Position numbers and translations under genes: made by a program | Part shown: positions 1 through 41,024 of the stretch, piece after piece | Position numbering within the stretch: the first letter of the stretch is position 1 | Layout: each line of letters starts with the position of its first letter | Assembly: GCA_944376225.1 (NCBI GenBank) | Contig: CALWBZ010000114.1 | Location: 1 to 41,024, forward strand | Reading direction: 5' to 3' | DNA from: an uncultured Clostridia bacterium | Lineage (GTDB): Bacteria > Bacillota > Clostridia > Lachnospirales > Bianqueaceae | DNA: 41,024 nucleotides | The notes under the pieces: generated by a model | What the model was told of the DNA's origin: nothing | Databases searched by the model: none | The model's input: only the letters and a program-made list of their open reading frames with translations

Positions 1-180
1 GGACATGCCCGGAAGCATGATGTCCAAGATCACCAGATCCGGATCTTCCCGGTCGTAGAGGGACACCGCTTCCTGTCCGTCTTCGCACTCGGTCACCTCG
101 TACCTCGCTAAACGCAGATACTCGCACAATGTGGACCTGATGTTCCTGTCATCTTCTACGACCAGAATCTTAATCATCAT
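1..180 (-). CDS. Response regulator, N-terminal part (runs off the window)
   Basis: The 60 visible residues form the start of a CheY-like receiver domain. The acidic pair is in LVVEDD (residues 7-10) and the phospho-acceptor is Asp53 in VILDIMLPGMS. The rest lies beyond the left edge, so the output domain is not visible; an OmpR/PhoB type is only a guess from similarity to the regulator at 3575-4276. Two ATG codons are adjacent at 175-180, and GAGGGGG about 8 nt upstream supports starting there. It has its own promoter at 216-244, so it is probably the first gene of a separate two-component operon. It looks like a paralogue of the second regulator (both have DGQEA after the acidic pocket). 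Confidence 0.9.
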   Translation of the reverse strand, partial: MMIKILVVEDDRNIRSTLCEYLRLARYEVTECEDGQEAVSLYDREDPDLVILDIMLPGMS

Positions 181-215
181 ACCGATACCCCCTCTGCTTT
201 CTCAAAATCTCCTTT

Positions 216-244
216 ATTATACCGGATTTTTACGCAAACATCAA
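216..244 (-). promoter_or_regulatory. Sigma-A promoter of the partial response regulator
   Basis: On the minus strand TTGATG (239-244) and TATAAT (216-221) are separated by 17 bp, giving a start about 30 nt before the ATG. It lies in the 102-nt gap after the lipoprotein gene. I see no convincing rho-independent terminator between the lipoprotein stop and this promoter, only a 5-bp stem. Confidence 0.7.
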
Positions 245-282
245 GTTTCGAGGACGTATTTCCTCCATCTTGCTCTCTTTTT

Positions 283-948
283 TTACTCCTCTGTGAAAGA
301 AATATCGATATCGCCGTTATTATTCCTTACGTGCAGGGTTTTTTCCCCGCCTTCTTTATTCTCAGGCAGATTGCTTCTCCCTTTCTTACAGACAGCCGAA
401 ATCGCGTATTGGTGATCGCTTCCGGAAAGTGTGCCGCGAATATCGCCGTTTTTATTCTCCAGATCCAGCTCGGCACCAATGTCTAACAGATCGAAAGAAA
501 TATCCCCGTTATTATTGGCCAGACAGACACTCTCCGCGGAGAGGCTAGCGTCAATCCGGATGTCCTCGTTAGTCGTGCTGAGGTTTAGCCGGGACAACGT
601 TTTTTCCGAGATCCGAACCAGGATCTTGGATTCCTCCCCGGACAGGCGCAGCCCGAAATACCCGGAAAAGCCCTCCTCCTTACGACCGGTGATCGAGAGC
701 AGGCTTTCCTCGGAAACCTGAATATCGTAACCGTTCTCCTCGCTCTCAAAGTAATCAATGTAAATCCGATCATCCTCCGACGCGGATACCTCTATCCTTC
801 TGTCCCTCACGTCGATCAAAATGCCTTGGATCTTCTCCGCCTCTATGGCATAAGATTTTCCCTCATAGACCTGCTCCTCTCCGGCGCAGCCCGAAAACAG
901 GGCCGTAAGTAAGAGCAGCGCCGCCAATATTGTCTTCCCGCTCATCAT
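283..948 (-). CDS. DUF4097-type putative lipoprotein
   Basis: A 221-residue exported protein. A hydrophobic signal peptide (about residues 5-20) ends in a lipobox LFSG-Cys21, so it should be lipidated and anchored outside the membrane. The mature part shows repeated short beta-strand units with NNNGDI, NKNGDI and TNEDI motifs, typical of the DUF4097/DUF4098 beta-helix-like family found beside ABC transporters and two-component systems. Its ATG overlaps the stop of the upstream ABC permease by 4 nt, so it is the last gene of the response regulator, kinase, ATPase, permease, lipoprotein unit. Its function is unknown; sensing or shielding the envelope in concert with the transporter is inference. 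Confidence 0.85.
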   Translation of the reverse strand: MMSGKTILAALLLLTALFSGCAGEEQVYEGKSYAIEAEKIQGILIDVRDRRIEVSASEDDRIYIDYFESEENGYDIQVSEESLLSITGRKEEGFSGYFGLRLSGEESKILVRISEKTLSRLNLSTTNEDIRIDASLSAESVCLANNNGDISFDLLDIGAELDLENKNGDIRGTLSGSDHQYAISAVCKKGRSNLPENKEGGEKTLHVRNNNGDIDISFTEE

Positions 949-1637
949 CTTACATCCTCCGTCTCAATCCTGTAAACCGCGGCAAAAAACGCCGCGGGCG
1001 CTCCCAAGATCTGTAAAGCGTATCCTACCGCGCTGCCCCCTTCGGTAAAGGGCAGGACATTGCCCTGGGTGAGTCCCATGACGCCCAGCATGATCACAAA
1101 AGCGGCGATCAGCATGGCCCGGGAGGATTTCGTCTTCATACCGACAAACAAGGGAATGCAGCCGCCTAGGACGGACACCCCCGCGCCTAAGACGGCGCCG
1201 GTCCAAAGAGAGACTTCCCCCAGGTGAATCCCCGTGTCCTCCTCGGATCGCAGGGCCAAAAGAATCCCATAGACAAGGATCTTACTCCCCAGCAGCGCCA
1301 GGAAGGTGAAGAGGCAGACCGCGGCGATCTTGGCCGCGATGATTGTCCACCTTCTGATGGGATAGGCAAACATGAGGCGGATCCGCCCGGTCTCATACTC
1401 GCTGACCACGAAACCGGCGAGCATCACGCCGGTAAAGACCTGATAGGACATATTGAGAAAAAGTTCCGTGAGGGCGTGAATCGTACTCTTGCCCACCTGG
1501 GGAACGAGTACGCCCGTGTCCGGATCGCTGGAGATGAGCAGAAGCATTCCCAACATGACAGCCGTCGTGATGGCCGCGCCGCGGACATATTTCCACAAAG
1601 AATATTTTTTCCATTCCAGTTTGATCAGTTTTATCAT
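945..1637 (-). CDS. ABC-2 type transporter permease
   Basis: A 230-residue integral membrane protein with about six hydrophobic segments. It begins with the short basic MIKLIKLEWKKY cytoplasmic leader usual for ABC-2 permeases of the bacitracin/lantibiotic self-protection type. The conserved VVSEYETGRIRLMFAYPIRR stretch (about residues 79-98) is the coupling-helix region after the second membrane segment. It overlaps the ATPase gene (1634-1637) and the lipoprotein gene (945-948) by 4 nt each, so all three are translationally coupled. It presumably forms the membrane part with the ATPase encoded just upstream. The substrate cannot be read from sequence; the neighbouring two-component system suggests a membrane-active peptide or envelope stress. 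Confidence 0.9.
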   Translation of the reverse strand: MIKLIKLEWKKYSLWKYVRGAAITTAVMLGMLLLISSDPDTGVLVPQVGKSTIHALTELFLNMSYQVFTGVMLAGFVVSEYETGRIRLMFAYPIRRWTIIAAKIAAVCLFTFLALLGSKILVYGILLALRSEEDTGIHLGEVSLWTGAVLGAGVSVLGGCIPLFVGMKTKSSRAMLIAAFVIMLGVMGLTQGNVLPFTEGGSAVGYALQILGAPAAFFAAVYRIETEDVR

Positions 1638-2554
1638 AGCCCTTCCTCCCCGGAGGTCATCTTGAGGAAATAATCCTCCAATGACTCCGCCTTTCTCCCT
1701 AGGGAAAGGATCTCCACGTCCTGCAGAGCGAAAGTTTTCGCCAGCTCCTGGGGCGTAATCTGGGGGTCATAGACCCGAATCACGCCGCCCTCCGCGATCC
1801 TGAAGTTGGACGCGCCCATCTGATCCGCTAAGACCGCGCAGGCCCGGCGAATGTCGGATACTTCCGTCTCGATATAGGCCAGATTCATCCGGTCGATCTC
1901 CTCCATGGCGATCTCCCGGATCAGACGGCCGTGATGAATGATGCCGATCGTATCCGCGATGCACTCGATTTCCGAAAGGATATGACTGGAGATGAGAATC
2001 GAGATCCCATATTCCCGGGAAAGGGCCTTTAAGAGATCCCGAATCTGCTTGATGCCCGCGGGATCCAGACCGTTGGTAGGCTCGTCGAAAACCAGGAGCT
2101 CCGGTTTGCTCAAAATAGCCCGGGCGATCCCCAGGCGTTCCTTCATGCCCAGAGAATAATCCTTCACCTTCTTATCCGCCGCCTCTCGAAGTCCCAAGAG
2201 GTCTAAGGCATTCTCGATGCTGCCGTGCCTGTAATATCCCATATACTCACAGTGAAGCCACAGGTTCTGATAACCTGTCATCTGTTCATAAAAGGTCGGG
2301 AATTCGATGATACTCCCCATCCTCTTCAAAACCTCATAGGAATTTTTTGTCAACGGTTCTCCAAAAATTTCCACGCTGCCTTTGGTAGGTTTCCAGAGAT
2401 TCGTAATCATCTTCATCACCGTCGTCTTGCCCGCGCCGTTGGGTCCCAAAAACCCGTAGATCTCTCCCTTCTTCACATGCAGGCTCACTTCTTCTACAAT
2501 GTTTTTACCGCCGATCGTCTTGGTAAGGCGATTAGTCTGCAAAATATATGGCAT
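1634..2554 (-). CDS. ABC transporter ATP-binding protein (bacitracin/lantibiotic type)
   Basis: A 306-residue ATPase. Walker A is GPNGAGKTT, the signature is YSLGMKERLGIA, Walker B is LLVFDEPTNGLD and the H-loop is LISSHILSEI. The C-terminal extension of about 80 residues after the H-loop is typical of the BcrA-like subfamily. I chose the start at ATG 2552-2554 (MPYILQTN) because AAAGGGGG lies 8 nt upstream; an in-frame ATG 18 nt earlier would put that ribosome site inside the gene. The gene sits 85 nt after the sensor kinase and overlaps the permease gene. Two adjacent 11-bp direct repeats in that gap (2596-2617) are a candidate site for the neighbouring response regulator. Confidence 0.93.
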   Translation of the reverse strand: MPYILQTNRLTKTIGGKNIVEEVSLHVKKGEIYGFLGPNGAGKTTVMKMITNLWKPTKGSVEIFGEPLTKNSYEVLKRMGSIIEFPTFYEQMTGYQNLWLHCEYMGYYRHGSIENALDLLGLREAADKKVKDYSLGMKERLGIARAILSKPELLVFDEPTNGLDPAGIKQIRDLLKALSREYGISILISSHILSEIECIADTIGIIHHGRLIREIAMEEIDRMNLAYIETEVSDIRRACAVLADQMGASNFRIAEGGVIRVYDPQITPQELAKTFALQDVEILSLGRKAESLEDYFLKMTSGEEGL

Positions 2555-2595
2555 GGTTTTGCCCCCTTTCATAAGACGATGATAACGGTTTCCCT

Positions 2596-2617
2596 TTGCA
2601 TAACTCTTGCGTAAATC
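2596..2617. promoter_or_regulatory. Tandem 11-bp direct repeat, candidate response-regulator site
   Basis: TTGCATAACTC (2596-2606) is followed immediately by TTGCGTAAATC (2607-2617), 9 of 11 positions identical and in phase with one helical turn. OmpR-family regulators typically bind such tandem repeats. It lies between the kinase gene and the ABC ATPase gene. A weak -10-like TATCAT is nearby on the minus strand (2579-2584), but no standard -35 is visible. The assignment to the regulator at 3575-4276 is inference. Confidence 0.4.
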
Positions 2618-2639
2618 TTACAAATTTCTTTCGCCGCTG

Positions 2640-3578
2640 TCAGTAGGTGACCTTCTTGAGTACAAGGGTAAAATCCGTCCGCACTCCCGGCAGGCTTTCC
2701 ACCGTCAGATCCCCTCCCAGCTGCCTGGCCAGATTCCTGGCGATGGTGAGCCCCAGGCCGTTTCCCTGGATGTTTCGGTTTCTGGAATCTTCCATCGTAA
2801 AAAGCCTGTAGAAGATCCTGTCCGCAAACTGTTTGTCGATCCCCTTTCCATGATCCGTCACCATGATGAAAACCTGGCATTCCGTCGCCGTCAGGGCAAT
2901 GCCCAGATACTTCCCTTCCGCCCCGTAACGCAGGGCGTTGGAAATCAGATTCGACAGGATCCGTCCCAAGGCTTCTCCGTTCCCCCAGGCGTAAACCGGA
3001 TTCTCCGGCAGGCTGATCTCCACCTGAAATTCCTCTTTCGTCAAGATCTCGTAAAAATCTAAGACCCTCTCCCGACAGGTCTCGCAGACGTCGATCCGGG
3101 AAATCTGGGGAGTCATGTCTCCGGATTCCAGCTTGGCCAGCGTGAAAAACTGATCGATCAGCCCCAGAACCTCCCGGGCCTTTTTCTCCGTCTTTTGCAG
3201 CATCTCCGGATTCGCCCCCTTCGTCCCCATGATCTCCAGATATCCCAGGATCACGGTCATGGGCGTCTTGATATCGTGGGAGATATTCGACAGCATCTTC
3301 CGGGAGGGGATTTCCCCGCGGCGGTAATCCGCCTTTGTCTTTCGTTCTTCTTCCAGGAGGGCATTGACCTGCGCGGCCAGTTCCATCAGCTCCGAATTCT
3401 CGGTGAACACCATGACCTGCTCGTCGCTCCCCGTCTCCAGAATCTCCTTTAATTTCCCGCTCATCTCCCGAAGCTTGGCTCTTATGCCACGGCCATAGGC
3501 GTACCGCTGGTACAGGATCACAAGACACAGGAGAAAGATTCCTACAACCAAGAAGAAAATCAACGTCTCCCGGTTCAT
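2640..3578 (-). CDS. Sensor histidine kinase, short intramembrane-sensing type
   Basis: A 312-residue membrane kinase. One strong hydrophobic segment (about residues 6-24) has only five residues ahead of it, so there is practically no extracellular sensor. It is followed by a helical linker, the H-box NISHDIKTPMT with His101, an N-box (LSNLISNALRYG) and G-boxes (VTDHGKGID and GNGLGL). This layout suits kinases that read the state of a partner transporter or of the membrane. The start ATG overlaps the stop of the response regulator by 4 nt. With the downstream ABC genes it forms a sensing-and-export unit; the actual stimulus is unknown. Confidence 0.92.
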   Translation of the reverse strand: MNRETLIFFLVVGIFLLCLVILYQRYAYGRGIRAKLREMSGKLKEILETGSDEQVMVFTENSELMELAAQVNALLEEERKTKADYRRGEIPSRKMLSNISHDIKTPMTVILGYLEIMGTKGANPEMLQKTEKKAREVLGLIDQFFTLAKLESGDMTPQISRIDVCETCRERVLDFYEILTKEEFQVEISLPENPVYAWGNGEALGRILSNLISNALRYGAEGKYLGIALTATECQVFIMVTDHGKGIDKQFADRIFYRLFTMEDSRNRNIQGNGLGLTIARNLARQLGGDLTVESLPGVRTDFTLVLKKVTY

Positions 3579-4276
3579 GACAGGTCTCCCAACTTATATC
3601 CGATGCCCCAGACGGTCTGAATATACTTAGGTTTTTTCGAGTCCTCCTCGATCTTATTGCGCAGGCGACTGATATGCACGTTGACCGCGTTCTCATCTCC
3701 TAGGTATGAATCCTTCCAGACGAGGGAATAGATTTGTTCCTTTGTATAGACCTGTTTAGGATGGCTCATGAGGAGTCTTAGGATCTCAAACTCCTTCGCG
3801 GTCAGTTCGATCCGCTCCCCCCGACGCGAAACCGTATAGTCCGTGAGATTGAGAACGAGATCTCCCGCCTCCAGATTTTTCGGCCGATCCGGCGCCTTCG
3901 GACGATTGTACTGTCCCGCCCGACGCAGGTTGGATTTGATCCGTGCCACCACCTCCACCAGTGAAAAAGGCTTCGTAATATAATCGTCGGCGCCCATCCC
4001 GAGCCCCAGAGATTTGTCCGAGTCCGAGTCTTTTGCGGATAGGATCAGGATTGGCACTACACTGTTTGCTCGGATATGCCGCATCACCTCCATGCCGCTT
4101 AGTTTCGGGATCATAAGATCCAACAGCACCAGAGAAAAGTCCTCCTTGTCGAAGATTTCGCAGGCTTCCTGTCCGTCGAAGGCGCAGACTGTCTCGTAAT
4201 CCTCAGTTTGCAGATAATCTCTCAACATCTCGCTGATTTCTCGGTCATCTTCCACAAGCAATATCCTGTCCTTCAT
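3575..4276 (-). CDS. OmpR/PhoB-family response regulator
   Basis: A 233-residue two-domain regulator. The receiver domain has acidic residues in LLVEDD, phospho-acceptor Asp53 in LVLLDLMIPK, and Lys in ITKPFS. A linker leads to a winged-helix DNA-binding domain (about residues 130-230) with typical ELTAKEFEIL and NVHISRLRNKIE elements and the terminal IQTVWGIGYKL. AAAGGGG about 9 nt upstream supports the ATG. It is first in its operon behind the promoter at 4349-4378 and is translationally coupled to the kinase gene. Likely targets are its own operon and the direct repeats at 2596-2617. Confidence 0.95.
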   Translation of the reverse strand: MKDRILLVEDDREISEMLRDYLQTEDYETVCAFDGQEACEIFDKEDFSLVLLDLMIPKLSGMEVMRHIRANSVVPILILSAKDSDSDKSLGLGMGADDYITKPFSLVEVVARIKSNLRRAGQYNRPKAPDRPKNLEAGDLVLNLTDYTVSRRGERIELTAKEFEILRLLMSHPKQVYTKEQIYSLVWKDSYLGDENAVNVHISRLRNKIEEDSKKPKYIQTVWGIGYKLGDLS

Positions 4277-4348
4277 GCATAGAACCCCTTTCTTCGATGT
4301 CTCGGCGGCTCTGTCTCCTCCCCATGAGAATGCTGCCCCGCCGCGCTT

Positions 4349-4378
4349 ATTATATCATGGATTCCCTCCTGTCCGCAA
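4349..4378 (-). promoter_or_regulatory. Sigma-A promoter of the response regulator-kinase-ABC operon
   Basis: TTGCGG (4373-4378) and TATAAT (4349-4354) on the minus strand are separated by 18 bp. The predicted leader is about 65 nt. The weak -35 leaves room for an activator. Confidence 0.6.
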
Positions 4379-4467
4379 CTTTGTATACTCCTATCAAAAG
4401 GAGCTGTTCCAATTTAACGCGACAACGCTTCAGGAGGATCTCTCCAAAACAGGGCAGGTTCACAAAA

Positions 4468-4585
4468 CAGCACTTTCCGGAAAAATCCCATTAATTTAAC
4501 ATGAAAATCCCGGAAAGTGAGGATGAAAAACAGCACTTTCCGGGAAAAATCCATTAAATTAACACAAAAATCCCGGAAAGTGCTG
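4468..4585. repeat. Tandem pair of about 52-55 bp palindromic repeat units
   Basis: Two similar units lie 63 bp apart. In unit 1 the 10-bp arm at 4471-4480 pairs with 4510-4519. In unit 2 the 15-bp arms at 4531-4545 and 4571-4585 are perfectly complementary. Both arms carry CACTTTCCGG and both loops are AT-rich with TTAAtTTAAC-like cores. They fill the 350-nt gap between the cytidylate-kinase-like gene and the two-component operon; no gene is visible there. They could be a short non-autonomous mobile repeat of REP/MITE type or transcription-terminating hairpins. Neither has a T-tract after the stem on the minus strand. Confidence 0.75.
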
Positions 4586-4625
4586 AAACGCCCAGCACTC
4601 CCCGAGAGACCCCCAATATTCCCAA

Positions 4626-5228
4626 TCACTTCTCCAATCCTTCCAGAATGTTTAAGCATCCTTCCAGGCCCAGGGACCCGCTGTCTAAGACGATGTCATA
4701 ATTCTTCGGATCTTCCCATCTCTTCATGGTGTTCACATGGTAATAGTTGGCGCGTTTCTTATCGAATTTCCGTCTGACGACGTCGGCTTTGGCTTCCTCT
4801 ATCCCGTAATCCTCCAGGATCCTCTTCTTCTTTTCCTTCTCGTCTCCGCACCGAATAAACACTTTGATCACGCCCTTATATTCTTTCAGCGCCTCGGAAG
4901 CGCAGTGCCCGAGGAAGATCGCCCGCCCGCCGGCGGCGAGGCGCAAAATCGCCTCCTGTTCCGCGACATAGAGATGGCTTTCCATGCTGGTTAGATCCGC
5001 GTTTCCCGACGCCGTCTGCGACATCATGTAAAGCGAATATAAGAAACTGTTGGAGGCGGATTCCTCATACTGCTGGATCCGTTCTACGGAGATGTCGTAT
5101 TTTTTCGACACCGCCTCCAAGATCTCGTGTCCATAACAGGGAATCCCCATCCGTTCGGCCAGCATTCGGGCAATTCTTGTTCCTCCGCTTCCGTATTCTC
5201 TCTCGATCGTGATATATCTATAGTTCAT
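4626..5228 (-). CDS. Cytidylate kinase-like family protein
   Basis: A 200-residue P-loop protein of the cytidylate-kinase-like family. The N-terminus ITIEREYGSGGTRIARMLAE carries the degenerate nucleotide-binding loop of that family, which lacks a classical GKST Walker A. A lid-like basic region (KKRILEDYG, RRKFDKKRANYY) follows. These proteins are common as second, uncharacterised copies in Clostridia, and their substrate is not established. The ATG at 5226-5228 is chosen because AAGGGAG precedes it; an ATG 33 nt earlier has no such site. The gene begins 16 nt after the second ABC exporter half, so it belongs to the marR-controlled operon. Any link to drug export is inference. Confidence 0.85.
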   Translation of the reverse strand: MNYRYITIEREYGSGGTRIARMLAERMGIPCYGHEILEAVSKKYDISVERIQQYEESASNSFLYSLYMMSQTASGNADLTSMESHLYVAEQEAILRLAAGGRAIFLGHCASEALKEYKGVIKVFIRCGDEKEKKKRILEDYGIEEAKADVVRRKFDKKRANYYHVNTMKRWEDPKNYDIVLDSGSLGLEGCLNILEGLEK

Positions 5229-5244
5229 TGCCTTCTCTCCCTTC

Positions 5245-7314
5245 TTATGACGCCTGTTCAAATTGGCTGTTGTACAGATCCGCGTAGAAACCGCCCTTGG
5301 CCAGGAGCGCTTCGTGGGTACCGCTCTCGATAACGTCTCCGTCCTTGAGTACGAGAATCAGATCCGAATTCTTAATGGTGGACAGCCGGTGGGCGATGAC
5401 AAAGGAGGTCCGGTTTTCCATCAGCTGATCCATCGCCGCTTGAATCTGCTGTTCCGTCCGCGTATCGACGGAACTCGTCGCTTCGTCGAGAATCAGCATC
5501 GGTTTATCCGCGATCATGGCGCGGGCGATGGTTAGCTGCTGTTTCTGTCCTTGAGACAGGTTGATCTGGTCATTGAGGATCGTGTCGTATCCCTTGGGCA
5601 GGGTACGGATAAAGTGATCCAGCCCCACCGCCTTACAGGCTTCCTCCATCTTCTCGTCGCTCACATGTTCCGAACAGTACACCAGGTTTTCCCGGATGGT
5701 TCCCTCGAACAGCCAGGTATCTTGAAGGACCATGCAGAACAGGGAATGGACCGCCTCCCGGGTCATCTCCTTGGTGGAGACGCCGTCGATCCGAATCTCT
5801 CCGCCCTGAATCTCATGGAAACGCATGAGAAGGTTGACAAGCGTCGTCTTGCCCGCTCCGGTGGGACCGACGATCGCGATCTTCTGTCCCGGTTCCGCCT
5901 TGGCGGAAAAGTCCTGGATCACCGTTCTGTCGGAGTTCTCATAGCCGAATCGGACATGTTCAAACTCCACGGCACCTTTTATGTCGCCGGGATCTGTGAT
6001 CTTCCCCGTCTCGTCTTCCATCTCCTCCGCTTCCAGGAACTCGAACACACGCTCGCCGGCCGCCGCCGCGGACTGAAGAGATTGTACCGCCTGGGCGATC
6101 TGAGATAAGGGCTGCGTGAAATAGCGAACATACATCATGAAGGCCACGATGACGCCGAAACTGATTCTGCCGTCCAGGGCCATGGCGCCGCCTACGACAC
6201 AGACCGCCACATACCCCAGGTTTCCGATAAAGTTCATGATGGGCATCATCATGCCGGAAAGGCTCTGCGCCCGGAAATTGCTCTTGACCAGGTCGTCGTT
6301 CATACGGGCGAAGGCGTTCTGCGCCTCCTCCTCGCCGTTATAAGCCTTGACGACCGTGTGGCCCGCATAGATCTCCTCAATGTGTCCGTTCAGCCTGCCC
6401 AGGTGCTTTTGCTGCCTCGTGAAATATTTTTGGCTCTTTCCCATGATCGCGAACATGAGCACAAATCCCAGGAGACTGGACAGTACCGCCGTCAGCGTCA
6501 TCCACCCGTCCGTCAGCAGCATCATCAGGAAACTTCCTAAGAAGAGAACCACCGAGGAGATCAGGTTTCCTATGCTCTGGTTCAGCGACTGCCCGATGGT
6601 ATCCACGTCGTTCGTCACTCGGGAGAGCACGTCTCCTGTGGTGGTCCGGTGATAGAACCACATGGGCAGCCGGTTGATTTTCCTGGAAATTTCGGAACGC
6701 ATCTCCTTGGATACCCGTTGGGTAACGGTGGACATAATCCAGCTCTGCGCCGCGGATAAGATTAGGCTCAGGGCATAAAAACTCACCAAAAGGAGGCCGA
6801 TCTCCGTGATCTTATTCATGTCGATGGAGGGCTCTATCAGGCCGGATACAGAATCCGGCAATTCATTAAGCGCCTCAAAAACCGCGCTCGTATCCTCGCC
6901 GTCAAGGCCCCCGAGGACTGTGAGGAGCTGCTGTTGATCCGCCGATGAGATCACGGTTCCGTCGATCGTAAGATCCGCTCCCCCCGCGGACAGATTCGCG
7001 TAGACCGCCCCGACGATTTCTTCCAGTTTTTCCGTATCGGGAGCCATGCCCTCGCTGATGGCGTTCGTCATGTCCGAGAGTTTATCCGGCCCCGCCAGTG
7101 TCAAGACGGTTCCCGCCACCGCGCAGATCAGCGCGATTACCATGACCGCCGCGTATTTGCGGCAATAACCCAGGAGTTTTTTCCAGGTACCCACCAGGTC
7201 CTTGGCCTTTTCTCCGCCTCTGCCCATGCCTCTGGGGCCTCCCATGGGACGGCCTCTCATCGGCGCCGGGGCGCTTTTCGTGTTTGTATCCGCCATGTAT
7301 TCCTTTCTTTCCAT
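5245..7314 (-). CDS. Multidrug ABC exporter half, catalytic-site subunit
   Basis: A 689-residue fused permease-ATPase. The N-terminal 35 residues are a Pro/Gly/Arg-rich cytoplasmic tail. About 110 extra residues sit between the first two membrane segments, as in YfiB/YfiC and LmrCD-type heterodimers. The ATPase domain has Walker A GPTGAGKTT, signature LSQGQKQQ, an intact Walker B with catalytic glutamate (LILDEATSSVD) and an H-loop (VIAHRL). The gene upstream encodes the partner with degenerate residues. The partner stop and this ATG overlap as TAATG, and AAAGGAGG lies 10 nt upstream. An alternative ATG at 7296 also has a ribosome-site-like AAAGGAA before it. Substrate unknown. Confidence 0.94.
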   Translation of the reverse strand: MERKEYMADTNTKSAPAPMRGRPMGGPRGMGRGGEKAKDLVGTWKKLLGYCRKYAAVMVIALICAVAGTVLTLAGPDKLSDMTNAISEGMAPDTEKLEEIVGAVYANLSAGGADLTIDGTVISSADQQQLLTVLGGLDGEDTSAVFEALNELPDSVSGLIEPSIDMNKITEIGLLLVSFYALSLILSAAQSWIMSTVTQRVSKEMRSEISRKINRLPMWFYHRTTTGDVLSRVTNDVDTIGQSLNQSIGNLISSVVLFLGSFLMMLLTDGWMTLTAVLSSLLGFVLMFAIMGKSQKYFTRQQKHLGRLNGHIEEIYAGHTVVKAYNGEEEAQNAFARMNDDLVKSNFRAQSLSGMMMPIMNFIGNLGYVAVCVVGGAMALDGRISFGVIVAFMMYVRYFTQPLSQIAQAVQSLQSAAAAGERVFEFLEAEEMEDETGKITDPGDIKGAVEFEHVRFGYENSDRTVIQDFSAKAEPGQKIAIVGPTGAGKTTLVNLLMRFHEIQGGEIRIDGVSTKEMTREAVHSLFCMVLQDTWLFEGTIRENLVYCSEHVSDEKMEEACKAVGLDHFIRTLPKGYDTILNDQINLSQGQKQQLTIARAMIADKPMLILDEATSSVDTRTEQQIQAAMDQLMENRTSFVIAHRLSTIKNSDLILVLKDGDVIESGTHEALLAKGGFYADLYNSQFEQAS

Positions 7315-9071
7315 TATGCCAGTTCCTCCTTTGAGAGCTGTGAAAGGGCGATCTGCCGGTAGACCTCGCAGTTCTCCATGAGGTCCTCATGACGGCCCGC
7401 CCCCGCGATCTTCCCGTCCTCCAGAACGATGATCCGATCCGCGTCCCGGATGGTTCCGATGCGCTGCGCTACGATAACGCGGGTGACGTCTTTGCATTCC
7501 CGATCCAGGGTTTCCCGCAGGACGCGGTCCGTCTTATAATCAAGGGCCGAGAATGAATCGTCAAAGATCAGGATCTCCGGTTTTCTCGCGATGGCTCGGG
7601 CGATGGAGATACGCTGTTTCTGTCCGCCGGACAGATTGGATCCGCTCTGCGCCACATAACCTTCGTAATCTCCTTCCATTTTTTCCACAAATTCGGCGGC
7701 CTGCGCCGTCCGGACCGCTGTCTTGACCTCCTCCAGAGAGGCCCTTCCCTGGCCGTTGTCACCATAATCTACATTGCTTCGTATGCTGCCCCCAAACAGG
7801 ATCGCTTTCTGAGAGACATATCCGATCTTGTTGCGAAGCTCTTTCTGGGAATATTCCCGAACATTAATTCCGTCCACAAGGACTTCTCCCTCTGAAGCGT
7901 CATAGAAACGAGGGATCAGATTGACCACCGTGCTCTTCCCACAGCCTGTGGCGCCGATGAGAGCCACGGTTTCTCCCTTTTTCGCCGTAAAGGTGATGTT
8001 CGACAACACATCCTCCTCCGCGTCGGGATAACGGAAGGACACGTTCCTAAACTCGATCTCCCCTACGCTGCCCGGTTTGCCCTGGGCCCGCGTTCCGTCG
8101 ATAATCGTGGGGCTCGTATCCAGAACCTCTCCGATACGCTGGGCGGAAACGGATGCACGAGGCAGGATCATGAAGATCATCACCAGCATCATGAAGGCCA
8201 TGACCACTTGCAGGGCATATTGGGAAAATACCATCATATCCGAAAATACCGTGAGTTTATCCGCCATGCCCGCCCCGTTGATCAGTACGGCGCCGATCCA
8301 GTAGATGGCCAAGGACAGGCCGCTCATGACCATTTGAATTCCCGGCATCAGGAAAGCCATCGTACGCTGGGCAAACAGCTGATTCCCCATGAGCTCCTGA
8401 TTCACATTCTCGAACTTATTCTCCTGATACTCCTCCGCATTATAGGCGCGGACGACGGAGAGTCCGGTCAGGTTTTCCCGCGTCACGCGGTTCAGATCAT
8501 CCGTCAGCCGCTGCATCTTCTTGAAACGGGGCGTCGCCAGCAGCAGGCAGACGAGCACGATCGCCAGCAAGACGACGATCGCGATTCCCGTGGTCATCGT
8601 CCATTGCCATTGCTTATTGGCGATTTTACAGATGGCCCATACCGCCATGACCGGGGCCTTGACCAGCATCTGAAGGCCCATGGCGATGAGCATCTGTATC
8701 TGCGTAACGTCGTTGGTGGAACGGGTGATCAGGCTGGCCGTAGAAAAGTGGCCGATCTCTTCCATGGAGAAGGATTGTACCTTCCTAAACATTTTGTCTC
8801 GTAAGGTTCCGCCAAAGGAGGACGCGATCTTGGCCGAACAGACGGCCGTCGTCACCGCCGAGACAAGGCTGCCCAGCGCGCAGGCCAGCATCTTGCCTCC
8901 GGAGGTCAGAATCTCGCCCATCGTGCTGCCCGGCGTCTGTACCAATGTGGTAATCTCTGCCATGTACTCCGGCATCTTTAGATCCAGCCATACCTGCGCC
9001 ACAATGAAGACCACGGCCCCAAAAACGAGGGCCCATTCCTGTTTCCTAAGATTTTTGAATAGTTTTAACAT
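7314..9071 (-). CDS. Multidrug ABC exporter half, degenerate-site subunit
   Basis: A 585-residue half-exporter with six membrane segments and an ATPase domain. It has Walker A GATGCGKST and signature LSGGQKQR. Walker B ends in LIFDDSFSALD, with Asp where the catalytic Glu is expected, and the switch position reads VIVAQRIGTI, with Gln in place of the H-loop His. Both changes are the usual marks of the non-hydrolysing composite site in heterodimeric exporters, so this subunit should work only with the next gene product. AAGGAGAG precedes the ATG. A copy of the MarR operator lies at 9117-9133, between this gene and marR. Confidence 0.94.
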   Translation of the reverse strand: MLKLFKNLRKQEWALVFGAVVFIVAQVWLDLKMPEYMAEITTLVQTPGSTMGEILTSGGKMLACALGSLVSAVTTAVCSAKIASSFGGTLRDKMFRKVQSFSMEEIGHFSTASLITRSTNDVTQIQMLIAMGLQMLVKAPVMAVWAICKIANKQWQWTMTTGIAIVVLLAIVLVCLLLATPRFKKMQRLTDDLNRVTRENLTGLSVVRAYNAEEYQENKFENVNQELMGNQLFAQRTMAFLMPGIQMVMSGLSLAIYWIGAVLINGAGMADKLTVFSDMMVFSQYALQVVMAFMMLVMIFMILPRASVSAQRIGEVLDTSPTIIDGTRAQGKPGSVGEIEFRNVSFRYPDAEEDVLSNITFTAKKGETVALIGATGCGKSTVVNLIPRFYDASEGEVLVDGINVREYSQKELRNKIGYVSQKAILFGGSIRSNVDYGDNGQGRASLEEVKTAVRTAQAAEFVEKMEGDYEGYVAQSGSNLSGGQKQRISIARAIARKPEILIFDDSFSALDYKTDRVLRETLDRECKDVTRVIVAQRIGTIRDADRIIVLEDGKIAGAGRHEDLMENCEVYRQIALSQLSKEELA

Positions 9072-9116
9072 CCGTCTATCTCTCCTTATCTTATTCCTAA
9101 CCTTAAACTATCTTAT

Positions 9117-9133
9117 ATCTAATAACGTTAGAT
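9117..9133. promoter_or_regulatory. Predicted MarR operator upstream of the ABC exporter genes
   Basis: A 17-bp inverted repeat, ATCTAA-N5-TTAGAT, with perfect 6-bp arms. The same arms and spacing recur at the marR promoter (9612-9628). It sits in the 91-nt gap between marR and the first exporter gene, 46 nt before its ATG. No strong promoter is clear here (a TATAAG lies nearby), so it may act as a roadblock or control a secondary promoter. Confidence 0.75.
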
Positions 9134-9162
9134 AAAAAGCCAAATAAATCGAGCTCTCGCTC

Positions 9163-9594
9163 TTAAAATTTAAGCTCCGGGGGCTTGGTCGCCTTGCGGA
9201 TCTCCTCCGCGATCTCCAGGAATTCGCTCAGCCGCTCCATCCCTACCGCGTCGATCACATTGCCCATGGTTTGATACATCTCCTCCTTCAGCTCCTGTAT
9301 CGTCTTCTTTCCCAGCTCTGTCAGCCTCACGATTGTAAGACGGGCGTCCAGCAGCCCATGCTCCTTGGTGACCAGCCCCTTCTCCACCATCTTGCGAATC
9401 AATACCGCGACCCTTGCCGTGCTGATATTCAGCGCATCTCCGATCTGCCCCGCCGTGGCGGACTGTGAAGAATCCAGCAGTCTTAGCACCGCTCCGATGC
9501 CGGCCTGCGTCTCGTCCGAGTGTTTGAAAAACTCGGAGGGACGCGCTTTGTTCACCTTCCTGAGCATCATCTCGATCTGCTCTGTCGTCGCCAT
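9163..9594 (-). CDS. MarR-family transcriptional regulator
   Basis: A 143-residue winged-helix repressor. Helix-turn-helix residues are in about 40-75 (SQSATAGQIGDALNISTARV), followed by the wing with the family pattern DARLTIVRLTELGKK (about 83-97). GGGAGG lies 9 nt before the ATG. It is the first gene of an operon with the heterodimeric exporter and the cytidylate-kinase-like gene. A perfect sigma-A promoter directly upstream overlaps an operator copy, so autorepression and co-control of the exporter are expected. The inducing ligand is unknown; by analogy it may be an exporter substrate. Confidence 0.93.
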   Translation of the reverse strand: MATTEQIEMMLRKVNKARPSEFFKHSDETQAGIGAVLRLLDSSQSATAGQIGDALNISTARVAVLIRKMVEKGLVTKEHGLLDARLTIVRLTELGKKTIQELKEEMYQTMGNVIDAVGMERLSEFLEIAEEIRKATKPPELKF

Positions 9595-9611
9595 CCCAAA
9601 ACCTCCCTTTT

Positions 9612-9655
9612 ATCTAACTCGGTTAGATTATAGTTTCCTAACTAGGATTTGTCAA
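9612..9655 (-). promoter_or_regulatory. marR promoter with overlapping operator
   Basis: TTGACA (9650-9655) and TATAAT (9627-9632) are 17 bp apart on the minus strand, which is consensus. The 17-bp palindrome ATCTAA-N5-TTAGAT (9612-9628) overlaps the last bases of the -10 and the start site, so a bound repressor would block polymerase. The -35 is only about 20 bp from the stop codon of the upstream ABC-2 permease gene, with no clear terminator between them. Confidence 0.85.
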
Positions 9656-9674
9656 CCCCTTTTTTCATTTTTTC

Positions 9675-10451
9675 TCACGATCCCGTGGATTTATATCTCC
9701 TCAGCCCGAACCTAAAAAAGAGGTAACAGAGGATCAGGAATAAGAAGCCGAGAAGGGGCAGGAAAATCAGCCGGACGTCTTCCGATCTTCCGATGAGGTA
9801 TAAAAAAGGATAATACTGGAATAAGGCGATCGGAATCACATACGTGTAAAACTTCAGGATTCCTTCTCCGTAAATGGAAACCGGGTACTTTCCAAACTCC
9901 AGGCTGCCATTCGTAAAGATATTCATAAATTCTAAGCCCTCGATGGTAAAGAAGCTGATCCCCGCGTACAGGACAAACAGGGCGGCGAAGACCGCTACCC
10001 CGCCGATCAGCATCATCACCACGGTCAGGATCTTATCCACCGTCCATTGGATTTCGCTCGCAGACACCGCGATGACGAGCATCCATATGGCCTGGATCAG
10101 CCTGCCCACCCGGGAAAACTCCATGTTGGCGGTCAGTACCTGAAAGATTTCCCCTCGGGGACGTACCAGGATCCTGTCCAGATTTCCGCTCTGGATGAGT
10201 CTCGGAAACAAATCGAAACCGCGGGCGAAACATTCCGTGATCGAGTAGGCCATCAATGTAATCGAAAAACAGATCAAGATCTGGGAAAAGGTGAATCCAT
10301 CCACGGAATGGAAGCGGTCGAACATGAAATAGACGCCGAAAAAGGCCGTAAAGGACACCAAAAACTGTCCGAGGGCCGTCATCAAGAACGAGGCTTTATA
10401 CTGCATCTGGGATTTTAGCAGCATGGCCATATATTTGAAATATAATTTCAT
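9675..10451 (-). CDS. ABC-2 family permease, second subunit
   Basis: A 258-residue membrane protein with about six hydrophobic segments and a short basic N-terminus (MKLYFKYMAMLLKSQMQYK). It resembles the DUF990-type permeases that occur in pairs with one ATPase. The motif GFDLFPRLIQSGNLDRILVRPRG corresponds to the conserved cytoplasmic loop after the second membrane segment; a matching ELCRPCD loop occurs in the partner permease. It starts 3 nt after the partner's stop behind a GGGGGG ribosome site. It is the last gene of the three-gene exporter unit. Substrate unknown; relatives are annotated as viologen or daunorubicin-type exporters. Confidence 0.87.
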   Translation of the reverse strand: MKLYFKYMAMLLKSQMQYKASFLMTALGQFLVSFTAFFGVYFMFDRFHSVDGFTFSQILICFSITLMAYSITECFARGFDLFPRLIQSGNLDRILVRPRGEIFQVLTANMEFSRVGRLIQAIWMLVIAVSASEIQWTVDKILTVVMMLIGGVAVFAALFVLYAGISFFTIEGLEFMNIFTNGSLEFGKYPVSIYGEGILKFYTYVIPIALFQYYPFLYLIGRSEDVRLIFLPLLGFLFLILCYLFFRFGLRRYKSTGS

Positions 10452-10454
10452 CTC

Positions 10455-11258
10455 TCAGCCCCCCTGCACCACGACTTTTTTCAGCGCCCGCCTCATCAGC
10501 AGCCTTCCCGTCAGAACCAAGGCAAAAAGCCACAAAAGCTGCACCGCCATGCTCCCCAGGGCTTCCGCCCCTCCGATATGCCCCGTATAAATCAAAAAGG
10601 GCGTATTCTGCATGGAGGCAAAGGGCAGGGCGTATATGACCGGCTGCAGCGCCTCCGGAAAGAAGGGGATGGGGATGAGGGCCCCCGTAAAGAATTCCGT
10701 GACCGACGTGGCCAGGATCCGTATGCCCATGGGAGAGATCGTATAGAAGGCGGAAATATAGATCAGCATCGAAAAGGAGACCAGAACCAAAAAACCCAGA
10801 ACCGTCGAAACCAGAAACAAAAGGGCGGACAACCCGTCCGGCGGCAGCTTTATGCCAAAGGGCTCCGGGAGAAAGGCCGCGACAAGCAGAATCGGGACGC
10901 AGCGAAGGAGCACCCTGGAAAGCCTTACGGCCATGTTCTTCACAAACCACATCCCATAGAGATCGCAGGGACGGCACAGCTCATAGGCGATACCGCCGGA
11001 TGTAATGCTCTCGAAAATCTCCTGATCGAAAAACCAAGCCATGAACATGGCGAGAAGGGCCTGCTGCAGCCATATGTAGCTCGACAGTTCCGGAAAACTC
11101 ATGGGAAAACTGTTCTCGCCGTTTTGGTAAAAGGCCCAGAACATCAGAAGCGTCATGCCGCCCCAGGCAAACTGAGTCGAAATGCCCGCCCAAGCGGCCG
11201 CCCGGTATTGCAGCCCGGCGATAAAACGGATGCGAAAGAAAGACAGATATTGTTTCAT
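10455..11258 (-). CDS. ABC-2 family permease, first subunit
   Basis: A 267-residue membrane protein with about six hydrophobic segments, starting MKQYLSFFRIRF. Its cytoplasmic loop ESITSGGIAYELCRPCD matches the DUF990-type pattern of the partner permease at 9675-10451, so the two should form a heterodimeric channel. The ATG overlaps the stop of the ATPase gene by 4 nt, and the next permease begins 3 nt after its stop, giving a tight ATPase-permease-permease operon. Confidence 0.87.
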   Translation of the reverse strand: MKQYLSFFRIRFIAGLQYRAAAWAGISTQFAWGGMTLLMFWAFYQNGENSFPMSFPELSSYIWLQQALLAMFMAWFFDQEIFESITSGGIAYELCRPCDLYGMWFVKNMAVRLSRVLLRCVPILLVAAFLPEPFGIKLPPDGLSALLFLVSTVLGFLVLVSFSMLIYISAFYTISPMGIRILATSVTEFFTGALIPIPFFPEALQPVIYALPFASMQNTPFLIYTGHIGGAEALGSMAVQLLWLFALVLTGRLLMRRALKKVVVQGG

Positions 11259-12229
11259 ATTTCAAATTCCTTATATAAAGAAACCACCGTCTCGTCGATG
11301 GTCTCCCCCACAACGGAAAGATCCTTGATCTCCACTCGAGAGGAGATATAAGAGATCGCCTCGGATACGCTCAAACGGTCCGTGTCGATGAGCATCTCCC
11401 CGTGGCCGTTCAGATCCTTGATGACGGTCATCTGCTCGGAAGCCGGCAGCCCCTCCCCCACGTAATCCACCCTCAGCGTCTTATGGGAAGAGTTTCTGGA
11501 TTTCAGCGCGGACAGCGACCCGTCCAGCAAAATCCTCCCCCTGCCAATCAGAATGATCCGCTCTGTCAGCGCCTCGATATCCTGCATATCGTGGGTGGTC
11601 AGGATCACCGTGGTCTTGTTCTCCCGGTTGATGGTCTTGATAAACTCCCGGACCGCGATCTTAGAAACCGCGTCGAGCCCGATCGTGGGCTCGTCCAGAA
11701 AAAGGATCTTGGGACTGTGCAGGAGGGACGCGGCGATCTCGCATCGCATGCGCTGTCCCAAGGAGAGCTGCCTTGCCGGGGTCTTAACGATCTCCCCGAT
11801 ATCCAAGAGTTCGATCAGTCCGGACAAAGTCTTTTTGTATTGTCCCTCTTCCACCTTATAAATGTCTCGAATCAATTCGAAGCTGTCGATCACGGGCACG
11901 TCCCACCAGAGCTGGGATCTTTGGCCGAATACGACGCCGATCTCCCGCACATGGCTGACACGCTCCTTCCATGGCGTCCTCCCGTTGATCACACATTCTC
12001 CGCTGTCCGGCGTCAGGATCCCGCTCATGATCTTGATGGTACTGCTCTTGCCGGCGCCGTTCGGCCCGATGTATCCCACCATTTCCCCGTCCCCGATCGT
12101 AAAGGACACGTCCCGCAGGGCGTGGATATAGGTATAATCCTTCTTAAACAGCGCCTTCACGGCCTCCGAGAAACCCGCGTTCCTTTTCGCCACCTTAAAG
12201 GTCTTATTGATATTTCTCAGCTCGATCAT
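11255..12229 (-). CDS. ABC transporter ATP-binding protein of the two-permease exporter
   Basis: A 324-residue ATPase. After about 30 family-specific residues that link the core sheet to a KALFKKDY segment come Walker A GPNGAGKSS, the subfamily-typical VFGQRSQLWWDVP stretch, signature LSLGQRMRCEIA, Walker B ILFLDEPTIGLD and H-loop LTTHDMQDI. The QLWWDVP element is characteristic of the DUF990-permease-linked exporter ATPases. The ATG at 12227-12229 is chosen because GGGGAGG lies 7 nt upstream; an upstream in-frame ATG at 12274 overlaps the promoter region. It is the first gene of its operon, and its stop overlaps the first permease start. Confidence 0.93.
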   Translation of the reverse strand: MIELRNINKTFKVAKRNAGFSEAVKALFKKDYTYIHALRDVSFTIGDGEMVGYIGPNGAGKSSTIKIMSGILTPDSGECVINGRTPWKERVSHVREIGVVFGQRSQLWWDVPVIDSFELIRDIYKVEEGQYKKTLSGLIELLDIGEIVKTPARQLSLGQRMRCEIAASLLHSPKILFLDEPTIGLDAVSKIAVREFIKTINRENKTTVILTTHDMQDIEALTERIILIGRGRILLDGSLSALKSRNSSHKTLRVDYVGEGLPASEQMTVIKDLNGHGEMLIDTDRLSVSEAISYISSRVEIKDLSVVGETIDETVVSLYKEFEI

Positions 12230-12262
12230 CTTTTCGCCTCCCCAGCCGCTCGGTTTTCGTCT

Positions 12263-12291
12263 ATTATAAATCATTTCGGGAGAATGCGCAA
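12263..12291 (-). promoter_or_regulatory. Sigma-A promoter of the ATPase-permease-permease operon
   Basis: TTGCGC (12286-12291) and TATAAT (12263-12268) are separated by 17 bp on the minus strand. It lies just after the pheT terminator, giving a leader of about 27 nt. Confidence 0.75.
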
Positions 12292-12309
12292 GTGCCTTCC
12301 CGCCGCGAA

Positions 12310-12346
12310 AAAGCCGTCATAACCGGATGAACCGTATGACGGCTTT
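12310..12346 (-). terminator. Rho-independent terminator of pheST
   Basis: Perfect 11-bp arms AAAGCCGTCAT (12336-12346 read on the minus strand) and ATGACGGCTTT (12310-12320) with a 15-nt loop. The stem is followed by further T residues on the minus strand. It starts 8 nt after the pheT stop codon. Confidence 0.9.
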
Positions 12347-12354
12347 CATAAATA

Positions 12355-14799
12355 TTATTGCATTCTCAGCTCCGCGCCAAGCTTCTTACCCAGTTTCTTC
12401 ATGACCTGGTTGGCGGCGTTCTCGATCTCCTGAGAAGTCAGCGTCTTCTCTTCAGAACCGATCGTTAAGCGGATGGTCACCGATTTCTTGCCCTCCGGGA
12501 TCTGTCTGCCCCTGTATTCGTCCACGAAATAGGCTTCCTTCACCAGGGCGCTCGCCTTCTTCTGTCCCATGATGGCCTCATAGATGTCATTCCATGCCGT
12601 GTCGGATCCGAACAGCATCGAGATATCATAATCCGTCTCCGGATATTCCGCCAGATGGGTGAACTTATTCGTCCTGGATTTCAGCGGAACCAGCTTCGTC
12701 ATATCCAGCTCAAAGAGCATCACCGAGAGGTTCTTGATGCCGCAGTCCATGGAGACCTTCTTGGCGAGAAGACCCATGTCTCCCACCTTCTCCTCTCCGC
12801 GAAAGACATTCAGCCAGACGACCTGATCCGCCCAGACCGGCTTTTCTTCTTTGCGGAAGGTAAATCCTTCCATATGGGTGTAGCGGGGCATGCTCTCCAG
12901 GACGCCCTTCGTCTCCCGGAAAAGCCGGGTGATGTCCTTTACGCTGCTGGCAAGGGCTCCTCCCAAATGCCTTCTCTGTTCGGGCAGAGATTCCGTCTCG
13001 TCATAGGGCGAGGTATAGTTTCGGTCAAAGAAGACCTCCGCCTCCTCGAAAACAGAAAAATCGTTGAAATAACGCTCATTTTTCGATACGGCCTCGCAGA
13101 GATTGGGAAGGAGGGAAGAACGAATATAGCTCAGGTCCGGGGCCGGCGGCGTGGAAAGCCGCAAGACTCCCTCCGTGCTTCCGAGAACGGCGTTGACGAA
13201 CGTATCGTTCATCCAGGAATAGGTATAGACTTCCTGCATGCCGCAGCGAAAAGCCAGGTATTCCTTGACACGCCTGATAAGATCCTGATCCTTCTGGTTA
13301 ATCGCCCCTTCGAAAGAGGTCGTGAAGGAGGTCGCCTCGAAGTTGTCGTAGCCGTACAGCCTAGCCACTTCTTCCATCACGTCATCCTTAATCGAGATGT
13401 CGCCGGTGGAACGCCAAGTGGGCGCCGTAACGCTCATCTGGTCTCCCTCGATCTGCACGTCGAAGCCCAGAAGTTCCAGCTTATGCTTTATCGTCTCGTC
13501 GGACAGTTCCTTACCCAGGCGCTTCGCCAGCCAAGTCAGGCTCACGTCGATTTTCGCCCTTTCTGGCTTCTTCACATACCGGTCGCAGAAACCGGTGACC
13601 TGAAGCTCCGGATACAACTCCCCGAAATACTTCATGGAAAGAGCCAGGGCCTGGTCGCAGCGCTCCGGATCCACAGCCTTCTCGTATCTTGAGGAAGCCT
13701 CCGTGCGCGTATCGTAACGCAGGGCCGTCCGGCGCACGCCCGTGGACTCGAAATTGGCCACCTCCAGGATCACCCGCTTTGTTTTGGGCAGGATGGAGTC
13801 CTTCGCGCCGCCCATGACGCCCGCTAAGGCCACCGGGCCTTCGGAATCGGTAATCACCAGGTCGTCCGCGCACAGCGTAAGCTCATGGTCGTTTAAGAGA
13901 ACCAGTTTCTCCCCTTCCGCCGCGTGTCTCACCACGATGTGGTCGGTGATATTGTCCGCGTCGAAGGCATGGGTGGGATTGCCCGTGGCCAGCATCACAT
14001 AGTTGGTGATGTCCACCAGCGCGTTGATGGGACGCATTCCCGCCTTCCAGATCCTGTTTCGCATCCGGTAGGGGGAGGGCTTCACCTCCACACCGGACAT
14101 CTCCACGCCGATATACCGGCCGCATCTGTCCGGATCCTCGATCTCCACCCGAAAATCGGACTGTACCTCCGTCTCAAAGGGCTTGATCTCCTCCAAGGGC
14201 AGGTCGTACAGCGCCGCGATTTCCCGGGCAATGCCGTAATGCCCCCATAGGTCCGGACGGTTCGTCATGGACTTGTTGTCGATCTCCAGGAGCACGTCGT
14301 CCATATCCAGGGCCTTCGCCAGGGGCGTGCCCGCCGGTACGTCAAAGTCTGACAGGTCGAGGATCTCCGCCTCCTCGGAGGCAGGAAATAATTCGCTCAG
14401 CCCGATCTCGTCGGAAGCGCAGATCATGCCGTAGGACTCCACGCCGCGAAGCTTGGAATTCTTGATGACGACGGGCTCTCCTTCCCCGTGCCAGCGTACG
14501 AGGGCGCCGGGACAGGACACGGCCACCCGCATGCCCTCTTTCAGGTTGATGCCTCCGCAGACAATCGTCTTGCTCTCGCCCTCTCCCACATCCACTTGGC
14601 ATACCCGCAGCTTGTCCGCGTTGGGATGGGGTTCCACCTTCTCGATGACGCCCACGACCATCTTATCGAAGCGGCGGGCCAAATACTCCACGTCTTCCAC
14701 CTCTACGGTGGACATGGTCAGGTCATAGGCCAGCTTCTTCAGATCCATGTCCTCCGGAATCTTCACGTAATCTTTAATCCACGATAATGATAACTTCAT
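12355..14799 (-). CDS. pheT: Phenylalanine-tRNA ligase beta subunit
   Basis: An 814-residue subunit of the cytoplasmic alpha2-beta2 enzyme that charges tRNA-Phe. Domains in order are an N-terminal segment (MKLSLSWIKDYV), the EMAP/Trbp-like tRNA-binding domain (about 40-150, with VGVIEKVEPHPNADKLRVC), the B3/B4 editing region, B5 (about 400-475), a catalytic-like core, and a C-terminal ferredoxin-fold anticodon-binding domain with the typical YPETDYDISML entry (about 722-814). The length is normal for the bacterial long form. It starts 13 nt after pheS and ends at the terminator at 12310-12346. Expression should follow the T-box leader ahead of pheS. Confidence 0.98.
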   Translation of the reverse strand: MKLSLSWIKDYVKIPEDMDLKKLAYDLTMSTVEVEDVEYLARRFDKMVVGVIEKVEPHPNADKLRVCQVDVGEGESKTIVCGGINLKEGMRVAVSCPGALVRWHGEGEPVVIKNSKLRGVESYGMICASDEIGLSELFPASEEAEILDLSDFDVPAGTPLAKALDMDDVLLEIDNKSMTNRPDLWGHYGIAREIAALYDLPLEEIKPFETEVQSDFRVEIEDPDRCGRYIGVEMSGVEVKPSPYRMRNRIWKAGMRPINALVDITNYVMLATGNPTHAFDADNITDHIVVRHAAEGEKLVLLNDHELTLCADDLVITDSEGPVALAGVMGGAKDSILPKTKRVILEVANFESTGVRRTALRYDTRTEASSRYEKAVDPERCDQALALSMKYFGELYPELQVTGFCDRYVKKPERAKIDVSLTWLAKRLGKELSDETIKHKLELLGFDVQIEGDQMSVTAPTWRSTGDISIKDDVMEEVARLYGYDNFEATSFTTSFEGAINQKDQDLIRRVKEYLAFRCGMQEVYTYSWMNDTFVNAVLGSTEGVLRLSTPPAPDLSYIRSSLLPNLCEAVSKNERYFNDFSVFEEAEVFFDRNYTSPYDETESLPEQRRHLGGALASSVKDITRLFRETKGVLESMPRYTHMEGFTFRKEEKPVWADQVVWLNVFRGEEKVGDMGLLAKKVSMDCGIKNLSVMLFELDMTKLVPLKSRTNKFTHLAEYPETDYDISMLFGSDTAWNDIYEAIMGQKKASALVKEAYFVDEYRGRQIPEGKKSVTIRLTIGSEEKTLTSQEIENAANQVMKKLGKKLGAELRMQ

Positions 14800-14812
14800 T
14801 TTTCCTCTCTCC

Positions 14813-15850
14813 TTATCTGAACTGCCTCAGGAATCTCAAATCTGCGCTGTGGAACAGCCTCACGTCGTCCACGCCGTAACGCATCATGACTAGTCTGTCC
14901 AGGCCGATGTTCACATAGAAGCCCGTGTACTCGTCCGGATCGAGTCCGGCGGCCCGCAGGACGTTCGGATGGGGAGAACCGCCGGGCATAACCTCGATCC
15001 ATCCCACATGCTTACAGACGCTGCATCCCTTCCCGCCGCAGACCTGGCATTGCATATCGATCTCGAAGCCCGGCTCCACGAAGGGGAAGAAACCGGAGCG
15101 CATTCTCACCGGCACGTCGGTTCCGAACACCTTGCTTAAGATGCTGTTGATCATGACCTTGCCCGATGTAAAGGTGATGTCCTTATCCACAATCAGCGCC
15201 TCATACTGGAAGAAGGCCCGCTCATGGTGGGCGTCCGTCGTCTCGTTACGATATACGCGGCCCGGATAGACGAAACGGTAAGGGGGCTTATGGGTCTGCA
15301 TGTACCGCACGCTTCCGCCGGTCAGATGGGGACGCAGACAGAGCTTCTCGTTAGTGCTCCCGCTGTCGTGCCCCGCCAGCCAATAGGTGTCCATGCTCTC
15401 CCTGGCCGGATGATTCTGCGGAAAGTTCAGCTTGTCGAAGGCATAGAGCTCGCTGGTAATATCGTCCTCTTGGAAAATCTCAAAGCCCATGGATCTGAAG
15501 GCGTCGTTCAGGTCGTAGCACATCTGGGTGATCGGATGAAGTCCGCCCTTCTCCGGCAGGATCCCCGGGACCGAACAGTCGAAATCCGGGGACACTTCGG
15601 AAGCCTTCAGCTTCAGTTCCGTCCTCTTCTCCTCGATCAGTTTCGTCACCTGATTCTTGGCCTCGTTGAGAAGTTTTCCCATCTCGGGGCGAAGGGCCGG
15701 GTCGAGTTTGGGCATCTCCTTCATTAAAAGGCTCAGGGCCCCCTGCTTTCCTACGAAAGCGCTCTTTACGCTCTGCAGCTTACTCTCGCTGACCGCGGCG
15801 TCGATTTTCGTCTTGACTTCCGATAAAATGCTTTCGATTTTATCTCTCAT
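14813..15850 (-). CDS. pheS: Phenylalanine-tRNA ligase alpha subunit
   Basis: A 345-residue catalytic alpha subunit. It has an N-terminal coiled-coil tRNA-binding arm (about 1-90), then a class II aminoacyl-tRNA synthetase core with motif 2 around RVYRNETTDAHHERAFFQYE and motif 3 in the GLDRLVMMRYGVDDVR segment near the C-terminus. The ATG at 15848-15850 (MRDKIESI) is chosen because AAGGAG lies 10 nt upstream. A longer in-frame reading back to 15904 would begin inside the T-box terminator hairpin and is not plausible. It is transcribed with pheT. Confidence 0.98.
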   Translation of the reverse strand: MRDKIESILSEVKTKIDAAVSESKLQSVKSAFVGKQGALSLLMKEMPKLDPALRPEMGKLLNEAKNQVTKLIEEKRTELKLKASEVSPDFDCSVPGILPEKGGLHPITQMCYDLNDAFRSMGFEIFQEDDITSELYAFDKLNFPQNHPARESMDTYWLAGHDSGSTNEKLCLRPHLTGGSVRYMQTHKPPYRFVYPGRVYRNETTDAHHERAFFQYEALIVDKDITFTSGKVMINSILSKVFGTDVPVRMRSGFFPFVEPGFEIDMQCQVCGGKGCSVCKHVGWIEVMPGGSPHPNVLRAAGLDPDEYTGFYVNIGLDRLVMMRYGVDDVRLFHSADLRFLRQFR

Positions 15851-15894
15851 GATATTGATATTCTCCTTCCTTTCCGTCGGGCTTACGCTCCGAA

Positions 15895-15927
15895 TAAAAA
15901 ACATCGCCCCTCGATAAGGGACGATGT
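15895..15927 (-). terminator. T-box-controlled terminator hairpin
   Basis: 11-bp arms (15917-15927 with 15901-15911, one G-U pair) and a 5-nt loop are followed on the minus strand by TTTTTT. The hairpin begins 4 nt after the T-box sequence and competes with the antiterminator. Confidence 0.93.
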
Positions 15928-16147
15928 GAATCGCGGTACCACCCTATTTCAGAGTCGCTTGCACTCTGCTCTCTTTTGTGTATTCTTTCTGCTACACAGG
16001 CATCCGGCTTAACGCGCTGGGCTTTTCGCCGAAGGGCTCCCATACTGAAACTTCCGAAAGGATCGCGCGGACTGCTTTCAGCCGGTGACAATCCGTCTCT
16101 GACTCGCTGTCCCTTTCGTACTCCCGTATGTTCGACGCCCGAAACTG
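15895..16147 (-). promoter_or_regulatory. T-box leader (tRNA-Phe riboswitch) of pheST
   Basis: On the minus strand the canonical T-box sequence AGGGTGGTACCGCG lies at 15932-15945. It is preceded by a stem with AGAG/CTCT arms (stem III position) and, near 16040-16110, by a stem I-like region containing AGAGACGG and GTTTCAGTATGGGAG. A UUC (Phe) triplet at 16047-16049, followed by A, is the best specifier candidate. The leader ends with the terminator hairpin at 15901-15927. Uncharged tRNA-Phe should pair with the specifier and the T-box UGG and prevent termination. The full stem I fold was not computed. Confidence 0.93.
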
Positions 16148-16152
16148 GGTTT

Positions 16153-16181
16153 ATTCTACCATGGAATCTTTCGTTTGTCAA
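16153..16181 (-). promoter_or_regulatory. Sigma-A promoter of the pheST T-box transcript
   Basis: Consensus TTGACA (16176-16181) and TAGAAT (16153-16158) are separated by 17 bp on the minus strand. The TGA inside TTGACA (16178-16180) is the stop codon of the upstream helicase gene, so promoter and gene end are fused. Confidence 0.85.
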
Positions 16182-18415
16182 CGAAGATTTCTCTTCCATT
16201 CCCCCACCCGGCGCAGCATTTCCTTAACGTCCAGCACCCCCAGAGCGAATCCCTTGCGGATGAGTTCCTCCGGCACATACTCGTCGTATTTCTCGAAGAC
16301 CGGCACCTCCCCGGGGTAAACGAGCTCCATGGGATCCGGTTCCGCGGCCGCTTCTTCCGCTATGATCCGGTAAAATTCCTCTTCGCCGGCCTTCATGGTA
16401 AATTGCAGATAATAGGGCCTCGAGGGACTCAGTCCCTTAAGTCCCAGCCGCTTGGCGCAGCGGATCTTCAGAAAGCGCTCCAGCGCCAGAAAGGCGTAGC
16501 TGCCGAGCCAGGGAAAGAGCGCCCACATGTTCCCGCCCAAGGAGACGAGCGGCCGGTTCCCCATGCCGGATTTTTGAAAGACATCCCTCGCCTCATCCAA
16601 GCGGCAGGCCGCCTGACGCATCAGATAGGGGTATCTCGTCTCTTCTTCCAGGACCCGGCGCATGCGCTCCAGGATCCGGGTATGGATGTCGCCGGCCACG
16701 TCGCCGAAATAGGCGGGGACACGGCCTTTCACCATGGTACAATAGACCTCCCGCCGCTTATGATCCACCTCTTCCACTATCCAGACCCTTCCCGCGATGG
16801 CGATCTTATCCCCCGCCGGAGGGGGCTTGACGATGGTCCCCAGCTCTTCCGAGCCGGAGCGCACCGCGTATTCCACGTTTTCCTGAAAGACCGCGTAAAA
16901 CTTATAGTTGTTCACGATCCGCTCCCCGGTTAACCCCAGGATCAGGCCGCCGTTCTCCGTCCGGTTGATGTGATCCGTCTCCAGCAGATGCCGCAGCAGG
17001 ATCCGGTAGTCCTCCTGGGATATCCGGTGAAAACAAGACAGAGTCAGCACCCGGGAGGCCAGCTCCCCGGGACTCATCTCCCCGCAGGAGGCCAAAGTGC
17101 TCATGGTCTGATGATACAATAGGCTATAAGGGAGCCGGTCCGTCCTGGGCGGCTCCACGAAACGCTCCTCCAGGTAGAGCTGTACAAGGGCGATCGCCTG
17201 GATCAGATACCAGGGGATTCGATCGGGAAACATGGCTCTCGGCTCCGGGTGGTCTTCTTGTATGACAAACCACATCTCCGAAGGGTTGCCCCTCCGGCCC
17301 GTTCTGCCCATGCGCTGCAAAAAGCCGGACACCGTGAAGGGAGCGTCGATCTGGAAGGCCCTCTCCAGCCTTCCGATGTCGATTCCCAGCTCCAGCGTGG
17401 CGGTGGCGCAGACGGAGAGGAGGGAGTCGTCGTCCTTCATCTCTTCCTCCGCGCTCTCCCGATAGGAGGCCGAAAGGTTTCCGTGGTGAATCAGGAAACG
17501 ATCCGGCTCGCGATTCGCCTCGCAGTACTGGCGCAGGCTTTGGCAGACGGCTTCGCACTCTTCCCTGGAATTGGTAAAGATCAGGCATTTCTTCCCCCGG
17601 GTATGTTCAAAGATATACCCAAGCCCCGGATCCGCCGCCTTGGGCGCGGTATCCGTCGCAGGCTCCGCCGCGGGCGTCTCCGGCAGGTCCAGCAGATCCT
17701 CCCCCGCCTGGGGCGCCGTATGAAAGAAATGCTCCACCGACAGCCGCCACCGCTCCTTCCCGCCGTCAAACCTGGGAATCACCGTGGGACGGCCGCTTCC
17801 CGCCCCGAGGACGCGCCCCGCCGCCTCCGGATCGCCGATGGTGGCGGAGAGGCCGATCCTCCTGGGATGACAGCCCGCCAGGCGGCAAAGCCGCTCGATC
17901 AGACAAAAGGTCTGCATGCCCCGATCCCCCCGCAAAAGGGAATGGATCTCGTCCACGACGATAAAGCGCAGATCCCCAAAGAGGGAAGGAATCTCCATGT
18001 GTTTGTTAATCATCAGCGATTCCAGCGACTCCGGGGTGATCTGCAGGATCCCGGCGGGTTTCCTAAGGAGCTTACGCTTGCCTGTCTGCGCCGCGTCCCC
18101 GTGCCACCTCGTCACGGGAATGCCCGCCTCCTCACACAGTTCGGTAAGCCTGCCGAACTGGTCGTTGATGAGGGCCTTCAGGGGCGCGATGTATAAGACG
18201 CCCACGCTGTGAGGCGGGTCCTCGTCCAGAAGGGTGAGGATGGGAAAAAACGCCGCCTCCGTCTTGCCCGAGGCCGTGGAAGCCGCGAGGAGCACATGGT
18301 TCTCGGTACCGAAGATCGCTTCCCCTGCGGCGTTTTGTACGCCCCGCAGGCTCTGCCATCCCATGCGGTAGATATAATCCTGAATAAACGGAGAAAATCG
18401 ATCGAACACGTTCAT
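16178..18415 (-). CDS. Lhr/BrxHI-like DEAD/DEAH-box superfamily 2 helicase
   Basis: A 745-residue ATP-dependent helicase. RecA domain 1 has motif I ASTASGKT (45-52), motif Ia APLKALIND, DEIH (155-158) and SAT (190-192). RecA domain 2 has motif IV-like CLIFTNSRE, GIDIG, and motif VI QRMGRTGRRG (367-376). A long winged-helix and C-terminal part follows, as in Lhr-core and BREX BrxHI helicases. The ATG overlaps the stop of the BrxD-like ATPase gene by 4 nt. With the ATPase and TerB-N protein it forms a DNA-processing module, with a role on foreign or damaged DNA inferred. A proline/alanine-rich insert (about 245-262) separates the two RecA halves. There is no own terminator downstream. Confidence 0.9.
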   Translation of the reverse strand: MNVFDRFSPFIQDYIYRMGWQSLRGVQNAAGEAIFGTENHVLLAASTASGKTEAAFFPILTLLDEDPPHSVGVLYIAPLKALINDQFGRLTELCEEAGIPVTRWHGDAAQTGKRKLLRKPAGILQITPESLESLMINKHMEIPSLFGDLRFIVVDEIHSLLRGDRGMQTFCLIERLCRLAGCHPRRIGLSATIGDPEAAGRVLGAGSGRPTVIPRFDGGKERWRLSVEHFFHTAPQAGEDLLDLPETPAAEPATDTAPKAADPGLGYIFEHTRGKKCLIFTNSREECEAVCQSLRQYCEANREPDRFLIHHGNLSASYRESAEEEMKDDDSLLSVCATATLELGIDIGRLERAFQIDAPFTVSGFLQRMGRTGRRGNPSEMWFVIQEDHPEPRAMFPDRIPWYLIQAIALVQLYLEERFVEPPRTDRLPYSLLYHQTMSTLASCGEMSPGELASRVLTLSCFHRISQEDYRILLRHLLETDHINRTENGGLILGLTGERIVNNYKFYAVFQENVEYAVRSGSEELGTIVKPPPAGDKIAIAGRVWIVEEVDHKRREVYCTMVKGRVPAYFGDVAGDIHTRILERMRRVLEEETRYPYLMRQAACRLDEARDVFQKSGMGNRPLVSLGGNMWALFPWLGSYAFLALERFLKIRCAKRLGLKGLSPSRPYYLQFTMKAGEEEFYRIIAEEAAAEPDPMELVYPGEVPVFEKYDEYVPEELIRKGFALGVLDVKEMLRRVGEWKRNLR

Positions 18416-19743
18416 AGGGTAAACTCCGCGTAGTTCTGATCCGTCTCGTCGGAAACCGCCTCCGACTTGGCATAGGTAAACTCCTCCGACTGCAGGAGTT
18501 CTTCGATCTTCATGGCCGGATGCTGATACAATAGATCCAGGATTTCGATAAAATCTCGGATTACTTCCCGGGGCGTGATGTTCTGATCCGCCCCGATCCG
18601 GCCGTATTCCAGCCGGATAAATCCCGCCAGGTCGTCGGCGGCAAGCCTTGGGGGATAGCCGTAAAGATCCGCGTGCATGCCGGAAAGTTTCTCACAGAGT
18701 ACCAGCATCTCCTCCGGAGAAAGGGGTTCCAGGCGGATCACGGGCGCCAGCAGATCCCGCGCCCCGGGCCTCGAGAACTTGCCCTCCGCCAATCGGGAAC
18801 GCAGGGCCTCATAACTGTATAGTCCCCGCCGCCTGTCCTCCACGGTCTGGGGCGTCGCCCCCATGATGATGCCCAGATAACGCGCCCGGCCCTGCAGGGT
18901 ATCGTTATACATGGTCAACAGTTTTTCGTAATTATACTGTCTCGTGATCGAGTGGGGAATCTTGTAGATATTCACCAGCTCGTCGATCATGAGCATCATC
19001 CCCGCATACCCCGCCAGGCGGAAAAACACGGCGAAGATCTTCAGATAATCGTACCAGTCGTCATCGGTGATAATGATGTTGACGCCGAGATCCTCTTTGG
19101 CCTCCCGCTTCAGGGCGTATTCCCCGCGAAACCAACGGGCCACCTTTCCCTTCTTCTCGTCATCCCCCTCGATATAGGCATGATAGTAGACGGAAAGGAG
19201 CCTGGCAAACTCGAAACCGTGTACCAGCTCGCTCACCGCGGAGGTGACCGCGTAAATCTTCTGATCCACGGCCTTCGTCAGGGCCGGATCGCCGGGCATA
19301 AGCCCCGTCTCCCCTATCGCCTCCGTCTGAACGCCGTTGATCCAACGGTCCAGCACCAATGTCAATGCGCCGCCCGCGGGGCTTGTCTTGGTGGAAAGAT
19401 TGCTGATCAGTTCCCGGTAGGTCGCAAGGCCCTGTCCCTTTGTCCCCTGAAGCCGCCGCTCCGGCGAAAGATCCGCGTCCGCCACGATAAACCCTCTGTC
19501 CATGACATAGTTTCTAATCGTCTGGATCAAAAAACTCTTGCCGGCGCCGTACCGGCCCGCGATAAAACGAAAAGAAGCTCCCCCTTCCGCGATGATGTCC
19601 ACATCGTGCAGCAAGGCGTCGATCTCGTTTTTTCTTCCCACCGCGATATAGGGCAGCCCCACTCTGGGCACCACGCCGCCCTTTAAGGAATTCAGAATGG
19701 TCTGTGAAATTCTCCTCGGTACTTTTTTGGCAGAATCACTCAT
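18412..19743 (-). CDS. BrxD-like (DUF2791) P-loop ATPase
   Basis: A 443-residue ATP-binding protein. It begins with the family pattern RRISQTILNSLKGGVVPRVGL and YIAVGRKNEIDALLHD, then Walker A GRYGAGKS (63-70) and Walker B MMLMIDE (249-255). The family (DUF2791, BREX system ATP-binding domain) includes BrxD of type 2 BREX and standalone relatives linked to helicases. It overlaps the TerB-N gene and the helicase gene by 4 nt each. Its likely role is as an AAA-like motor or switch that loads or regulates the helicase; that is inference. No PglZ, PglX or PglW homologue is present, so this is not a full BREX locus. Confidence 0.9.
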   Translation of the reverse strand: MSDSAKKVPRRISQTILNSLKGGVVPRVGLPYIAVGRKNEIDALLHDVDIIAEGGASFRFIAGRYGAGKSFLIQTIRNYVMDRGFIVADADLSPERRLQGTKGQGLATYRELISNLSTKTSPAGGALTLVLDRWINGVQTEAIGETGLMPGDPALTKAVDQKIYAVTSAVSELVHGFEFARLLSVYYHAYIEGDDEKKGKVARWFRGEYALKREAKEDLGVNIIITDDDWYDYLKIFAVFFRLAGYAGMMLMIDELVNIYKIPHSITRQYNYEKLLTMYNDTLQGRARYLGIIMGATPQTVEDRRRGLYSYEALRSRLAEGKFSRPGARDLLAPVIRLEPLSPEEMLVLCEKLSGMHADLYGYPPRLAADDLAGFIRLEYGRIGADQNITPREVIRDFIEILDLLYQHPAMKIEELLQSEEFTYAKSEAVSDETDQNYAEFTL

Positions 19744-21542
19744 CGGTTTTCACCTCCAAACATGCGCAGGATATCCTCCCTGTAATCCTCCACCACCGAG
19801 AGGGTCTTGCCGTCCCACTCGATGACATTATCTCCCACCTCGTCCATCAGCGCCTCGTTAATCCGATCGGCGACGATCGAGGGCATAAGACGCTGTTCTT
19901 TTATGTACTCTTCCACGGGATTCCCACGAAGAAGATCCCATAAGATCCCGCTATAGGGCTCCTCCAGCCCGTCAATCTGCTCTTTTGCCGTCTCCTCTTC
20001 TTCGATCTCCGTCTCCTCTTCGATGAGGAGGCTGTCCCTCGTGGAAAGAGCATCCTGCCGGATCCTCTCCAGGCGGGAGGGATCGATCTGGATCCGCGGC
20101 CTCGCCGCTTCTGCCTCTCGTTGTCTGTCGGCCGCCAACACCGCCTCCACATAGGGCGTAATCCATGCCTCCTCGGGCTTTTTCTGAAGACTGCGGCCGA
20201 TTTTCAGATATTTTCTCAGGCACCGCTCCGTCTCGTGCAGGAAGGCCCGGAACGTCTTTTTGTTAAAATAAAGGGGATCGTAACGTATCTCCATCCAAAA
20301 ACCGTCGCTGTAACAATAGGTTCTGCAAAGATTTAGGGCGTACACGGTGTCGGGGCGCTCCCTCTCCCAATAGACGGCATTGGCCAGGGGATACCAGAGA
20401 AAATCCCGCCGCCTTCCGAAACATATCGAGAAAAAGCTCTTCTTCCCTTCCGTATAGCTCTTTGACATGTAGCGCCAGGCCTCCGCGAATAGGCGTCTGC
20501 CCCGCTCTTCCTCGGGTCTGACAACGGGTGACTGGCCGAACTTATCCCCCGCCAAAAGACAGAGGGCCGAAACAATCTCGTCGTCCGTCGCCTTCTTGGG
20601 TTTTCTGAGAACTTCGAAGGCATGATCCGTCTCCATCGCCACAGGATCCGCATAGACCCGCGCCTCTTCCGCGGGCAGGTTCTGAAGGATCGCGTATTCT
20701 AACATCCAGCGGCGCAGGTTTTGACGCATGCCCTCATCCCCAAAACCCGCGTCAAGGAATCCTTCTTCAAACTCCCGCATCTTCTTGAGAGAATCCCGGG
20801 GCGAGTCCGTCCCGATCCCATTTATGAGTTCGTATAAGTAAATATAAGCCAGGGACGTGGCGATCGGCGTATATTCTCCTTTTCTGAGACGGGCGCGCCA
20901 GGTAAAATAACCCCGAAGCTGCCTCAGATTCAGGTCATGATAGGTGGGAAAATAATGCCTGTAGGATCCCGTCCAGGGCAAATTATCCTCGTAGTCCTCC
21001 ATAAACTTCCCCTGCCGGCAGAAGTTCTTCCATCTCTGCTCGGCAGAGGGGGGCTTATACTCGTATAATCTCTTCATCTTTCGGATCTTATCGGGAATCC
21101 CCGGCGACTCTATGGCCGGTTGCCTTCCGGCAGGAAAAGGCGTCTGGGGATGGACGATCTTCTGCTCAAAGGGCGCGTAATCGAGTTCCACGGTAAATCC
21201 CTGACTCTCCTCCCTATACACCGCTTGATCGAAGAGACGAAAGACCACATCCTGTCTCGTGGACTCGTCGAAGATCACCCCCACCCATTTTTCCCCTTTC
21301 ATGCGAAAGGGCTTCGTGAGATAAGGCTCCGACATCTCGAGAATACCCGGCGAACCGCATTTGATATCGCATCTTTGGATCTCCGTCCCTGTGTCCGTAT
21401 CCCACTGGCGCATCAAAAAGGCGACCCATCGGCCTGTGTGAGGATCCGTCAGGACCGAGAGATGGGGCAAATCCGCCCATTTATGCTCCTCAAGAATGTG
21501 AAATTTCTCCCTGGCATGATCCGTCAGTTCCGAAAGTTCCAT
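19740..21542 (-). CDS. TerB-N/TerB-C domain protein
   Basis: A 600-residue soluble protein. The N-terminal 110 residues form a separate unit (TGRWVAFLMRQWD, DIKCG, PFRMKGEKWVGV) that I tentatively compare with the MmcQ/YjbR fold. Next comes a TerB-N-like domain (about 165-390) with its hallmark LRQLRGYFTWRARLRKGEY and YIYLYELINGIG. A variable alpha-helical stretch precedes a TerB-C-like domain (about 455-600). No central TerB metal-binding domain is evident between them. Ter-domain surveys link TerB-N/TerB-C proteins to helicase and ATPase genes in proposed DNA-processing systems, and the neighbours fit. The ATG at 21540-21542 (AAGGAAT upstream) lies 53 nt inside the end of the diguanylate cyclase gene. 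Confidence 0.85.
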   Translation of the reverse strand: MELSELTDHAREKFHILEEHKWADLPHLSVLTDPHTGRWVAFLMRQWDTDTGTEIQRCDIKCGSPGILEMSEPYLTKPFRMKGEKWVGVIFDESTRQDVVFRLFDQAVYREESQGFTVELDYAPFEQKIVHPQTPFPAGRQPAIESPGIPDKIRKMKRLYEYKPPSAEQRWKNFCRQGKFMEDYEDNLPWTGSYRHYFPTYHDLNLRQLRGYFTWRARLRKGEYTPIATSLAYIYLYELINGIGTDSPRDSLKKMREFEEGFLDAGFGDEGMRQNLRRWMLEYAILQNLPAEEARVYADPVAMETDHAFEVLRKPKKATDDEIVSALCLLAGDKFGQSPVVRPEEERGRRLFAEAWRYMSKSYTEGKKSFFSICFGRRRDFLWYPLANAVYWERERPDTVYALNLCRTYCYSDGFWMEIRYDPLYFNKKTFRAFLHETERCLRKYLKIGRSLQKKPEEAWITPYVEAVLAADRQREAEAARPRIQIDPSRLERIRQDALSTRDSLLIEEETEIEEEETAKEQIDGLEEPYSGILWDLLRGNPVEEYIKEQRLMPSIVADRINEALMDEVGDNVIEWDGKTLSVVEDYREDILRMFGGENR

Positions 21543-23499
21543 TGTAATATTCCTTCTTTTCTCTGTACATTCTTTGTTCCGCTTCTTTAATCAACAGAGA
21601 GATGGACGAGATATTCCTATCGCTCCGGATACCCACAGAAATAGAATAATCCTCTACCGACAGGGCTCTTTTCAGTTCTTTGCTTCGCCTTGTCAGATTT
21701 TCCTCATCGCCTCCCGGGATAAACAAGACAAACTCGTCCCCGCCTGTTCGATAGATATACTTCGTATCAAAATAATTTTTGATCTCTCTTCCTATAATCC
21801 GCAGCATCTCGTCCCCGTAATCATGCCCTTTGGTATTATTCGTTTCTCGAAGCCCGTTGGCGTCAATATAAACGCAGGCCAGCGAGCCTTTGTGCTGGGC
21901 ATAGATCTCGGGAAGTTCCTTCTCGTAACGGTTCCTGTTATATAACCCCGTCAGCGTATCCCGGTCTCCCTGTTCCTGAATATCCGTATAGTTCTTTAGG
22001 TTGTTGCAAAACATGCTGAAACTAAGCCGCATATTCTTCAAGAGAGCGATCTGCTCATGGCTGTTTTTTAGATTGCAGGCCGCGAGAATCCCGCAGATCT
22101 GTCCTTCCATTCCCTCTACGGGCACGGCGATGACATTATCGATCCCCGGCATCTCTTTGACCGGAAACATCTCCCGAAACTCTTTTTCAATCCCGGATTC
22201 ATATTCCTCGTTCCCGGCGGCAAAGAACGCGATCAGCTTCCTGACGCCCTTTCGCACGCCGTTTTTCCTCCGCTCACACGCCTGCTTTCCCTCTTCCCAA
22301 AGATACCATTTGTCCGCTTCTAAAGCCCAGAAACTAACTTTCTCGGCGCCGATAATGTCTCCCAGCTTCTCCAGCGCCGCATACACATTTTTCCTCTTTT
22401 CGTGTGCATTAAATAATAGTCGTTCTACATTGTACATGTGGTTGATTACATCCAACCGCTTTTGCTTCTCCCCTGTCACGTTGCGGACATACCACGCCAT
22501 CCACAGAAAGTATACGACAAAACATACCAGTTCGAACACCAGGAACGCGTTCAATATCCCATTGATGGCTCTGGCGCTTTCAAATACAACGCTCTCCGGC
22601 ACGGACACCGCGATCCGCCATTCGTTGATCTCCATGGGCTCATAGTAGAAATACAGGTACTCGCCGGTGGTTTTCGATACGAACACGACATAATTGCTCT
22701 CTCCGTCGATGATCCCCTGCTTCAGCTGATCGTCATTGTAACCCGGAGCCATCTCCCTGCCCCCGAATTCCCACATATTTCCGCTTTGTCCGATATGCCA
22801 TGTATCGATCAGAAAATCCCCCGTCTTTCCGTCTATGATATATATCGCCCCTTTCCCTCCATATGGATTCAGGCTCACGCCCTCGGGGATTTCCCCTAAC
22901 GGGATCACGCCGTATAACATGGCGATGATCTCTCCGTCCCACCTGACGGGCACATAGTGTCTCGCCACGTAGGTATCTTTATGAACGATGTCTGTTTCCC
23001 GATCCGTAATATGAGCTCCCCGCGCCGCCTCCTCCTCGAAAGAAAGCAGACCGCCGGCATCTATGGATTCCCCACTTCTTGTGAGCACCACATCTCCGGG
23101 TAACAAGATCTCGACGTGGGACATCATCCCTACATTATTATAAGAATTCAGAAAATCCCACAGCTCCGGCGAAGACAGATCCGAATACTGTGAAATCATG
23201 ACGGAAAGCATTTCCAACTCTTCTCGGTCGTTCTCTGCATATTTCTCGATACTGTCCGCCAGGTTTCCCGCCTCTTCGTAGAGTCGTTCAAAACTCCTCT
23301 CTTCCTCCATGTGGCTTATATACTTTGTTACGCCGAAGGAAGCCGCTACAATCAGAAAAATCAGTATCCCTGTGATGATCAGGGAGCGCCCCCATTGTAT
23401 ATTCTCCTGCTTTTTGCGCTTCGCCCGATTTTTCATGCCTGCCAACATTTTTTTCGCCTTCTTTTTCTTTTCCATGCCCTGCTGTGTTCCGCAGGGCAT
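21490..23499 (-). CDS. Membrane diguanylate cyclase (dCACHE-GAF-GGDEF)
   Basis: A 669-residue protein. It has a basic N-terminus, a membrane segment (about 37-60), an extracellular double-CACHE-like sensor (about 62-310) and a second membrane segment. A GAF-like cytoplasmic domain then leads to a GGDEF domain with DTLTGLYNRNRYE and an intact active site at residues 586-590. The RxxD inhibitory site upstream of it is absent (Phe and Lys at its Arg and Asp positions). It should make c-di-GMP in response to an external ligand. The last 17 residues extend past the usual GGDEF end and encode, in another frame, the start of the TerB-N gene. The start is uncertain: ATG 23499 coincides with the predicted transcription start; ATG 23475 is 24 nt inside. 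Confidence 0.9.
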   Translation of the reverse strand: MPCGTQQGMEKKKKAKKMLAGMKNRAKRKKQENIQWGRSLIITGILIFLIVAASFGVTKYISHMEEERSFERLYEEAGNLADSIEKYAENDREELEMLSVMISQYSDLSSPELWDFLNSYNNVGMMSHVEILLPGDVVLTRSGESIDAGGLLSFEEEAARGAHITDRETDIVHKDTYVARHYVPVRWDGEIIAMLYGVIPLGEIPEGVSLNPYGGKGAIYIIDGKTGDFLIDTWHIGQSGNMWEFGGREMAPGYNDDQLKQGIIDGESNYVVFVSKTTGEYLYFYYEPMEINEWRIAVSVPESVVFESARAINGILNAFLVFELVCFVVYFLWMAWYVRNVTGEKQKRLDVINHMYNVERLLFNAHEKRKNVYAALEKLGDIIGAEKVSFWALEADKWYLWEEGKQACERRKNGVRKGVRKLIAFFAAGNEEYESGIEKEFREMFPVKEMPGIDNVIAVPVEGMEGQICGILAACNLKNSHEQIALLKNMRLSFSMFCNNLKNYTDIQEQGDRDTLTGLYNRNRYEKELPEIYAQHKGSLACVYIDANGLRETNNTKGHDYGDEMLRIIGREIKNYFDTKYIYRTGGDEFVLFIPGGDEENLTRRSKELKRALSVEDYSISVGIRSDRNISSISLLIKEAEQRMYREKKEYYNGTFGTDGSCQGEISHS

Positions 23500-23500
23500 G
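23473..23500. repeat. Perfect 10-bp inverted repeat around the cyclase start codons
   Basis: Arms 23473-23482 and 23491-23500 are CATGCCCTGC and GCAGGGCATG with an 8-nt loop. Each arm contains one candidate ATG of the diguanylate cyclase. No T-tract follows on the minus strand, so it is not an intrinsic terminator in that direction. It would form a hairpin at the extreme 5' end of the mRNA. Confidence 0.8.
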
Positions 23501-23505
23501 AAAAA

Positions 23506-23534
23506 ATTATACTATATCCCGGTCTAAAAAACAA
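23506..23534 (-). promoter_or_regulatory. Sigma-A promoter of the cyclase-TerB-ATPase-helicase operon
   Basis: TTGTTT (23529-23534) and TATAAT (23506-23511) are 17 bp apart on the minus strand. The expected start, 7 nt past the -10, is the A of ATG at 23499, which predicts a leaderless or nearly leaderless mRNA. Confidence 0.75.
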
Positions 23535-23636
23535 GCGTTCTCGAGGGTCTTCATACATAAAAAAACTGACTTTCCTCGCGCCTTCCGTCACCAATCAGCC
23601 AGTCCTTTCTTTTTATATTTTGTTGGGGAATTCCTC

Positions 23637-23664
23637 TTGACAATCGTCGAATCCTGAGTACAAT
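23637..23664 (+). promoter_or_regulatory. Sigma-A promoter of the MATE gene
   Basis: TTGACA (23637-23642) and TACAAT (23659-23664) are separated by 16 bp on the plus strand. The leader to the ATG at 23744 is about 73 nt. This promoter diverges from the cyclase promoter, leaving roughly 100 bp between them with no other recognised signal. Confidence 0.75.
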
Positions 23665-23743
23665 AAGAGATGGTTATGATCGTTCTTTTTGCAACAGTTA
23701 AGATGATCACCATTTCAAATCCATTGACGAAAGGAAGACCCTT

Positions 23744-25105
23744 ATGGATACCGAGAAAGATTTCCTGGGTAAAGAACCTGTGGGACGGCTGCTGCTGCGC
23801 CTGGCCATCCCCACCGTGACCGCGCAGCTTATTAACATGCTGTATAATATAGTGGATAGAATGTATATAGGGCATATCCCCGTTATCGGCGACGCGGCGC
23901 TGACCGGCGTGGGCGTTTGTATGCCCCTGATCATGATTGTCTCCGCCTTCTCTGCCTTCGCGGCCTACGGGGGAGCTCCCCGTGCTTCTATCTTTATGGG
24001 ACGGAAGGATATGGAATCCGCCGAAAAGACCCTGGGCAATTGTTTCATGCTGCAGCTGATCATCTCCGTGGTATTAACCGCGATCCTTCTCCTAGGAAAC
24101 AGGGCCTTCCTCATGGCCTTCGGCGCCAGCGACAACACCATTTCCTACGGCGTGGATTATATGAATATCTATGCCATAGGCACCCTCTTCGTCCAGATGA
24201 CCCTGGGGATGAATGCTTTTATCACGGCCCAGGGCTTTGCCAAGACCGGCATGCTCTCGGTGCTCATCGGGGCGGTATCCAATATCATCCTCGATCCTGT
24301 TTTCATCTTTGTCTTCGACATGGGGGTCGCCGGAGCCGCCTGGGCGACCGTCATCTCCCAGGCCCTGTCCTGCGCCTGGGTACTTCTTTTCCTGCTTGGC
24401 AAGAAAACACGGCTCCGTTTGCAGATTAAAAATCTGCGTCTGAAAAAGAGTATCGTATCTCTCTGCCTCTCCCTGGGCCTTTCTTCTTTTATTATGCAGG
24501 CCAGTGAAAGCGTGATCTCTATCTGCTTTAATTCCTCGCTGCAAAACTATGGCGGCGATATCGCGGTGGGCGCCATGACGATCTTGACCAGCGTGATGCA
24601 ATTTGCCATGCTGCCTTTACAGGGACTCGGGCAGGGAGCCCAGCCCATCATCAGCTATAACTACGGCGCTCGGAACGGGGATCGCGTCAAGGCCGCTTTT
24701 AAGCTCCTGCTGAAGGTCAGCCTGATCTACTCCACCCTGCTGTGGGCCTGCGTCATGGCCTTTCCCCAGGTGTTCGCGGCCATGTTTACCAATTCTCAAG
24801 AGCTCATGGATTTCACCCAGACGGCCCTGCGCGTTTATATGGCCTGTATGCTGCTCTTCGGCATCCAGATGGCCTGTCAGATGACTTTTACCTCCCTGGG
24901 CAAGGCGAAAGCCTCGATCCTCGTGGCGGTCACCCGCAAATTCATCTTGCTGATCCCGCTGATCTATCTCCTGCCGGCGATCCTGCCGCTGGATAAGACT
25001 CTGGCCGTGTACATGGCGGAACCCGTGGCGGATCTAATCGCCGTGACCTTCACCGCCGTCTTCTTCACTTTCCAGTTCAAAAAAGTATTAAAGGAAATTG
25101 CCTGA
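23744..25105 (+). CDS. MATE family efflux transporter
   Basis: A 453-residue integral membrane protein with about twelve hydrophobic segments and the family features EPVGRLLLRLAIPT at the N-terminus, NIVDRMYIGHI in the first loop, and the internal repeat with GLGQGAQPIISYNYGA in the second half. It should export drugs or metabolites in exchange for Na+ or H+. AAAGGAAG lies 8 nt before the ATG. It is the only complete plus-strand gene, stands alone between its own promoter and the terminator at 25109-25130, and its substrate cannot be predicted. Confidence 0.95.
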   Translation: MDTEKDFLGKEPVGRLLLRLAIPTVTAQLINMLYNIVDRMYIGHIPVIGDAALTGVGVCMPLIMIVSAFSAFAAYGGAPRASIFMGRKDMESAEKTLGNCFMLQLIISVVLTAILLLGNRAFLMAFGASDNTISYGVDYMNIYAIGTLFVQMTLGMNAFITAQGFAKTGMLSVLIGAVSNIILDPVFIFVFDMGVAGAAWATVISQALSCAWVLLFLLGKKTRLRLQIKNLRLKKSIVSLCLSLGLSSFIMQASESVISICFNSSLQNYGGDIAVGAMTILTSVMQFAMLPLQGLGQGAQPIISYNYGARNGDRVKAAFKLLLKVSLIYSTLLWACVMAFPQVFAAMFTNSQELMDFTQTALRVYMACMLLFGIQMACQMTFTSLGKAKASILVAVTRKFILLIPLIYLLPAILPLDKTLAVYMAEPVADLIAVTFTAVFFTFQFKKVLKEIA

Positions 25106-25108
25106 AAA

Positions 25109-25130
25109 GGGGCGCCGAAACCGGCGCCCC
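25109..25130. terminator. Bidirectional terminator between the MATE gene and sigE
   Basis: A perfect 9-bp stem, GGGGCGCCG with CGGCGCCCC, closes on a 4-nt AAAC loop. It is flanked by AAAA on the left (TTTT on the minus strand) and TTCGTCTT on the right. It serves the convergent MATE and sigE genes, better on the minus strand. Confidence 0.85.
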
Positions 25131-25144
25131 TTCGTCTTGCAAAA

Positions 25145-25864
25145 CTACATCAATCGTACCATCTCTTTTTGCAGCCGCTTCATGATGCGTTTTTCCAGCC
25201 TGGAAATATAGGACTGGGAGATACCCATGCGGTCCGCCACTTCTTTCTGGGTCATCTCTTTGCCGCCGGTATTGAGTCCAAACCGCAGGTCGATGATGTT
25301 TCGCTCCCTGGGCGTCAGGATCTCCAGGGAGCGCCGCAGCAAGTCTCTGTCAATCTGTTCCTCGATGCCCTTAGAAACCGCGTCCTGTTCCGAGCTGAGG
25401 ATGTCGGATAGGAGAAGCTCGTTGCCGTCCCAATCCACGTTCAACGGCTCGTCGATGGAGATTTCTCCCCGCATACGGCTGTTTCGCCTAAGCACCATCA
25501 GAATCTCGTTCTCGATACACCGGGAGGCATAGGTGGCCAGCTTGATCTTCTTATCCGGCTTAAAGGTATTGATGGCCTTGATCAGACCGATGGTTCCGAT
25601 GGAGATCAGGTCTTCCACATTCATCCCCGTGTTCTCGAATTTCTTGGCGATGTACACGACCAGTCGAAGATTATGTTCAATCAGCAGCTGTCTTCCTTTC
25701 TCCTTCTCCTCTCCCTCCCGGGTAAACATTTCCAGGGCTTTCGCTTCTTCCTCCGCCCCTAAAGGTTCCGGCAGAATGTCGCTCCCTCCGATATAAAAAA
25801 CCGTTTCCTCCGCAGGTTCTTCACTCAATACGAGTTTTCGCGCGCATAACCACATCATCTTCAT
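25145..25864 (-). CDS. sigE: Sporulation sigma factor SigE precursor (pro-sigma-E)
   Basis: A 239-residue sigma-70-family factor that directs early mother-cell transcription in sporulation. It has an N-terminal pro-sequence of about 24 residues before the conserved YIGGS-LP-PL cleavage neighbourhood. Region 2 includes [20 protein letters not shown] and region 2.4-3 includes [13 protein letters not shown]. Region 4 includes [25 protein letters not shown]. It differs from Bacillus by a slightly shorter pro-sequence. The ATG overlaps the stop of spoIIGA, its processing protease, by 4 nt. sigG, which often follows sigE in related genomes, is not here; a terminator follows instead. Confidence 0.97.
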
Positions 25865-26646
25865 GTCTGTCCCTTCCTTTCCGCTTCACACCACTGTGCC
25901 GGCAATATTGCCCTACAGCCATGTACCCGTATGGACTGTCCTGTACCCGCGACGACCGCCGTCATGAGCTTTTCCTGATCCCGAAGCCGAAGCGCCAGGC
26001 GATCCGGACAGAATCCCCACATCACTTTCCCCTCGCTCCCGATGGACCGATAGGGAATCGGTATCTTCTCCGACGGCTCGAGGCCCGCTAAAACGCTCTC
26101 CTCCACGATGACCACCGGCCTTCGTCCTATGGGATCCCGCAGTAGGTTCCCGCTGTCCATCCATCCGTAGAAACGGACGCTCTTGCCCCCTACCGTACAG
26201 GTGACCTCCCCCACCCGGCCTCCCCGGCCGCTGAACTGATAGTATCCGCGTAGGCCCCAGCCTCCTAGGATAAAGAGCAGGACCGCCCCCGCCCACAGGA
26301 GCCACGGATAAGGCCCCAGCCACCGGGCACACAGGTTGACCAAACCCTCCAGCAGGATGCTTAGGCCGAACAGCCAGCCCAGACGGACCAGAAAGGACTT
26401 CGCCGTTCCCCTTCCCCATACCCCCAAAACCATGGCGCAGGCTAACCCCATCATAAAGAGCCATCCCGCGAGGCCTCCCGTAAGGCCGCGTCTTGCCCAC
26501 CACCACAGGGTAGACGCGAGGGCGGCGGCGGCGGAAACGCCCGCGATCCGCCGAAAGGACGCCTTTTTCTCCAGAACGCGGTTCATCCAGTATAGGAGCA
26601 GGAAATCCAGCAATCCGTTGAACAGAAAATAGAGATCCACATACAT
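25861..26646 (-). CDS. spoIIGA: Sigma-E processing peptidase SpoIIGA
   Basis: A 261-residue membrane-embedded aspartic protease that removes the pro-sequence of sigma-E after a signal from the forespore. About five hydrophobic segments fill residues 1-130. The cytoplasmic protease half follows, with the active-site motif DSGN and predicted catalytic Asp164, the PVVIVEES stretch, and the terminal [12 protein letters not shown]. The ATG at 26644-26646 (MYVDLYFL) is chosen because AGGGGGG precedes it; an ATG 30 nt earlier lacks one. It is cotranscribed with sigE from the promoter region at 26677-26709, directly after the ftsZ terminator. Confidence 0.95.
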
Positions 26647-26676
26647 ACTATCCCCCCTGGCCTTGCCGTCTTTCAT

Positions 26677-26709
26677 AGCTTACCATATCTTTCTCGCGCA
26701 ATTTGTCAA
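26677..26709 (-). promoter_or_regulatory. Candidate Spo0A-controlled sigma-A promoter of spoIIGA-sigE
   Basis: A consensus TTGACA (26704-26709) is followed by TATGGT (26682-26687) at 16 bp, or by TAAGCT (26677-26682) at 21 bp. The wide second option recalls the spoIIG promoter of Bacillus, which has an over-long spacer and needs Spo0A. On the plus strand TTTGTCAAA (26702-26710) overlaps the -35 and is one base from a 0A-box core TTTGTCGAA. Spo0A control is inference. Confidence 0.5.
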
Positions 26710-26741
26710 AGGGAGGGCCGTTTACCGAAAAATTAAGCGAC

Positions 26742-26779
26742 AAAAAAAGAGGATGTGCTGCAAAAAACAACACATCCTC
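26742..26779 (-). terminator. Rho-independent terminator after ftsZ
   Basis: The 12-bp arms (26768-26779 with 26749-26760, one G-U pair) enclose a 7-nt loop and are followed by seven T residues on the minus strand. It ends the division-cluster transcript and separates it from spoIIGA. Confidence 0.95.
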
Positions 26780-26803
26780 TCATATGATTCTGTTAGGCTA
26801 GTC

Positions 26804-28009
26804 TTAGCTCCTGCGGCTGCGCTGCAAGAACGGCGGAATATCCACCGGCATATCGTCGGAAGATGTTCTGGGCCGATTATTGGAGGCGCCGTAACTCGAA
26901 GCGCCGCTGCCGCCGCTATAGGGAGCTCCCGTGATCGGATTGCGCTGAGGCTTATCCTCCGCGGGCGTGCTCTTCGCCAGATTATCCAGGCTGCTGGCCA
27001 CACGGCTCTCCTGCACCGCCGCCTTGGGCGCGGTATAGGCAGAATAATCCTCGTTGCCGAAATCCGTGGCGATGACCGTCACCACGATCTCGTCCTGGAG
27101 ATTCTCGTCCATGGAAGTACCGTAAATGACTTCCGCGTCCGGATCGATATGGGCCGCGATCATGTTGGGGATCTCCACGGCGTCGAACATGGTCATATCC
27201 GGTCCGCCGCATACGTTGATCAGGACGCCTCTGGCGCCGTCAATCGTCGTATCCATCAGCGGTGAGCTGATCGCCTCCTCCGCCGCCTTCCTCGCCTTGT
27301 CGTCTCCCTTGGCGCGGCCGATTCCCATATGGGCCACACCCTTATTCTGCATGACGGTTTTCACGTCGTTAAAGTCCACGTTGATGATACCGGGACGGTA
27401 AATCAAATCGGACACGCCCTGCACACCCTGACGCAGAATGCCGTCCGCCAGACGGAAGGTGTCCTGCATGGTAGTCCGCTTATCCGCGATCTGTAAAAGC
27501 TTGTCATTGGAAATGCAGATCAGGGTGTCCACACCCTTACGCAGCTCGGCGATGCCCGCCTCCGCCGCCCGCATCTTCTTGGCCCCTTCAAAGGCGAAGG
27601 GCTTCGTCACCACGCCTACGGTCAGGATCCCCATTTCTTTAGCGATCTTCGCCACGACCGGCGCGGCGCCCGTACCGGTGCCTCCACCCATGCCCGCGGT
27701 GACAAATACCATATCGGCGCCCGTGATGGCATCCTTAATCTCTTCCGCGCTCTCCTCGGCCGCCTGCTTCCCGATCTCGGGACGGCCGCCCGCTCCCAGC
27801 CCTCGGGTCAACTTCTGCCCGATCAGCAGTTTATTCTCCGCGCTGCCCAAACGCAGCACCTGCGCGTCCGTATTCACAATTAAAAACTCGGCTCCCTGCA
27901 GACCGTCGGAAATCATACGCTCCACCGCGTTATTCCCTCCGCCGCCTACACCGACTACTTTTATTTTCGCCTTATTATCAGAATAATCTTCTGTCCATTC
28001 GAAATCCAA
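26804..28009 (-). CDS. ftsZ: Cell division protein FtsZ
   Basis: A tubulin-like GTPase, 401 residues from the start chosen here, which polymerises into the division ring. It has [10 protein letters not shown] at the N-terminus, the tubulin signature GGGTGTG (108-114), the T7 region NVDFNDV, and the conserved C-terminal tail DIPPFLQR after a linker of about 60 residues. The start is likely TTG at 28007-28009: AAGGAGG (28018-28024) lies 8 nt upstream of it. The alternative ATG at 28025-28027 has no good ribosome site and would place that AAGGAGG inside the gene. It is the last gene of the division cluster and ends in a strong terminator. Confidence 0.96.
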
Positions 28010-28126
28010 AGCCAACTCCTCCTTCATCCTTCAGCCTGTATGTTACAATAATACCCGTTTTTCCGCAATAAATCAATAGGTAAGATCAAATTTCCATAAA
28101 AATTCATAAATCCACGGTCATTTCTA

Positions 28127-28876
28127 TCAGATAGGTTTTTCTAAATAGACCTGCCCGTCCAGATCTTCCAGGTGCAAAATCCCTTCCGCCTCCGGCGTTT
28201 CCTCTAGGATCCTTGAAAGAGCCTGGATCTTGGAATCGATGTCCTCCTCGCCGCCGCACCGCACATCCAAACGCTCCGTATACAGCCGAATGTCCGAAAC
28301 CTGGGTGAGATCCACCCGCACGATACCGGAGGCGATCCCGTACTTTTGCAGCGCCCCGCAGATATCCATGATCGTCTGGGATAGGGATACGCTCTCGGTG
28401 TTGAGAGGCTCTCCCAGCGTGAAGTTCTGCACGCTGACGCCGGTGATGACGGGCATGTCCTCTTCTAGATAATGGGTGCTGTCTACCACATATCCCGTCT
28501 CGTCCAGACACAGATACATCCCCATATAGGCCACGTATCCCACCACCGTCCGCTCTTTGACGCCGATTTCCAGCCGATTGGGCCATTTCACATAAATGTC
28601 CACGGTCTCGATCCGGGGATTCATATCCATCTTCTGAAAGGCGCTGGCGATGAGGAAATGAAACATATTCATTCCCTCCTTAAGCCCCAATTCTTCCCGG
28701 ATCTCCTCCGCGGAGACCACCTCGTTGCCCGTAATCGCGATTTCCTGAATGGAAAACACGAAGGAATTCAAAAACACAAGCACGAGCAGGATGATCAGAG
28801 CGATCAGCATCTTCTTACGCCGTCCGGAACCCTGATTATAACGGTACTTCGCGTCCAATTTGATTTTTCTGGCCAA
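28127..28876 (-). CDS. divIB: Cell division protein DivIB/FtsQ
   Basis: A 249-residue bitopic division protein. It has a basic cytoplasmic tail (about 1-22), one membrane segment (about 23-43), then a POTRA domain (IQEIAITGNEVVSAEEIREE, ending near KERTVVGYV) and a beta domain with VVDSTHYLEEDMPVITG. Its role is to join the FtsL/FtsB-type complex and control septal synthesis. It lies 32 nt after ftsW and about 117 nt before ftsZ, the position where murG is often found between ftsW and divIB in related clusters, but here murG is missing. Confidence 0.92.
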   Translation of the reverse strand: MARKIKLDAKYRYNQGSGRRKKMLIALIILLVLVFLNSFVFSIQEIAITGNEVVSAEEIREELGLKEGMNMFHFLIASAFQKMDMNPRIETVDIYVKWPNRLEIGVKERTVVGYVAYMGMYLCLDETGYVVDSTHYLEEDMPVITGVSVQNFTLGEPLNTESVSLSQTIMDICGALQKYGIASGIVRVDLTQVSDIRLYTERLDVRCGGEEDIDSKIQALSRILEETPEAEGILHLEDLDGQVYLEKPI

Positions 28877-28908
28877 TCCTCCGTCTCCTCTCTATGTTTG
28901 TTCCGCGG

Positions 28909-30312
28909 CTATCCTCTGGGCGCGGTGGAATATCGTGAGATATTCAGCAAGATCCCCATGCTCCCCATGAGGAACAACAAAGAAGACCCGCCGTAACTGA
29001 TAAACGGCAGCGTCACCCCCGTCACCGGTATGCTGTTGGTATTGACCGCCACGTTGATGATGACCTGTACCGCCACCTGGGTGATCATTCCCACGGCCAG
29101 GAGGCTCGAGAACTGATTAGGGGCATGCACCGAGATCTTGATCCCGTTCCAGATTAGGCCCGCGAAGAGCAGCAAGACCACCGCGGCCCCCACAAGACCC
29201 AGCTCCTCGCACAAGACGGCAAAAATGATGTCGTTATGGGCCTCCGGGATAAAGCCCAACTTCTGCACGCTCTGTCCCAGTCCCACGCCGAACAACCCGC
29301 CGGAGCCTACGGCGTAGAGGGACTGAATCGCCTGGTATCCGTCGCCGCTGGCATAATCCCAGGGATTCAGCCAGGCCCGCACACGGATGGTCCGGTAGCT
29401 CCACTCGTTCATCAAGGGCTGGATCCATTCCGGCATGTTGTCGATAGGCACCACCAGAGGGATTGTGACCACCAGCACCAATAGCGCCACCAAAGGCAGT
29501 ACCAACACCAGGAAATGTTTAATTCGAGCGCCGCCCACGAACATGATGACGAGACCGATGCCCATGTTGACGACGGCGGTGGACAAATTCTCGATGAGGA
29601 TCAGTCCCGTGGGGATCAAAATCACGATAAAGAGCTTCGCGAAAGTCCAGACGTTTTCCATGTCGTCCCGATGCTGATCCACCAGCATGGCCATGAAGAG
29701 GGCCGTGGCGATCTTCGCGAACTCCGAGGGCTGGAAGGAGTAGTCTCCGAATCCGAGCCAGCGCTTGGAACCGTTGATCTCCTCTCCCACGATCAAAACG
29801 GCCACCAGGCAGATAATGGCAAAGATATAAGCGGCAAAAGCGAGTTTCCGGTACCATTTCAGCGGTATGTACACTGCTCCCACGAGGACCGCCGTGCTGA
29901 TGGCCAGCCAGATGAGCTGACGCTTAAAATAATACAGGCTGTCTCCCGTGTGGGTATAGGCAAAATAGACGCTGGAACTGGTCACCATGACCAAGCCGAT
30001 CAGTGACAACAGGACGAGACAGGCGATAAACGTGAAGTTTGTCTCCCGCTTCTCCGGCAGGGCCCAGGCCTCTTTCTCCCGGCGGTAATATTCCTGACTC
30101 GCCTTACGGGGCTTTAGTTTGCCAACCGCCTGTATGGCAAAGGCGCCCAACCGGTCCAGGCCGCTTTCCTTCGGCTTTGCCGCGGCTTTCCTTACCGGCT
30201 CTCGAACGCTTCTTCTTTCGTCCCTCTCTGCCGCCTGCCGCCTAAAGTCCTCCGGCCTCAGCGTCCGGATCTTCCCGGTATCCTCCGGCGCCTGCCTCCT
30301 ACCTTTCTTCAC
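28909..30312 (-). CDS. ftsW: SEDS peptidoglycan polymerase FtsW with a long N-terminal extension
   Basis: A 467-residue membrane glycosyltransferase that polymerises lipid II at the septum together with the class B penicillin-binding proteins of this cluster. About ten membrane segments begin near residue 91. Family motifs are KRWLGFGDYSFQPSEFAKIA, the IENLSTAVVNM loop and the C-terminal PFISYGGSSL. The first 90 residues are an unusually long, highly charged cytoplasmic extension rich in Arg, Lys and Glu, with no recognised domain. The gene follows mraY by 19 nt; murD, often between them, is absent. Confidence 0.95.
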   Translation of the reverse strand: MKKGRRQAPEDTGKIRTLRPEDFRRQAAERDERRSVREPVRKAAAKPKESGLDRLGAFAIQAVGKLKPRKASQEYYRREKEAWALPEKRETNFTFIACLVLLSLIGLVMVTSSSVYFAYTHTGDSLYYFKRQLIWLAISTAVLVGAVYIPLKWYRKLAFAAYIFAIICLVAVLIVGEEINGSKRWLGFGDYSFQPSEFAKIATALFMAMLVDQHRDDMENVWTFAKLFIVILIPTGLILIENLSTAVVNMGIGLVIMFVGGARIKHFLVLVLPLVALLVLVVTIPLVVPIDNMPEWIQPLMNEWSYRTIRVRAWLNPWDYASGDGYQAIQSLYAVGSGGLFGVGLGQSVQKLGFIPEAHNDIIFAVLCEELGLVGAAVVLLLFAGLIWNGIKISVHAPNQFSSLLAVGMITQVAVQVIINVAVNTNSIPVTGVTLPFISYGGSSLLFLMGSMGILLNISRYSTAPRG

Positions 30313-30331
30313 GGTACTCCTCCCCTCTTAT

Positions 30332-31282
30332 TTACAGAGCCAACAAGCCGATTAGACATAAAATCGCGGTCACGATGACGAACACGCTGACCACCTTCGT
30401 CTCTTTCCATCCGCTTAATTCAAAATGATGGTGAATGGGGGCCATCTTAAACAACCTTTTTCCGTGGGTACTCTTAAAATACGCGACCTGCAGCACCACG
30501 GACACTACTTCCAGCACATAGATAAACCCGACGATCACGAGCAGAAGGGGAATCCTGAGCATCAGCGCCAGGGCCGATACGAAACCGCCCAGGGCCAGAG
30601 ACCCGGTATCGCCCATAAACACCTTAGCGGGATTGACATTGAAGAGCAGGAAGCCAAGTAGGCTGCCCGCCACGGCGGCGGCCATGGGCAGGAGATCGCT
30701 GTTCTGTCCCCAGCAGACCACGGCGAAAAAGGCCGCGATGATGACGGTGACGCCGGAGGCCAAGCCGTCCAGGCCGTCGGTGAAATTGACGCCGTTTACG
30801 AAGGCCAGGATCAGGAAAAAGGCAAAGGGATAATAGAGGATCCCCAGGTCCAATTCAAAGGAAGCGAAGGGAATCTCGATGGCGGTGCCGATGCCGGATC
30901 TCCATAAGTAAACGACAAACAGGGCCGCCACCAGGCATTGCAGCGTCCATTTCTGTAACGGCTTCAGCCCTTCATTATCCTTCTTAACCACCTTAATGTA
31001 ATCATCCAAGAACCCGATCAGGCCAAAGGCCCAGGTGACCAAGAGCGCCGCGACAATTTGGGAGTTGAACCGAAAATACAGCACCACGCCCAATGTTAGG
31101 CTGATCAGGATCATGATACCCCCCATCGTGGGCGTACCCGCCTTCTTCTGGTGCTCCTTGGGGCCCTCGGCCCGAATATACTGTCCAAACTTGAGCCTGT
31201 GCAGCAGCGGGATACAGATGGGGCACAGGAGAATCTGCGCCGCAAAGGCGATGATCGCCGGAATGATGGCTGACTTATCCAT
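30332..31282 (-). CDS. mraY: Phospho-MurNAc-pentapeptide transferase MraY
   Basis: A 316-residue membrane enzyme that transfers phospho-MurNAc-pentapeptide from UDP to undecaprenyl phosphate to give lipid I. About ten membrane segments are seen. Catalytic and family motifs are FLDDYIKVVKK, NFTDGLDGLASG, FMGDTGSLALGG and the histidine-rich MAPIHHHFELSGW loop. The length is normal. It lies 11 nt after murF and 19 nt before ftsW. Confidence 0.98.
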   Translation of the reverse strand: MDKSAIIPAIIAFAAQILLCPICIPLLHRLKFGQYIRAEGPKEHQKKAGTPTMGGIMILISLTLGVVLYFRFNSQIVAALLVTWAFGLIGFLDDYIKVVKKDNEGLKPLQKWTLQCLVAALFVVYLWRSGIGTAIEIPFASFELDLGILYYPFAFFLILAFVNGVNFTDGLDGLASGVTVIIAAFFAVVCWGQNSDLLPMAAAVAGSLLGFLLFNVNPAKVFMGDTGSLALGGFVSALALMLRIPLLLVIVGFIYVLEVVSVVLQVAYFKSTHGKRLFKMAPIHHHFELSGWKETKVVSVFVIVTAILCLIGLLAL

Positions 31283-31293
31283 AATATCTACTC

Positions 31294-32682
31294 CTATTTT
31301 ATCATTTGAACGACTGTGTCTAAGGCCATCCTCCGGGAGGCCTTCAAGAGTATTATATCATCCGCGCGCAAAAGTGAAAAGAGTTTCTTTATAAGCGTTT
31401 CCGTATTCTCGAAAGAATACGTCGTAAGGGTCGGTCTGATCTTCTTCGCCTCTTCCACGATCCAAGCGGCGTCTTTTCCCACGCCCACGAGAACGTCCAC
31501 GGGATGCTCCGCCGCGTAACGTCCCACCTGACGGTGACCTTTTTCCGAATAGAATCCCATCTCCAACATATCTCCCAGAACGGCGACTCTCCGGCTCTCC
31601 GGCCGGAAGGTCTGGGCGCATAAAACGTCGATGGCGGCCTGCATGGACGCGGGGCTCGCGTTATAAGAATCGTCCAGGATCCTGAAACGATCGTTCTCGT
31701 AGACGTTCATCCGCATGGCCGAAGGCGTAAAAGAGGCGATTCCCCGAGAAAGTTCCTCCGAAGAGAGTCCCAGACGGCGTCCGATCCCGTAGGCGGCCAG
31801 CATGGCGTAGACCATGTGCCTGCCGAGGGCCTTTGTCCGAAGGATCGTCTCCTCTCCCCGAAAACTGACCCGCGCCTCGATCTCATCGCCCCGCTGTTCC
31901 CAGCAAAGGGCCCGCACCTCGCATTCCTCGCCGAACCCGTACCGCCATACCGGAAGATCCGCCTTCCTACTGTAGGACAGGAGCAGCGGATCGTCCCCGC
32001 ATAAAAACGCGCTTCCGGAATCGGACATTTCTTCAAACATCTCGGTCTTTGCCTTTAAGATGCCCTCCTGGCTGCCCAAAAATTCGATATGGGAAACGCC
32101 AATATTTGTGATCACGCCGATGTCCGGTTTCGCGATATGGGATAAATAGCGGATCTCGCCGAAATGATTCATGCCCATCTCCAGCACCGCCGCCTGCGTT
32201 CCCTCCTCGATCTGAAAGATCGCCAGGGGAAGCCCGTATTTATTATTCAGGTTACCCGGCGTCTTAAAGACCCGAAGACCTCCCGAGAGGGCGGCGGCGA
32301 TCATGTCCTTCGCCGTGGTTTTTCCCACGCTTCCCGTCACCCCGATCACGGGGATGCCCAGTTTTTTCCGGTAGTAGGCGGCCAAATCTCCCATGGCGCC
32401 TACCGTGTCGGGAAGCACCCACAGGAGCTTTCCCTCCGGTACGCATATCTCGTTGGCGGCGGCGTACTCCTCCTCACACAGGCAGGCTGCCGCCCCTTTC
32501 TCATAGCATTCCGCGATGAACTGATGACTGTCCACCCGCTCTCCCCGCATAGCCACAAACAGACTCCCGGGTATGACCTTTCTGGAATCGATGACAACGG
32601 AGGTAATCCGCTGATTTGCAGGCGTTCCCCGCAGCTTGCCGCCCAGTACCTTATGTATTTCTTCCCAAGTGAGTTCCATCAT
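31294..32682 (-). CDS. murF: UDP-MurNAc-tripeptide-D-Ala-D-Ala ligase MurF
   Basis: A 462-residue cytoplasmic Mur ligase that adds D-Ala-D-Ala to UDP-MurNAc-tripeptide. Domain 1 carries SRKVIPGSLFVAMRGERVD. The ATP-binding domain carries GVTGSVGKTTAKDM and NLNNKYGLP. The C-terminal domain starts near DDSYNASPASM with LGDMLEMG. Two ATGs are adjacent at 32677-32682; the first overlaps the murE stop by 4 nt, so the two ligases are translationally coupled. Confidence 0.97.
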   Translation of the reverse strand: MMELTWEEIHKVLGGKLRGTPANQRITSVVIDSRKVIPGSLFVAMRGERVDSHQFIAECYEKGAAACLCEEEYAAANEICVPEGKLLWVLPDTVGAMGDLAAYYRKKLGIPVIGVTGSVGKTTAKDMIAAALSGGLRVFKTPGNLNNKYGLPLAIFQIEEGTQAAVLEMGMNHFGEIRYLSHIAKPDIGVITNIGVSHIEFLGSQEGILKAKTEMFEEMSDSGSAFLCGDDPLLLSYSRKADLPVWRYGFGEECEVRALCWEQRGDEIEARVSFRGEETILRTKALGRHMVYAMLAAYGIGRRLGLSSEELSRGIASFTPSAMRMNVYENDRFRILDDSYNASPASMQAAIDVLCAQTFRPESRRVAVLGDMLEMGFYSEKGHRQVGRYAAEHPVDVLVGVGKDAAWIVEEAKKIRPTLTTYSFENTETLIKKLFSLLRADDIILLKASRRMALDTVVQMIK

Positions 32683-34148
32683 TCCGTTCCTCCGGCAAAG
32701 GCTTTTTCTACTTCTTCCACATCGTCAAAATGGATCTTCTCCCGACCGATGATCTGGTAATCCTCGTGTCCTTTTCCCGCGATGAGGATAATATCTCCCG
32801 GCTCCGCCACGGACACCGCGCGGCGGATGGCGGCGCGGCGATTCTCGATCACTTCATAAGGGCATTCCGTCTCCTTGATCCCCTCTTCCACCTCTTTTAG
32901 GATGGCATAGGGATCCTCCGTCCTGGGATTGTCGGAGGTGGCGATCACATAGTCGCTGTGCTCCCCCGCGATCTTCCCCATAACAGGGCGCTTAGAGCGA
33001 TCCCTGTCCCCACCGCAGCCAAACACGGTGATGATCCTGTGGGTGCGGAACTCTTCGATGGTTTCGAGGACGTTCAGAAGGGCGTCCGGCGCGTGGGAAT
33101 AATCCACCACCGCCGCCACGTGATTCGGACCGTGTACGGTCTGGAACCGCCCCCGGACGATCCGGTCTTTCCGGCCCAGCTCCTCCGCGATGACCTCCGG
33201 TTCGACGCCTGCGATGATCGATGCCGCCGCGGCCGCCATCGTGTTATAGACGTTGAATCTTCCCGGATAGGGATATCGGATGTGCAGCGTCTTTTCCTCG
33301 CCGTTCTTTCGGTACTGAAGATCGTATTCTACGCCGTGAATATCCATCCGGATATTTTTTGCTCTATAGTCCGCCTCCTGGTCGATGGCGCAGCTGAGCA
33401 TCCGGCAATAGGCCGCCTCGTAGACCTTACGGCCCGCCGGATCGTCGATATTGCTAAGGCCCAGCCGAGAGCGCTTAAATAACGTCATCTTCGCCTCGAG
33501 ATAGGCTTCCATCGTCTTATGAAAATCTAAATGGTCGAGGGACAGATTCGTGAAAAGGGCCAGGTCGAAATGGGTCCCGTCCACCCGGTGCAGGGCCAGG
33601 GAATGGGAAGAGACTTCCATGACAAGGGAATGAACGTCCCGGCTTTTCATCTCGGAAAAAAGCTTCTGCAGATCAAAGGCCTGGGGGGTGGTGTATTGGG
33701 AGGGTATGATCTCCTCTCCAATCCGGTTCTCGATGGTTCCCACCAATCCCGCCTTCCTTCCGGCGGCCATCAGGATCCGATAAATCAGCGTGGTCGTGGT
33801 GGTCTTCCCCTTCGTCCCCGTCACGCCGATCATATACATGGATTCCGAGGGTCGCTGATAGAACCGCACCGCCATCAGCGGCATGGCCGCGAGGGTGCTT
33901 TCCACCTTTACGACCCGCATTCCCTCCGGAATCCGCGCCGGCGTCTTCTCCACCACGGCCAGAACCGCGCCGGCCTCTGCCGCCTGCTCGAGGAAATCGT
34001 GCCCGTCAAAGGCTCCTCCCGAGACGGCCACAAAGGCGCTGCCCGGCTTCACCTTTCTCGAATCGTATTCGATGGACAGTATCTCCTCGCTGCCGCTTCC
34101 TCCTATTATCTCATAGGAAATATCCTGCATCAGCATCTTCCAATTCAT
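32679..34148 (-). CDS. murE: UDP-MurNAc-tripeptide synthetase MurE (meso-DAP type)
   Basis: A 489-residue cytoplasmic Mur ligase that adds the third residue to the peptidoglycan stem. Domain 1 carries SRKVKPGSAFVAVSGGAFDG. The ATP-binding domain carries GVTGTKGKTTTTTL. The C-terminal domain contains DNPRTEDP, the motif associated with meso-diaminopimelate rather than lysine, so the wall should be meso-DAP type. TAGGAGGG lies 7 nt before the ATG. A small hairpin (34169-34184) overlaps the end of the upstream penicillin-binding protein gene but has no T-tract. Confidence 0.97.
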   Translation of the reverse strand: MNWKMLMQDISYEIIGGSGSEEILSIEYDSRKVKPGSAFVAVSGGAFDGHDFLEQAAEAGAVLAVVEKTPARIPEGMRVVKVESTLAAMPLMAVRFYQRPSESMYMIGVTGTKGKTTTTTLIYRILMAAGRKAGLVGTIENRIGEEIIPSQYTTPQAFDLQKLFSEMKSRDVHSLVMEVSSHSLALHRVDGTHFDLALFTNLSLDHLDFHKTMEAYLEAKMTLFKRSRLGLSNIDDPAGRKVYEAAYCRMLSCAIDQEADYRAKNIRMDIHGVEYDLQYRKNGEEKTLHIRYPYPGRFNVYNTMAAAAASIIAGVEPEVIAEELGRKDRIVRGRFQTVHGPNHVAAVVDYSHAPDALLNVLETIEEFRTHRIITVFGCGGDRDRSKRPVMGKIAGEHSDYVIATSDNPRTEDPYAILKEVEEGIKETECPYEVIENRRAAIRRAVSVAEPGDIILIAGKGHEDYQIIGREKIHFDDVEEVEKAFAGGTE

Positions 34149-34182
34149 AAATCTTCCCTCCTATAAGAAGCCGACTTTTCGG

Positions 34183-36120
34183 CTATCCTAAGTATACCAC
34201 AATTTTGCTATCCATGTTCATCGTTTCTCCCGCCTCGGGAAACTGTTCGATGATCTGTTCTCCCTCTCCCAAAACATCCAGCTCCGTCTCTCCCGCTTCC
34301 GCCTTCGCCTGGGCCAGGGTCTTGCCCACGAGATCCGGCACCGTGATCTTCGCCACCTCCGGCAGCACGGCCTCTTCCTCCGTGTAATCCGCCTCGATCC
34401 CCAGATAGGGAAGGATGTTTTCTAAAAGTTCCTTGACCACCGGCGCGCAGACCGTTCCCCCGTAATAGATGCCTTCCGGTTCGTCGATGAGCATCAGCGT
34501 CATGAGTTGGGCGTCCTCCACCGGTGTAAAGCACAGGAAGGAGGAGATGTATTTCTTGGCGCTTCGGGGCAGTTTCTGACTCGTGGCGGTCTTGCCTCCG
34601 ATATGATACCCCGTGATCGCGGCTTTGCTGCCGCCGCCCTCGCTGACCACGGTTTCTAAGACCTGGCGCAGCGTCTTGGAGACTTCCGGATCGATGACCC
34701 CTTCGGTAACGGGAAATTCCAGGCTCTTGAGTACGTTGCCCTCTTGATCCAGGACCTTCGTCCCGAAATGGGGGGTGATCAGGCTGCCGCCGTTGACCGC
34801 CGCGGCCGCCGCCCGTAAAAGCTGCATGGGTGTGATGGCGATGGACTGCCCGAATCCCATGGTGGCCAGTTCCACCGGTCCCACGTCTCCCACGTCGTAC
34901 ATGATGCCCACCGCCTCGCCGGAGATGTCGATCCCGGTCTTTTTATCAAACTCGAAGGCCTTCAGGTACTTATAAAAGGTATCGGCCCCTAAGCGAAGCG
35001 CCAGCGTCATGAAGACCGGGTTACAGGAATTCTGTACTCCCTGTACGAAGGTCTCCGTGCCGCGCCCGCCCGCCTTGTGACAGCGGAGCCTGCGATCCGC
35101 CACCGTGAGGCTCCCGCCGCACTGAAAGGTTTCGTCCAGGCTGACCACCTTCTCCGACAGGGCCGCGGCGGAGGTGATGATCTTAAAGGTGGATCCCGGC
35201 TCGTAGGTATCGTTGATGCAGAAGTTGCGCCACATCTGGTTCAGCGCCTCCGTTCGGCTCTCAGAATCCATGCTGTCCCACTGGGCCGCCAGCGTCTCGT
35301 CGTTGATGGTGAAGGGATCGTTGAGATCGAAATCCGGCTTGATGGCCATGGCGTAGATCTCACCGTTCTGAGGATTCATGACGATGATGGCCCCCCGCTT
35401 GGCGTTCTTCTGCTCGATGGTCCGATCTAGCAGCTGTTCGGCATATTGCTGAATCACCACATCCAGGCTCGTCTGTAAGACATTGCCGTCTGTGGCCTCC
35501 TGCCGCAATTCCTCGCTCCCCTCAAGCCTGATGCCCTTGGCGTCCGTGAGGGTGAGCAGGTTCCCGTTGATCCCCTGCAAATACTCATTATAGGTGACTT
35601 CCAGTCCGATGATCCCCTGGCTGTCGCTCCCCGCGAAGCCGATGGTCTGAGAGGCGAGGCTCCCGAAGGGATAGTATCTTTTGAAATTCTCGTCGATCTG
35701 GATCCCGGCAAGATCCGCCTCCCGTATGCGTTCCGCCACTTCCGGCTCCACCCGGGTCTTGATCGTCTGCAGGGCCACCTTCTTTTCCACCAGCGCCAGG
35801 ACCTCTTCATAATTCATGGAAAGTTCCTGGGAGAGAAGCCGCGCGGCCGCTTCCGCATCCTCCACCTGATTGTGAACCACGCTGATCGAGCAGACGGAAG
35901 CGCTGGTGGCGAGCACCGTCCCGTTGCGGTCCAGAATGTCGCCCCGTTTCGCGTATAAGGTGCGTTCCCGATAATGCAGGTCATCCGCCAGCCCCGTCAG
36001 ATACGCCCCCCGAAACAGCTGTATATATCCCACACGAAACAGTAAAACCAAAAGTATCGCTGCACATCCGATCTGATAGATCGTCAGCCGCAATCGGTAT
36101 TTCCCGGAAATCCTCGCCAA
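34183..36120 (-). CDS. spoVD: SpoVD-type class B penicillin-binding protein with PASTA domain
   Basis: A 645-residue bitopic transpeptidase. It has one membrane segment (about 14-34), a dimerisation/pedestal domain, and a transpeptidase domain with STFK (nucleophile Ser310), SCN (365-367) and KTA at 510-512 where KTG is usual. One C-terminal PASTA domain follows (about 593-645). The PASTA domain and the position after another class B protein argue for SpoVD, which makes spore cortex, though a vegetative division role cannot be excluded. GGAGGG lies 7 nt before the ATG. Confidence 0.9.
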   Translation of the reverse strand: MARISGKYRLRLTIYQIGCAAILLVLLFRVGYIQLFRGAYLTGLADDLHYRERTLYAKRGDILDRNGTVLATSASVCSISVVHNQVEDAEAAARLLSQELSMNYEEVLALVEKKVALQTIKTRVEPEVAERIREADLAGIQIDENFKRYYPFGSLASQTIGFAGSDSQGIIGLEVTYNEYLQGINGNLLTLTDAKGIRLEGSEELRQEATDGNVLQTSLDVVIQQYAEQLLDRTIEQKNAKRGAIIVMNPQNGEIYAMAIKPDFDLNDPFTINDETLAAQWDSMDSESRTEALNQMWRNFCINDTYEPGSTFKIITSAAALSEKVVSLDETFQCGGSLTVADRRLRCHKAGGRGTETFVQGVQNSCNPVFMTLALRLGADTFYKYLKAFEFDKKTGIDISGEAVGIMYDVGDVGPVELATMGFGQSIAITPMQLLRAAAAAVNGGSLITPHFGTKVLDQEGNVLKSLEFPVTEGVIDPEVSKTLRQVLETVVSEGGGSKAAITGYHIGGKTATSQKLPRSAKKYISSFLCFTPVEDAQLMTLMLIDEPEGIYYGGTVCAPVVKELLENILPYLGIEADYTEEEAVLPEVAKITVPDLVGKTLAQAKAEAGETELDVLGEGEQIIEQFPEAGETMNMDSKIVVYLG

Positions 36121-36175
36121 TACAGGGCCCTCCTCGCAGAGAGAATCCTTATATTATATGGATCGTCCCCCGGGC

Positions 36176-37939
36176 TTATGATTGGGGATAGATATTCAGA
36201 TAGGGCAGTACCTGACTCAAAACCTCTGCCGCGACGCTCTGGGCGGGAGAGCTGACCCCGCTCTTCGCCTCGTCCAGGATGATCAGGATTCCCACCTCCG
36301 GATCGTCGATGGGAGCGAATCCGGTAAAGGATACGATGTATTTGCCTTCGCTGTAGTCTCCTTTCTCCGCCGTACCGGTTTTTCCGCCGATACGGTAGCC
36401 TTCCAGATTGACGCCGGTTCCTGTTCCCGTCTCCACCACGGCCTCCATCCCGCCGCGGATTACGGCAGAGGTCTCCGCCGATATCACTTGACGGATGGTC
36501 TGGGTGTTGGTCTCGGATATGACGTTGCCGTCGGCGTCCAGAATCTGCTTCACCACATGGGGCTTGACCATGTATCCGTCGTTGACCACGGCGGATTCCG
36601 CCGTCAGAAGCTGGATGGGCGTTAGGTTAAAGCCCTGGCCGAAGGATACGGTGGCCATTTCCACCGGGCCCAAGGTATCCAGATCATAGACCAAGGACTC
36701 CGCGGATTCCTCATAGGGCAGATCGATTCCCGTCTTCTGTCCGATGCCGAAGGCCTGCTGATATTGATAATAAGTCTTTGCCGGCGTACGTTCGCTCGCC
36801 TGAATCATGCCCACGTTACAGGAGTTCTGAATGATCTCCCGGATACTCTGTACTCCGTGGGCCACGTTGAAGGCGCACTGAAACGCCTGGTCATAATACA
36901 TGTAATACGAATTACAGGTGAAACTCTCGTATTCGTTGATGGAGCCGCTGTCCAGGGCCGCCGCGGCGAAAATCGGCTTATATGTGGATCCGGGCTCGTA
37001 AGTCCCGCTGACCGCGAAATTACTCCAGATTCCGGACAGAAACGTGTCGGATTTCTTCATTTCTTCCGTATATTTCGCGCTCAGGCCCAGAATCTCTTCC
37101 ACATCGTTCAGGTTAAAGGTAGGATAATTGGCCATGGCGTAAACCTCGCCAGTCTTAGGATTCATGAGAACCCCGCAGGCCCGCAGGCATTCTTCCTCTT
37201 CCATGACCTTCGCGAGCGCCTGCTCCAGGTAATACTGCACGGTCTGATCCAGCGTCAGTACGAGGGCGTTTCCGTCCTGGGCCTCCACTACCTCTTCCAG
37301 GTACTGCCCGTCTTCCGCCAGCGTCCGCATGCTCCTGCCGTCCACGCCGGAAAGTTCTTCATCGTATTCCATCTCCAATCCGTAGACGCCGTTGAAACCG
37401 ATCACGTGCGCCGCCAGCTCGTCGTTAGGATAATTTCGGCTCTGGATGGCCTCAAACCACACACCCACTATGATGCCTTCATCGATCTTCTCTTCCAATA
37501 CGGATTTGACCGACTCGGAGATCTGCATACCCGCGGAGAAGCGCTCATACTGGCTGTCGGCGTATTCCGTCCCCAGATACTTCTCCAGAACGGAAGTGTC
37601 CGAAATCTTAAGTACGTTCGCAAGCTGCTGAATCGTCGAGGTTTGATCGACGGGATCCGCGCTTTGCAGCGCCTTCGGGTCGATGATGACGTCATATACC
37701 TGGCGGGTCTCGGCCAGGACGTTATGATTTCGGTCATAGATCGTGCCCCGCAGCGCCGTAATCGTCGAGTCCTGCATGGTCCCCTGCTGTTCCTTTACTG
37801 CCCTGGTATACTCCTCTCCGTGAACCAGTTGAATGTACAAGATCCTGCCAAATAACCCGGCAAAGATCAATAAAATGACGCTCACCAGCAGAAAAAGCCG
37901 GATTTTGCTAAAGCCGCTGTTTTGTCCTTGTTTCGCCAT
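36176..37939 (-). CDS. Class B penicillin-binding protein (FtsI/PBP2B-like), no PASTA
   Basis: A 587-residue bitopic transpeptidase with one membrane segment (about 13-37), a pedestal domain, and catalytic motifs STYK (Ser318), SCN (373-375) and KTGT (520-523), all canonical. It ends shortly after the transpeptidase domain without PASTA. It is the likely vegetative septal transpeptidase that pairs with FtsW. The ATG at 37937-37939 (MAKQGQ) is chosen because AAGGGAAAGGGA precedes it. The ORF extends 24 codons upstream, but that part contains the hairpin at 37967-38000 and no ribosome site. Confidence 0.93.
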   Translation of the reverse strand: MAKQGQNSGFSKIRLFLLVSVILLIFAGLFGRILYIQLVHGEEYTRAVKEQQGTMQDSTITALRGTIYDRNHNVLAETRQVYDVIIDPKALQSADPVDQTSTIQQLANVLKISDTSVLEKYLGTEYADSQYERFSAGMQISESVKSVLEEKIDEGIIVGVWFEAIQSRNYPNDELAAHVIGFNGVYGLEMEYDEELSGVDGRSMRTLAEDGQYLEEVVEAQDGNALVLTLDQTVQYYLEQALAKVMEEEECLRACGVLMNPKTGEVYAMANYPTFNLNDVEEILGLSAKYTEEMKKSDTFLSGIWSNFAVSGTYEPGSTYKPIFAAAALDSGSINEYESFTCNSYYMYYDQAFQCAFNVAHGVQSIREIIQNSCNVGMIQASERTPAKTYYQYQQAFGIGQKTGIDLPYEESAESLVYDLDTLGPVEMATVSFGQGFNLTPIQLLTAESAVVNDGYMVKPHVVKQILDADGNVISETNTQTIRQVISAETSAVIRGGMEAVVETGTGTGVNLEGYRIGGKTGTAEKGDYSEGKYIVSFTGFAPIDDPEVGILIILDEAKSGVSSPAQSVAAEVLSQVLPYLNIYPQS

Positions 37940-37966
37940 CGTTCCCTTTCCCTTCGGAAAATTGAT

Positions 37967-38000
37967 CGGCCTGGAAAGAGGTTCCCCACTCTCCAGGCCG
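37967..38000. repeat. Strong hairpin between ftsL and the first penicillin-binding protein gene
   Basis: CGGCCTGG and CCAGGCCG arms extend with AGAG/CTCT across a 2-nt bulge, giving about 12 base pairs around an 8-nt loop. It begins 8 nt after the ftsL stop codon. On the minus strand it is followed by ATCAATTTTCC, a poor T-tract, so it could be a partial terminator or an RNA-processing or stability element. Confidence 0.65.
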
Positions 38001-38007
38001 CGAAAAA

Positions 38008-38562
38008 TCAATCATTTCCTCCAAATAGATGAAAATTCACCTGTGTTTCTTTCCTCTGTGTTTCCTGCGATTCCTGCACGGTATAATCCGTCTCTAAGGG
38101 GCCCATTTCCGTGATATCCTCTCCGGTGGCTTCCTGCATGCCCAGGTGTCCCACCGCGTAGGCGTATAACTCTGACAGAGTCATATCCCCGTCCCCTTCA
38201 TTCTCCAGAACCGCCGTGTTCTGCTCTGCCTCGGCCAGCCGCGCCTGCATGCTGTAAAGCTCCTGCCTTGCGGTATAAAGCTCGCTGTAAGACATGGCCA
38301 CCCGCAGGAGACCGGCCGCGATCACCAATACGCCGCCCAGGATCAAAGCCCTCTGCCAAAGCGGTACGTTTCTGACCCTGATTTTTTTCCCCTTGGCCGG
38401 TTCTGCTTTTCTGGGTTGTTCCTTCTCCCAGGCCTCTTCTTCCTCTTCTTCCAGCTGGTGGGCTAAATTCCCCGAAATATACGCCCGAGCGGAGATGGGC
38501 TTATGGATCCTCTCCTCCTGCTGGAAGTAGTCAAAAACTTCTTCTCTGTTTTCCTGTGACAT
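38008..38562 (-). CDS. FtsL-like septum protein
   Basis: A 184-residue bitopic protein in the usual ftsL position between rsmH and the penicillin-binding proteins. A charged cytoplasmic region of about 70 residues with a run of glutamates is followed by one membrane segment (about 70-89). Next comes a short coiled-coil-like stretch (SELYTARQELYSMQARLAEAE) that would pair with a DivIC/FtsB partner. The acidic tail of about 65 residues has no recognised motif and is longer than in classical FtsL. Sequence conservation of this family is poor, so the call rests on topology and position. Confidence 0.8.
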   Translation of the reverse strand: MSQENREEVFDYFQQEERIHKPISARAYISGNLAHQLEEEEEEAWEKEQPRKAEPAKGKKIRVRNVPLWQRALILGGVLVIAAGLLRVAMSYSELYTARQELYSMQARLAEAEQNTAVLENEGDGDMTLSELYAYAVGHLGMQEATGEDITEMGPLETDYTVQESQETQRKETQVNFHLFGGND

Positions 38563-38579
38563 CTATATCCCCTGCTTCC

Positions 38580-39512
38580 TTATACCCTCTCCGCGATACG
38601 CAGCTTCGCGCTGCGGGATCTCGGATTGTCCTCGACTTCTTCCGCTCCCGGCAAAATCGGCTTCCGGGTAATGACCCGAACGACCGGCTTCTTTCCGCAT
38701 ACACAGACCGGGAACTCTTTAGGACATGTGCAGGGATTTTCCAAGCTCCGGAAGGTCTGTTTGACAATCCGATCTTCCAGAGAATGAAACGTAAGAATAC
38801 AGATGCGTCCTCCGGGCGTCAGCCTCTCGGCCATGTCCCGGATCGCGCCCTCCAAAATGCCAAGCTCTTGATTGACCTCGATCCTTAACGCCTGAAACGT
38901 GCGTTTGGCGGGATGGGGTCCATCCTGGCGCGCCCCCTTGGGGACGGCTTCTTTGATGACTCGGACCAGATCCAACGTCGTCCGGATGGGTTCTTTTTCT
39001 CGTTCCTGAACGATGAAGGAGGCAATTCTGGCCGCCCATCTTTCCTCTCCAAAATCCTGAATGATTTTCTGTAAAGATTCTTGAGAATACCGATTGACAA
39101 TATCGGCCGCCGTCTTCGGGTTACGCCTGTCCATTCTCATGTCCAGAGGGGCGTCCTGCATATAGGAAAACCCACGTTCCCCATCGTCCAGCTGTTTCGA
39201 GGAAACGCCCAGATCCAGCAGTACCCCGTCTACTTTCTGGATCCCCAGCGTTTCCATGATCGCGGCGAAATGGCAAAAATTATCCCGCACGATCGTTACG
39301 TTTGAAAACATTCCCAATTTCTCTTTGCCGTTGGCCACAGCCGCTTCGTCCTGATCGATCCCGATCAGCCTGCCGCCGGGTCCGAGCCTTTTTAAGACCT
39401 CTGACGCGTGTCCCGCGCCTCCGAGAGTACCGTCCACATAAATCCCGTTGGGACGGATCTTAAGGCCCTCGACACACTCTTCTCTGAGAACCGAAATATG
39501 TCTAAATTCCAC
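38580..39512 (-). CDS. rsmH: 16S rRNA (cytosine1402-N4)-methyltransferase RsmH
   Basis: A 310-residue S-adenosylmethionine-dependent enzyme that modifies C1402 of 16S rRNA. The binding motif is [14 protein letters not shown]. Further signatures are [29 protein letters not shown], and the C-terminal [14 protein letters not shown] with a cysteine-rich insertion ([12 protein letters not shown]). Start choice: GTG at 39510-39512 gives the typical MEFRHISVL and has AAGG 8 nt upstream. A GTG three codons earlier (39521) also opens the frame but would overlap that site. It is the second gene of the division cluster. Confidence 0.96.
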
Positions 39513-39545
39513 GTTTCTCACCTTCGTTTTTTCTAAATTCCGTTC

Positions 39546-40019
39546 TCAGAATCCAAGCGCCCCTAACGTATCGCTCCAGGAAGCCTCGTCGTCTTCCTCG
39601 CCCACATTGTAGCGCTTCCAGGTCTCGTAATCCCAAACCTCCACATGGTCATCGGCTCCCACCAGCATCACGTTTTTCTCGATGCCGGCGTACTGCTTGA
39701 GTTCCGGATGAATCAGCACGCGCCCCTGTTTGTCCAGGTTCGTAGACTGGGTGCTGGAAAAGAACCGTCTCTTGATCCGACGGATCTTCGCGTTTGAATC
39801 GGAAACGCCTTTCAGCTTATCCCGAAGCTCCATGAAGTTCTCCTCCGGCCATAAATATAAACAGGGTTCCTCTTCCCCATCCGGGTCCCACAAATTAGTA
39901 GTAATATAAAAAGACGGATTCAGCAGTGTGTCCCGGCCTACGAGCTCCTGACGGTACTCCATAGGGATAATCAGACGGCCTTTGTCGTCCACCGAATGAT
40001 TAAACTTATTACAGAACAC
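39546..40019 (-). CDS. mraZ: Transcriptional regulator MraZ
   Basis: A 157-residue protein with two SpoVT/AbrB-like DNA-binding units. The first has DDKGRLIIPMEYRQEL near the N-terminus; the second has LDKQGRVLIHPELKQYAGI near residues 95-113. The start codon is GTG (40017-40019) and gives the family N-terminus MF-x-NKFNHSVD. It is the first gene of the cluster. In other bacteria MraZ represses its own operon through tandem boxes after the promoter, and four such boxes are visible here (40045-40090). The region between the two domains (WDPDGEEEPCLYLWPEEN) is slightly longer than in E. coli. Confidence 0.96.
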   Translation of the reverse strand: MFCNKFNHSVDDKGRLIIPMEYRQELVGRDTLLNPSFYITTNLWDPDGEEEPCLYLWPEENFMELRDKLKGVSDSNAKIRRIKRRFFSSTQSTNLDKQGRVLIHPELKQYAGIEKNVMLVGADDHVEVWDYETWKRYNVGEEDDEASWSDTLGALGF

Positions 40020-40044
40020 CTTGCCTCACCACCTTCCTAATGGA

Positions 40045-40117
40045 CTCCATTTGCCTCCACTTAGAATGCAATTGGCTCCACTTGACTCCATTATAACATA
40101 AAATCCCCTCTTTGCAA
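40045..40117 (-). promoter_or_regulatory. Division-cluster promoter with four MraZ boxes
   Basis: TTGCAA (40112-40117) and TATAAT (40090-40095) are 16 bp apart on the minus strand. Downstream are four TGGAG direct repeats (as CTCCA on the plus strand at 40086-40090, 40076-40080, 40055-40059 and 40045-40049). Spacing is 10, 21 and 10 bp, so all four sit on one DNA face. This matches the tandem-repeat binding mode known for MraZ. Confidence 0.8.
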
Positions 40118-40214
40118 GCCCCTTCGGAAACTTTTACAATTTTTTTTGGTTGCCAATTTCTTCATATTCGTAGAGTTTGGATTTTTCGCAAGATCCGTCC
40201 CTCTGTATACCCTC

Positions 40215-40243
40215 TTTACAAATCGTATTCCTTGTGATATCAT
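40215..40243 (+). promoter_or_regulatory. Sigma-A promoter of the right-edge gene
   Basis: TTTACA (40215-40220) and TATCAT (40238-40243) are 17 bp apart on the plus strand, about 24 nt before the ATG at 40267. It diverges from the division-cluster promoter. Confidence 0.65.
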
Positions 40244-40266
40244 AAGGGTACGAAGGGGGTGGCGTC

Positions 40267-41024
40267 ATGACGGAACAGGCGAAGGACATTGCATATCTTG
40301 CTCTCGAGATTTACCGATCCCGACGGGATCTCGCCGGCTGCGTCAACTACTGCCTCTCCTGTAAGACCAACAAGAAGAACGGCAAGAAATATTGGTACAT
40401 CCAGCGCCCCACCAGCGAAGGCCGAAAACAGGTCAAGATCGAGGAAGGCAAGGAGGCCGCCTACATCGCCGCCTACGCCAAGAAAAAAGAACTGAAGACC
40501 TACCTGCGCCGGCTCATGAAAGAATATCATGACCTTAGTTTTGCTGACCGCAAGGCCGTGCGCTATCTCGTCTCCTGCTATCGGGAGTCCGAGGCCGCGG
40601 GCATCGGCAAGATCCAAAAGAATACCCATTCCGACGGCACTTCCCGGGATTCCAAGAGCGAACTCGCCATCTCCCTGATTCTGGAAAAATTCCATATTCC
40701 CTATGAATACGGATACCCCATCTATGCGGCCGGGAGGCCCTATGTGGTAGACTTCTACTTTCCCGCCTCCCGGGACTACTATGAGCATATGGGGATGTTG
40801 GATAACGAAGCGTATCGAGAACATCAGAAAGATAAGTTGGCCAACTATGCCGCGGACGGCATCAAAGAGGAAAAGAACCTTCTTGTTACAGAGGAACACC
40901 AGGTGGAGATTTCTGGGAAGAAGTATTCCTATCTGGACACGAGGGAGATCATCCTGAAACTAACGGTCTTCGGCCAGATTCCGCCCCACAAGGCCTTCAA
41001 AGAGCTCTTCCCGGGAAAAAAGGC
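40267..41024 (+). CDS. Hypothetical protein with PD-(D/E)XK-like pattern, partial
   Basis: An open frame of 252 codons runs off the right edge. The ATG at 40267 has AAGGGGG 8 nt upstream and its own promoter. The first 100 residues are basic and helical, with two cysteines in CVNYCLSC. The middle carries SKSELAISLILEKFHIPYEY, then VVDFYFP, then YYEHMGM and a DKLANYAADGI helix. This spacing of Glu, Asp-Phe and Glu-x-Gly-like residues resembles the restriction-endonuclease-like fold seen in many uncharacterised Firmicutes proteins. Nuclease activity is inference. A long opposite-strand frame here (40240-40899) is a shadow. Confidence 0.75.
   Translation, partial: MTEQAKDIAYLALEIYRSRRDLAGCVNYCLSCKTNKKNGKKYWYIQRPTSEGRKQVKIEEGKEAAYIAAYAKKKELKTYLRRLMKEYHDLSFADRKAVRYLVSCYRESEAAGIGKIQKNTHSDGTSRDSKSELAISLILEKFHIPYEYGYPIYAAGRPYVVDFYFPASRDYYEHMGMLDNEAYREHQKDKLANYAADGIKEEKNLLVTEEHQVEISGKKYSYLDTREIILKLTVFGQIPPHKAFKELFPGKK

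Follow-up and report, generated by a model that had tools for sequence, protein, structure and literature searches.

Palindromic units in a gene-free gap

Two palindromic units lie side by side between genes in the 41,024-nt stretch of DNA from an uncultured Clostridia bacterium (Lachnospirales; Bianqueaceae) that was analyzed here, referred to below as the window. The question raised by this locus is whether the pair is a structural element confined to this gap or one copy of a repeat that has spread, and what such a repeat may do where it lies. Both units were found at the 63-bp spacing at which an earlier note on this DNA had placed them. Their inverted arms likewise hold: those of the first unit measure 10 bp (4471-4480 with 4510-4519) and those of the second 15 bp at 100% complementarity (4531-4545 with 4571-4585), and the gap (4277-4625) is gene-free in that it contains no ORF of at least 100 aa. 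A 56-nt direct repeat with 89% identity connects the two units. Since the kinase-like gene and the response regulator gene on either side are both encoded on the minus strand, this strand is the natural reading of the pair, and the features are given in that direction:

4626..5261, minus strand: upstream gene, cytidylate kinase-like (PF13189), with its stop codon 38 bp before the array start
4593..4604, minus strand: partial unit upstream of unit A, 3' arm only, a potential pairing partner of the 5' arm of unit A
4566..4607, minus strand: hairpin H1, stem 4607-4571 in which 17 pairs were counted, with TTTTT after it; resembles an intrinsic terminator
4529..4587, minus strand: repeat unit A (first in unit orientation), with the core GTTAATTTAATGGATTTT between arms of 15 bp; 68.3 bits, the best score in the genome
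4546..4563, minus strand: conserved core GTTAATTTAATGGATTTT of unit A, from the core-pattern match and information content
4504..4545, minus strand: hairpin H2, 3' arm of unit A with 5' arm of unit B; perfect stem of 12 bp and loop of 14 nt, followed by TTTT
4466..4523, minus strand: repeat unit B, located 63 bp further downstream than unit A, with perfect arms of 10 bp; 64.8 bits
4483..4500, minus strand: conserved core GTTAAATTAATGGGATTT of unit B, from the sequence and the unit alignment
3575..4276, minus strand: downstream gene, response regulator with a Trans_reg_C domain (Pfam)

Folding of the minus strand yielded -20.8 and -29.2 kcal/mol for the two units; because the z-scores against dinucleotide shuffles were -5.25 and -7.88 and none of 200 shuffles matched the energy of either unit, this folding exceeds what is expected by chance. 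The sequence CACTTTCCGG, with up to 1 mismatch allowed, was found 10 times in the window (3.4 expected), and four of these 10 occurrences are the arms of the two units. Two further features had been absent from the earlier note, namely the partial third arm upstream of the pair (4593-4604) and a perfect 12-bp inverted repeat that spans the two units (4508-4519 with 4534-4545). A search of window positions 4300-4700 against Rfam produced five matches to microRNA families, all far under the gathering scores.

A dispersed repeat family

The window pair is one copy of a dispersed repeat family. While the earlier note had named a lack of further genomic copies as the sign of a merely local element, a sequence-only model identified 51 units (E <= 2.5e-6) at 29 places in the draft genome from which the window comes (2.49 Mb, 142 contigs, completeness 94.6%), including 48 units at E <= 2e-9. 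This model was trained on 41 units, which match by construction; nine of 50 regular-expression hits had been removed before the alignment (A1) as opposite-strand doubles, truncated copies or chance matches. Without the model, blastn with the window pair by itself (a 127-bp stretch) already matched approximately 20 further contigs of the same genome.

The unit is approximately 59 nt long, with the consensus (majority residues of the alignment) TTCAGCACTTTCCnGGnTTTTCGTGTTAAATTAATnGnTTTTTCCCGGAAnGTGCTGTT. In a script-derived set, which comprises 46 units from 25 arrays and misses C3, C142, C52 and one place on C53, eight arrays have one unit, 16 have two units and one, on C22, has six. Steps from unit to unit (n = 21) measure 62-64 or 73-79 bp; values of 63 and 73 bp predominate, and the six-unit array has 74-79 bp. 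As judged by eye, half units akin to the one at 4593-4604 in the window precede several other arrays. The arrays in this genome showed no common ends beyond the units and no clear outer modules of the boxA or boxC type; they lie after the 3' ends of genes and are scattered across the genome.

Conservation of the core and pairing between neighboring units

The pair had previously been described as having conserved arms around drifting loops. The reverse was found when information content was compared over 42 of the 46 units: the core of the loop, at 1.58 bits/column, is more conserved than the arms, at 1.26 and 1.20 (p = 0.009), and the supposed loop, TGTTAAWTTAA, represents the best-conserved part of the unit. 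The arm pairing on which that description was built showed no covariation either, with 73.3% of cells paired as compared to 73.2% after shuffling. A conserved RNA structure for the within-unit hairpin was thus rejected, the predicted consensus fold also being empty.

In an alternative hairpin, the 3' arm of a unit pairs with the 5' arm of the unit that follows; this hairpin has a short loop and then a T-tract, with TTTT immediately 3' of the 5' arm in 41 of the 46 units. In a free-fold swap test on the 46 units, the junction hairpin folded better with its own partners than with swapped ones (-14.2 versus -13.1 kcal/mol; p = 0.009 as the best of six tests, corrected p approximately 0.05), and in the same test the within-unit hairpin did not (p = 0.35). 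Moreover, the 5' arm of the first unit was matched by the stretch upstream of it better than swapped arms were (25 arrays, p = 0.0095). These results lend modest support to a hairpin that joins neighboring units, rather than the arms within one unit, as the better one; the support from the swap test is only modest because a count of the same junction pairing at fixed register in this genome showed no covariation (p = 0.58 and 0.94).

Location at gene ends and terminator-like layout

Gene calls for the placement, gene-end and sister-locus analyses came from a simple script based on codon usage, for which the window had been the training sequence. On these calls, 13 of the 22 gaps with arrays are convergent, nine are co-directional and none is divergent, as compared to 3, 30 and 21, respectively, of the 54 array-free gaps in the same stretches (p = 1.2e-6 for convergent and p = 1.8e-4 for divergent gaps). 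This tally scored 22 of the 29 places; the remaining seven are located at the end of a contig or next to a gene call that missed the cut. At 24 of 27 places the upstream gene has the unit orientation, a figure that is not decisive on array orientation because convergent gaps are uninformative and the co-directional gaps divide only 7 versus 3 (contig C107, described below, is counted here).

Among 35 gene ends adjoining arrays, a terminator-like site was found within the array for 11 of the 19 genes transcribed in the unit orientation and for 2 of the 16 transcribed in the opposite orientation (p = 0.012). Array-free gene ends, used as a control, had such a site in 20 of 65 cases, and for four of the 19 genes a terminator-like site is already present ahead of the array. 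Over 24 arrays, there were 20 terminator-like sites in the unit orientation and seven in reverse, with approximately six expected from shuffles (0.27 per array). A hairpin with a directly adjoining T-tract in the unit orientation is found in 13 of these 24 arrays; 11 have none.

At the window, the strand of the upstream gene carries a hairpin followed by a T-tract twice. H1 with its TTTTT is the sole minus-strand terminator-like site in positions 3500-5400 under the stricter loop limit, and H2 represents the second such site in the window once this limit is relaxed. Judging from this layout in the sequence, the array may also serve to stop transcription. In addition, the terminator-like hairpins AAAAAGCTGTCTC...GAGACAGC and CTCCCTTCTAGGTAGAC... 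recur beside different arrays (L110 and L118, downstream; L112 and L122) and give the impression that ordinary terminators, too, are repeated in this genome.

An apparent allele with one unit

Contig C107 matches window positions 4527-4771 at 98% and, between there and the left flank that it shares with the window, is 63 bp shorter, carrying a single unit in place of the window's two. The 11 nt to the left of the array, GGCAGGTTCAC, are common to both; beyond them leftward, C107 diverges and then matches window positions 1-299 at 98%. C107 is apparently a strain allele of the window locus, the alternative reading being a second copy. If it is an allele, the number of units differs between strains. 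C107, which is one of the 29 places, was omitted from the flank-pairing and terminator-site tallies because it is apparently an allele of the window.

Range of the family and a related family in a sister genome

In a model search over 146 genomes, with strict filters and few candidates scored per genome, none of the 145 related genomes, two of them of the same genus, had a match at E <= 1e-4. Under looser conditions, six relatives yielded nothing beyond weak matches (best E 0.009), four of which were in one array of the same-genus genome G002; the core GTTAAGTTAATTGATTTT was found four times in an array of this genome. The core pattern yielded 19 matches in the own genome, four in the G002 array and one each in two of 144 other genomes, as compared to a single match over all genomes for the same pattern written backward. 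The unit pattern had no match in two public collections, of genome contigs and of viral contigs, a result that argues only against a close, abundant relative because the pattern fits 14 of the 46 own units and near records were perhaps left out of the collections.

Of the two same-genus genomes, one (G002) was found to contain a dispersed family of its own, with a similar core, other arms and a 53-bp period. At E <= 1.6e-7 this family is present on seven contigs (C280, C293, C256, C41, C184, C262 and C116), five of which were inspected; its loci include L149:10640-11071, L133:9530-9990, L151:4560-4760 and L152:640-830. By eye, the 53-bp units come with a leader common to four loci and a trailer common to three of these. 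The short palindromes of this family show a compensated difference between loci, AACGGGG...CCCCGTT versus AACTGAG...CTCAGTT. Both the covariation score and the changes on both sides were above shuffles (0 of 500 as high); the counts of varying pairs (2) and of pair types were not. Since the loci are related and only two pairs vary on both sides, this covariation is supportive rather than proof.

A probable BOX-like repeat at gene ends

The family is of a familiar kind but new, and none of the papers listed from an open-access library describes it in title or abstract opening. It is probably a lineage-restricted, non-autonomous, modular small interspersed repeat of a BOX-like type, tolerated, and perhaps used, as terminators. 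Transcription of the upstream gene would enter the array and end at one of its hairpins. An insert after a gene end would be harmless or useful and could be kept there because transcription stops at the array hairpin, and inserts elsewhere would be lost. The number of units would shift through slippage or unequal recombination; spread to new places would have required a trans-acting enzyme, which has possibly since gone.

The BOX repeats of S. pneumoniae and S. suis (boxA-boxBn-boxC), to which the family is likened by description, are likewise small, intergenic and modular, with variable inner units and an occurrence in few species, according to an excerpt of the work describing them (PMC3049150). 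Dispersed intergenic copies in one lineage and an inner module of variable number are what the present family has in common with them. The same excerpt reports that pneumococcal BOX repeats are enriched between convergent genes and vary between strains in unit number and length, and that among sequenced streptococci BOX-type repeats occur in S. pneumoniae and S. suis only (PMC3049150). BOX repeats are also found upstream of genes, with a slight over-representation in divergent gaps (PMC3049150, excerpt), whereas none of the 22 array-containing gaps analyzed here is divergent. The leader, 53-bp units and trailer of the G002 family resemble boxA-boxBn-boxC, while the own-genome arrays are without clear end modules. 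By analogy, the array would work like a BOX repeat; full membership would need end modules and a target-site duplication.

SPRITE repeats of S. pneumoniae are reported in that excerpt to lie near gene 3' ends, to consist of a stem followed by a T-rich tract and to have been suggested as co-opted terminators; its text on SPRITE makes no mention of tandem units (PMC3049150), in contrast to the tandem units found here. By description, the arrays are like SPRITE in their location at gene 3' ends and in their stem and T-tract. EFAR elements are palindromic, of variable length, and target stem-loops near gene ends. EFAR of Enterococcus faecalis is classified as an enterococcal MITE, as stated in an excerpt of PMC3733652. 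In a comparison by description, the present family differs from EFAR in that no split target stems were found around its arrays in the own genome; such a split stem was rejected after the outer flanks of 24 arrays showed no pairing (p = 0.83).

The families of the own and the sister species would add a separate pair of BOX-type families with a directional terminator-like layout, and are otherwise ordinary genome furniture. Possible uses are as a strain marker and, through the natural series of one, two and six units, for testing tandem termination.

Alternative explanations

One alternative is that the arrays are phased bent-DNA or protein-binding arrays, serving as nucleoid-protein or chromosome-organizing sites, with incidental hairpins. 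Conservation that lies in sequence rather than in pairing would fit such a role. So would the AA/TT steps, which recur at 10-10.5 bp within the unit with a median that was reached by none of 557 overlapping 59-nt intergenic stretches, and the unit steps, as 63, 73 and, in the sister family, 53 bp correspond to approximately 6, 7 and 5 helical turns. This phasing is not predicted by either a terminator or a parasite reading. However, it counts as approximately one event because all units are of a single origin, it is weaker in the sister units (approximately 0.5-0.7 versus 1.7-1.9), and the six-unit array on C22, with its 74-79 bp steps, is off the whole-turn pattern. Chromosome-organizing sites moreover tend towards conservation, and none of the 145 relatives has a match, making this role unlikely. 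A combination of both roles in one lineage-specific repeat, in which a tandem terminator is also a helically phased bent-DNA array, would have a protein on the AT core holding the whole-turn spacing, couple termination at the gene end to local DNA architecture and leave the arms free while they remain palindromic between units; we regard this as a long shot.

A classical MITE, on which an IS transposase that reads terminal inverted repeats would act in trans, is suggested by the C41 copy of the sister family, as its outer ends pair in the fold as an imperfect 18-nt inverted repeat (AAAGGGGCTATCTCACTT / AAGTGAGACAGCCCCTTT). The outer flanks in the own genome are unpaired, however, and no ends are shared beyond the units. 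As had been noted before, no transposase was recognized nearby: 26 of 29 scanned proteins, from the window and from beside arrays, have a Pfam match and none is a transposase, with a genome-wide search covering the Y1 type. A MITE of this kind therefore appears distinctly unlikely.

Ordinary terminators could also have been copied together with gene ends by segmental duplication, the repeat itself being immobile. Two pairs of arrays are consistent with this, C7 and C22 with 91% identity over 296 bp, approximately 175 bp of which are the upstream gene end and terminator, and C66 and C118 with 89% over 142 bp, including approximately 76 bp of flank. Against it, only 11 of 300 upstream and 8 of 300 downstream flank pairs exceeded the top score of one shuffled set by more than 2, and among 20 proteins adjoining other arrays the 18 with a Pfam match have no common function and include no transposase. 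Duplication as the general source is very unlikely. The arrays at L107:152-446 and C7:16246-16537, with six and two units, respectively, share a gene end and terminator, the match being 91% over 296 bp when the units are counted in.

REP, BIME and REPIN repeats are intergenic palindromes in inverted alternation and often in tandem, and the present family is likewise palindromic, intergenic, dispersed and tandem-forming, but mobilization as a REP or REPIN by a REP-associated tyrosine transposase (RAYT), for which a search had been proposed, is hardly credible given that Pfam Y1_Tnp had no match in the 94.6%-complete assembly (the same search gave matches in 5 of 14 control genomes), that the center is conserved and the arms are variable (1.58 versus 1.26 and 1.20 bits/column), the reverse of the conserved REP palindromes around a variable center in REPINs, and that, by eye, the alignment shows no GTAG tag at the arm ends.

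Gene content around the array

Window positions of approximately 300-4443 (approximately 4.1 kb) are missing from C107, and this gap ends right beside the array. The genes in this region encode a response regulator, a histidine kinase, an ABC ATPase, an ABC-2-type permease and a DUF4097 protein, an apparent strain-level difference in gene content. On the other side of the array, the kinase-like gene has a homologue in G001 only (31%) among the three near relatives G001-G003. Together with two ABC transporter genes (window 4626-9071), it was found in synteny in a Fusicatenibacter-labelled MAG (L082) as well as in Candidatus Pararuminococcus (L083), and these three genes possibly represent a transferred cluster.
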